Shown in pieces: positions 1 through 43,013 of a stretch of 43,013 nucleotides of DNA. Position numbers and translations under genes: made by a program. Each line of letters begins with the position of its first letter. Position 1 is the first letter of the stretch. This DNA is from Acidobacteriota bacterium (lineage in GTDB: Bacteria; Acidobacteriota; Vicinamibacteria; Vicinamibacterales; CAVVIG01). A model generated the notes under the pieces. It made no database searches and was not told the origin of the DNA. It was given only the letters and a program-made list of their open reading frames with translations. The stretch lies in contig JAGWRA010000171.1 of the NCBI GenBank assembly GCA_028876655.1, positions 1 through 43,013 on the forward strand, read 5' to 3'.

Positions 1-508
1 ACGGTAGGCCGTCCACGTTCGGCTCGGGCGCGTGGTCCCACTTCGCCTGGTGCCAGCCGCTTCCCTGGATCCACTGCCCCGGCTTCGCCGTCTTCACCGC
101 GTCGGCCACCATCTGGACGATGTCGTCCCAGGTGTGCGCCTTCGTGAGGTCCAGCTCTTTCAGCACCTCGCCCATCGCCATGAAGTGGGCGTGCGCGTCG
201 ATGAACCCGGGCAGCAGCAGCCGCCCCTTCAGATCGATCACCTGCGTGTGCGGCCCGATGTATCGCTGGATGTCGGCGTCGCTACCGACGGCCAGGATCT
301 TCCCGGCCGAGACCGCCACCGCCTGTGCCTCCGGATGCGCCGGGTCGACCGTCACGACGTGGCCATGGCGCAACACGAGGTCGGCGGGTCCACGCTGCCA
401 GTACCAGGACGGCGGGGCGGCCGACACCAGACCGGCGCCGGCGAGGACCAGCGCGATGGCGCCGAAGAGGCGCCGGAGACGCAGGGGGACAGCGGCGTGC
501 GGTGTCAC
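1..508 (-). CDS. Amidohydrolase family 3 (YtcJ-like), exported, 3' part cut off by window edge
   Basis: The minus-strand frame from 508 reads an amidohydrolase N-terminus: a basic stretch and hydrophobic signal segment (residues 8-31), then a DLVLRHGHVVTVDP start of the composite beta domain and LLLPGFIDAHAHFM, where H106 and H108 form the HxH metal-binding motif. The later GQWIQGSGWHQAKW is typical of the YtcJ/amidohydrolase-3 group, metal-dependent hydrolases whose natural substrates are mostly unknown. About 169 codons are present of a usual 550-600. I chose GTG at 508 because an AGGAG ribosome binding site lies just upstream (511-520 region) and the signal peptide follows directly. The signal peptide indicates export from the cytoplasm. 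The family is clear; the substrate is not. Confidence 0.85.
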   Translation of the reverse strand, partial: MTPHAAVPLRLRRLFGAIALVLAGAGLVSAAPPSWYWQRGPADLVLRHGHVVTVDPAHPEAQAVAVSAGKILAVGSDADIQRYIGPHTQVIDLKGRLLLPGFIDAHAHFMAMGEVLKELDLTKAHTWDDIVQMVADAVKTAKPGQWIQGSGWHQAKWDHAPEPNVDGLP

Positions 509-807
509 GGATCAGCTCCTGTCGGAATGACGCCGGGATGCAGGCGGTCGTCGCCGAGGAGCATACCGAAAGCCGGCAGCCCCGGACAAATGACGCAAGG
601 AACAGCCGGCCCTGGCACGGTTCGCGCTAACCGAAGAGACCGGTGCCGGCCCCCGTGCGGACTCGACAGGAAATCCGGCCGGAACACGAACATTTCGCCG
701 ACCCGGGGGCCTGCCACCGTCCGGAACCGGGATCCGATCGTCCGCGGGCGGTCACGTGCCGCGATCGGCTATCACCGGTCTGGCGGCCGCGGATCCTCGC
801 CTGACCA

Positions 808-895
808 CCCCGGCCATCTCGCTGGCCGTGCCGTGATCGCGCGTGCGGATCAGTTCGTCGAGCGGGAGGCCCGTGAAGCCGGCCGTCTTGAGGTG
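808..895 (-). pseudogene. Inverted fragment of an RDHG-type repeat protein
   Basis: Read on the minus strand, this stretch gives HLKTAGFTGLPLDELIRTRD followed by HGTASEMAG. That is one unit of the short 'GY..LSLDELIRLRDHGVT..FI' repeat found in many acidobacterial-type proteins. The neighbouring units (896-1105) read the same motif on the opposite strand. The unit has no start or stop codon of its own that would make a sensible gene, so I take it as a broken piece joined head to head with the next fragment. Confidence 0.5.
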
Positions 896-1105
896 CGGGC
901 CCGCGACCACGGTGTGACGGCTACCTATATCAAGGATCTCACCGGGGCCGGGCTGGCGATGCCGGGTGCCGACGCGCTGGTCCGGCTGCGGGATCACGGC
1001 GTGACGGGCGCCTTCGTGAAGCGGGCCCGGTCGGCCGGCTACCAGGCTGCCTCGGTGGACGAGCTGATCCGGCTGCGCGACCGGGGCCTGCTGAGCAGCC
1101 GCTGA
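896..1105 (+). pseudogene. Remnant of an RDHG-type repeat protein, C-terminal units
   Basis: The plus frame ending at the TGA of 1105 contains successive degenerate units: VRARDHGVTATYIKDL, then LVRLRDHGVTGAFVKRARSA, then GYQAASVDELIRLRDRG and a short tail. In related proteins such units form a C-terminal array behind a signalling or peptidase domain (for example M56/BlaR1-like proteins). Here there is no recognisable N-terminal domain: upstream of about 896 the plus frame stops looking like the repeat, and the matching unit is on the minus strand. No ribosome binding site or convincing start precedes it. It is most likely a decayed gene end; a short expressed repeat protein starting at GTG 834 is a weaker alternative. 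Confidence 0.5.
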
Positions 1106-1157
1106 GGAACCGAAGCTGGTGGGCCGGTCTGCCAGCCGGCCGGCAGGAGGGACGGTC

Positions 1158-1502
1158 ATGATCCCGCGTCATCTGCACGACGATCGGACGGCGCTCGCGG
1201 AGGCGATCCTCGAAGGCGCGCGCCGGCGCCCGCAGTGCTTCGGCGAGTACTTCTGCGACGATGGCGGATCGTGCGCAATGGGGGCGGCCTACGAGAGCCT
1301 GTACCTCGTGCCGCGCACGGTCGGGCACCTCCATCCCACCTTCGATCTCGATCGCTTCTTCGACTGCCTCGAGTACATCGTGCGCAGCTGCCCGGAGGGC
1401 TGCCGCAAGCGTCTGCCGCTCGGGCCGATGATCCTCCACCTGAACGACGACCATCACTGGACGCGGGAGCGGATTGCGGACTGGGTGAAGACGACGGCGT
1501 AA
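1158..1502 (+). CDS. Small conserved-looking hypothetical protein (114 aa)
   Basis: ATG 1158 is preceded by a strong GGCAGGAGGG ribosome binding site at 1142-1151. The 114-residue product has no signal peptide or membrane segment. It contains five cysteines (CFGEYFCDDGGSC near the N-terminus, then C...C in the middle) and ends with a LHLNDDHHWTRERIADWV element. The layout 'CAMGA ... NDD..WT.ERI' recalls small actinobacterial/phage DUF6197-type proteins, which share a Cys-Ala-x-Gly-Ala segment and a C-terminal Asn-Asp helix, but this is a weak resemblance. Function is unknown. A hairpin at 1527-1548 follows and may end the transcript, so it is probably a single-gene unit. Confidence 0.65.
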   Translation: MIPRHLHDDRTALAEAILEGARRRPQCFGEYFCDDGGSCAMGAAYESLYLVPRTVGHLHPTFDLDRFFDCLEYIVRSCPEGCRKRLPLGPMILHLNDDHHWTRERIADWVKTTA

Positions 1503-1526
1503 TCGCCCCATACGGCCGAGCTCAGA

Positions 1527-1548
1527 GAATCGGTCGTACGGCCGATTC
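1527..1548 (+). terminator. Hairpin after the 114-aa gene
   Basis: GAATCGGTC and GGCCGATTC pair around a GTAC loop (one G-T wobble). It lies 25 bases after the stop codon at 1502. There is no T-run, so intrinsic termination is only a possibility. Confidence 0.4.
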
Positions 1549-1597
1549 ATCTGGGGCACGCAGCAGCACGCCAGCGCCAGTCACAGGAGCAGTCCGC

Positions 1598-1795
1598 ATG
1601 AACGTGTCACTGATTTCTTCAGCGCACCAGTCGGCCGCCTCGGCGCGGCCGGAGAGCCAGGAAGTCAAAGGCGCTCCCGATCACGACGGGGATGCCGACG
1701 ACGGCGCCGCGTCGGCGGCCAAGGGGGCGACGCGGGGACCCGGCCTGAACGGCCAGGGTCAGGTGATCGGCACCCAGGTCAACGCCCACGCCTGA
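1598..1795 (+). CDS. Small Asp-rich conserved protein (65 aa)
   Basis: ATG 1598 follows ACAGGAGC (about 1583-1590). The 65-residue product has the core EVKGAPDHDGDADDGAASAA and ends with a Gly/Asn-rich GLNGQGQVIGTQVNAHA tail. I recognise the same layout (an N-terminal Ser/Ala helix, 'E.KGAPDxDGDxDDG', and a C-terminal 'G..N..A') from small uncharacterised proteins encoded in many Proteobacteria. The DxDGDxDD stretch resembles a calcium-binding loop, but binding is only a guess. It has no signal peptide. It is followed by a strong terminator (1841-1869), so it is probably transcribed alone. Confidence 0.65.
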   Translation: MNVSLISSAHQSAASARPESQEVKGAPDHDGDADDGAASAAKGATRGPGLNGQGQVIGTQVNAHA

Positions 1796-1840
1796 AGGCA
1801 GCCGCCAGCTGGCCGCCTGAAATGGGCACCCGTCACACTC

Positions 1841-1869
1841 ACGGGCTCCGGCACGCCGCCGGAGCCCGT
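1841..1869 (+). terminator. Strong hairpin terminator
   Basis: A perfect 12-bp stem (ACGGGCTCCGGC with GCCGGAGCCCGT) closes a 5-base loop and is followed by CATTGTT. It sits 45 bases after the small Asp-rich gene. Confidence 0.75.
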
Positions 1870-1874
1870 CATTG

Positions 1875-1929
1875 TTCAATCCGCATGGGGCCCCACCCCC
1901 ATGCGTCGCCGGCGCTGACGCTCCGGATC
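1875..1929. repeat. Dispersed 55-bp intergenic repeat, copy 1
   Basis: This 55-base segment matches 27288-27342 at 50 of 55 positions with no gaps. It contains a small inverted repeat, GCATGGGG-CCCCAC-CCCCATGC, and ends with GCTCCGGATC. It lies between a terminator and the 3' end of the CPBP gene. It has no coding capacity of its own. Confidence 0.8.
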
Positions 1930-1981
1930 TCGAGAGGGAGGCCAGCATCGCGCGTCGGTATGCTTCGGTCCCGGTTCTGCG

Positions 1982-2710
1982 TTACAGACCGTCTCCACCG
2001 TCCTCCGGCTCGATCCACTCCCCGTATTCGATGAGGTCCCACCGCTTCAGCAGCGGCTTCATCGAGAAGCCGGCGAGAATGTCGAAGGCCGCGTGAGCGA
2101 GGATGGACGGCAGCAGCGCGCCGGTGGCGAGGACGGGGACGGCCAGCACGGCGCCGATCGCCGCCGTCTTCAGCGTGGCCGCGCGGCCCTGGTAGATGTG
2201 CGCCAGGCCGAAGCCCACCGTGACCAGCGCCACGGCCGTCCAGCGCGACCCGGTCGACTCGATCAGAAACGCCAGGCAGAACCCCCGGTAGACGTACTCC
2301 TCGACCAGACCGGCCAGCAGCGAAATGGCGACGAATACGTTGTGCTCGAGCACGGTGCCGGGCAGGACGGACACCAGCGTCGCGTCGGCACGTTGACCGC
2401 GGACCTTCTGCCACAGCAGGAACGCCAGGGCGAGCAGCAGGCAGGCCGCAAGGGTACCGGCCGTCCAGGCGAGGGTGCTTTCCCGACGCTGGACGGTCCA
2501 CAGGCGGGCGAGGCCCGGCCGCGTCCCCTCGCGGTCGACGAACAGTGTTAGGATGCCGAGGATGGCGAGCGCCACGGCCGTGCTGCCATAGATGTAGAGG
2601 CGCGGCGGGCGATGCAGCTCGAGCGTCCGGCGGGTGGTCAGCGACTGCAGGGGCACGCCGCCGAGCACGACCACGGTCCAGAGCGCGCCGAGGATCGAAA
2701 TGGAGCTCAC
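1982..2710 (-). CDS. CPBP family intramembrane metalloprotease
   Basis: This is a 242-residue integral membrane protein with about six to eight hydrophobic segments. It carries all the CPBP (Rce1/Abi) motifs: EEYVYRGF gives E137, E138 and R142; GFGLAHIYQG gives H171; ILAHAAFD gives H206 and D210. Such proteins are predicted membrane-embedded proteases; bacterial members act in processes such as bacteriocin self-immunity, and the substrate here is unknown. I chose GTG 2710 because a GAAGGG ribosome-binding-like element lies about 10 bases upstream and the first hydrophobic segment follows. This start overlaps the 5' end of the divergent oxygenase gene by 11 bases; an internal GTG near 2680 would remove the overlap. 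Confidence 0.85.
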   Translation of the reverse strand: MSSISILGALWTVVVLGGVPLQSLTTRRTLELHRPPRLYIYGSTAVALAILGILTLFVDREGTRPGLARLWTVQRRESTLAWTAGTLAACLLLALAFLLWQKVRGQRADATLVSVLPGTVLEHNVFVAISLLAGLVEEYVYRGFCLAFLIESTGSRWTAVALVTVGFGLAHIYQGRAATLKTAAIGAVLAVPVLATGALLPSILAHAAFDILAGFSMKPLLKRWDLIEYGEWIEPEDGGDGL

Positions 2711-3497
2711 CTTCGAAAGTCCCTTCTGCGCCGTGTTCGACGACGTCCTGGCGGCCGACGACCTGCACCGCCTCTTCGAGTACTTCCGCACGGTCGACTT
2801 CAAGTTCGTGCACGAGACGCGCGCGAACATGCCGAAGCACCTGCAGAGCGGCTACAAGCGCGCCTGGCGGCTCGACGAGGGGGACGCGCTCACCGGCGCC
2901 GGCTTCGCCGCCTTCGCCGTCCCCGACGATCAGCTGCCGGCCGACATCCGGGCCATCGGCCGGAAGTGGGCCGACGAGCGCGGCACGCTCTTCTACCCCT
3001 CGAGCACGGTGATGGACGTCTTCATCGGCCGGCTGCGGACGCTCGCCCTCGAGCGGCTGTCCGAGTGGATCGGCCAGCCCGGTGACGACTGGATCGCCTT
3101 CACCGCGGCTCCCTACATCCATCCGGCCGGCGTCGGCATGTCGTGGCACGCCGACGAAGTGCTCTACACCGGCGCCTTCTCGTTCTTCGTCCATCCCGAA
3201 TGGGACGCCGAGTTCGGCGGCGAGTTCCTCATCTACGACGACGCCGTGAAGACGCAGGTCGCCGACAACTGGCGGAACCGGCAGTTCGATCCGCTGGCGG
3301 TGGCGGCCCCGGTGCATCCGCAGGCCGGCTGCACGGCCGGCCGGTTCATCGCGCCGATCCCCAACCGCCTGATCGTGATCAAGCGGGGCCTGATGCACAA
3401 GGTGAACAAGGTGAGCCCGCTGGCCGGATCGCACGTACGGGCGTCGGTCACCGGCTTCTTCCTCGACACCAAGGTGGCCGCGCGGGTCATGGGCTGA
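2700..3497 (+). CDS. 2OG-Fe(II) oxygenase superfamily protein
   Basis: The 265-residue product looks like a cytosolic 2-oxoglutarate/Fe(II) dioxygenase. The metal triad is visible: SWHADEVLYTG supplies H150 and D152, and GLMHKVNKV supplies H233. HVRASVTGFF gives R247, the expected 2-oxoglutarate-binding arginine. The intervening FVHPEWDAEFGGEFLIYDD is typical of the prolyl-4-hydroxylase-like jelly-roll core. The substrate cannot be read from the sequence. ATG 2700 has GAGGA at a good distance (2689-2693). It is divergent from the CPBP gene, with start regions overlapping, so one promoter region must lie inside the other gene's 5' end. Confidence 0.85.
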   Translation: MELTFESPFCAVFDDVLAADDLHRLFEYFRTVDFKFVHETRANMPKHLQSGYKRAWRLDEGDALTGAGFAAFAVPDDQLPADIRAIGRKWADERGTLFYPSSTVMDVFIGRLRTLALERLSEWIGQPGDDWIAFTAAPYIHPAGVGMSWHADEVLYTGAFSFFVHPEWDAEFGGEFLIYDDAVKTQVADNWRNRQFDPLAVAAPVHPQAGCTAGRFIAPIPNRLIVIKRGLMHKVNKVSPLAGSHVRASVTGFFLDTKVAARVMG

Positions 3498-3562
3498 GCC
3501 GACCGGGCCCTCCCCGCGAGCCTAACGCGCCGCGCGGCGGCAGCGCAACCGCTCGCTTCCGG

Positions 3563-3568
3563 TAGAAT
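3563..3568 (+). promoter_or_regulatory. -10 element close to the amidase start
   Basis: TAGAAT lies 9 bases before the TTG start at 3578 and no Shine-Dalgarno sequence is visible between them. Transcription would begin almost at the start codon, giving a very short or absent leader. Confidence 0.4.
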
Positions 3569-3577
3569 AGACGGGCA

Positions 3578-5248
3578 TTGACTCCACGTCCCCCCGGCCT
3601 CGCCGCCCGGATCCTGCTGTTCGCCGCCGCCATCGCCGCCGCCGGTGCCCTGGGCACCGCCCCGCGCCTGCGCGCCGCGCAGGCTGTCCGGGCCGGGACG
3701 CCCTATACCCTGCTGACCGCCTCGGGCCGCCGCCCGCTCGCCACGTCCGACGTGCGCGGCCACGACATGTTCGGCCTCGACGACCTGGCGTCGCTCTTCC
3801 AGCTGCAGGTGCACGAGGACACGCTGGGGGCGCTCACGGTTTCGTACAAGGGAAAGACGATCATCCTGACGCCGGAGCAGACGCTGGTCTCGGTGAACGG
3901 CCGTCTCGTGTCGCTGCCGGCGCCGCCGGCGCGCGCCGGACGCCGCTGGTTCGTGCCGGTCGAGTTCGTCGGCCGGGCGCTCGCCCCGATCTACGACACG
4001 CCGCTCGAGCTCAGGCCCGAGTCCCGGCTGCTCATCGTCGGCAACCTGCGCGTCCCCCACGTCTCGGTCACCGTCGCGCCGGCCGGCCCCGGGGCGCGGA
4101 TCACCATCGACATCCGCCCGCGGACGCCGGAGACCGTCACGCGCAGCGGAACGGAACTGCGCATCGCGTTCCAGGCCGACGATCTCGATCCGGTGCTGCC
4201 CGCCGTCAGCTCGTCGGGCGCGCTCGTCCGCAGCTTCTCGACCTCGGCCCCGGCCACGCTGGTGATCGGACTCGGCCCGCAGGCCGGCCAGACCAGGGCC
4301 ACCACGCAGGCGGTCGGTGCCACGGCCGGCCGCGTGGAGATCGACGTGATGCCGGCCGCCTCGCCAGGCCAGCCACAGCCGTCTGCCCCGGCGCCCTACC
4401 CGACGCCCACCCCGCCAGCTCCGTCGGCCCCGGCGGCGCCGGCCACGCCGGCTGCGCCGTCAGGCCCTCTGCCGGGCCTGCCGGGAGCCCCGGCCCAGCC
4501 GTCTCTGCAGACGATCGTCATCGACCCCGGGCATGGCGGCAGCGATCCCGGCGTGAAGGGGCCGCACGGCACGCTGGAGAAGGACATCACGATGGCCGTG
4601 GCCCGTCAGCTGAAGGCGGCCATCGAGAGCCGGCTCGGTGTCCGCGTGCTGCTGACCCGCAACGGCGACCAGACGCTCACCGCCGACGAGCGGGCGTCGA
4701 TGGCCAACAACAACAAGGCGGACCTGTTCCTCAGCCTGCACGCGAACGCGTCGTTCCGCAGCAACGTGCAGGGGGCGGAGGTCTTCTACCTCGGCCTCGA
4801 CCGTGACGCCGCGAAGGCGACCCAGGAGGCCCAGGCCGGGGCCCAGCAGCTGCCGGTGTTCGGCGGCGGGTCGCGGACGCTCGAAATCGTCCCGTGGCAG
4901 CTCGCGCAGGCGCGCTTCATCCCGGAATCGCAGGCCTTCGCGCAGATGATCGAGCAGCAGTTCCAGGGGAAGGTCCCACTCGACGCGCGGGGCCTGACGC
5001 AGGCGCCGCTGCGGGTGCTCGTCGGGGCCAACATGCCGGCGGTGCTCGTGGAGATGGGCTACCTCACCAACCCGGATCAAGAGAACCAGCTCGGGACGGC
5101 GGCGTACCAGAACACGATCGTGCAGGCGCTCTACGCCGCCATCGTCCAGTTCCGGGACTATCTGACGCACCAGACCGGCCGCCAGAATCCGGGCGGGCCG
5201 GGGACCGGCGCGCCGAAGCCGGCATCGCCGCAGGGAGCCGGTCGATGA
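3578..5248 (+). CDS. N-acetylmuramoyl-L-alanine amidase (Amidase_3) with AMIN-type domain
   Basis: This enzyme cuts the bond between N-acetylmuramic acid and L-alanine in peptidoglycan. The 556-residue protein has a signal peptide (about 1-31), a copper-amine-oxidase-N-like beta domain (about 35-150), an AMIN-like domain (about 155-225), a long Pro/Ala linker (about 260-308) and a C-terminal Amidase_3 domain (about 310-525). Zinc ligands are visible: DPGHGG (about 315), the Glu of TLEKD (about 333) and SLHANAS (about 388). The catalytic Glu is in VEMGYLTN (about 491). It is periplasmic and probably works in cell separation or wall turnover. The start is TTG 3578, since the signal peptide begins there. 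Its stop overlaps the ATG of the GerMN gene. Confidence 0.92.
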
Positions 5249-5865
5249 GCCGCACGCGCCTCCTCGCCACCGCCGGCGTCGTGGTCGCCGTCGGCCTGCT
5301 GGCCTGGCTGCTGTTCGCCCGGCTGCCGCGGGGCACGGCCCGTCCCCCTGCGTCGGCCCAGCCGGCGGCGCCGGCCGTCGCCGCCACGGCGCCCGCCGAC
5401 GAGGGGCGCACGATTACCGCCAGGCTGTTCTACGTCGCCGACGACGGGCTGCACCTGCGTGCCGTCGCGCGCGAGGTCCCCTTCGGCGCCACCCCGGTCG
5501 ACCAGGCCACGGCCCTCGTCAACGCGCAGCTGGCCGCCGTGCAGCCGCCGCTCGTCTCGGCGATTCCGACGGGGACGACGCTGCAGGCGCTGTACATCAC
5601 CGACAAAGGGGATGCGTACGTCGACCTGAGCCCGCAAGTCAGCCAGAACCATCCCGGCGGCACGACCGCCGAGCTGCTGACGGTCTACACGATCGTCGAC
5701 ACGCTCACCGTGAACATGCCGGCGATCTCCGCCGTGCAGATCCTCCTGAACGGCCAGGAGGTCGACACCCTGGCCGGGCACGTGGACCTGCGGCGGCCGC
5801 TGCAGAAGGATTTGACGATCGTCCAGACGGGGCCCCCCGCAGCCCCCACGGGCAAGGGGCACTGA
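5245..5865 (+). CDS. GerMN domain protein, membrane-anchored
   Basis: The 206-residue protein has one N-terminal membrane segment (about 6-26), a Pro/Ala-rich spacer and a GerMN domain from about residue 50 to 190. Recognisable pieces are [11 protein letters not shown], the LPTGT-like [24 protein letters not shown] and the '[17 protein letters not shown]' helix. GerMN domains occur in spore germination protein GerM and in many non-sporulating bacteria next to amidases, where they are thought to bind peptidoglycan or assist wall enzymes. The ATG overlaps the amidase stop (ATGA), so translation is coupled to it. This supports a wall-related role in the periplasm. Confidence 0.85.
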
Positions 5866-5876
5866 AAGGACCTCGC

Positions 5877-6602
5877 ATGCGCACCGACAACCGTCAGAAC
5901 GACCAGCTCCGTCCGACCACGATCACGCCGCACTTCATCGCCCACGCCGAGGGATCGGTGCTGATCGAAGCGGGCCGCACCCGGGTGATCTGCACCGCCA
6001 GCGTCGAGGAGCGGGTCCCCGCCTTCCTCCGCAACAGCGGCAAGGGGTGGGTGACGGCCGAGTACGGCATGCTGCCGCGCGCGACGAACACGCGGATGAC
6101 GCGCGAGTCGACCGCGGGCAAGGTCGGCGGCCGCACGCAGGAGATCCAGCGGCTGATCGGCCGGTCGCTGCGGTCGGTGACCCACCTCGAGGGGCTCGGC
6201 GAGCGCACGATCTGGATCGACTGCGACGTCATCCAGGCGGACGGCGGGACGCGCACGGCCTCCATCACGGGCGCCTTCGTGGCACTCGTCCTCGCCGCCC
6301 AGCACCTCGTCACGAAGGGGCTCGTCAAGACGATGCCGGTGCGCGACTACGTGGCCGCCACCAGCGTCGGCATCGTGAAGGGCGAACCGATGCTCGACCT
6401 CGCCTACGAGGAGGACTCGACGGCCGAGGTCGACATGAACATCGTCAAGACGGGCGACGGCCGCTTCGTCGAGGTGCAGGGGACGGCCGAGGCGCTGCCG
6501 TTCGGCCGGGACGCCCTGCTGACGCTGCTCGACCTCGCCGACAGCGGCATCACCCAGCTCATCGCGAAGCAGCGCGCCATCGTCGGCGATCTGTTGAAAT
6601 GA
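5877..6602 (+). CDS. rph: Ribonuclease PH
   Basis: RNase PH trims the 3' ends of tRNA precursors by phosphorolysis. At 241 residues it has the normal family length. Diagnostic stretches are [15 protein letters not shown], the phosphate-binding [34 protein letters not shown] and the C-terminal [14 protein letters not shown]. It forms a hexameric ring in the cytoplasm. AAAGGA lies upstream of the ATG, which is 12 bases after the GerMN stop. Its own stop overlaps the rdgB start. The rph-rdgB pair is common in many bacteria. Confidence 0.96.
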
Positions 6603-7222
6603 GCAGACGGTCCGCCCGCCTGCTGGTGGCCACGACCAACGTCGGCAAGCTGCGCGAGATCCACGCCCTGCTCGACGACCTGGATCTCGAGGTCCTGACG
6701 CTCGCCGACTTCCCCGCCCTCACGCCACCGGAAGAAACCGGGCGCACCTTCGCGGAGAACGCGCGGCAGAAGGCGCGCTATTACGCGGCGGCCACCGGAC
6801 TGCCCACCGTCGCCGAGGACTCCGGGCTGGAAGTGGACGTGCTGAGGGGCGAGCCCGGCATCCACTCGGCCCGCTTCGGCGGCGCCGATGCGACCTATCC
6901 CGAGAAGTTCCGGCTGATCTACGACGGGTTGCGCGCGCGCGGTGCCTCCACCAGCCCGGCCCGGTTCGTCTGCGCCGTCGCGCTGGCCGACGGCGACAGC
7001 TTCCCGATCGAGACGCGCGGCACGATCGAGGGGACCATCGCGCCGGTGCCGAGCGGGGCCCACGGGTTCGGGTACGACCCGATCTTCTTCTATCCGCCGT
7101 ACGGACGGACGCTGGCAGAGGTCTCAGCGGCCGAGAAGGCAGCCGTGAGTCACCGCGGACAGGCGTTCAGAGCGCTTCGCCGGGAACTCGATCGATGGCT
7201 GGCGGATCGAACGATGCGCTGA
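6599..7222 (+). CDS. rdgB: XTP/dITP diphosphatase (RdgB/HAM1)
   Basis: This house-cleaning enzyme hydrolyses dITP, XTP and ITP to monophosphates so that deaminated purines are not put into DNA or RNA. The 207-residue protein begins with the classic [14 protein letters not shown] and has [14 protein letters not shown], the AEDSGLEVD catalytic motif, [12 protein letters not shown], and the purine-binding [11 protein letters not shown] and VSHRGQAF stretches. ATG 6599 overlaps the rph stop codon (ATGA). It is the last gene of the amidase - GerMN - rph - rdgB operon and is followed by a hairpin at 7233-7261. Confidence 0.96.
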
Positions 7223-7232
7223 ATCCGAGCCG

Positions 7233-7261
7233 CGGGCGGCGACCCGAAGGTCGACCGCCCG
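7233..7261 (+). terminator. Hairpin ending the amidase-rdgB operon
   Basis: CGGGCGG pairs with CCGCCCG and, inside it, CGACC pairs with GGTCG around a CGAA tetraloop, with one bulged A. It starts 11 bases after the rdgB stop. The rest of the gap up to 7492 holds nothing I recognise. Confidence 0.6.
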
Positions 7262-7492
7262 GGATGGGGACGGCAGGGCGTCTCACCGGTGGCGACGGCT
7301 CAAAGGCGGGAAGAAAGGTGCCACGCGGTCGGGAGGAAAATGTTGAAACCAATCCTCATCTGAGCAACGGCCGTACCAGCCGGGCCCGTCGTACCACTGC
7401 CCTCCAGACGCCGAAATCAACCCATTGCCAATCAGTCATTTGCTGAGAACGGCACCGGCCGGGCCCAACGGCCCGCCCGGTGGATCCGGCCG

Positions 7493-7509
7493 CCGGCTGT
7501 CTCAGCCGG
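7493..7509 (-). terminator. Hairpin downstream of the M20 gene
   Basis: CCGGCTG and CAGCCGG form a perfect 7-bp stem with a TCT loop. It lies 70 bases past the 3' end of the minus-strand deacylase gene, in a convergent gap. There is no T-run. Confidence 0.35.
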
Positions 7510-7578
7510 AGACGGGCCGTGTAGTGAACGACTGCAGAGGCAGGATCGACCGATCGGGACGACGCCGAACCGCGCGGC

Positions 7579-8871
7579 TCAGAAACGGCCGCGGCACCAG
7601 CGGAAGATCGTCAGGGCGAGCACGCGGGTCGCCGTCATGATCTCTTCGATCTCGATCGACTCATCCACGGCGTGGGCCTGGTGGACGTCGCCGGGGCCAT
7701 AGAGCACGGCCGGCATTCCCGCGTGATTGGTGAAGAGCCGGAGGTCCGAACCGTAGGTCACCCCCTCGATCACGGGCGGTGCCCCGATGATGGCTTCGTG
7801 GCTGTCAGCCAGGGTGGTGATGATCGGCGAGTCGACGGGCGTCTGCCCCGATTCGAACTGTCCCTCGAACCATTCGAGCACGGGCGGATGCTTCGACAGC
7901 CAGGGGTCGGCCGCCGCGACCCGGGTGAGCGCCTCGGCCATGGCCTGACGCGCCTCGCCGACCGACTCGCCGGGCAGCACGCCGTAGCGGCCCTCGAGGA
8001 CCGCCTGCTCCGGCACGGTGGACGGCCAGTTGCCGGCGTGGATCGTGCCGACGCTGATGGGCGCGATGTGCATGGGATCCGGATACAGCGGGTTCACGAT
8101 CGCGCGGTGCCGGGCCTGCTCGAGATCGAGGAGCGCGTTCATCAGCAGACAGGCCTTGTCGATCGCACTCACCCCTTCCTGCTTGATGCACGCATGCACC
8201 GAGCGGCCGGGGATCTTCAGCCGGAACGTCAAGGCGCCGGCCTGCACCGGGCACATCTTCAGCGACGTCGGCTCCATGATGATGGCCGCATCCGCCCGGT
8301 AGCCCTTCACGATCGTCGCGAGCGTCCCGGCGCCGCCGCTCTCTTCCCCGCTGACGCTCTCGATGAGGACATCGTGCTCGAGCGTCACGCCGGCCGCCTT
8401 CAGTGCGGCCACGGCGAAGATCATCGCGCCGACGCCGCTCTTCATGTCGCAGGCGCCGCGCCCGTAGATCCGCCCCTTGCGGACCGCCCCGCTCCAGGGG
8501 GACCCCGTCCACCGCAGCTCGTCGCCCGGCGAGACGACGTCGAGATGGCCGTTGAGGATCAGCGAGCCGCCGGGCGTCGAGGCGTCGCGTCCACCCGGTC
8601 CCGCGCCGCGCCACTGCGCGACGATGTTGATCCGATCCTCGAAGGGGATCCCGTCGTCGCAGAACGCGGGATGTTCCCTGATCCGCTCGTACTCGATCGG
8701 CACGACGTCGACGCCGAGCCCCATCGTGGTGAGGCGTGCGGCGACCAGCGCGTGCGCCGGACGTTCGCGGCCCGGCAGGCTGGGTGTCTGCACGAGACTC
8801 TGGATGAACGCCACGAGCTCGTCGCGCTGGGCGTCAACGGCGGCCACAATCGAGGCGGTGGGGTCGGACAT
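7579..8871 (-). CDS. M20 family ArgE/DapE-type deacylase
   Basis: The 430-residue cytoplasmic protein belongs to the ArgE/DapE/CPG2 dizinc hydrolases, which remove acyl groups from amino acids or cleave small peptides. The metal and catalytic residues are present: LNGHLDVVSPGDE (H109, D111), GRGACDMKSG (D142), SVSGEESGG (catalytic E176, E177), and AIIMEPTSL. The dimerisation domain includes GRSVHACIKQEGVSAI. The C-terminal VYGP/HQAHAVDESIEI-like segment carries the last histidine. There is no signal peptide. The exact substrate (acetylornithine, succinyl-diaminopimelate or another) cannot be fixed, and no arg or dap genes are nearby. A -10 box sits 7 bases upstream of ATG, suggesting a leaderless mRNA. 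Confidence 0.9.
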   Translation of the reverse strand: MSDPTASIVAAVDAQRDELVAFIQSLVQTPSLPGRERPAHALVAARLTTMGLGVDVVPIEYERIREHPAFCDDGIPFEDRINIVAQWRGAGPGGRDASTPGGSLILNGHLDVVSPGDELRWTGSPWSGAVRKGRIYGRGACDMKSGVGAMIFAVAALKAAGVTLEHDVLIESVSGEESGGAGTLATIVKGYRADAAIIMEPTSLKMCPVQAGALTFRLKIPGRSVHACIKQEGVSAIDKACLLMNALLDLEQARHRAIVNPLYPDPMHIAPISVGTIHAGNWPSTVPEQAVLEGRYGVLPGESVGEARQAMAEALTRVAAADPWLSKHPPVLEWFEGQFESGQTPVDSPIITTLADSHEAIIGAPPVIEGVTYGSDLRLFTNHAGMPAVLYGPGDVHQAHAVDESIEIEEIMTATRVLALTIFRWCRGRF

Positions 8872-8878
8872 CGCCCGT

Positions 8879-8884
8879 ATGATA
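8879..8884 (-). promoter_or_regulatory. -10 element close to the M20 start
   Basis: On the minus strand TATCAT lies 7 bases before ATG 8871, with no Shine-Dalgarno sequence in between. This spacing predicts transcription starting at or next to the A of ATG. Confidence 0.45.
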
Positions 8885-9006
8885 CCCGTTCGGTCGCTAC
8901 CGGACGAAGACTGTCAACGAAGAATGGAGGAGTTGGCAGCACCCGGGGCGCGTCAAGATGTTGGCGTGCGACGTCCGCGTGGGAAGTACGAGAGAATAGG
9001 AACTGT

Positions 9007-9083
9007 CGGGGCGTAGCGTAGCCTGGCAACGCGCCTGCTTTGGGAGCAGGAGATCCTCGGTTCGAATCCGAGCGCCCCGACCA
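9007..9083 (+). tRNA. tRNA-Pro (anticodon TGG)
   Basis: A complete cloverleaf can be drawn: the acceptor stem CGGGGCG pairs with CGCCCCG, the anticodon stem CCTGC pairs with GCAGG, the anticodon TGG is at 9041-9043, and the T-arm contains GGTTCGAATCC. The discriminator A and an encoded CCA end the gene at 9083. Confidence 0.97.
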
Positions 9084-9100
9084 TTGGTGCATTCTCGATA

Positions 9101-9173
9101 CCTCCCACGTCCCACGTCCGACGTCCAAGCTTCCATGTCCTACGTCCCGCGTCTTGCCGTCCAGCTTCCCGTC
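9101..9173. repeat. Degenerate 7-bp tandem array (CACGTCC type)
   Basis: Right after the tRNA, units close to CACGTCC recur every 7 bases (CACGTCC, CACGTCC, GACGTCC, then AAGCTTC, CATGTCC, TACGTCC, CGCGTCT and looser copies). A partial unit (ACGTCCGCGTGGGA) also occurs upstream of the tRNA near 8969-8982. The array has no coding sense that I trust. Confidence 0.65.
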
Positions 9174-9202
9174 TGCGGTTGGCGCGACTCTGTTCTCGGA
9201 TT

Positions 9203-9218
9203 CGGGGAATTCTCCCCG
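9203..9218. promoter_or_regulatory. Dyad upstream of the copper efflux promoter, possible enhancer-protein site
   Basis: CGGGGA-ATTC-TCCCCG is a perfect 6+6 dyad. It lies about 90 bases upstream of a -24/-12 promoter at 9303-9319, a typical place for a sigma-54 activator site. Confidence 0.4.
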
Positions 9219-9302
9219 GACTGAACAGCCCAGTTCCAGCCACGGCACGCCGACGAATCGGCCGCTTCCGTGAAATTTCCCGGCTCGGCGCGTGCCGGCA
9301 CC

Positions 9303-9319
9303 CTGGCACGAAGTCTGCT
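9303..9319 (+). promoter_or_regulatory. Candidate sigma-54 promoter of the copper efflux operon
   Basis: CTGGCACGAAGTCTGCT matches the consensus TGGCACG-N4-TTGCW with one mismatch. The invariant GG (9305-9306) and GC (9317-9318) are 10 bases apart, as required. The ATG of the first gene follows 28 bases later. Confidence 0.6.
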
Positions 9320-9346
9320 GAGGGTGTACGGTCAGTGAAGAGGACC

Positions 9347-9697
9347 ATGTCCCGCAGACTTCGCACGCTGCTCGTCGCGCTCATCGCCGCCCTGGGCATC
9401 GCCGCTGCCTCGCCGGGCATGGCCCTGTGCGCCCGGCCGATGTGCATGGTGCAGCCGCACTGCGGCTCGCGGTCGCTGCCGCTCGCGCCCCGGCCATGCT
9501 GCGTGAAGGGGGCCCCGCAGGTGCCGGCCGTCACACCGGCCGTGCACGCCCCGGCGAATCCGCTCATCGCGGCCGCGGTGGCCGTGGCGTCTCCGTCGCC
9601 GCTGTCTCTCACGTCGACGCCGTGGCAGCCGCGAACAGCCACGCACGGTCATCGGTCCCGCCCGCTCCCCCTCCTGCTGTCGACGCTCCTGATCTGA
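9347..9697 (+). CDS. Small exported Cys/Met/His-containing protein, first gene of the efflux operon
   Basis: The 116-residue protein has a signal peptide (about 1-26) and then a compact cluster of soft-metal ligands: CARPMCMVQPHC (about 28-39) and CC (about 51-52). The rest is Ala/Pro-rich and ends in a hydrophobic stretch. I do not recognise a named family. Its place directly before an outer-membrane factor, adaptor and CusA-type pump suggests a periplasmic copper or silver binding protein, in the position CusF or similar chaperones hold elsewhere, but it is not a CusF. GAAGAGGA lies just before ATG 9347. An internal short signal-peptide-like reading of the same DNA in other frames was not convincing. 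Confidence 0.6.
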   Translation: MSRRLRTLLVALIAALGIAAASPGMALCARPMCMVQPHCGSRSLPLAPRPCCVKGAPQVPAVTPAVHAPANPLIAAAVAVASPSPLSLTSTPWQPRTATHGHRSRPLPLLLSTLLI

Positions 9698-9781
9698 TTC
9701 CCCGCGGGTTGCGGGTTCCCGTTCCGCGTCCTGACGCGCATCACCGTCCGTGATCCGTCCGGCCGCGGGGCTCCCGGATGA

Positions 9782-9808
9782 CTTCGTCTGCCCGCTGGCA
9801 GCACGAAG
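9782..9808 (+). promoter_or_regulatory. Leader hairpin before the outer-membrane factor gene
   Basis: CTTCGT+CTGCC pairs with GGCAG+ACGAAG (11 bp, one bulged C) around a CGCT loop. It ends 27 bases before ATG 9836 and has no T-run, so it is more likely an mRNA structure than a terminator. Confidence 0.45.
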
Positions 9809-9835
9809 CCGCGATTCAGGCTCAGGGTGTTGGAC

Positions 9836-11182
9836 ATGTGCACGTTCAGGCGGCTCCTCCCGGCGGTTGTTCTCCTCGCAGTCCTTCCGGCCTTCACGAC
9901 CGGCCTCCGGGCGGCAGCGCCGCCGGCGGCCGCCTCCGCGGCGCCGTCCGCACCGGGCTTCTACGCCGACGATCCGGTGCTGGCGGGCTATGTCCGCGCG
10001 GCGCTGGCGGCCAATCCCGCCGTGCAGGAAGCGCTCGCCCGGGCGCGATCGGCCGCGCAGCAGACCGACATCGTCTCGACGCTGCCCGATCCGATGGTGA
10101 CGTTCGGCCAGTCCCTGCGCAGCGTCGAGACGCGTGTCGGACCGCAGCTGAACAGCTACACCTTCAGCCAGGCCATCCCCTGGTTCGGCAAGCTCCAGCT
10201 GCGCGGCCAGGTGGCGGCGCAGGACGCGGCGGCCGCGCGCGCGCTGTCGGTCGCGCGGCAGCGCGACGTCATCGCGCAGGTGAAGCAGACCTACTACAAC
10301 CTCGGCTACGTGGATGCCGCGCTCGGCATCACGCGCGAGGAGCAGGCGCTGCTCGAGCACTACGAGCAGGTGGCGCGCGACCGCTACGCGACGGGACAGG
10401 GGCTGCAGCAGGGGGTCATCAAGCTGCAGGCCGAGATCACGCAGATCGTCAGCCGCCTGGATCTGCTGCTGCAGCAGCGCGTGTCGCTGGCCGCCGGCCT
10501 GAACACGCTGATGGCCCGCGATCCGTCGGCTCCCGTGCCGCCCGTGGCCGCGCTCGAGCTGCCGCCGCCTCCGTCCCTCGCGCTGGATCGGCTCTACGCG
10601 CTCGGCGACGCGCACCGCCCCGACCTGCAGGCGGTCTCGGCGCGCCTCGCCGGCGATCGGTCGTCCGTCGACCTCGCCAGGAAGGACTTCCGGCCGGACC
10701 TCGTGCTGAGCGCCGGCTTCATCAACGTCGGACACCGCGGCGACGCGGCGGGCCTCGCGCAGCCGCCCCCCGACAACGGCAAGAACGCGCTGACGGTGAT
10801 GGCCGGCTTCACGCTGCCGATCCACCGCGAGAAGTACCGCGCGGAGGTCCGGCGGGCCGCCGAGACGGAGGCGGCCGATGACTTCCAGCGGACCGACGTC
10901 CGCAACCAGATGACGTTCACGATCCGCGACCAGGTCGTGCGGCTGCAGACGCTGCGCGAGCAGGTGCGGCTCTTCACCGACGTGCTGCTGCCGCAGACCG
11001 AGCAGGAGCTGCGCGCGTCCGAGGCGGCCTACGAGAGCGGCCAGCTCGGCCTGCTCGATCTGCTCGACAGCGAGCGGAGCCGGCTGAGCATCCGGCTGAT
11101 CGACGCGCGAAACGTCGCCGACTACCTCGTGGCGCTCACCAGGCTCGAGCATGCGGTCGGCACCGCGTTTCCAGAGCAGTAA
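9836..11182 (+). CDS. TolC-family outer-membrane factor (CusC-type)
   Basis: The 448-residue protein is the outer-membrane channel of the efflux complex. It has a signal peptide (about 1-29), two long outer-membrane-efflux-protein (OEP) coiled-coil repeats (about 45-225 and 240-440) and the usual sequence landmarks: VRAALAANPAVQEALARARS, QAIPWFGKLQLRGQVA, and YESGQLGLLDLLDSERSRL in the second repeat. There is no lipobox, unlike E. coli CusC. ATG 9836 was chosen; GTG 9827 would add three residues. The CusB-like gene starts 11 bases after its stop. Together with the next two genes it should form a tripartite pump spanning both membranes. Confidence 0.9.
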   Translation: MCTFRRLLPAVVLLAVLPAFTTGLRAAAPPAAASAAPSAPGFYADDPVLAGYVRAALAANPAVQEALARARSAAQQTDIVSTLPDPMVTFGQSLRSVETRVGPQLNSYTFSQAIPWFGKLQLRGQVAAQDAAAARALSVARQRDVIAQVKQTYYNLGYVDAALGITREEQALLEHYEQVARDRYATGQGLQQGVIKLQAEITQIVSRLDLLLQQRVSLAAGLNTLMARDPSAPVPPVAALELPPPPSLALDRLYALGDAHRPDLQAVSARLAGDRSSVDLARKDFRPDLVLSAGFINVGHRGDAAGLAQPPPDNGKNALTVMAGFTLPIHREKYRAEVRRAAETEAADDFQRTDVRNQMTFTIRDQVVRLQTLREQVRLFTDVLLPQTEQELRASEAAYESGQLGLLDLLDSERSRLSIRLIDARNVADYLVALTRLEHAVGTAFPEQ

Positions 11183-11193
11183 AGAGGGTCCCC

Positions 11194-12600
11194 ATGAAAC
11201 CTTTCATCCTCGGCCTGTCGGCGTTCGCGCTCGGCGCGGCCATCACCATCTTCGTCTTCATCAACCCGCTCGGCTGGCAGTGGGCCGGCCTGGCGCGCAC
11301 GGCCCTGCCCGCCACGGCCTCGTCGCAGGCGGATGGCGCCTCTGCGACGGCACCGGCGGCCCGGCCGATCACCACCCGCAAGGTCCTCTACTGGCGGGCG
11401 CCGATGGACCCGAGCTACATCAGCGACAAGCCCGGCAAGTCGCCGATGGGCATGGACCTCGTTCCCGTCTACGAGGACGAGGCCGGCGGCACGCCGGGCG
11501 TCGTGAAGATCGACCCGGCGTTCGTCCAGAACATGGGGGTCCAGTCGGTGCCGGTGCAGCGGACCGACATCCCGTTCACGATCCGGACCGTCGGCACGCT
11601 GACCTACAACGACCGGCAGGTCGCCTGGGTGAACACGAAGTACGACGGCTGGATCGAGAAGGTCTACGTCAACTACGTCGGCCAGCCGGTGCACCGGGGC
11701 GAGAAGCTGTTCGACATCTACAGCCCGCAGCTGGTCACCACCGAGCAGGAGTACCTGCAGGCGATCCACTACGCCCGCCAGATGGAAGAGACGCCGTATC
11801 CCGACATGGCCGCCCGCGCAAGAGCGCTCGTCACCTCGGCGCGGCAGCGGCTGCGGTTCTGGGACATGAGCGACGCCCAGATCGACGCCCTGGCCACCTC
11901 CGGCCAGGTGCAGCGGACGGTGCCGGTCCTCGCGCCGGTCACCGGCATCGTCGTCCAGAAGGCGGACCAGGCGCTGCAGGGGATGTACGTGAAGGCCGGC
12001 ATGCCGCTCTACAAGACGGTCGACCTGTCGACGATCTGGGTGGACGCCGACATCTTCGAGAACCAGATCCCCTGGATGAGGCTCGGCCAGCGCGCCTCCG
12101 TCACGCTGCCGTCCGAGCCCGGCCGGACGTATACGGGCCGGGTCCGCTTCATCTACCCGTACCTGGATCCCAAGACCCGGACCATGCGGGTGTCGATTGA
12201 GATGCCGAACCCCGGTGGACGGCTGCGGGCGGACATGTACGCGAACGTCACGTTCGACGTGCCTGCGGCCCGGCACGTCCTCGCCGTGCCCGAGAACGCG
12301 GTCATCCAGAGCGGCACGCGCAACGTCGTCGTGATCGACTGCGGGCACGGGCTGTTCCAGGCCCGGACGGTCACGCTGGGACTGAACGGCCGCGGCCTGT
12401 GGCAGGTCCTCGACGGCGTACAGGAAGGCGAGCGGGTCGTCACGTCGGCGCAGTTCCTGATCGACTCGGAGAGCAACCTGAAGGCGGCCATCCAGCAGAT
12501 GACGCCGGCGCAGGCCTCGACGCCACCGGCCGCGGTGCCGCCAGCCCCGGCACCGGCCGCGGTTCCCGTGCCGGACGCCGGCGTGGCCTCGCATCAGTAG
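11194..12600 (+). CDS. cusB: CusB-type RND periplasmic adaptor
   Basis: The 468-residue membrane fusion protein links the inner-membrane pump to the outer-membrane channel. It starts with an uncleaved anchor or signal segment (about 4-24). Next is a heavy-metal-binding domain, YWRAPMDPSYISDKPGKSPM then GMDLVP (about 66-93), typical of CusB, with methionines in place of cysteines. A barrel-sandwich/lipoyl region follows (DGWIEKVYVNYVGQPVHRGE, later PVTGIVVQKADQ), with a helical hairpin between the halves, then beta-barrel domains. The C-terminus is a Pro/Ala tail. GAGGG lies before ATG 11194. The Met-rich site favours copper or silver over zinc/cobalt. Confidence 0.92.
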   Translation: MKPFILGLSAFALGAAITIFVFINPLGWQWAGLARTALPATASSQADGASATAPAARPITTRKVLYWRAPMDPSYISDKPGKSPMGMDLVPVYEDEAGGTPGVVKIDPAFVQNMGVQSVPVQRTDIPFTIRTVGTLTYNDRQVAWVNTKYDGWIEKVYVNYVGQPVHRGEKLFDIYSPQLVTTEQEYLQAIHYARQMEETPYPDMAARARALVTSARQRLRFWDMSDAQIDALATSGQVQRTVPVLAPVTGIVVQKADQALQGMYVKAGMPLYKTVDLSTIWVDADIFENQIPWMRLGQRASVTLPSEPGRTYTGRVRFIYPYLDPKTRTMRVSIEMPNPGGRLRADMYANVTFDVPAARHVLAVPENAVIQSGTRNVVVIDCGHGLFQARTVTLGLNGRGLWQVLDGVQEGERVVTSAQFLIDSESNLKAAIQQMTPAQASTPPAAVPPAPAPAAVPVPDAGVASHQ

Positions 12601-12618
12601 CGGAACGGACGGCCCATC

Positions 12619-15600
12619 ATGCTGGAACGGATCATCAACTGGTCGATCGCGAACAAGTTCCTCGTCCTGCTGGCGACCGCCTTCGTCGTGACCGGCGGGG
12701 TCTACGCCGCCCGGCAGACGCCGCTCGATGCCATCCCGGATCTGTCGGACGTGCAGGTGATCATCTACACGCCGTACGCCGGACAGTCGCCGCGGATCGT
12801 CGAGGATCAGGTCACCTACCCGATCACGACCCAGATGCTGGCCGTCCCGAACGCCAAGGTCGTCCGTGGCTATTCGTACTTCGGCTTCTCGCTCGTGTAC
12901 GTGATCTTCAACGACGGCACCGACCTGTACTGGGCGCGCAGCCGGGTGCTCGAGTACCTCAACACCGTCAGCGGCCGCCTGCCGCCCGGGGTCACCCCCA
13001 CGATGGGCCCGGACGCCACGGGGGCCGGCTGGGCGTTCATGTACGCCCTGACGTCGAAGCACCGCAACCTGGGCGAGCTGCGGTCACTCCAGGACTGGTA
13101 CCTCAAGTACCAGCTCTCGGCCGTCCCGGGCGTTGCGGAGGTCGCCAGCGTCGGCGGGTTCGTGAAGCAGTACCAGATCGCGGTCGATCCCAACAAGCTC
13201 CTCGCCTACAACATCCCGCTCTCGCGCATCCGGACGGCGGTGCAGCGGAGCAACAACGACGTCGGCGCCCGCGTGCTGGAGATGGGCGAGGCGGAGTACA
13301 TGATCCGCGGCGAAGGCTACATCGGCAGCCTGCAGGACATCCGGAACATTGCGCTGGGGGTCAACCGGGACGGCACGCCGATCCTGTTGAAAGACGTCGC
13401 CACGGTGCAGTTGGGCCCCGACATCCGGCGCGGACTGGCCGAACTGAACGGCGAGGGCGAGGTGGTGGGCGGCATCGTCATCGTCCGGTCGGGCGTCAAC
13501 GCCTACGACGTCATCCAGCGGGTGAAGACGAAGATGAAGCAGATCGAGCCCGGGTTGCCGAGCGACGTGCACATCGTTCCGGTCTACGATCGATCAGATC
13601 TCATCCAGCGGTCGGTGGACACGCTGCGCGAGAAGCTGCTCGAAGAGAGCCTCGTCGTCGCCCTCGTCTGCCTGATCTTCCTGCTGCACGTGCGCTCGGC
13701 GCTCGTCGCCATCTTCATGCTCCCGGTGGCGGTGCTCATGGCGTTCATCGTCATGTACTACCAGGGGATCACGGCGAACATCATGTCGCTCGGCGGCATC
13801 GCCATTGCCATCGGGGCCATGGTGGATGCGGCGATCGTGATGATCGAGAACGCCCACAAGCACCTGGAACGCGACGCCGGCCGGAAGTCGCACGCCGACA
13901 TCATCGCGGAGGCGGCGACCGAAGTCGGGCCGACCCTCTTCTACGCGCTGCTGGTCATCACCGTGTCGTTCGTCCCGGTGTTCACGCTGGAGGCGCAGGA
14001 GGGCCGCCTCTTCAAGCCGCTGGCGTTCATGAAGACCTACAGCATGGGGGCCGCGGCGCTGCTGTCGATCACCCTGGTGCCGGTCCTCATGGTGTACTGG
14101 ATCCGCGGCCGCATCCGCCCGGAATCGCGCAACCCGGTCAGCCGGGTGCTCATCGGCCTGTACGACCCGATCCTGCACTTCGCCCTGCGCTGGCGCTGGC
14201 TCGTGCTCGCCGGCACCCTCGTGGCGCTCGGCCTGACCTGGATTCCCTACTCGCGCATGGGCTCGGAGTTCATGCCGCCGCTCTGGGAGGGAGACCTGCT
14301 CTACATGCCCACGACGCTGCCGGGGATCTCGATTACCACGGCCCGGCAGCTCCTGCAGCAGACCGACCGGATCATCAAGACCTTCCCCGAGGTCGTGCGG
14401 GTCTTCGGCAAGGCCGGCCGCGCCGAGACCGCCACGGATCCGGCTCCGCTCGGCATGTTCGAGACCACCATCATGCTGAAGCCCGAATCGGAGTGGCCGG
14501 CGGGGATGACGCCGGACCGCCTGATCGACCAGATGAACGCCGCAATCCGGATTCCCGGCCTGACCAACGCCTGGACCATGCCGATCAAGAACCGGATCGA
14601 CATGCTGTCGACCGGCATCAAGACACCCGTCGGCCTGAAGATCTCCGGCCCCGATCTCGGTGTCCTGCAGAAGCTCGGCGAGGAGATCGAACCGATCCTC
14701 AACGCCGTGCCCGGCACGCGATCGGTCTATGCCGACCGGACGACCGGCGGCAACTACCTGAACATCAAGATCGACCGCGAGGCGATCGCCCGCTACGGGC
14801 TGACGATCGGCGACGTGGAGGACGTCATCCAGTCGGCGATCGGCGGCATGAACATCACCACGACCGTCGAGGGGCTGGAGCGCTATCCGGTGAACCTGCG
14901 CTACAGCCGCGATCTGCGCGACAACGTCCCGGCCCTGCGCCAGGTGCTCGTGCCGACGCCGACCGGCGCCCAGATTCCGCTGGGACAGCTCGCGGCGTTC
15001 GACATCGCCAAGGGGCCGCCGGTCATCAAGACCGAGGACAGCCGGCCGAACGCCTGGGTCTACGTGGACATCCAGAACATCGACGTCGGCACCTACGTGA
15101 AGCGGGCGCAGCAGGCCGTGGCGGCGAAGCTGACCCTGCCGCCCGGCTACAGCCTTGCCTGGAGCGGCCAGTACGAGTACATGCTGCGCGCCCAGCAGCG
15201 GCTCCTGTACGTCGTCCCGATGACGCTGCTGTTCATCTTCGTCATCATCTATCTGAGCACCCGCTCGATTCCGCGCACGCTGCTCGTGCTGCTGGCGGTG
15301 CCGTTCTCCCTCATCGGGGCGTTCTGGCTGATGTACCTGCTGCACTACAACCTCAGCGTGGCCGTCTGGGTCGGCGTCATTGCGCTCTCCGGCGTGGCCG
15401 CCGAGACCGGCGTCGTGATGCTGCTGTACCTCGACGGGGCGTACGACGCCGCCGCAGCGCAAGGGCACCTGCGGACGCGCCAGGACCTCACCGCCGCCGT
15501 CTACGAAGGCGCCGTCCAGCGGGTCCGGCCGAAGCTGATGACGGCCAGCGTCATCCTCGCCGGCCTGCTGCCGGTGATGTGGAGCCAGGGCACGGGGACC

Positions 15601-15723
15601 GACGTGATGAAGCGGATGGCCGCCCCGATGGTCGGCGGCATCGTCTCGGCGACCGTGGTGATCCTGATCGTCTTCCCGACGATCTACTTCATCTGGAAGG
15701 GGTGGAAGCTGCCGCGCGCGTGA
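12619..15723 (+). CDS. cusA: CusA/CzcA-type heavy-metal RND pump
   Basis: The 1034-residue inner-membrane proton/metal antiporter has the normal family length, twelve expected membrane segments and two large periplasmic loops. The N-terminus (TPLDAIPDLSDVQVIIYT, YPITTQMLAV) is CusA-like. The transport segment GGIAIAIGAMVDAAIVMIEN contains the essential Asp and Glu. RIDMLSTGIK and APLGMFETT keep methionines at positions corresponding to the CusA copper-binding Met pair, so Cu(I)/Ag(I) is the likely cargo. The gene follows cusB after 18 bases. A hairpin at 15743-15761 lies between it and the convergent cytochrome gene. Confidence 0.93.
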   Translation: MLERIINWSIANKFLVLLATAFVVTGGVYAARQTPLDAIPDLSDVQVIIYTPYAGQSPRIVEDQVTYPITTQMLAVPNAKVVRGYSYFGFSLVYVIFNDGTDLYWARSRVLEYLNTVSGRLPPGVTPTMGPDATGAGWAFMYALTSKHRNLGELRSLQDWYLKYQLSAVPGVAEVASVGGFVKQYQIAVDPNKLLAYNIPLSRIRTAVQRSNNDVGARVLEMGEAEYMIRGEGYIGSLQDIRNIALGVNRDGTPILLKDVATVQLGPDIRRGLAELNGEGEVVGGIVIVRSGVNAYDVIQRVKTKMKQIEPGLPSDVHIVPVYDRSDLIQRSVDTLREKLLEESLVVALVCLIFLLHVRSALVAIFMLPVAVLMAFIVMYYQGITANIMSLGGIAIAIGAMVDAAIVMIENAHKHLERDAGRKSHADIIAEAATEVGPTLFYALLVITVSFVPVFTLEAQEGRLFKPLAFMKTYSMGAAALLSITLVPVLMVYWIRGRIRPESRNPVSRVLIGLYDPILHFALRWRWLVLAGTLVALGLTWIPYSRMGSEFMPPLWEGDLLYMPTTLPGISITTARQLLQQTDRIIKTFPEVVRVFGKAGRAETATDPAPLGMFETTIMLKPESEWPAGMTPDRLIDQMNAAIRIPGLTNAWTMPIKNRIDMLSTGIKTPVGLKISGPDLGVLQKLGEEIEPILNAVPGTRSVYADRTTGGNYLNIKIDREAIARYGLTIGDVEDVIQSAIGGMNITTTVEGLERYPVNLRYSRDLRDNVPALRQVLVPTPTGAQIPLGQLAAFDIAKGPPVIKTEDSRPNAWVYVDIQNIDVGTYVKRAQQAVAAKLTLPPGYSLAWSGQYEYMLRAQQRLLYVVPMTLLFIFVIIYLSTRSIPRTLLVLLAVPFSLIGAFWLMYLLHYNLSVAVWVGVIALSGVAAETGVVMLLYLDGAYDAAAAQGHLRTRQDLTAAVYEGAVQRVRPKLMTASVILAGLLPVMWSQGTGTDVMKRMAAPMVGGIVSATVVILIVFPTIYFIWKGWKLPRA

Positions 15724-15742
15724 GGCCGGGGATGCGCCCGAG

Positions 15743-15761
15743 GGCCGGCTCCGTTCCGGCC
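15743..15761. terminator. Hairpin between convergent cusA and cytochrome genes
   Basis: GGCCGG and CCGGCC pair around a 7-base loop in the 37-base convergent gap. It could serve both directions. Confidence 0.4.
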
Positions 15762-16324
15762 TACTTCAGCGTCTGGAGGTAGGCCACGAGGTCGTTGAGG
15801 TCGGACGCCGACATCGACCAGCGCGGCATTTCCGGGTCGAGCGGATTGCCACCCGGGTCGATGCCGTGGGTGATGGCCTGCTCGACGGTCGCCACGGTGT
15901 AGGGCGGGTGGTCCGTGTACGGCCCGGTCAGCACGGGCCAGGTGATATCGGGTGCCACGAAGCTCTGTGCGAACAGGAACACCTGCCCGCCGTGGCCGTC
16001 GGTCCCGTGACAGGTCGCACAGGCGATGCGCATCATCATCGGTGCGGGCATCCAGCTCGGGCCGCCCTGGTAGGTGATCGGGCTGCCCGACGCTGAGGTG
16101 CCGGTCAGGAAGATCTGCTGGCCGTTCGAACGGTACGTTCCGCTGGAGATGACCGGATCGGCCGCGAATCCCATCCGCTGACTCGACGAGGCGCCGCAGC
16201 CCGCCGCGCCGGTCACGCCGGCGGCCAGCAGGGCCCACACGAGCCATCCGGCGCCGCGGCCGCGCGCGTGCGGGCGCGCCGGGAGGGCGCCACCGTCAGT
16301 GACGGGTAAGAAGGACCTGGCCAT
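15761..16324 (-). CDS. Monoheme cytochrome c lipoprotein
   Basis: The 187-residue protein has a basic N-terminus, a hydrophobic segment and a lipobox-like GAAGC (C43), so it is likely lipid-anchored facing the periplasm. IACATCHGTDGHGG gives a single c-type heme motif (C102-C105-H106), and DPEMPRWSMSASDLNDLVAYL near the C-terminus supplies the axial Met and the final helix of a class I cytochrome c. The middle SNGQQIFLTGT and GGPSWMPAPMMMRI are characteristic of small membrane-bound cytochromes found beside redox or metal genes. Its ATG overlaps the upstream lipoprotein gene by 29 bases without a clear ribosome binding site, so translation is probably coupled. Start is therefore less certain. 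Confidence 0.88.
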   Translation of the reverse strand: MARSFLPVTDGGALPARPHARGRGAGWLVWALLAAGVTGAAGCGASSSQRMGFAADPVISSGTYRSNGQQIFLTGTSASGSPITYQGGPSWMPAPMMMRIACATCHGTDGHGGQVFLFAQSFVAPDITWPVLTGPYTDHPPYTVATVEQAITHGIDPGGNPLDPEMPRWSMSASDLNDLVAYLQTLK

Positions 16325-16811
16325 TGTTGAACGCGCCGTTGCAGCTGTTCGTGCCCGTATAGATGCCCTGAATCTGACTCATGACCCCGTCCCAGTCGAA
16401 CGACCCGGTGGCGGTCGCGGTGCACTGGGTCATCATCATCATCGAGCCGATGGGGATGTTCATCGTGAAGGTGCCCGTGGAGCCGTCGATGTTCCCCGAC
16501 ACGCTCATGCGGCCGCCGAAGTACCCCTGGAACTGCATGACGCCCGAGAACGTGCCGCCCGTCTGCGTCAGCTGCCAGGTCATCCCCTGCATCATGGTGG
16601 TCGTCAGGCCGGCGCCCATCATCGAGCCGCTCGAATCGCCGGCGCTGCCCGTCCAGATGCCCGTGAGACCGGCCGACGCGGCGCTGGTCGGCGCCAGCGG
16701 ATTGGCGCTCGACATGGACGACGACGAGGAGCGGCCGGATCCTGTACACGCGAGCAGTCCCACGACACTCGCGATGCCGGCGACGACGGTCAGACTTCGC
16801 ACCGGGCGCAT
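16296..16811 (-). CDS. Lipoprotein of unknown function, Met/Ser/Thr-rich
   Basis: The 171-residue protein has a short signal peptide ending in a lipobox (VVGLLACTG), then a Ser-rich linker and a beta-rich domain starting with LTGIWTGSAGD, with WQLTQTGGTFSGVMQF, MSVSGNIDG and GSFDWDGVMSQIQGIYTG. The alternating pattern suggests a lipocalin-like or small beta barrel fold, but I do not recognise the family. Methionine runs (GSMMGAG, GSMMMMTQC) could bind copper; this is only a guess. ATG 16811 follows an excellent AGAGGAGG ribosome binding site. It is the first gene of a two-gene operon with the cytochrome lipoprotein, under a candidate sigma-54 promoter. Confidence 0.75.
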   Translation of the reverse strand: MRPVRSLTVVAGIASVVGLLACTGSGRSSSSSMSSANPLAPTSAASAGLTGIWTGSAGDSSGSMMGAGLTTTMMQGMTWQLTQTGGTFSGVMQFQGYFGGRMSVSGNIDGSTGTFTMNIPIGSMMMMTQCTATATGSFDWDGVMSQIQGIYTGTNSCNGAFNNGQVLLTRH

Positions 16812-16874
16812 ACCCACCTCCTCTGGCTCCCTGCGCTCGTGCGGTTCGCGTCGAGCCGGGCTGCGGCGGTATTA

Positions 16875-16890
16875 AGCGAATGTCGTGCCC
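16875..16890 (-). promoter_or_regulatory. Candidate sigma-54 promoter of the lipoprotein-cytochrome operon
   Basis: The minus strand reads GGGCACGACATTCGCT. The GG (16889-16888) and GC (16877-16876) are 10 bases apart and GGCACG matches the -24 consensus; the -12 box TCGC has one mismatch. The ATG lies about 64 bases downstream. Confidence 0.45.
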
Positions 16891-17091
16891 GACGGGGCGT
16901 CAGGATGCACGAGACGTGCGCCGGCGGCTCTCGATCGGACCACCACGCCACCTCACCGGATCAGGCCTGACATCCGCGAGACTCGACCGGTACGACGGTA
17001 CTCGCGGGCCGGCGCGCCTGCGGGTTCTCTGCAGGCCGCCGCCGTCCCCGGAGGCTTCCGCGGGTGCTGTGGATTTCTCCCTCGTTCAATT

Positions 17092-17129
17092 GATGAGCTT
17101 GTCCCGGGAAAATTTCCCGGCAGCTCATC
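17092..17129. promoter_or_regulatory. Nested palindrome in the divergent cytochrome intergenic region
   Basis: An outer dyad GATGAGCT...AGCTCATC encloses an inner perfect palindrome CCGGGAAA-A-TTTCCCGG (17104-17120). No gene on either strand ends here, so it is not a terminator. It lies between two outward-facing candidate sigma-54 promoters and could be a shared activator site. Nothing else is evident in 16891-17091. Confidence 0.6.
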
Positions 17130-17260
17130 CGTAGCTTTCCTCGCAGCTCAGGGATAGCGATCCATACACGCGCCCGGCCGTCATCGGGGAGCTCAGCCTT
17201 GAATCGAGCAAATTCCAGTGTTTTTCGGGCGATCCAGCGGATCGACACCTGAGGAACACC

Positions 17261-17277
17261 TTGGCGTTCCTCTTGCA
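17261..17277 (+). promoter_or_regulatory. Candidate sigma-54 promoter of the cytochrome-porin operon
   Basis: TTGGCGTTCCTCTTGCA has TGGC and TTGCA boxes; GG (17263-17264) and GC (17275-17276) are exactly 10 bases apart. The leader to ATG 17460 would be about 170 bases, with no other gene in it. Confidence 0.55.
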
Positions 17278-17459
17278 GCATGACGGCGCGGTCAGGTCGC
17301 GGGCGGAACGGCTCCCCTCTCAGAAGGGCTGCCGGCCGCCAGACCCGGCCTTTTCATCTGGCTCGGCGACAGTCGCGCCTCGCCCCTCGTCGGGAGCAGT
17401 GCGGCGCGGACAATCGATTGCCGGTTTCATCCGTAACGTTCGTGTTGGAGGTGACAGCC

Positions 17460-18818
17460 ATGAATTCGGCCAAACGCTTGTACAAGGTGTTTGCCGTCGC
17501 TGCCGCGCTCGCCGTGATCGCCATCCTTCCGGGGCGCAGCGCGTTCGCGATTACCAGCTTCGCCAGGCAGACGGGGCTGCCGTGCAGCGCATGCCATACG
17601 ATGCCGCCCGAGCTGACGCCGTTCGGCCGGGCGTTCAAGCTGAACGGCTACACGCTGACCGGGCTGCCGCAGTTGACGGCGAAGCCGGCGCAGCAGCGGT
17701 CCGGCCTGACCGTCGCGCGGGAACTGCCGGTCTCGATCGAGATTCCGTTCTCGTTCACGGCGACCAGCACGGCGGTCCCCGGGACGCAGAACGGCAGCTT
17801 CTCGATCCCCCAGGAGATCGGGCTGTTCTTCTCCGGCGCGGTCAGCAGTCACGCCGGCACGTTCACCCAGATCACGTATGATCCGCGTGCGGACCATATC
17901 AGCCTCGACATGGAAGACACCCGCTACGCCAACCGGACGAGCCTGGGCGGCAAGGACCTCGTGTACGGCTTCGACTTCACCACGGCGCCGACCGGCGAGG
18001 ACCTGTGGAACGACACGCCGGTGTGGGGCTTCCCGTGGATCGGCAGCGACGCCGCGCCGGGCCCGATGGCCGCGACGCTGCTCGACGGCACCCTCACGGA
18101 CGACGTGGGCGGAGTCGGTGCGTATGCGATGTGGAACGATCACCTCTACGGCGACGTCACGGTGTACCGGACGGCGCACCTCGGCGCCGATCAACCCTTC
18201 GACGGGGCCGGGTTCCCCTACAACATCCGCGGGACGGCTCCCTACTGGCGCGCGGCCTGGCAGCAGACGATGGGGAACAACTACCTCGAGGTCGGCACCT
18301 ACGGCATGCACGTGGTCTCGTCGCCCAACGCGGTGAGCGGGCCCGAGGACACGTACACGGACCTGGCGGCCGACAGCCAGTACGAACGGATCCTGCCGAG
18401 CCTGGCCAACGACACGATCTCGGTGCACACGACCTACATCCACGAGCGATCGGACCTGCTGGCGACCTACGCGGCCGGCAGCGCGTCCTTCACGGCCCAC
18501 GACCTGAGCACGTACCGGCTCGACGGCACGTACCACTGGGGCAACAAGTACGGCGCGACGCTGGGCTACTTCAAGACGTGGGGAACCGTGGACCCGCTGC
18601 TCTACGCCCAGGATCCGGTCGACGGCAGCGCGAATGGCGACCCCGGGAACGCCGGCTACACCGCCTCGTTCTCCTGGTGGCCGGTCCAGAACATCGAGAT
18701 GGCCCTGCAGTACACGGGCTACACGACGTTCAACGGCGGCAGCACGAACTACGACGGGGCCGGGCGGAACGCGTCGGACAACAACGCGATCTACGCCAGG
18801 GTCTGGTTCATCTTCTAG
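17460..18818 (+). CDS. Monoheme cytochrome fused to outer-membrane beta-barrel (Cyc2-like)
   Basis: The 452-residue protein has a signal peptide (1-30) and then a tiny cytochrome domain: ITSFARQTGLPCSACHTM with heme motif C42-C45-H46, followed by PELTPFGRAFKLNGYTL. The remaining ~380 residues alternate polar and hydrophobic residues, as in a porin with about 16 strands, and the last residue is Phe (RVWFIF), the outer-membrane insertion signal. This is the architecture of Cyc2 porin-cytochromes, which pass electrons from outside (ferrous iron in the known cases) into the periplasm. Length fits that family. Whether this member oxidises iron is unknown. GGAGGT precedes ATG 17460. It leads an operon with a cupredoxin, cytochrome c and terminal reductase genes. 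Confidence 0.75.
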   Translation: MNSAKRLYKVFAVAAALAVIAILPGRSAFAITSFARQTGLPCSACHTMPPELTPFGRAFKLNGYTLTGLPQLTAKPAQQRSGLTVARELPVSIEIPFSFTATSTAVPGTQNGSFSIPQEIGLFFSGAVSSHAGTFTQITYDPRADHISLDMEDTRYANRTSLGGKDLVYGFDFTTAPTGEDLWNDTPVWGFPWIGSDAAPGPMAATLLDGTLTDDVGGVGAYAMWNDHLYGDVTVYRTAHLGADQPFDGAGFPYNIRGTAPYWRAAWQQTMGNNYLEVGTYGMHVVSSPNAVSGPEDTYTDLAADSQYERILPSLANDTISVHTTYIHERSDLLATYAAGSASFTAHDLSTYRLDGTYHWGNKYGATLGYFKTWGTVDPLLYAQDPVDGSANGDPGNAGYTASFSWWPVQNIEMALQYTGYTTFNGGSTNYDGAGRNASDNNAIYARVWFIF

Positions 18819-18869
18819 GGCAGCTGCCGACAGGGCATGCTTGAACCTCTTCGCGGGGGCACAACGACC

Positions 18870-19601
18870 ATGACATTGAAACCACGCATCTGGATCGTCG
18901 CGCTGGCTGCAGCGCTCTTCGCCATCTGCGGCGTGCAGGTCACGCACGTCCGGGCCGCCGGCGACGGCACCCTGACCGGCAAGGTCCTCTTCCATGGGAC
19001 GCGGCCGCAGCCGCAACTCATCAACATGGCCCGCGACCCGGAGTGCGTCCGGGAGAACGAGGGCAAGAAGGTTTACGTGCAGGACGGCGAGGTGAACGAG
19101 AACGGCACCCTGCCGTACGTCTTCGTCTACGTGAAGTCGGGCGCGCCGGCGCACGAAACCGCGCCGAAGACGCCGGTGGTGCTCGACCAGCAGGGCTGCG
19201 TCTTCGTGCCGCACGTCGTCGGCGTGATGGTTGGCCAGCCGCTGAAGGTCCTCAACAGCGACTTCACGACGCACAACGTGCACGTCCGTCCGAAGATCAA
19301 CGCGGAATGGAACGAGTCGCAGCCGCCCGGCGGGGCCGCCATCTACAAGACGTTCGCCAAGCCGGAGATTATGATCCCGGTGCAGTGCAACATGCATCCC
19401 TGGATGAAGGCGTACATCGGTGTGGTCAGTAACCCGTTCTACGACACGACGGGGACCGACGGGACCTACACGATCAAGGGGCTGCCCCCGGGCACCTACA
19501 CGATCGAGGCCTGGACGGCGACCTACGGCACGCAGGAACAGACGGTGACCGTGCGGGCCGGCGCGACGACCACGTCCGATTTCACATTCACCCACCGGTA
19601 G
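18870..19601 (+). CDS. Exported cupredoxin with C-terminal carboxypeptidase-regulatory-like domain
   Basis: The 243-residue protein has a signal peptide (about 1-30). The plastocyanin-like domain (about 33-185) shows a full type-1 copper site: H135 or H138 in FTTHNVHV, then VQCNMHPWM with C173, H176 and M179. Additional cysteines C59 and C110 may form a disulfide. The C-terminal part (about 190-243) has the GTYTIKGLPPGTYTIEAW pattern of a carboxypeptidase-regulatory-like beta sandwich. It probably carries electrons in the periplasm between the cytochrome-porin and downstream acceptors. ATG 18870 lies 51 bases after the porin stop. The ribosome binding site is weak (GGGGGC). Confidence 0.85.
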   Translation: MTLKPRIWIVALAAALFAICGVQVTHVRAAGDGTLTGKVLFHGTRPQPQLINMARDPECVRENEGKKVYVQDGEVNENGTLPYVFVYVKSGAPAHETAPKTPVVLDQQGCVFVPHVVGVMVGQPLKVLNSDFTTHNVHVRPKINAEWNESQPPGGAAIYKTFAKPEIMIPVQCNMHPWMKAYIGVVSNPFYDTTGTDGTYTIKGLPPGTYTIEAWTATYGTQEQTVTVRAGATTTSDFTFTHR

Positions 19602-19619
19602 CACCGGCGGACGGCTGGA

Positions 19620-19646
19620 GGGCGCCGGCCACTCGGGCCGGCGCCC
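19620..19646 (+). terminator. Strong hairpin after the cupredoxin gene
   Basis: A perfect 11-bp GC stem (GGGCGCCGGCC with GGCCGGCGCCC) closes a 5-base loop, 18 bases after the stop codon. It has no long T-run; it may terminate part of the transcripts or protect the 3' end. Confidence 0.55.
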
Positions 19647-19739
19647 GTTCGAGTCCGGGCACAGCCCGGCGGCGCGCACCGCGCGCCCGCGAACAGAGTG
19701 GAGGGAGCCGGATCGCGAGCGCAACGTCGTGAGCCGGGG

Positions 19740-19758
19740 ATCGGGGCAGCGCCCCGAT
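19740..19758 (+). promoter_or_regulatory. Hairpin immediately before the cytochrome c ribosome binding site
   Basis: ATCGGGGC and GCCCCGAT form a perfect 8-bp stem with an AGC loop. The strong AAGGAGGAG ribosome binding site follows within 5 bases. Confidence 0.5.
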
Positions 19759-19774
19759 TGAAGAAGGAGGAGTA

Positions 19775-20158
19775 ATGCGGAAGCGTGCAGGACGGTCGAT
19801 GGCGTGGGTGTTCGTCGTGGCCCTGGGGCTGACCCTCCCGGCGACGGCGGTGGTCTGGGCCGGCAGCGACAAGGCCCCGTTGTCGAAGGAGGCGCAGGCG
19901 GGCAAGAAGCTCTATCAGGCCAACTGCGCCGTCTGTCATTATGCGGACCAGACGGCGAACAAGGTCGGCCCGGGCCTGAAGGGGCTGCTGAAGAACAAGC
20001 TGATGCCCGACGGCAAGACGCCGGCCACGGTGGCGAACGTCCTCGATCGGATCGAGAAGGGGGCGCCCAACGCCGACCCGATGCCGATGCCGGCCTTCAA
20101 GGAGAAGTTCTCGAAGACCGAGATGGACGAGTTGATCGCGTACCTCAAGACCCTCTGA
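19775..20158 (+). CDS. Small soluble cytochrome c
   Basis: The 127-residue protein has a signal peptide (about 1-29) and a class I cytochrome c domain. QANCAVCHYAD gives the heme motif C51-C54-H55, VGPGLKGLL follows in the usual place, PMPAF supplies the axial methionine, and EMDELIAYLKTL is the C-terminal helix. It is expected in the periplasm, where it would deliver electrons to the CuA site of the next gene product. A strong AAGGAGGAG ribosome binding site precedes ATG 19775. A hairpin overlaps its stop codon before the next gene. Confidence 0.93.
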   Translation: MRKRAGRSMAWVFVVALGLTLPATAVVWAGSDKAPLSKEAQAGKKLYQANCAVCHYADQTANKVGPGLKGLLKNKLMPDGKTPATVANVLDRIEKGAPNADPMPMPAFKEKFSKTEMDELIAYLKTL

Positions 20159-20176
20159 CCCCGGGCCCCCCGGGGT
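20158..20176 (+). promoter_or_regulatory. Hairpin between cytochrome c and subunit II genes
   Basis: ACCCCGGG pairs perfectly with CCCGGGGT around a CCC loop. It begins at the last base of the cytochrome stop codon and ends about 10 bases before the next start. Confidence 0.5.
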
Positions 20177-20186
20177 GCAGGAGCCG

Positions 20187-20765
20187 ATGCTCCCACAAGC
20201 GGCCGCGCTCTCACTGTTCATCGTCGTGGCGGTGCTGGTCGCCGCCGTCTTCGCCGGGGTTGCGCTCAGCACGCGCCAGCCGCATGACCCCGGTGCGGCC
20301 GCGGCCACCCGCCTGCGGCGATGGTTCGCCGGCGTCCTCGGCACCGGCCTCCTCGCCGCCCTGGTCGTCACGCTGCTCCACCTCCCGTATCCGCGCGGCC
20401 GGGCGCATCCGGACCTGGTCATCTACGGGGTCGGCATGCAGTACGCGTGGGGCCTGTCGACCAGCCCGATCACCACCCAGGACGAGTGGCAGAACTCGAC
20501 CTTCGCGAATCCGATCGACGTGCCGGCGGGTTCCCTCGTCGAGTTCCGCGTGACGAGCTTCGACGTGAACCACGGCTTCGGCGTCTTCGATCCGTCACAC
20601 CACCTGCTCGGCCAGGTGCAGGCCATGCCCGGCTACGAGAACCGGCTGCAGCTGCGGCTCACGACGCCCGGAACCTACTGGGTGTTCTGCCTGGAGCTGT
20701 GCGGCATGGGTCATCACCTCATGCGCGGCGAATTCGAAGTCGTGCCGCCCGGAGCGCATCCATGA
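20187..20765 (+). CDS. coxB: Heme-copper oxidase subunit II with CuA site
   Basis: The 192-residue protein has two N-terminal membrane segments (about 5-25 and 45-65) and a periplasmic cupredoxin domain. The binuclear CuA ligands are intact: H in DVNHGFGVFD, then CLELCGMGHHLM with two Cys, the Glu carbonyl position, His and Met. It receives electrons from cytochrome c or a cupredoxin and passes them to subunit I. It is short, like subunit II of ba3-type and NorSY (sNOR) enzymes. ATG 20187 follows CAGGAG closely; GTG 20175 is an alternative start. Its stop overlaps the ATG of subunit I. Confidence 0.9.
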   Translation: MLPQAAALSLFIVVAVLVAAVFAGVALSTRQPHDPGAAAATRLRRWFAGVLGTGLLAALVVTLLHLPYPRGRAHPDLVIYGVGMQYAWGLSTSPITTQDEWQNSTFANPIDVPAGSLVEFRVTSFDVNHGFGVFDPSHHLLGQVQAMPGYENRLQLRLTTPGTYWVFCLELCGMGHHLMRGEFEVVPPGAHP

Positions 20766-22252
20766 CGGACGCTGGCGCTCCCGCGTCGCGCAGTGCCCGG
20801 CCGCTCCGCACGCTGACCGCCCTGTGGATGGGCATGGTCTGCCTGCTGTTCCTTGCCTTCTCGCTCGACGGCTGGTTCCTGCGGACGTATCAGTCGAAGC
20901 TCCTGTTCGCGACCATGCGCCCGGAGCTGTTCTACGCCGTGCTGACCCTGCACGGGATCGGCATGGTCGGCCTCTGGATGGCCGCCAGCCTGGCGGCGGG
21001 CAACTACCTGCTCGCCCGCTACGTCCGCCCGCCGCGATGGGCCTCGTGGCTGGCGCTGGCGGGGACGGTCGCCGGCTTCGTGGTGCTGGTGGAAGCGACG
21101 ACCGAGGGGCTGTTCGGCGCGGGCTGGTACTTCCTGTACCCGCTGCCGATGTTCTCGCAGGGCATCTGGCCCACATGGGCGACCGGCGGCTTCTTCGCCT
21201 CGCTGGCAACGCTGTGCGCGGTCTGGCTGATCTGGGCCCTGGCTACGCTCTGGGCGATCCTGCGGCAGTATCCGCTGCCCCGCGCCCTCGCCTGGCCGCA
21301 ACTGGCCGGCCGGTCCGCACCGGCGGTGCCGCCGCTCGTCCTGATCAGCACGGTGGCCCTGCTGCTCGGCGTGGCCGGCTTCCTGGACGCCTTTGCGGTC
21401 TTCACGTTCTACCTGCTCCAGTGGCGCGTGCACGGCTTCGTCGCCGACGCGCTGCTGATGAAGAACCTCACCTTCTTCTTCACGCAGATGACGGCCTACG
21501 CCACGATGTACCTGGGCGTAGGGGTCGTCTACGAGCTGCTGCCCGCCTTCGCCGCCCGATCCTGGAAGACGACGCGGGTGGTGGCGCTCGCCTGGAACGC
21601 CGCGCTGGCGCTGGCGCTCGTCTCCTACCTGAATCACCTCTACATGGACGTCGTGCAGCCGCACGCGCTGCAGGTGGCGGGACAGGTCGTCTCCTACCTG
21701 AGCGCGGTGCCGGCTGCCACCGTCTCGATCTTCGACGGCCTGCTGCTCGTCTACGGCGCCCGCATGCGCTGGACGATCGCCTCGTCGTTCCTCTTCCTGG
21801 GCCTGATGGGCTGGGCGGTCGGTGGGGTCGGCGCCGTCATCGACTCCACGATCGCCGCCAACGCCGTGCTGCACAACACGCTCTGGGTGCCGGCGCACTT
21901 CCACACCTACTACCTGATGGGCGTCGTGCTGATGCTGCTCGGCTTCGCCAGTCACCTGGGCCTGGAGCTGAGCGGCCGGGCCGAGAGCCGCCTCGTCCGG
22001 CGGCTCGTCCTGCCCTTCTTCCTCGTCGGCGGCTACGGCTTCGTGCTGACGCTCTTCTGGGCCGGCGCGCACTCGATCCCCCGCCGCTACGCCGTCTATC
22101 CCGACGAGCTGGCGCGGGGGGCCTTCTACGCGCGGTTCGACGTCGTCCTCATCGGCGTGCTCCTGCTGGGGATCGTGCTGTTCCTCGGCGAGACCGGCCG
22201 GCACTACGTGACGGCGGCCGTCCGCGGGCTGCGGCACCGCGGCCGGTCCTAG
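20762..22252 (+). CDS. Divergent heme-copper oxidase/NO-reductase subunit I
   Basis: The 496-residue protein has about 12-13 membrane segments. Heme ligands are kept: H64 in LTLHGIG, and H379/H381 in NTLWVPAHFHTYYLMG, which resembles ba3-type enzymes. The CuB side is abnormal. Where oxidases have GHPEVY, it has FFTQMTAY, with Q242 in the histidine position and Y246 retained; where they have HH it has N291-H292. Only one of three CuB histidines therefore seems present. E258 in VVYELLP recalls the Glu of the NorB helix VI. It may be an oxidase-derived enzyme with another substrate, for example an sNOR-like NO reductase, or have lost copper chemistry. Start ATG 20762 overlaps the subunit II stop. 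No subunit III or assembly genes follow. Confidence 0.8.
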   Translation: MTDAGAPASRSARPLRTLTALWMGMVCLLFLAFSLDGWFLRTYQSKLLFATMRPELFYAVLTLHGIGMVGLWMAASLAAGNYLLARYVRPPRWASWLALAGTVAGFVVLVEATTEGLFGAGWYFLYPLPMFSQGIWPTWATGGFFASLATLCAVWLIWALATLWAILRQYPLPRALAWPQLAGRSAPAVPPLVLISTVALLLGVAGFLDAFAVFTFYLLQWRVHGFVADALLMKNLTFFFTQMTAYATMYLGVGVVYELLPAFAARSWKTTRVVALAWNAALALALVSYLNHLYMDVVQPHALQVAGQVVSYLSAVPAATVSIFDGLLLVYGARMRWTIASSFLFLGLMGWAVGGVGAVIDSTIAANAVLHNTLWVPAHFHTYYLMGVVLMLLGFASHLGLELSGRAESRLVRRLVLPFFLVGGYGFVLTLFWAGAHSIPRRYAVYPDELARGAFYARFDVVLIGVLLLGIVLFLGETGRHYVTAAVRGLRHRGRS

Positions 22253-22263
22253 CGCGCCCGCGC

Positions 22264-23529
22264 CTACTTCTCCGCCAGGGCGATCGCCAGCAGCGTGTTG
22301 CGCTGCGTTCCCTGCCACGAATCGGCGGTGTCGAACTGCTCGAGGGGCGAGTGGGCGCCCTTGCCGGCGCCCCCGCTGCCGATGGTGATCGCGGGGATGC
22401 CGAGGCTCATCGGCACGTTCGAGTCGGTCGAGGCCTCGCCGAGCCGCGTCTGGAAACCCAGCGCCTGCGTCACCGCCAGCGCCGTCTTCACGATTGGCGC
22501 GTCGGGGGCCGTGTGGCCGGCCGGGCGGTCCCCGATCAGCTTCACGTCGACCTTCAGCACGCCGGGCGTCCCCCAGCGCGCGTTCTCCTCGGTGAGCGCG
22601 TCCTGCACCGCCTTGTGGAACTTCGCGTCGACGTCGGCCAGGGCCTGCTGGTCGCGCGAGCGCATGTCGATCTCCATCCACGCCGACGCCGAGATCGAGT
22701 TCACCGACGTGCCGCCGCCGATCCGCCCGACGTTGAACGTGGTCTTCGGCGTCTTCGGCACCTGGAAGTCGGCGATCTTGGCGATGGCGCGGCCGAGCGC
22801 GTGAATCGGGTTCGCCAGGCCGAACGCCCCGAAGCTGTGGCCGCCCGGTCCGGTGTAGGTCACCCGGTAGCGGTGGCTGCCGACGGCGGTGTTGACGATG
22901 CCGAGACCGGTGCCGTCCATCGAGACGAACCGGTCGATGTCCCCCTTGTGATCCGCGAACAACCCCTTCATGCCGCGCAGATCGCCCAGGCCCTCTTCCC
23001 CGACGTCGGCCACGAAGGTGATCGTCCCTTCCGTCTGCACGTGCGCCGTGTTCATGGCGCGCACCATGGCCACCATCACGGCCAGACCGCGGCAGTCGTC
23101 GCCGATGCCGGGCCCGTGCAGCACCGTCCCCTCGCGCCGGACGTGCACGTCGGTCCCCTCCGGGAACACCGTATCGAGGTGCGCCGCCCAGAACAGGTGC
23201 GGCCGCGCCGAACGGCCCGGGCGGTCGCCCAGCACGTTGCCGGCCCGGTCGATGTGGACGTTCTGCAGGCCGAGCGCCTCGAACTCCTTCTTCAGCACCT
23301 CGGCCCGCGCCTGCTCCTTGAACTCGACCGCCGGCACCTCGCAGAAGCGGATCTGGTCGGCAATCGTCTGCGGCTCGCCGGCCTTCGCGGCCTCGAGCGC
23401 GGCCTTCACCGCCGGCTGCCGCATCAAGGCGGCCACGCCGCCCGCATCCGGCTGCGCCGCGAACGTCGCCGAGGCCGCCAGCCCGCCGGCCACCAGGATC
23501 GCTGTCACGAGTGCTGCAGATTTGGCCAT
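22264..23529 (-). CDS. Exported M20 family metallopeptidase
   Basis: The 421-residue protein has a signal peptide (about 1-25) and the M20 dizinc peptidase core. Ligand motifs are WAAHLDTVFPEG (H117, D119), HGPGIGDDCRG (D144/D145) and FVADVGEEGLGD (catalytic E178, E179). The dimerisation domain has GPGGHSFGAFGLANPIHALG. The C-terminal GGAGKGAHSPLEQFD carries the last histidine. Secreted peptidase-T/aminoacylase-like members of this kind cut small peptides or acylated amino acids in the periplasm. I chose the second ATG (23529), since CAGGGGG lies 9-10 bases upstream of it; ATG 23538 would add three residues but has no spacing. It converges on the subunit I gene with an 11-base gap. Confidence 0.9.
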   Translation of the reverse strand: MAKSAALVTAILVAGGLAASATFAAQPDAGGVAALMRQPAVKAALEAAKAGEPQTIADQIRFCEVPAVEFKEQARAEVLKKEFEALGLQNVHIDRAGNVLGDRPGRSARPHLFWAAHLDTVFPEGTDVHVRREGTVLHGPGIGDDCRGLAVMVAMVRAMNTAHVQTEGTITFVADVGEEGLGDLRGMKGLFADHKGDIDRFVSMDGTGLGIVNTAVGSHRYRVTYTGPGGHSFGAFGLANPIHALGRAIAKIADFQVPKTPKTTFNVGRIGGGTSVNSISASAWMEIDMRSRDQQALADVDAKFHKAVQDALTEENARWGTPGVLKVDVKLIGDRPAGHTAPDAPIVKTALAVTQALGFQTRLGEASTDSNVPMSLGIPAITIGSGGAGKGAHSPLEQFDTADSWQGTQRNTLLAIALAEK

Positions 23530-23610
23530 GCCCGTCATCCCCCTGTTTCGTTGCCAAGCTGAACGGCAGATGGTAGCAGGAAAGCTCAGCAGGAGGAATG
23601 CCCGGGCAGG

Positions 23611-24969
23611 CTACGACGCGTCGATGGCCCGCGCGTAGGCGCGCCAGTCGAACTTGCGGGAGGTGCTGGCGAACGACATGTAGCGGATGGTGCCGAAGAT
23701 CGGCCGCTCGGGCCCCCAGGCGCGGTCGTGCTTGCCGCCGATCGCCCAGGCGATGTTGGTGTAGCCGTTGGGATCGCGGCCGTCGAGCTCGTAGCGGTCG
23801 TTCAGCCGGATCGCCAGCTCCAGCGCGTGGGCTGGCGCAGCCGTCCATTCGAGCAGCTTCTTGGCCCAGTACATCCGGACGTAGCCGTGCATCCAGCCCG
23901 TGCGGACCATCTGCCGCTGCGCGGCGTTCCACAGCGGATCGCCGGTCTCCCCTGCCTCGAGCTGCGCGTCCGTGTAGCGGACCGGCCGCGCGTCGCGCCG
24001 GTGCTTCGTCAGCGTCGCGCGCGCCCAGTCCTCGCAGCCGGCCAGGGTGTCGTAGTGCGGGTTGTAGCGGACGAAGTTCACCGCCAGCTCGCGCCGGACG
24101 ATCAACTGCTCGAGGAACGCGGTCGCCGACACGGTGCCATCCGCCGCGGCCACGGCCCGCGCCACCTGAATCGGGCCGAGATGACCGAAGTGGAGGTAGG
24201 GCGACAGCTCGCTGGTCCCGTCGGTCTCGGGATGGTTGCGCTGCCGGTCGTACGCCGCGAGCCGTGAACGGATGAACCCCCGCAGCCGTCGCAGCCCCTC
24301 CCGGGTCCCGCCACGGAAGCCGGCGACCGGCGCCGCGGACCGATCGATGGGCAGGCCCTCGAGGATCGCCGGCGAGACCGGCAGCGACATCAGGCTGGTC
24401 GGCTGCTGCCAGGGGATGCGCGCCTTCGGCTCGGCCGACGGCACGAGGAACCGATCGACCTGCCGCAGGAGGCGCGGGCGGATCGTCCGGGCCGCGTACT
24501 GCTCGCGCTCCAGGAGCCCGGTCGGCACGACGACGTCGGCATCGACGGTCCAGAAGGGGACGCGCAGCCGCGTGGCCACCTTCCCGCGCCACGCCGCTGG
24601 CTGCCGCAACCAGTTCTCGTCGCCGACGACCAGGGCCGGACGGACCTCAGCGCAGAAGGCCAGCAGCCCGTGCTCCGGCCAGCGCCGGAGGACGAAGCCC
24701 ACGCCCCGCCGCGCCAGCCCCTCGGCGACATCCTCGAGCCCCTCGACCAGGAAGTGGTAGTGCCGGAGGTTGGCACGTTCGACGAACGGCACCAGCCCCA
24801 GGAAGGCGACGACCGGCTTGCCGAGCGCATTGCCGGCCTCGACGGCCGTGTCGAGCGCGGGATTGTCGACGGCGCGCTGCGCGCGCTGCATCCAATAGAC
24901 GACGCAGCGGCCGTCGGGATCGGGGGGACCGGCACGCCGGATGGTCGTACGGGGATCGTCGGTCTGCAT
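23611..24969 (-). CDS. phr: Class II CPD photolyase
   Basis: The enzyme uses blue light and FAD to split cyclobutane pyrimidine dimers in DNA. The product of about 452 residues has the N-terminal antenna-binding Rossmann domain (CVVYWMQRAQRAVDNPALD near residue 20-40). The C-terminal FAD domain has class II signatures: LSPYLHFGHLGPIQVA, RRELAVNFVRYNPHYD, TGWMHGYVRMYWAKKLLEW and DRYELDGRDPNGYTNIAWA then IGGKHDRAW. ATG 24969 was preferred; GTG 25017 would give 468 residues and has a GGGAG adjacent to it, so the start is open. The gene is divergent from a winged-helix regulator. Confidence 0.93.
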   Translation of the reverse strand: MQTDDPRTTIRRAGPPDPDGRCVVYWMQRAQRAVDNPALDTAVEAGNALGKPVVAFLGLVPFVERANLRHYHFLVEGLEDVAEGLARRGVGFVLRRWPEHGLLAFCAEVRPALVVGDENWLRQPAAWRGKVATRLRVPFWTVDADVVVPTGLLEREQYAARTIRPRLLRQVDRFLVPSAEPKARIPWQQPTSLMSLPVSPAILEGLPIDRSAAPVAGFRGGTREGLRRLRGFIRSRLAAYDRQRNHPETDGTSELSPYLHFGHLGPIQVARAVAAADGTVSATAFLEQLIVRRELAVNFVRYNPHYDTLAGCEDWARATLTKHRRDARPVRYTDAQLEAGETGDPLWNAAQRQMVRTGWMHGYVRMYWAKKLLEWTAAPAHALELAIRLNDRYELDGRDPNGYTNIAWAIGGKHDRAWGPERPIFGTIRYMSFASTSRKFDWRAYARAIDAS

Positions 24970-25150
24970 GCCGGTCGAACCAGTCAGCGGCCGAAGGGCT
25001 GCTCCCGGGGCGTCCACCTCCCGGCCAGCTCAGCCTTTGCCACGTCAAACGGAGGCAGTCGCCGGAAGGCGGCCGGCGTGGTGCCGGCCCGGTCCGGAGG
25101 CGGACCCGGCGGGCCGCCGGCCCATGGGTTCCCGTAAACAGGCCTGTTGT

Positions 25151-25200
25151 CTGCAGATATTGCGATTCGAATTTCTGCAGAACAATGTTATTGTTGAGCT
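25151..25200 (+). promoter_or_regulatory. AT-rich promoter/operator of the winged-helix gene
   Basis: This AT-rich island contains two CTGCAG copies (25151-25156, 25175-25180) and the dyad AACAAT-GTT-ATTGTT (25181-25195). TATTGT (25189-25194) can be a -10 box with TTCGAA 17 bases upstream. It is only 6 bases before ATG 25201. A repressor bound at the dyad would cover the promoter, which suggests autoregulation. Confidence 0.5.
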
Positions 25201-25578
25201 ATGGCACTTCCAATCACGGCAGTCGGACCCGCCACGGCCGCATGGACGTTCCTGACGAACCATGCGTTCGTGCTCATTCTGCTCGTCCGGAATCCCGAGG
25301 CGCGCATCCGCGACGTCGCCCGCCACATCGGCATCACCGAACGGGCCGTCCAGCGGATCGTGGCCGAGCTCGAGCAGCACGCCTATCTGCGGCGCGTACG
25401 CGAAGGTCGCCGGAACCGGTACGAGGTCCGGACGGACCTCCCGCTACGCCATCAGATGGAGCGGCACTGCTCCGTCGCCGACCTGCTGGTCTTCGCGCCC
25501 CCGGAGTCGCGGTTCGGCGACGAGGGAACCGTGACGAGCCTGCAGCCGGCGGCGGCGGGTTCCGGCAGCCCGGCCTGA
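25201..25578 (+). CDS. Winged-helix transcriptional regulator (ArsR/MarR-like)
   Basis: The 125-residue protein is mostly a winged-helix DNA-binding domain: HAFVLILLVRNPEARIRDVA, then HIGITERAVQRIVAELEQ as the helix-turn-helix (about 45-62), and LRRVREGRRNRYEVRTDLPL as the wing. This 'ITERAVQRIVAELE..GYL.R.R.GRRNRYEV' type is common in small MarR/GntR-related regulators of unknown signal. The C-terminal 45 residues have no recognisable sensor domain. A dyad lies directly before its start, so it may repress itself. It is divergent from the photolyase gene and may also control it. Confidence 0.85.
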   Translation: MALPITAVGPATAAWTFLTNHAFVLILLVRNPEARIRDVARHIGITERAVQRIVAELEQHAYLRRVREGRRNRYEVRTDLPLRHQMERHCSVADLLVFAPPESRFGDEGTVTSLQPAAAGSGSPA

Positions 25579-25600
25579 CACGGCAGTCGCGTCGGCGGCG

Positions 25601-27268
25601 TCAGCTGGTCACCGCGCCAGCCGCCGCCGACGAGACCAGCCTGGCGTACTTGGCCAGGGCACCGGTGGTCACCCGCGGCGCCGGGGGTTGCCACGCCGCC
25701 AGTCTGTCTGCGATCGTCTGATCGCCGACCTCCAGTGACAGGGTGCGCGCGGGGACGTCGAACACAATCGTGTCGCCGTCGCGGACCACGGCAATCGGAC
25801 CGCCCAGCGCGGCCTCGGGCGCCACGTGCCCGGCCATCAGGCCGTGCGTCGCGCCCGAGAACCGGCCGTCGGTGAGCAGCGCCACCGATCCGCCGAGCCC
25901 GGCGCCCACCAGCGCCGCCGTCACCGCCAGCATCTCCCGCATCCCCGGTCCGCCGCGCGGCCCCTCGTAGCGGATCACCACCACGTCGCCTTCGGCGATC
26001 CGTCCCGCGGTGACGGCCTCGAACGCCGCTTCCTCTCCGTCGAACACGCGCGCCGGCCCGCGGTGCTGCAGCTTCTTCTTCCCGGCGATCTTCACGACGC
26101 ACCCCTCGGGCGCCAGGTTGCCGCGCAGGATCGCGAGGCCGCCTTCGGGGGCCAGGGGCGACGCGGCCGCATGCACGACCTGCTGCCCCGGCGTCTCGAC
26201 GGCGCGCGCCGCCTCTTCGGCCAGCGTCCGGCCGGTGACGGTGATCGCGTCGCCGCGCAGGGCGCCCGCCTCGAGCAGCCGCTGCGCCACGAGCGCCGAG
26301 CCCCCGGCGCGGTAGAGGTCCGCGGCGACGAAGCGGCCCGCGGGTTTCAGGTCGACGAGCAGCGGGACGCGCCGCGAGATCGTGTCGAAGGCCGCGATGT
26401 CGAGCGGCACGCCCGCCTCGTGGGCGATCGCGGGCAGATGGAGCACGGCATTGGTCGATCCACCGGTCGTCGCGACGGCCGCGATCGCGTTCTCGAAGGC
26501 GGCCGGTGTGAGCAGCTGGCGGACGCGGACGCCGCGGCGCACGAGGTCCATCACCAGCCGGCCGGCCTCGCGTGCGACCTCGTCCTTGCGGGGATCGGTG
26601 GCCGGCACGCTCGCGCTCCCCATCGGCGAGAGGCCGAGGAACTCGCACACGGTCGCCATCGTGTTCGCCGTGAACTGCCCGCCGCACGCGCCCGCGCCCG
26701 GGCAGGCGTGCGCCTCGAGATCGTGCAGCGCCGCGACCGACATCTTGCCGGCCGTCCGCGCCCCGACGGCCTCGAAGACGTCCTGAATTGTCACGTCGTG
26801 CCCCTCGAACCGGCCGGGCGCAATCGAGCCGCCGTAGAGGACGAGGCCGGGCAGATCGAGACGGGCGAGCGCCATGGCGCCGCCGGGGATCGTCTTGTCG
26901 CAGCCGACCAGCGCGACGACCGCGTCGAGCAGGTGCCCGCGCGCCACCAGCTCGATCGAGTCGGCAATCACCTCGCGGCTGACGAGCGACGCCCGCATCC
27001 CGTCGGTCCCCATCGAGAGGCCGTCGGAGACGGCGATCGTGTTGAACTCGAGCGGCGTCCCGCCGGCCTGGCGGATCCCCTCCTTCACCCGCTCGGCCAG
27101 CCGGCGCAGGTGCAGGTTGCAGGGGCCGATTTCGGTCCACGTGTTCGCGATGCCGACGAGCGGCCGCTGGAGATCGGCGTCCGTCAGGCCGCAGGCGCGC
27201 AGCATCGCCCGTGCGGGGGCGCGGCTGTCGCCGTCGAGAAGGATCTTGCTGTGGTCGCGATCGGACAT
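25601..27268 (-). CDS. ilvD: Dihydroxy-acid dehydratase
   Basis: IlvD dehydrates dihydroxy-isovalerate and dihydroxy-methylvalerate in valine, leucine and isoleucine synthesis. The 555-residue length is normal. Iron-sulfur cysteines are seen in [11 protein letters not shown] and [34 protein letters not shown] and the C-terminal [20 protein letters not shown] are diagnostic. It is cytoplasmic. GAAGGA lies 11 bases before ATG 27268. No other ilv or leu genes are in the window, so it stands alone, with a repeat region upstream separating it from the MscS gene. Confidence 0.96.
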
Positions 27269-27287
27269 GGGTCGTGGTCCTTCATTC

Positions 27288-27342
27288 TTCAGTTCGCATG
27301 GGGCCCCACCCCCATGCGTTGCCGTCGCTCACGCTCCGGATC
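27288..27342. repeat. Dispersed 55-bp intergenic repeat, copy 2
   Basis: It matches 1875-1929 at 50 of 55 bases, including the GCATGGGG...CCCCATGC inverted repeat. It lies between ilvD and the MscS gene, just upstream of the ilvD start. Confidence 0.8.
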
Positions 27343-27435
27343 CTGCGACCAGCGATGTTGCTCCTGGAGCGGCACCGGCCGGTACCCCGCCCCATCGCTC
27401 CGGATCCTGCGACCAGCGATGTTGGACCTGGAGCG
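27332..27435. repeat. Two direct 40-bp units, 64 bp apart
   Basis: The 29-base segment beginning CGCTCCGGATCCTGCGACC is repeated exactly at 27332-27360 and 27396-27424. Both are followed by two variable bases and CCTGGAGCG. The first unit overlaps the end of the dispersed 55-bp repeat. Confidence 0.85.
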
Positions 27436-27439
27436 CTCG

Positions 27440-28633
27440 TCAGCCACGTTGTCCCTCGTTCCTTGCCCCTTGCCCCTGACCGAGCTCCCCGTCGGCGCCC
27501 TCCACCCTGAACGCCTTGCTCGCTTCGCCGGCGTAGAGCGACAGGTGGGGGAACGGGATCTCGATCTGCTGCTCGTCGAACACCCGCTTGATCCGGCGGC
27601 GCAGCTCGCGGCCGACGGCCCACTGCTGGCTCGGCATGGTCTTCATCCGCGTCCGGACGACCACGGCGGAATCGCCGAAGCTGTCGATGCCGAGCACCTC
27701 GAGCGCGTCGAGGATGACCGGCGCCCAGGCGGCGTCCGCCTGCAGCCCCTCGCCGATGCCGCGCAGGACGGCCATCACGCGATCCACATCTTCCTTGTAG
27801 GCGATGCCGACGTCAATCACGGCGTAGGAGAAGTCCTTCGTCATGTTCGACAACTCGGTGATCGCGCCGTTGGGAATCACGTGCACGGTGCCGTCGAGCG
27901 AGCGGAGCACGATCGTCCGCAGCCGGATCGCCTCGACCAGGCCGCTCTTGCCGTTGATGCTGGCCACGTCGCCCACGCGGACCTGGTTCTCGAGGATGAT
28001 GAAGAAGCCGGAAATCACGTCGCGCACCAGGTTCTGCGCGCCGAAGCCGACGGCCAGGCCGACAATGCCGGCCCCGGTGAGGATCGGCGTGATGTCGACG
28101 TCGACCTGCCGCAGGATCATCAGGACGGCGATGCTCATGATGAGGACGTCGCTCGTGAGGGCCATCAGGCGCGCGAGCGTCTGCACCCGCTTGCGCCGCT
28201 CGAGGACGTCCACGGAGGCCCCGGCGCCGACCAGCCGGTTCTGCAGCCCTTCGGCGAGGAAGTGGATGGCACGGGTCAGGCCGAGGGCCCCGATCCCGAT
28301 CACCGCAATCCGAAAGCCCGGACCGACCAGCCACTTGACGATCTCCTCGCTGGTCAGCCGGGGGACGCCGCGGAAGCCGAGCCCTTCCAGGATGACGACG
28401 CCCGCGATGAGCAGCGCCATCAACTGCACGATCCGCCGCATGAACCGGTTCAGGCTGGCGGCCGCCTGCTCGACCTCGCGCCAGTGATCCTGGTCCTGCG
28501 AACGGCCCTTCAGCGCCTGTGCGATCCGGGCGATCCCCCGCGAGAGCAGCCAGCTCGCCACCCACATCGCCACCAGGACGACACCGGCGGTGACGAGCGC
28601 GGGCATCAGCTTCTTGAACGCGATCTCCTTCAT
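27440..28633 (-). CDS. MscS-type mechanosensitive ion channel
   Basis: The 397-residue inner-membrane protein should open under membrane tension to release solutes. There are about four to five hydrophobic segments before the MscS pore domain, GIVGLAVGFGAQNLVRDVIS then GFFIILENQVRVGD, with the beta domain (GLVEAIRLRTIVLRSLDGTV, IPNGAI) and the alpha/beta C-terminal cage (to about 375). The last 15 residues (GQGQGARNEGQRG) are low-complexity and run into the repeat region, which suggests a stop codon replaced by repeat DNA. ATG 28633 has a strong GGAAGGAG ribosome binding site. A -35/-10 promoter is visible at 28657-28685. Confidence 0.92.
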   Translation of the reverse strand: MKEIAFKKLMPALVTAGVVLVAMWVASWLLSRGIARIAQALKGRSQDQDHWREVEQAAASLNRFMRRIVQLMALLIAGVVILEGLGFRGVPRLTSEEIVKWLVGPGFRIAVIGIGALGLTRAIHFLAEGLQNRLVGAGASVDVLERRKRVQTLARLMALTSDVLIMSIAVLMILRQVDVDITPILTGAGIVGLAVGFGAQNLVRDVISGFFIILENQVRVGDVASINGKSGLVEAIRLRTIVLRSLDGTVHVIPNGAITELSNMTKDFSYAVIDVGIAYKEDVDRVMAVLRGIGEGLQADAAWAPVILDALEVLGIDSFGDSAVVVRTRMKTMPSQQWAVGRELRRRIKRVFDEQQIEIPFPHLSLYAGEASKAFRVEGADGELGQGQGARNEGQRG

Positions 28634-28656
28634 CAGGACTCCTTCCCCCGCTTCTG

Positions 28657-28685
28657 ATATTCTTCCGTCCGGCCGCCCGCTGTCA
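28657..28685 (-). promoter_or_regulatory. Sigma-70-type promoter of the MscS gene
   Basis: On the minus strand TGACAG (28685-28680) and GAATAT (28662-28657) are separated by 17 bases, and the ATG follows 23 bases later. Confidence 0.45.
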
Positions 28686-28746
28686 CCCCGTGCCCCGCGC
28701 ACGGCCGGGCCGGCCCCGCCACCTCCCACGTCCGGAGCGAGCCCAC

Positions 28747-29790
28747 GTGCGCATGCCCACCGCCCTCCGTGCCGCCTGCGCGATCGGGGCGCTGGCGCTG
28801 CTGCTGCAGCCGGCCGGCGCCGCCGCACGCTACACCCTCGTCGTCCTGAGCCACGCCGATCGCAGCGTCTACGAACTGGATCCGGACTCGGGACGGATCC
28901 TCCACCGCGTCCAGCTCCCGGCGGACCCGCGCGATGCGGCCATCTCGCCCGATGGGAACCAGATCTACGTCAGCCTCCCGGCCGCCGGAACGATCCAGAC
29001 CATCGACGCGCGGAGCTTCACGCTGGCCGGACGGATCGACAGCCGCGCCTTCGCCGCCCGGCCGGCGCCGGCCGGCCTCGCGCTGACCAGCGACGGGACG
29101 ACGCTCTACGCCGGCGCGGGCGACGGGCTCGTCGAAGTCGACCTGGCGTCGCACCTGACGCGCCGGTGGGAGCGCGGCCTGCTGCCGGACGGCCTGTTCC
29201 AGATCCAGCCGGGCAGCGACTGGCTCTACTTCCCCACCGGTAACACCAACCGCGTCATCGTCTTCGACACGTCGACCCATCGCCGGACCGCGGTCCTGCG
29301 GGTCAACGGCGATCCCGCCGACGTCGGCTTCGCCCCGAACGGGGACGTCTGGTTCAGCGAGGATCGCGACGGCACGGCGACCGTGGCCAGTTCGATGACC
29401 CACCGCGTCCAGCAGGTCGTCCGGACGGGCGGCCGGGGCGCCAGCCGGATCGCCGTCTCGCCCGACGGTCGCTACGTGGCCGTGACGCACGCGGCATCGC
29501 AGGACGTCGCGCTGATCGACGCCCGGGCCCGGCGCCTCCTCGGGGTGGTTGCCACCGGTCGGGGCCCCGGCTTCCCCGTCTTCTCCGCCGACAGCGCCCG
29601 GCTGTTCGTGATGAACCGCGGGGCAGGTGACGTGGCGGTCGTCGACGTGAGCCGGCGGACGGTCGTCGCGCGCTGGAAGGCCGGCACCGACCCGTTCGGC
29701 GGCGGTCTCCGCTACCTGGCGCATCCGCAGCCGCCGGCGGCCGTGGCCGGGGGCGCGCCGGCGCGCCGGCCCGGTCATCCGCTACACTGA
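28747..29790 (+). CDS. Exported YVTN-type beta-propeller protein (YncE-like)
   Basis: The 347-residue protein has a signal peptide (about 1-24) and about seven short beta-propeller blades. Typical blade phrases are SVYELDPDSGRILHRVQLP, AAISPDGNQIYVSLPAAGTI, RIAVSPDGRYVAVTHAASQD and RLFVMNRGAGDVAVVDVSR. Such proteins bind ligands or surfaces in the periplasm; no catalytic motif is visible. GTG 28747 is favoured because GGAG lies 9 bases upstream; ATG 28753 is close by. The stop is 3 bases before the next gene, but that gene seems to have its own promoter inside this gene's end. Confidence 0.85.
   Translation: MRMPTALRAACAIGALALLLQPAGAAARYTLVVLSHADRSVYELDPDSGRILHRVQLPADPRDAAISPDGNQIYVSLPAAGTIQTIDARSFTLAGRIDSRAFAARPAPAGLALTSDGTTLYAGAGDGLVEVDLASHLTRRWERGLLPDGLFQIQPGSDWLYFPTGNTNRVIVFDTSTHRRTAVLRVNGDPADVGFAPNGDVWFSEDRDGTATVASSMTHRVQQVVRTGGRGASRIAVSPDGRYVAVTHAASQDVALIDARARRLLGVVATGRGPGFPVFSADSARLFVMNRGAGDVAVVDVSRRTVVARWKAGTDPFGGGLRYLAHPQPPAAVAGGAPARRPGHPLH
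29783..29788 (+). promoter_or_regulatory. -10 element just before the PEP-mutase-like gene
   Basis: TACACT lies 5 bases before ATG 29794, inside the end of the preceding gene. No Shine-Dalgarno sequence is present, so a leaderless mRNA is possible. Confidence 0.35.
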
Positions 29791-29793
29791 CGC

Positions 29794-30684
29794 ATGGCCA
29801 TCCCGACCGCTCAGGTCCAGAAAGCCCGCGAGCTGCAGCGCCGTCACGTCGAGCCGCCCATCCTGGTGCTCCCCAACGCCTGGGATGCCGCGAGCGCCCG
29901 CGTCTTCGAGGCCGCGGGCTTCCCCGCCGTGGCCACCACGAGCGCTGGCATCGCCTACGCGCGCGGCTATCCGGACGGCGCGTTCATCCCGCCCGGCGAG
30001 ATGATCGACGTCATCGGCCGCATCGCGACCGCCGTCGACGTGCCGGTGACGGCCGACATCGAACATGGCTACGGCGGCAGCGTCGACGAGGTCGTGCACA
30101 CGGTGGAACAGGTGATGGCGGCCGGCGCCGTCGGCATCAACCTGGAGGACGCCGTGCCGGGCCTCGCGGGCCGGCTGGAAGCGACGGGACTGCAGGCGGA
30201 GAAGGTCCGGGCGATCCGCGACCTGGCCGCCGCCACGGGGCTGCCGATCGTGATCAACGCCCGCACGGACGTGTACCTGGCCGCCCTTGGCGAGCCCGCG
30301 GGACGATTCGACGAGACGGTCGCCCGGGCGCTGGCGTACCGCGCGGCGGGCGCCGATTGCATCTTCGTGCCAGGTGTCCGCGATGCCGCCACGATCGCAC
30401 GCCTCGTCCGGGCGATCGGCGCGCCGCTCAACATCCTGGCCGGACCGGGAAGCCCGGACGTCGCCGGACTGCAGCAGCTCGGCGTCGCACGCGTCAGCGT
30501 GGGCTCGGGCCCGATGCGGGCCACGCTGGCGTTGGTCCAGCGCATGGCCACGGCGCTGGCCGCCGGGACGTTCGACGCGATCACGGCCGACAGCCTCCCT
30601 TACGACGAAGCGAACCGCCTCATGGCCGAGTCGGCGCAGCGGATCGCCCGCAGCCGCCGCCCGGCGCCCAGGGACGTCCACTGA
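29794..30684 (+). CDS. Isocitrate lyase / PEP mutase family protein
   Basis: The 296-residue TIM-barrel protein belongs to the short isocitrate lyase/phosphonomutase family. It shows VLPNAWDAASARVFEAAGF, ATTSAGIAYARGYPDG, TADIEHGYGGSVDEV (Mg-binding acidic residues), GINLEDAVPG and PIVINARTDVYL. Members include PEP mutase, carboxyvinyl-carboxyphosphonate mutase and methylisocitrate or oxaloacetate lyases. The KKCGH-type catalytic loop of isocitrate lyase is not present, so C-C or C-P substrate choice cannot be set. It is cytoplasmic. It is followed after 16 bases by a PLP enzyme gene with its own -10 box. Confidence 0.88.
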   Translation: MAIPTAQVQKARELQRRHVEPPILVLPNAWDAASARVFEAAGFPAVATTSAGIAYARGYPDGAFIPPGEMIDVIGRIATAVDVPVTADIEHGYGGSVDEVVHTVEQVMAAGAVGINLEDAVPGLAGRLEATGLQAEKVRAIRDLAAATGLPIVINARTDVYLAALGEPAGRFDETVARALAYRAAGADCIFVPGVRDAATIARLVRAIGAPLNILAGPGSPDVAGLQQLGVARVSVGSGPMRATLALVQRMATALAAGTFDAITADSLPYDEANRLMAESAQRIARSRRPAPRDVH

Positions 30685-30686
30685 GA

Positions 30687-30692
30687 TAGAAT
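30687..30692 (+). promoter_or_regulatory. -10 element close to the PLP enzyme start
   Basis: TAGAAT is 8 bases before ATG 30701 and there is no Shine-Dalgarno sequence between them. Confidence 0.45.
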
Positions 30693-30700
30693 CTCCCCAC

Positions 30701-31744
30701 ATGCCGCGATCCCTCGACGCCCTCAACCAGTTCATCGCCACCCTGCCGCGCCTGCCGATCGGGCTGTTCCCGACACCGCTCGTGCCGCTGCCGCGCCTCA
30801 GCGAGCAGCTCGGCATCGACCTCTGGCTGAAGCGGGACGAGTGCTCGGGGCTGGCCATCGGCGGCAACAAGACGCGGAAGCTGGAATTCATCCTCGCCGA
30901 CGCGCGCGCCCGCGGGTACCACACGCTCGTGACGATCGGCCCGCTGACGTCGAACCACACGATGATGACGGCGGCCGCCGCCCGGCGCGCCGGCTTCGAC
31001 ATCCACTGCATCGTCGGCGGCGCCGAGCCGCCGAAGTCGACCTGGAGCGGCAACCTGCTGCTGCTCGACTACATGGGCGCGACGCTGCACTTCTCGCCGA
31101 TCAACTACGCGCAGCCGAGCGACGCCGAAGTGGCGGCGTTGCGGGCGCTCGCCGACCGCGTGGTCGCCGAGACCGGCGGCTACTGGATCCCGGGCGGCGG
31201 CACGATGCCCGAGGCGGAGCCGGGCTACATGAACGCGATCGCCGAGATCGCCGGCCAGCGCGGCGGCCGCTTCGACTTCGACCACATCGTCGTCGCGTAC
31301 GGCACCGGTTCGACGACGACCGGCATTTTGCTGGGACTGGCGCTCGGCGGTTTCGGCGCGCGCCTGCACCCGGTCGCCGTGGCCTCCCGCCATGCGGTCC
31401 AGGACGTCTTCAAGGCGAGCCCGCCGGCCCAGCTGTTCCTCGAGTCGTCCGCACACTTCGGGCTCGGCTTCACGGCGGCTGACGTCCCGCCGCACGAGGT
31501 GGTCTTCGGGTTCGCCGAGGAGGGCTACGGCGTGCCGAACGCGGGCAGCGATGCCGCCATCCGCCTGCTGGCGTCGACCGAGGGCTACTTCCTCGACAGC
31601 GTGTACACCGCGAAGGCGTTCTGGGGACTGACGCAGCTGGTCGCCCAGGGGCGCATCGAGAAGGGGCGCCGCGTGGTGTTCATCCACACGGGCGGGCTGT
31701 CGATGGCGCCGGCGGGAGAGAAGCGCTGGACGGGGCGGGACTGA
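30701..31744 (+). CDS. PLP-dependent D-cysteine desulfhydrase / ACC deaminase family
   Basis: The 347-residue protein is a fold-type II PLP enzyme. GLFPTPLVPLPRLSEQLGID, then LWLKRDECSGLAIGGNKTRK contains the Schiff-base lysine (in GGNKTRK, about residue 50). GPLTSNHTMMTAAAARRAGF is the substrate-binding segment, VVAYGTGSTTTGILLGL binds the cofactor phosphate and VFIHTGGLSMA is the typical C-terminus. Family members break down D-cysteine to pyruvate and H2S or open 1-aminocyclopropane-1-carboxylate; the usual QSNH motif is TSNH here. The choice cannot be made from sequence alone. It converges with the trehalose gene, separated by 4 bases. Confidence 0.9.
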   Translation: MPRSLDALNQFIATLPRLPIGLFPTPLVPLPRLSEQLGIDLWLKRDECSGLAIGGNKTRKLEFILADARARGYHTLVTIGPLTSNHTMMTAAAARRAGFDIHCIVGGAEPPKSTWSGNLLLLDYMGATLHFSPINYAQPSDAEVAALRALADRVVAETGGYWIPGGGTMPEAEPGYMNAIAEIAGQRGGRFDFDHIVVAYGTGSTTTGILLGLALGGFGARLHPVAVASRHAVQDVFKASPPAQLFLESSAHFGLGFTAADVPPHEVVFGFAEEGYGVPNAGSDAAIRLLASTEGYFLDSVYTAKAFWGLTQLVAQGRIEKGRRVVFIHTGGLSMAPAGEKRWTGRD

Positions 31745-31755
31745 AGCGTCAGTCC
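31738..31755. terminator. Hairpin containing both convergent stop codons
   Basis: GGACTGA-AGCG-TCAGTCC is a perfect 7-bp stem. The plus TGA (31742-31744) and the minus TGA (31751-31749) are the innermost bases of the two arms. It could end both transcripts. Confidence 0.6.
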
Positions 31756-33944
31756 CCGGCCAGCCCCGCGAGGAACGCGCGGACGGCGAGGTGATCCGGC
31801 AGGCGGTAGCCGGCCTTGCTGGCCGCCCGACCGACGTGCACCGCAACGCTGGACGAGGGCAGCGCCCGGAACATGTCCTCGTCCTCCCGGTCGTTGCCGA
31901 AGGCGGCAATGGTCACGGGCCGCGGCACGCTCTTCAGGATCCGCTCGACGATGCGGCCGCGGGTGACGCCGTGCGGCCGGAGATCGATCGCCTTGTTCTC
32001 CTCCACGATTTCCACCGGCATGTTGCTCATCGCCTGGCCGAGGACCGAGCGCAGGTCGCGCGCCTGCATCGACCCGTACTCCGGGTCGGCCATCCGGTGG
32101 TGCCAGGCGATCGACGCGCTGCGCTCCTCGATGAGCGACCCCGGCGTGCTGCGGGTGTACTGCTCGAGCATGGGCCGGACGCGCGACACCCATTCGGACG
32201 ACACGCTCGCCATCTGTTCCCAGGGCTGATCGGCGCCGGCGCGCCGCCAGAGCCCGTGCTCGGCCCAGAGGACGAGGCCCATCGGGCCGAACCAGCGATC
32301 CAGCGTCTCGCGACGCCGGCCGCTCACCAGGTGCACGGTCGTCTTCGGGCGGGCCGCGAGCGCCGCCAGCAGATCGATCAGATCGGGGTCCGGCGGCAGC
32401 AGGCCCGGTGCGCTCGGCATCGCCACCAGCGTCCCGTCGTAGTCCAGCAGCAGGACGAGGCGCGTGGCGTGCCGCAGGCGTGCCTGCAGGTCCTCCATCC
32501 GTTCGGGCGAGGTCGGCCGGAGCGCGCGGGCGGGCGCCACGGCGGCGCACTGGCGCAGGGCCTCGAGGAACTGGCCCGCCCAGCGGTGGATGTCCTGGGC
32601 GACCACGCGCTCGCGCAGGTTCAGCATCCGCGTCGTCCGCTCGGTCGCGTCCATCGTGAGCGCCCGGCGCAGCGTGGCGGCCATGCCGCTGACGTCGTAC
32701 GGGTTGACGAGCAGCGCCTCGCCGAGCTCGGCCGAGGCGCCGGCGAGTTCGCTCAGCACCAGCACGCCGTCGCCGTCGGTGCGGGAGGCGACGAACTCCT
32801 TGGCGACGAGGTTCATCCCGTCGCGCACCGGGGTCACCACCATCGCGTCGGCCGCCCGGTACAGGGCCACCAGCCGCCGCGGCGACACGGATCGATACAG
32901 GTAGTGGATCGGCACCGAGCCGACGGTGCCGAAGGCCCCGTTGATCCGCCCGACCGTCTCTTCCACCTCGCGGCGGAAGCCCTGGTACATCTCGATCTTC
33001 GTCCGTGACGGCACCGCGAGCTGGATGAAGCGGATGCGGTCGCGCCACGAGGGGTCGCTCTCGAGCAGCCGCTCGACCGCGAGCAGCCGCCGCGGAATCC
33101 CCTTCGTGTAGTCCAGGCGATCGACGCCGAGCAGGATCTGGCGCCCCGCCGCATCCCGCCGGATCGCGTCGGCGTCCGCCTGCACGCCGGGGTCGCTGGC
33201 GAGCTTCTCGAACGACTCGACGTCCACCCCCATCGGGAACACGCCGAGGCGCACCTCGCGGCCGCCGACCACCGCGCGGTCGACGCTCGACTCGAGCCCG
33301 AGCAGGTGCAGCAGGGCGTCGGCGAAGTGGCGCTGGTAGGAGAAGGTGTGGAAGCCGATCAGGTCGGCGCCGAGGATGCCGTGCAGGATGTCCTCCCGCC
33401 ACGGCAGGATCCGGAAGACGTCGGGCGCGGGAAACGGGATGTGCAGGAAGAAGCCGATGCGCGCCTCGGGCAGCCGCTCGCGCACCAGCCCGGGCACCAG
33501 CATCAGCTGGTAATCGTGAATCCACACCAGGCTGCCCGGCCGGTAGTGCGCCACGATCGCGTCGGCGAACTTCGCGTTCACCTCGCGGTAGGTGTCCCAG
33601 TCGGAGGCGCCGACCGGAATGCGATCGAGCAGGTAGTGGAACAGCGGCCAGAGCACGCCGTTCGAGAACCCCTCGTAGTAACGCCGCACCTCCGAGGCCG
33701 ACAGCTCCACGGGGACGATGCGCTGGGCGGCCAGCTTGCGATCGAGCTCCGTGCGCTGCGCCGACGACAGCCGGGCCAGGTCCCCCGGCCATCCGAGCCA
33801 CGCCCCCTCCGACCGCTCGTGACAGCCGCGCAGGCCGGTCGCCACGCCGCCCGACGAATGGCTCACCTGCACGCTCCCCTCCTCGAGCCGCACGGTAATC
33901 GGCAGCCGATTCGACACGATGAGCAGGCGATCCGGACGGGACAT
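31749..33944 (-). CDS. otsA-otsB: Trehalose-6-phosphate synthase / phosphatase fusion
   Basis: The 731-residue protein joins two steps of trehalose synthesis. Residues 1 to about 475 are a GT20 trehalose-6-phosphate synthase (LIVSNRLPITV, WIHDYQLMLVPG, IGFFLHIPFPAPDVFR, GVDRLDYTKGIPRRL, VTPVRDGMNLVAKEFVASR). From about 490 a HAD phosphatase follows, with LLLDYDGTLVAM (DxDGT nucleophile), HLVSGR, and GNDREDEDMF for Mg2+ binding. It would turn UDP-glucose and glucose-6-phosphate into trehalose within one polypeptide, an osmoprotectant. It is cytoplasmic. AGGAG lies just before ATG 33944. Both active sites look complete. Confidence 0.95.
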   Translation of the reverse strand: MSRPDRLLIVSNRLPITVRLEEGSVQVSHSSGGVATGLRGCHERSEGAWLGWPGDLARLSSAQRTELDRKLAAQRIVPVELSASEVRRYYEGFSNGVLWPLFHYLLDRIPVGASDWDTYREVNAKFADAIVAHYRPGSLVWIHDYQLMLVPGLVRERLPEARIGFFLHIPFPAPDVFRILPWREDILHGILGADLIGFHTFSYQRHFADALLHLLGLESSVDRAVVGGREVRLGVFPMGVDVESFEKLASDPGVQADADAIRRDAAGRQILLGVDRLDYTKGIPRRLLAVERLLESDPSWRDRIRFIQLAVPSRTKIEMYQGFRREVEETVGRINGAFGTVGSVPIHYLYRSVSPRRLVALYRAADAMVVTPVRDGMNLVAKEFVASRTDGDGVLVLSELAGASAELGEALLVNPYDVSGMAATLRRALTMDATERTTRMLNLRERVVAQDIHRWAGQFLEALRQCAAVAPARALRPTSPERMEDLQARLRHATRLVLLLDYDGTLVAMPSAPGLLPPDPDLIDLLAALAARPKTTVHLVSGRRRETLDRWFGPMGLVLWAEHGLWRRAGADQPWEQMASVSSEWVSRVRPMLEQYTRSTPGSLIEERSASIAWHHRMADPEYGSMQARDLRSVLGQAMSNMPVEIVEENKAIDLRPHGVTRGRIVERILKSVPRPVTIAAFGNDREDEDMFRALPSSSVAVHVGRAASKAGYRLPDHLAVRAFLAGLAGD

Positions 33945-34191
33945 GGACTCCTATCGGGTGTGGCCGACGGGCCGGTGACGGGCGCGAGCTGTCTGCGGAT
34001 GTGACGCGCGGAGGCGTCGCCTCATTATGCCACGATGGCCCGGCGGCATCCGCCAGCCACGGCCCGCAGGGCGCCGGCCGCGTGACCTGCGGGAAGGTGT
34101 TGCCTCGATGGCGGCGTCTGAGTAGGCTGCATGGGCTGCGGCCCGCCCGCGCCGCTCGCCACAGGCCACCTCGCGGGCTCCCCGGGAGCGC

Positions 34192-35109
34192 ATGACCATG
34201 GAGACCACCGGCTTCGTCGGCCTGGGACGGATGGGCCGTCCGATGGCACTGAACCTGTGCCGCAAGGGCCACGCCCTCGTCGTCCACGACATCAACCCTG
34301 AGCCGGTGGCCGCGCTCGTCGCGGCCGGCGCGCGGGCGGCCGGCGGCGCGGCCGACGTGGCGCGGGCGGGCGGCGTGATCTTCACGATGCTGCCCGACTC
34401 GGCCGCGGTCGAGCTGGTCGTGGCGGGTCCGGACGGCCTGCTCGCGCACGCCCGGCCGGGCTCGGTCATCGTCGACATGAGCACCGTCAGCCCGCTGGCC
34501 ACCGATCGGCTCGCCGCCGCCGCGGCGGCGCGCGGCGTCTCGTTCGTCGACGCACCGGTGGGCCGCCTGGCCAGCCACGCGGATCGCGGCGAGTCGCTCT
34601 TCATGGTCGGCGCCTCCGACGCCGACTTCGCGCGGGTCAAGCCGCTCTTCGAGGCGATGGGGACGACGATCTATCACTGCGGGGGCGTGGGCACCGGCAC
34701 GCGGACGAAGCTGGTGAACAACTACCTGGCCATCGTCTCGTGCCAGCTGAACGCCGAGGCCCTGGCGCTCTCGCAGCGGCTCGGCCTCTCGCTCGAGCGG
34801 ACACTGGACGTCGTCTACGGCACGACCGCGGTGAACGGGCAGCTGAAGATCGCCTGGCCCGCCAAGGTGCTGCGGGGCGACACGGCGCCGGGCTTCACGA
34901 TCGACCTCGCGCACAAGGACCTGACGCTGATCGTCGAGGCGGCCAACGCGGCGCGCGTCCCGATGGCCATCGGCGCCGCGGCGCGCGAGGCGTTCAGCAC
35001 GGCGCGCGGGCGGGGCTACGGGGCCCTGGACTTCTCGTCGATGGTCGACGTGCTGTGCGACCTGCTCGAGATCGACCGGCCGCGGCTGGCGCCCGGGACC
35101 GGCGCCTGA
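34192..35109 (+). CDS. Beta-hydroxyacid dehydrogenase family, YihU-like
   Basis: The 305-residue NAD(P)-dependent oxidoreductase begins with the Rossmann motif GFVGLGRMGRPMALNL and carries VIVDMSTVSPLATD. It has DAPVGRLASHADRG in place of the DAPVSGG of 3-hydroxyisobutyrate dehydrogenase; PVGR is typical of YihU, the sulfolactaldehyde reductase of sulfoquinovose breakdown. The following VKLVNNY-type KLVNNYLAIV (catalytic Lys), WPAKVLRGDTAPGFTIDLAH then KDL also match YihU closely. Its true substrate is open. GGGAGCGC precedes ATG 34192. It leads an operon with an aldehyde dehydrogenase and an amidohydrolase. Confidence 0.88.
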   Translation: MTMETTGFVGLGRMGRPMALNLCRKGHALVVHDINPEPVAALVAAGARAAGGAADVARAGGVIFTMLPDSAAVELVVAGPDGLLAHARPGSVIVDMSTVSPLATDRLAAAAAARGVSFVDAPVGRLASHADRGESLFMVGASDADFARVKPLFEAMGTTIYHCGGVGTGTRTKLVNNYLAIVSCQLNAEALALSQRLGLSLERTLDVVYGTTAVNGQLKIAWPAKVLRGDTAPGFTIDLAHKDLTLIVEAANAARVPMAIGAAAREAFSTARGRGYGALDFSSMVDVLCDLLEIDRPRLAPGTGA

Positions 35110-35144
35110 GGCGAAGGTCCGGACTGACACAGGGAGAATCACCG

Positions 35145-36584
35145 ATGAGCACGGCTTTCAGCAACCTGATCGACGGTCACCGGGTCGACGCGGGCGACCG
35201 CGCGCCGGACATCAACCCCTCCAACACGGCGGACACCGTCGGCGAATACGCGCGGGCGACCGCCGCCGACGTCGAGCACGCCATCGCTGCGGCCCGCGCG
35301 GCCTTCGACGGGTGGTCGCACACGACGCCGCAGCAGCGGTTCGACATCCTCGACCGCGCCGGGACGGAGATCCTGGCGCGCAAGGAGGAGCTCGGCCGGC
35401 TGCTGGCCCGCGAGCAGGGGAAGCCGGTGGCCGACGGCATCGGCGAGGCCGGCCGCGCGGGCGCCATCTTCAAGTACTTCGCCGGCGAGGCGCTGCGGCA
35501 GTCGGGCGATCGGCTCGACTCGGTCCGGCCGGGCATCGAGATCGAAGTCACGCGCGAGCCGGTCGGGGTCGTCGCCGCCATCACGCCGTGGAACTTCCCG
35601 CTGGCCATCCCGGCGTGGAAGATCGCGCCGGCCCTCGCCTTCGGCAACACCATCGTCTTCAAGCCGGCCGAACTGGTGCCCGGATCGCCCTGGATGATCG
35701 CCGACATCGTCCAGCGGGCCGGCCTGCCCGCCGGCGTGCTGAACCTGGTGATGGGGCCCGGCTCGCGCATCGGGGCCGCGCTGGTCTCGTCGCCCGGAGT
35801 CGACGCGGTCAGCTTCACCGGCTCGCAGGAGGTCGGCCGGTCGGTCGCGGAAGCCGCCGTCCGCACCGGCGCCCGCGTGCAGCTCGAGATGGGCGGCAAG
35901 AATCCCCTGATCGTCCTCGACGACGCCGACCTGCCGACGGCCGTGGCGGTCGCGGTGAACGGCGCCTTCTTCCAGGCCGGCCAGCGCTGCACGGCGTCGA
36001 GCCGCCTCATCGTCACCGAGCAGATCCACGACCGCTTCGTGCAGGCGATGATCGAGCGCATGAAGGCGCTGGTCGTGGACGATGCGCTGAAGCCGGGGAT
36101 CGATCTGGGGCCGGTCGTCGACCAGCGGCAGCTGGACAAGGACCTCGAGTACATCGACGTCGGCCAGAAGGAAGGGGCGCACCTCGCGTACGGCGGCGAT
36201 CGCCTGCAGCGGGCGACCGAGGGCTTCTACCTCGAGCCGGCGCTCTTCACCGACACGACGCCGGGCATGCGGATCAACCGCGAGGAGATCTTCGGCCCGG
36301 TGGCGGCCGTCATCCGGGCGAAGGACTACGAGGAGGCGCTCGCCATCGCCAACGACACGCCGTACGGCCTCTCCTCGGGCATCGTGACGACGTCGCTGAA
36401 GCACGCGAGCCACTTCAAGCGCCACGCGCAGAGCGGCCTCGTGATGGTGAACCTGCCGACGGCGGGGCTCGACTACCACGTGCCGTTCGGCGGCCGGAAG
36501 AAGTCGAGCTACGGGCCGCGCGAGCAGGGCCCGTACGCGAAGGAGTTCTACACGATCGTGAAGACGGCGTACGTCGCCCCCTGA
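35145..36584 (+). CDS. NAD(P)-dependent aldehyde dehydrogenase
   Basis: The 479-residue enzyme oxidises an aldehyde to an acid. ITPWNFPLAIPAWKIAPALA and NTIVFKPAE bind the cofactor, LEMGGKNPLIVLDDADL carries the general-base Glu, and FFQAGQRCTASSRL carries the catalytic Cys. The C-terminal MVNLPTAGLDYHVPFGGRKK then SSYGPREQG is typical of the 2-oxoglutarate-semialdehyde type, close to succinate-semialdehyde and sulfolactaldehyde dehydrogenases. AGGGAG lies before ATG 35145, 35 bases after the YihU-like gene. The pair suggests reduction and oxidation of the same aldehyde. Confidence 0.93.
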   Translation: MSTAFSNLIDGHRVDAGDRAPDINPSNTADTVGEYARATAADVEHAIAAARAAFDGWSHTTPQQRFDILDRAGTEILARKEELGRLLAREQGKPVADGIGEAGRAGAIFKYFAGEALRQSGDRLDSVRPGIEIEVTREPVGVVAAITPWNFPLAIPAWKIAPALAFGNTIVFKPAELVPGSPWMIADIVQRAGLPAGVLNLVMGPGSRIGAALVSSPGVDAVSFTGSQEVGRSVAEAAVRTGARVQLEMGGKNPLIVLDDADLPTAVAVAVNGAFFQAGQRCTASSRLIVTEQIHDRFVQAMIERMKALVVDDALKPGIDLGPVVDQRQLDKDLEYIDVGQKEGAHLAYGGDRLQRATEGFYLEPALFTDTTPGMRINREEIFGPVAAVIRAKDYEEALAIANDTPYGLSSGIVTTSLKHASHFKRHAQSGLVMVNLPTAGLDYHVPFGGRKKSSYGPREQGPYAKEFYTIVKTAYVAP

Positions 36585-36683
36585 TCGGCGCGCCGGAACG
36601 GGCGGGACGGCCGTTGAGCTTGACCGCGCGCGCGGCGCGTCCGAGAATCGGGCGTCGCTCCCCTGAATCACGGAGGCAGGTCG

Positions 36684-37967
36684 ATGGCCTATACCTACGT
36701 TCACAACGCCACGCTGATCGACGGCCACGGCGGTCCGCCCGTCAAGGACGCGGCCGTGCTCATCGAGAACGAGACCATCCGCGCGGCCGGTCCGCGCGCG
36801 CAGGTGGCACGCCCGGCCGGTGACGTCACCGACGTCGACGCCCGCGGCGGGTTCATCCTGCCCGGCCTCATCGACACCCACGTCCACCTGATGTTCGAGA
36901 ACCCGAACTTCCTGGGGATGCTCAACGAGCCGCCGTCGCTCGCCTACTACAAGGCCATCGGCTCGATGCGGCGGACGATCGAGGCCGGCGTCACCACCGT
37001 GCGCGACGCCGGCGGCACCGACCTCGGCATGAAGATGGCCGTCGAACGCGGGCTCGTCGAAGGGCCGCGGATGCAGATCAGCATCACGATCCTCACCATC
37101 ACCGGCGGCCACGCCGACTTCACCATGCGCGCCGGCGTGAACATCGTCACGCAGAGCACCTTCGCCGCCGCCTGCGACGGCCCCGACGAAGTCCGGAAGA
37201 AGGTGCGCGAGGTGCTGCGGGCAGGCGCCGACGTGATCAAGGTCTGCTCGACGGGCGGCGTGCTCAGCCCGACCGACGACCCCAACTTCACGCAGTTCAC
37301 CCCGGAGGAACTGGACGTCATCGTGCAGGAAGGGCGCTACCGGCGGAACGTGCCGGTCATGGCGCACGCCCAGGGGACCGAAGGGATCAAGAACGCGATC
37401 CGTGCCGGCGTCCGGTCGATCGAGCACGGCATCTACCTGGACGACGAGGCGATCGAGCTGATGATCGAGCGCGGCACCTTCCTGGTGCCGACGCTGGTCG
37501 CGCCGATCGGCGTGCTCGAAGCGGCCGAACGGACCGGCTCGATGCCCGACTACGCGGTGCGGAAGTCGCGGGAGGCGCTGGAGGCGCACCGCGCGAGCAT
37601 CGCGAAGGCCTACCAGGCCGGCGTGAAGATCGCCATGGGCACCGACGCGGGCGTGGTGCCGCACGGGACGAACCTGCGCGAACTCGGCCTGATGTGCGAC
37701 GTCGGCATGACGCCGATGGACGCGCTCACGGCCACGACCAAGGTGGCCGCCGAGTGCCTCGGCTGGCAGGATCGCGTCGGCACCGTCGAGGCCGGCAAGC
37801 TGGCCGACCTCGTCATCAGCCGGACCGATCCGATCAAGGACATCCGCTCGCTCGAACAGGTCGAGAACGTGGCGGTCGTCATGAAGGGCGGCCGGCTCGT
37901 CAAGAACCTGCTCGCCGTCGGCGAGACCGCAACCGCGGTGGCGCCGGCGCTCGTCGCCGGGCTCTAG
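36684..37967 (+). CDS. Metal-dependent amidohydrolase (prolidase/imidazolonepropionase-like)
   Basis: The 427-residue cytoplasmic protein has the amidohydrolase barrel: GFILPGLIDTHVHLMFENP (HxH), the carboxylated-Lys position in ADVIKVCSTGG, VMAHAQGTEGIKNAIRAG and SIEHGIYLDD (two further His), and MGTDAGVVPHG with the catalytic Asp. GGHADF and the GLIDTHVHL start resemble Xaa-Pro/Xaa-Arg dipeptidases of the Sgx9260 type, but substrates in this group vary. There is no signal peptide. It lies 99 bases after the aldehyde dehydrogenase and is followed by a strong hairpin, so it is likely the last gene of the operon. Confidence 0.9.
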   Translation: MAYTYVHNATLIDGHGGPPVKDAAVLIENETIRAAGPRAQVARPAGDVTDVDARGGFILPGLIDTHVHLMFENPNFLGMLNEPPSLAYYKAIGSMRRTIEAGVTTVRDAGGTDLGMKMAVERGLVEGPRMQISITILTITGGHADFTMRAGVNIVTQSTFAAACDGPDEVRKKVREVLRAGADVIKVCSTGGVLSPTDDPNFTQFTPEELDVIVQEGRYRRNVPVMAHAQGTEGIKNAIRAGVRSIEHGIYLDDEAIELMIERGTFLVPTLVAPIGVLEAAERTGSMPDYAVRKSREALEAHRASIAKAYQAGVKIAMGTDAGVVPHGTNLRELGLMCDVGMTPMDALTATTKVAAECLGWQDRVGTVEAGKLADLVISRTDPIKDIRSLEQVENVAVVMKGGRLVKNLLAVGETATAVAPALVAGL

Positions 37968-37990
37968 CCCGACCACTCACGTCCGGCAGA

Positions 37991-38016
37991 GGCGGCCCGC
38001 GGTCACGCGGGCCGCC
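37991..38016 (+). terminator. Strong GC hairpin ending the dehydrogenase-amidohydrolase operon
   Basis: GGCGGCCCGCG pairs perfectly with CGCGGGCCGCC (11 bp) around a GTCA loop, 23 bases after the amidohydrolase stop. Confidence 0.65.
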
Positions 38017-38105
38017 CGCGCCCCAGCCTCCGGCTCCCCGCCCGCTCTCCGACGCCGATCCGCGGAATATTGCGCGCATCATCCCCAGTCCTCATTGCCT
38101 CAAGC

Positions 38106-38125
38106 ATTTCCGGCGATGTGGAAAT
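38106..38125. promoter_or_regulatory. Dyad upstream of the second cytochrome-porin gene
   Basis: ATTTCC-N8-GGAAAT is a perfect 6+6 dyad about 80-100 bases upstream of a candidate -24/-12 promoter. It shares TTTCC/GGAAA half-sites with the palindrome at 17104-17120. Confidence 0.35.
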
Positions 38126-38203
38126 CGGCGCAAAACCGTCGCCTCGCCCGCCTGATTGTCTCCAAGTACGTGCGTTGTGTCTCGAAGCGTCTCCTACGGA
38201 TGA

Positions 38204-38219
38204 GTGCACGGGACTTGCC
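38204..38219 (+). promoter_or_regulatory. Candidate sigma-54 promoter of the second cytochrome-porin operon
   Basis: GTGCACGGGACTTGCC matches GCACG and TTGC of the consensus at the right spacing, but has T instead of the first -24 G. The ATG follows about 100 bases later. This is the weakest of the four candidates. Confidence 0.35.
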
Positions 38220-38317
38220 TTCCAGCCGGCCGTGTCCGCCGTGGCCCGCCACGGCCGGAGCACAGACATCGCCGGCGAACGGGTCGCCGACGGATCCCCG
38301 CGGACAAGGGGGAGGAC

Positions 38318-39748
38318 ATGACCAAGAGACCTCTGCTGCCTGGTGGCCCTGTGGCACCCCGCCTGATGGCGCTCGCGGCGTTCGTCGCGGCCATCGGCAC
38401 GGCGGCACCTGCCCGAGCCATTCCGGCATTCGCCCGCAAGTACCAGACGAGCTGCCAGACCTGCCACATCATGTTTCCCAAACTGAACGCCTTCGGCGAA
38501 GCGTTCCGCCTGCGTGGGTACCGGATGCCCGGGGAGACGGCGGCGGTGGTCAAGGTGCCGCAGATTCCGCTGGGGGCGCCGGCCTACAAGCAGCTCTGGC
38601 CGAAGGCGATCTGGCCGGGTGAATTGCCCAGCGCCGTGCCGCTGGCGGTCGTCGTCAAGATGGGCGACGTGAACAGCTCGACGCTGAACGGCGACGGAAC
38701 GGTCACGACCATCCACAACGACTTCCAGTTCCCGCAGGAGCTGAACGTCTTCGGCGCCGGGACGCTCGGCGATCACGTCTCCTTCTACGGCGAGATCACC
38801 TTCGGGAACAATCCCGACGGCTCGGTGGACGTCGCCCTCGAGCACGCCGACATGGGCTTCGACTCGCCGTTCGGGCCCGAGGACGCGCTGCACATCCGGA
38901 TGGGCGAGTTCAACCCGAACCTGATCGACGGCTTCTCGGAGACCCAGATCTCCACCGACTCGGCGATCGACTCGGTGTTCAACTACAACCCGGTCGGCGT
39001 GAACGGCGGCACCGGGCTCGGCGCCGACGGCGTCACGCCCCAGCCCATCTCGCTGCCGACCCTGGTGCAGGGGATCGAAGCCTACGGCATCCTGCACCAC
39101 CACGCGCTCTGGGTGGCCGGCCTCGCCAACGGCGCGTCCGCGACCGCCGGTGACACGACGGGCCGCTTCGACGGCAACAACGCGAAGGACGTCTGGGCGC
39201 GGTTCGACTACAAGATCGGCGGCATGGGCTTCGACGGCTACACGACCAAGGGGCCGTCGGTCGAGCCGTGGCAGGACAACTCGCTGCGGCTGGGCGCCTT
39301 CGTCTACCGAGGAGACGGCAACGGTATCGACTTCCCGGGCACGGACCCGCTGGGCAACGCGATCGCCATCCAGGACAGCCACTACCTGCGGACCGGGCTG
39401 TTCGTGAGCGGGTTCATCGGCAACCTGAACGTGTTCGGGGTCTACATGCACGGCACCGACACGCTGAACCTGTTCCAGCAGGGAGCCGGCGCGTCCTACT
39501 CGGCGATCACGCCTGGCTACGACGCCTGGTTCACCCAGGCCGACTACCTGATCTATCCGTGGCTCCAGGGGACGTTCCGGTACGAGACCGTCCGGCCCGG
39601 CGACCGCTCGGTGCCCGACGTGCGCACCGCCGTGGCGAGCGGAAGCGCGCTCATCCGGGCCAACGTGAAGCTCATCGTGGAATACATGCGGGATCTGCAG
39701 GAAGGCAGGAATCATTCTCTGGATGCGGTGGTTCGGTTCGGCTTCTAG
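38318..39748 (+). CDS. Second monoheme cytochrome-porin fusion (Cyc2-like)
   Basis: The 476-residue protein repeats the architecture of the gene at 17460. A signal peptide (1-34) is followed by IPAFARKYQTSCQTCHIMFP (heme motif C46-C49-H50) and KLNAFGEAFRLRGYRMPG, then a beta-barrel of about 400 residues with long loops and a terminal Phe (VVRFGF). Its barrel sequence differs strongly from the first copy, so the two are old paralogues and may face different electron donors or partners. A GGGGGAGG ribosome binding site precedes ATG 38318. Two cupredoxin genes follow in the same direction. Cyc2-like function (electron entry through the outer membrane) is inferred. Confidence 0.75.
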   Translation: MTKRPLLPGGPVAPRLMALAAFVAAIGTAAPARAIPAFARKYQTSCQTCHIMFPKLNAFGEAFRLRGYRMPGETAAVVKVPQIPLGAPAYKQLWPKAIWPGELPSAVPLAVVVKMGDVNSSTLNGDGTVTTIHNDFQFPQELNVFGAGTLGDHVSFYGEITFGNNPDGSVDVALEHADMGFDSPFGPEDALHIRMGEFNPNLIDGFSETQISTDSAIDSVFNYNPVGVNGGTGLGADGVTPQPISLPTLVQGIEAYGILHHHALWVAGLANGASATAGDTTGRFDGNNAKDVWARFDYKIGGMGFDGYTTKGPSVEPWQDNSLRLGAFVYRGDGNGIDFPGTDPLGNAIAIQDSHYLRTGLFVSGFIGNLNVFGVYMHGTDTLNLFQQGAGASYSAITPGYDAWFTQADYLIYPWLQGTFRYETVRPGDRSVPDVRTAVASGSALIRANVKLIVEYMRDLQEGRNHSLDAVVRFGF

Positions 39749-39763
39749 CGCGCAGGAGGGGGG

Positions 39764-39784
39764 CGCGGCGCCGGGGGCGCCGCG
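39764..39784 (+). promoter_or_regulatory. Hairpin before the first tandem cupredoxin gene
   Basis: CGCGGCGCC pairs perfectly with GGCGCCGCG around a GGG loop. CCCGTGGAGG with the ribosome binding site follows directly. Confidence 0.5.
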
Positions 39785-39804
39785 ACCGACCCGTGGAGGC
39801 TCTC

Positions 39805-40425
39805 ATGACTCGTCGGATTCTGTCCTTGATCAGCAGTGCCACGCTCGTCGCGGCGGTCATCGCCGTCCCGGCCATCCGGCTCTCCGCCGCAGCGGACGGC
39901 TCGATTACCGGCACGATCACGGCGACCGGCCAGACCTCGAACGGCAACACGGTCGTCTACATCGAGAAGGCCGCCGGCACCTTCGCGCCGAAGGGGGCGC
40001 AGATCGACCAGCACAGCCTGACGTTCGAACCGCACGTCGTGCCGCTGCTGGTCGGCAGCACGCTCACGTTCCTGAACACCGACACCGTGCCGCACAACGT
40101 CTTCTCGCCCAGCTACGAGAAGTACAACCTCGGCACGTGGAAGCCGGGTGAGAAGAAGACCTACACGTTCAAGACGTGCAAGAAGTTCCCGTGCGTCTAC
40201 GCGCAGCTGTGCCTGCTGCACCAGGAAATGAGTGCCTACGCCGTGGTCCTGCAGAACCCGTACTTCGCCGTGAGCGACGCCTCGGGGCAGTACACGATCA
40301 AGGACGTGCCGCCAGGGCAGTACACGCTGGCGGTCTGGCACGAAGGCAAGCTGAAGGCGGCGCCCAAGACCATCACCGTGACCGCCGGCAAGCCGCTCAG
40401 CGAGGACTTCACGCTGCAGCCCTGA
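39805..40425 (+). CDS. Exported cupredoxin, tandem copy 1
   Basis: The 206-residue protein has a signal peptide (about 1-30) and a plastocyanin-like domain with a full type-1 copper site: H97 in TVPHNVFSP and C136, H139, M142 in QLCLLHQEM. C125 and C130 are also conserved in the next gene and may form a disulfide. The C-terminal third (GQYTIKDVPPGQYTLAVWHE) is a carboxypeptidase-regulatory-like beta sandwich. It should be a periplasmic electron carrier, probably for the cytochrome-porin encoded upstream. GTGGAGG lies before ATG 39805. Confidence 0.87.
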   Translation: MTRRILSLISSATLVAAVIAVPAIRLSAAADGSITGTITATGQTSNGNTVVYIEKAAGTFAPKGAQIDQHSLTFEPHVVPLLVGSTLTFLNTDTVPHNVFSPSYEKYNLGTWKPGEKKTYTFKTCKKFPCVYAQLCLLHQEMSAYAVVLQNPYFAVSDASGQYTIKDVPPGQYTLAVWHEGKLKAAPKTITVTAGKPLSEDFTLQP

Positions 40426-40485
40426 CGCCGGCGTCTCGACGCGCAGGAACGGAGGAGGAGTGAAGAGATGCCAGATCGGCGGCTC

Positions 40486-40508
40486 CGCGGGGCCCGAGGG
40501 GCCCCGCG
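40486..40508 (+). promoter_or_regulatory. Hairpin before the second tandem cupredoxin gene
   Basis: CGCGGGGCCC pairs perfectly with GGGCCCCGCG (10 bp) around a GAG... core loop of three bases. CCCGTGGAGG follows, as before the first copy. Confidence 0.5.
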
Positions 40509-40527
40509 CCCGCCCGTGGAGGCCGTT

Positions 40528-41148
40528 ATGATCCGTCGTTCCGTTCTGTCCCGCATCGGGGGGCTCGTCTTCGCCCTGGCCATCGCCGCCGCGGGCGTCC
40601 ACCTGGAGGCGCAGGGGACCGGCACCATCAAGGGCAACGTGGACGTCAGCGGCGTGCCGCACGATGGCGACGCCGTCATCTACATCGTGAAGGCCCCGGG
40701 GACGTTCGCGCCGCAGCCCGAGGAGATGGACCAGCACGACATGGTGTTCCGGCCGCACGTCCTGCCGGTGCTCGTCGGCAGCAAGGTCACCTTCCTGAAC
40801 CACGACCCGGTGCCGCACAACGTCTTCTCGCCCAGCTACGAGAAATACGACCTGGGCACCTGGGAACCCGGGCACATCCGGACCTACACGTTCAAGACGT
40901 GCCAGCAGGTCCCCTGCGCCTACACGCAGTTGTGCCGGCTGCACGAGAACATGGAAGCGTTCATCGTGGTCCTGCAGAACCCGTACTTCTCGGTCAGCGA
41001 ACCCTCCGGGGACTATCAGATCACGAACGTACCGCCGGGCAACTACACGCTGGCGATCTGGTACCCCGGCAAGCAGAAGGCCGCGTCGCGTTCGATTACC
41101 GTGAAGGCCGGGACCACGCTCACCGAGAACTTCGCGCTGAAACCCTGA
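40528..41148 (+). CDS. Exported cupredoxin, tandem copy 2
   Basis: This 206-residue paralogue aligns without gaps to the previous product: same length, same copper ligands (H97, C136, H139, M142) and the same C125 and C130. VPHNVFSPSYEKY and the VVLQNPYF stretch are identical or nearly so, while the N-terminus and surface differ. A signal peptide (about 1-29) sends it to the periplasm. I chose ATG 40528 because GTGGAGG and the signal peptide fit it; an upstream ATG at 40468 would place the hairpin inside the coding region. The recent duplication suggests higher dose or split roles. Confidence 0.87.
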   Translation: MIRRSVLSRIGGLVFALAIAAAGVHLEAQGTGTIKGNVDVSGVPHDGDAVIYIVKAPGTFAPQPEEMDQHDMVFRPHVLPVLVGSKVTFLNHDPVPHNVFSPSYEKYDLGTWEPGHIRTYTFKTCQQVPCAYTQLCRLHENMEAFIVVLQNPYFSVSEPSGDYQITNVPPGNYTLAIWYPGKQKAASRSITVKAGTTLTENFALKP

Positions 41149-41165
41149 GCCGGAGATGCCGGCTC
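41147..41165 (+). terminator. Hairpin at the end of the cupredoxin operon
   Basis: GAGCCGG and CCGGCTC pair around AGATG. The stem begins within the stop codon. The convergent GH92 gene ends at 41226. Confidence 0.5.
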
Positions 41166-41225
41166 ACGCCGCACGGCATCCGCGCGGCTCTCGCATCCGG
41201 TCGCCCCGCGGCCGGCCCGTCCGGA

Positions 41226-43013
41226 CTACGGACGAGCCGGCGCGGGCGGAAACGAGGGAGGGGCGTCGGCCGGCTGGCGGCCCCACACCTCGTCGGGCGC
41301 GGCCCGCAGGTCGTACCGCAGCTCGCCATCGTGGGTCACGAACGATTCCGGCAACCAGGGCTTCGTGGAATTCAGGCCGTTCACCCGCAGTCCGGCGACA
41401 TACGGCAGGCCGTCAGCCGCGGCGGGCGCGTGGATCGCGAGCGTCACGCCGGTGGCACGATGGATGGCGATCGCCGGGAAGAGCGGGCTCGCCAGCAGCA
41501 GCTCGGCACGTCCGGGAATGCCGGGGTACATGCCCAGCGCGGACCAGACGTACCAGGCCGACATCGCCCCGAGGTCGTCGTTCCCCGGAATGCCGAACGG
41601 GGAATCGCTCCACAGCAGGCGCATCACCTCGCGGACCGTCTGCTCGGTGAGATCGGGCCGGCCGGCGAAGTCGTACAGCCACGGCGCACCGGTGGACGGC
41701 TCGTTGTCCATCTCGGCGTGCATCCCGCCCAGGCCGGTGAGCGCCCAGGCGCCGTCGGGCGTGTGGAAGAAGGCGTTGAGCCGCTGCACCGCTGCCGCCG
41801 CGCCGCCCATGCGGGCGAACAGCCCGGCGGCATCGAACGGCACCATCCACGTGTACTGCGCGCTGCTCCCTTCGGCGAACCCTTCGTCCGACGCGGGATC
41901 GAACGGCGGCCAGCTGCCGTCCGCGTTCCGGTCCTGCACGTAACCAGCCGGCCCGAAGAGGTTCTGCCAGTAGCCGGCCCGCTGGCGGAACATGGCCGCC
42001 TGGGCGCTCTCGCCGAGGCGCGCGGCGAGCTGCGACAGGGCGAAGTCGGCCGTCGCATCTTCGAGCGTCTCGCCGGCGCCGCCCCAGGCATGCGCCTTCG
42101 CCGGGATGTCGTGCAGCTTCAGCCAGGCATCCAGTGACGGCCGCTGTCCCGCACACTCCACCGGACAGCCATCGCCGCTGCGATCGGCCGGTGTCGGCAC
42201 CGTCGCGGCCCGGGTCAGCGAGGCGAGCGCCCTCTTCGCGTCGAAGTGCGTGCCGCCGAAGGCATAGATGCCGGCGACGGCGGCGGGCGACGGATCGCCC
42301 TCCATCACGTGCGTCGCCCCGGAGTTGTGCGTCCAGCGGTCCCAGGCGCCGCCGTTCTGGTCGGCCTGGTTCAGCAGCGACTGCGCGATGTCGCTCCCGA
42401 CGGCCGGATCCAGCAGCGTCACCAGCTGCAGCTGCGATCGATAGACGTCCCAGCCCGAGAAGTTCGCGTACTGCACGCGCTGGCCGCCGGCGACGGCATG
42501 GATCCGCTGGTCCACGCCGCGATACTCGCCGTTGACGTCACTGAACGTCGTCGGCTGCAGCAGCGCGTGGTAGAGCGCCGTGTAGAAGATCGTCCGGTCG
42601 CCGGCCGTGCCGCCGGCAACCTGAATCCTTCCGAGCGCCTGGTTCCAGTCCTGCTGCGCCCGGGTGCGGATGGCGTCGAAGGACACACCGGCCGGATCCT
42701 CGGCCCGCAGGTTCGCCGCGGCGTTCAGCGCGCTCACGTACGACACGCCGACGCGCAGCGTCACGATCCCGCCCTGCTGCGGATCGAACGAAACCCACGC
42801 GCCAGACCCGCGGCCGGCCACCGGATAGCCGTCGGTGCCGTAGGTGGTGCCGCCCGACGCCGTGCGCCCGTCCGGATGGACCGAGGCGTCCTGCCAGGTG
42901 CCGAAGCCGGAGAACGGACGGTCGAACTGCGCGACGAAGTAGAGGGTGTAGTAGCTGCGGCGGTCGATGGGATTGATGTAGCCGCAGAAGTTGCCGCTCG
43001 TGACCGACCCGGA
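41226..43013 (-). CDS. GH92 family alpha-mannosidase, 5' part cut off by window edge
   Basis: The open frame runs from the window edge (first full codon at 43013) to a TAG at 41226, giving the C-terminal 595 residues of a glycoside hydrolase family 92 protein. Family landmarks are SGSVTSGNFCGYI near the edge, FSGWDVYRSQLQLVTLL, YTWMVPFDAAGLFARMGG, MHAEMDNEPSTGAPWLYDF with the catalytic acid region, and GIPGNDDLGAMSAWYVWSAL then GMYPGIPG with the catalytic-base aspartates. GH92 enzymes are calcium-dependent exo-alpha-mannosidases, usually exported. The signal peptide and the N-terminal beta domain lie outside the window. Confidence 0.94.
   Translation of the reverse strand, partial: SGSVTSGNFCGYINPIDRRSYYTLYFVAQFDRPFSGFGTWQDASVHPDGRTASGGTTYGTDGYPVAGRGSGAWVSFDPQQGGIVTLRVGVSYVSALNAAANLRAEDPAGVSFDAIRTRAQQDWNQALGRIQVAGGTAGDRTIFYTALYHALLQPTTFSDVNGEYRGVDQRIHAVAGGQRVQYANFSGWDVYRSQLQLVTLLDPAVGSDIAQSLLNQADQNGGAWDRWTHNSGATHVMEGDPSPAAVAGIYAFGGTHFDAKRALASLTRAATVPTPADRSGDGCPVECAGQRPSLDAWLKLHDIPAKAHAWGGAGETLEDATADFALSQLAARLGESAQAAMFRQRAGYWQNLFGPAGYVQDRNADGSWPPFDPASDEGFAEGSSAQYTWMVPFDAAGLFARMGGAAAAVQRLNAFFHTPDGAWALTGLGGMHAEMDNEPSTGAPWLYDFAGRPDLTEQTVREVMRLLWSDSPFGIPGNDDLGAMSAWYVWSALGMYPGIPGRAELLLASPLFPAIAIHRATGVTLAIHAPAAADGLPYVAGLRVNGLNSTKPWLPESFVTHDGELRYDLRAAPDEVWGRQPADAPPSFPPAPARP

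Follow-up and report, generated by a model that had tools for sequence, protein, structure and literature searches.

A Cyc2-like cytochrome-porin gene adjoining an sNOR-type haem-copper enzyme with lost second-metal ligands in an acidobacterial genome

Introduction

What defines the haem-copper superfamily catalytically is its binuclear haem-metal site. In Acidithiobacillus, the rus operon (cyc2-cyc1-cup-coxBACD-rus) brings together genes from an outer-membrane cytochrome-porin to a haem subunit (PMC2754497, PMC10654088). Three elements define the cytochrome-porin Cyc2: the motif AXPXFAR[Q/K][T/Y], a CXXCH after it and, further downstream, PXL (PMC8406198). Enzymes of the sNOR type are listed with an Asn at the place numbered N246 below and with a cupredoxin-type second subunit in Table A4 of PMC8756737, where 'Silicibacter' is named for sNOR. 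The Nitrosomonas europaea cluster is norSY-senC (PMC4940428), and it is debated whether the Nitrosomonas sNOR serves to reduce NO or O2 (PMC4940428, PMC6967387). NO dismutases, which are derived from qNOR and have no donor site, carry a second-metal His to Asn change plus a nearby Glu to Gln change (PMC3413370).

Here, we analysed a window of 43,013 nucleotides (contig JAGWRA010000171.1) from an Acidobacteriota bacterium of the Vicinamibacterales. An earlier note on this DNA had proposed a five-gene chain in it, leading from an outer-membrane cytochrome-porin through a copper protein, a cytochrome c and a CuA subunit to a CuB-poor terminal haem-copper enzyme.

Gene content of the locus

All five open frames proposed at 17460-22252 are present on the + strand at the positions given, and strong third-position GC supports their coding character. 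The proposed identities were also borne out, by Pfam/NCBIfam matches for the cytochrome c, CuA subunit II and haem subunit I and by the ligand set for the cupredoxin. The features are:

17460..18818, + strand: Cyc2-like fused monohaem cytochrome-porin (AITSFARQT, CSACH, PEL and C-terminal WFIF; full-length homologues)
18870..19601, + strand: periplasmic type-1 copper protein with a CarboxypepD_reg domain (amicyanin-like CNMHPWM; Pfam)
19620..19646, + strand: perfect 11-bp GC-rich hairpin, possible transcript boundary between modules (fold analysis)
19775..20158, + strand: class-I monohaem cytochrome c, soluble or anchored (Pfam Cytochrom_C, 3e-12)
20175..20765, + strand: CuA subunit, NorS/CoxB-like, subunit II (COX2, 1.2e-7; CoxB, 2e-23)
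20762..22252, + strand: sNOR-type haem-copper subunit I, NorY/CoxA-like, with a dismantled CuB/FeB site (COX1, 1.3e-38)
21482..21499, + strand: helix VI catalytic motif T241 Q242 .. Y246 (ACG CAG .. TAC), G-H-x3-N in relatives
21632..21637, + strand: helix VII ligand pair N291 H292 (AAT CAC), H-H in relatives

The genes are separated by 51, 173 and 16 nt, and the last two overlap by 4 nt. Just upstream of the cluster lies a heavy-metal efflux set (9827-15723, + strand) with outer-membrane factor, CusB-like and CusA-like genes. A probable lipoprotein monohaem cytochrome c (ACATCHG; 15761-16324, - strand) is divergent from the porin cluster and adjoined by an unknown lipoprotein-like gene (16296-16817, - strand).

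We also searched the genome (4.19 Mb, 281 contigs) for other genes. It contains only one other haem-copper oxidase, a caa3-type enzyme with a cytochrome c domain attached to its CuA subunit, and O2 respiration is served by this separate oxidase. Two SCO genes are located elsewhere in the genome. No copper nitrite reductase (NirK) over the cut-off and no RuBisCO were found in it.

Origin of the haem subunit

Across 84,980 species genomes, a scan yielded 49 relatives of the haem subunit, at 38-56% identity. No nearer relative was detected in the family, the class or a phylum sample of 396 genomes. Phylogenetic analysis placed the protein within the sNOR-type family, as sister to an acidobacterial sequence (SH-aLRT 97) and on a long branch (0.82). 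In the relatives, as in the window, the CuA gene lies directly upstream. Together, the tree and this gene order support descent of the haem subunit from an sNOR-type B-family haem-copper enzyme. The AlphaFold model (pLDDT 85, pTM 0.89; loop ~363-380 of low confidence) matched cytochrome oxidase subunit I in Foldseek with TM values of 0.77-0.79.

An SCO/SenC gene often follows the haem subunit in the relatives (e.g., loci L003, L015 and L047) and is absent after it in the window. Compared with sNOR (norSY-senC; Nitrosomonas, Ruegeria and others), the window pair shares the upstream CuA subunit, 36-56% identity, the haem ligands and a nested position in the tree, whereas it lacks the downstream senC and is joined instead to a porin and a cupredoxin. 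In one Bacteroidota genome, a quinol-type NO reductase gene was found directly upstream of the sNOR-type pair (L026, 6802-9162).

The partner subunit is well preserved. The CuA ligand residues H133, C172, E174, C176, H180 and M183 are all kept, as are 27 of 28 invariant columns. In 18/50 relatives, a CxxCH stretch either shares the reading frame of the CuA gene or lies a short way upstream; apparent cytochrome c-CuA fusions, mostly in Pseudomonadota, were seen at loci L013, L015, L017-L025, L033, L049 and L051.

Loss of the second-metal site

Relatives of the haem subunit carry GH242xxxN246 and H291H292, the places at which the window protein has T241, Q242, Y246 and N291. The GH..N and HH pattern is present in 46 of 48 rows of the alignment, the two exceptions being the window protein and its own copy. 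Ruegeria pomeroyi, the Silicibacter of PMC8756737, has GHVFIN and HH. With Q242 and N291 in place of His, only one of the three CuB/FeB histidines, H292, is kept, so the description of the enzyme as CuB-poor was correct. For the same reason, calling it a terminal enzyme is doubtful. The haem ligands are all kept by alignment with solved oxidases: H64 and H381 (low-spin) and H379 (high-spin).

The changes fall disproportionately on the catalytic site. Among 79 columns invariant in 43 relatives, the window protein keeps 71 and departs at eight (G241T, H242Q, N246Y, A288S, H291N, F297V, F431L and Y432F), whereas no relative departs at more than five. Changes affect four of five catalytic columns against four of the 74 others (Fisher p 2.2e-4). 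The protein fits neither described pattern. It has neither the three CuB/FeB histidines (GH, HH) of sNOR nor the Asn that in sNOR stands for the cross-linked Tyr, since Y246 occupies the position of N246 in all intact relatives. Nor does it have the His-ligated CuB with a helix VI His-Tyr pair of O2 reductases, since Tyr246 is present and His242 and His291 are replaced.

A sequencing error is unlikely because four separate codons are changed with the frame intact. Extra histidines of the window protein (224, 301, 398 and 437) were rejected as compensating ligands, since none of them occupies a ligand position of helix VI or VII. Neither the family or class nor the 396 phylum genomes yielded another genome with the Q/Y/N site. 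The open-access literature yielded no relevant paper on haem-copper enzymes lacking CuB ligands. Loss of the site is strongly established at the sequence level, in a single genome, and no close relative shares the change; it may reflect new function or decay.

The cytochrome-porin and the cupredoxin

The porin is a protein of 452 amino acids with a signal peptide, a single CSACH and the C-terminus ARVWFIF; its N-terminus is AITSFARQTGLPCSACHTMPPEL. It matches the Cyc2 motif at 8/9 positions (AITSFARQT, with Thr for Pro), and CSACH and PEL are present. The N-terminus is therefore Cyc2-like, apart from one motif proline; the PXFAR screen of PMC8406198, strictly applied, would have excluded this protein. 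Cyc2 fused cytochrome-porins resemble it in signal peptide, FARQT motif, single CXXCH, PXL, length (~450 aa) and barrel-like C-terminus. They differ in having AXPXFAR where the window porin has AXTXFAR and a putative barrel; among full-length proteins, the nearest relatives found for the window porin are uncharacterised products of plasmid genes.

A Cyc2 protein would have a 16-stranded outer-membrane barrel, with its cytochrome plugging the periplasmic side. The window porin has a barrel-like composition and a C-terminal Phe, with a strand count just above that of shuffled sequences in a simple, weak strand-periodicity test. No Pfam/NCBIfam family matched the porin, sequence and profile searches against the PDB returned no match, and a search of viral contigs found no relatives. 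The AlphaFold model, short of homologues, had a pLDDT of 26.

Full-length homologues, 30-37% identical, were found on Pseudomonadota plasmids (Caballeronia, Acidithiobacillus, Paraburkholderia and Methylocystis, among others); all six that were inspected have c-type cytochrome genes nearby. Among 193 genomes of the class, this porin type is limited to the source genome (E 1e-15). Given the plasmid homologues and the sole carrier in the class, horizontal acquisition of the porin is plausible.

The cupredoxin (243 aa) contains H..CNMHPWM, with an amicyanin-like Cys-x2-His-x2-Met spacing as read from its sequence. Its family is present in 166 of 396 Acidobacteriota genomes, and the close copies checked (L114, L115 and L117) adjoin CtaA, an oxidase assembly gene.

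One system or two modules

The earlier note had described the five genes as an operon-like run. They do lie on one strand with mostly short gaps. However, the 173-nt gap between the cupredoxin and cytochrome c genes contains a perfect 11-bp GC stem (19620-19646) and folds better than 200/200 shuffles (z -2.9), and a single transcript is therefore not established. The hairpin has no T-run and is not a consensus terminator.

The chain as a conserved unit did not survive comparison with related genomes, in which the same order was found nowhere else. A porin or Cyc2 motif occurs within 10 kb in 0/49 haem-subunit relatives from the 84,980 species genomes, nor does a porin adjoin the haem subunit in any match from the class or phylum searches; we thus rejected the five-gene order as a conserved system. 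In the neighbourhoods examined, porin relatives adjoin cytochromes or cupredoxins, never an sNOR-type enzyme. The five genes were not found as neighbours in any other genome searched, which by the earlier note's own terms tells against the chain as a system; the genes themselves stand. We read the locus as two modules side by side, porin with cupredoxin, and cytochrome c with CuA subunit and haem subunit. A functional link between them would be speculative, as it rests on adjacency in one genome alone.

The suggestion that such a five-part cluster was previously unknown is contradicted by the rus operon, which already unites such parts (PMC2754497, PMC10654088), so that the combination of genes is conceptually not novel. 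Both have an outer-membrane cytochrome-porin, a copper protein, a cytochrome c, a CuA subunit and a haem subunit in near-identical order. The window differs from the rus operon in lacking coxC, coxD and rusticyanin, in the CarboxypepD domain of its cupredoxin and in its host, which is not Acidithiobacillus. Where the rus operon joins cyc2/cyc1/cup/rus/coxBACD in one transcript, a hairpin splits the modules here. The haem subunit here is of the sNOR type, not the aa3 type, and lacks two CuB ligands. The distinctive part is this sNOR-type enzyme without its second-metal ligands, not the gene set.

Possible functions of the altered enzyme

The best explanation, to which we give a probability of roughly 0.45, is that the locus consists of two adjoining modules and that its sNOR-derived enzyme has kept electron entry and lost O2/NO reduction at the binuclear site. 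One module would comprise the Cyc2-like outer-membrane cytochrome-porin and the periplasmic cupredoxin, and the other the cytochrome c, the CuA subunit and the sNOR-derived haem subunit. A route from periplasmic carriers through CuA and haem b to haem b3 probably persists. Ordinary four-electron reduction of O2, or reduction of two NO, would no longer be possible without a His-ligated second metal. The most likely role of the haem enzyme would be that of a redox relay, or of a mononuclear-haem enzyme able to bind, or slowly reduce, a small ligand such as NO or O2. Electrons from the porin side might also reach it, in the manner of the rus operon, although this is speculative. A further-reaching version, in which the second metal was shed under selection and a CuA/haem b/haem b3 relay or mononuclear-haem enzyme now serves the outer-membrane gate, is distinctly unlikely; if true, such a relay would be a functional class of the superfamily not described in the literature searched.

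A chance association of two unrelated units, the porin/cupredoxin pair on one side and the CuA enzyme on the other, is somewhat unlikely. The hairpin and the 173-nt gap separate the modules, cupredoxins of this family abound in the phylum and each module occurs alone elsewhere. Yet all genes are on one strand, the other gaps are short and every product is a redox protein, and the association of the closest checked cupredoxin relatives with CtaA also speaks against coincidence. Decay of the haem subunit gene, its function lost and its catalytic site eroding first while the rest has yet to change, is unlikely. The sequence stands alone on its long branch (0.82), which also fits relaxation; SenC has been lost from the cluster, and H242Q, N246Y and H291N are each one base change from a relative's codon. 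Against decay, the 496-codon frame is intact with strong GC3, the CuA partner is nearly perfectly conserved, the haem ligands are all kept, and the changes cluster at the catalytic site instead of being spread.

A rus-type chain of iron oxidation, from Fe(II) through the porin, the cupredoxin and the cytochrome c to CuA and O2, appears improbable. The parts list matches the rus operon, the porin has a Cyc2-like motif and cytochrome c genes neighbour its homologues; however, the haem subunit belongs to the sNOR type instead of the aa3 type and is missing CuB ligands that O2 reduction requires, the linkage is seen in one genome only, and the absence of RuBisCO also counts against it, although mixotrophy is still compatible. 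Quite improbable, in our view, is an NO-active enzyme with an altered metal, perhaps Fe, held by H292 and amide/tyrosine oxygens in convergence with NO dismutase. The NO dismutase of Methylomirabilis is the nearest known changed-ligand case, a haem-copper/NOR relative that also has a second-metal His to Asn change, with Glu to Gln nearby (PMC3413370); sNOR relatives adjoin nitrate reductase or qNOR genes (L015, L026), and a formate/nitrite transporter lies near others (L076, L077). However, NO dismutase has lost one ligand and the window protein two, and it is qNOR-derived with neither CuA nor a donor site (PMC3413370) and no known porin link, whereas the window protein is of the B-family/sNOR type with an intact CuA subunit; the qNOR-like character, single FeB His to Asn change and missing donor site of NO dismutases are thus not what we found. 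As the genome has no NirK over the cut-off, no clear source of NO was found either.

A member that retains CuA and both haems while dropping two second-metal ligands would show a route by which such enzymes come to another use. It would also be a warning for annotation, because with its profile score, that of cytochrome oxidase subunit I, such a protein would pass for an oxidase or NO reductase. The porin side is of lesser weight because rus-type clusters are already known.

Other cytochrome-porin loci

A second Cyc2-like cytochrome-porin is encoded in the window (38318-39748, + strand), with the complete Cyc2 motif AIPAFARKY. It represents the commoner Vicinamibacterales porin type (FARKYQTSCQTCH) and is followed by two tandem cupredoxin-CarboxypepD genes (39805-40425 and 40528-41148, + strand). 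Cyc2-like porins are also found beside a cupredoxin in related genomes (loci L085, L088, L089 and L090), and near a Rieske/cytochrome b cluster at L087 and L088. There, genes for an Fe-S flavoprotein oxidoreductase, a Rieske protein and a cytochrome b lie near the porin (L087, 107-8924; L088, 1747-7472), and the L087 neighbourhood additionally codes for an eight-CxxCH cytochrome. It is possible that at these two loci an outer-membrane gate is linked to a bc-type complex.
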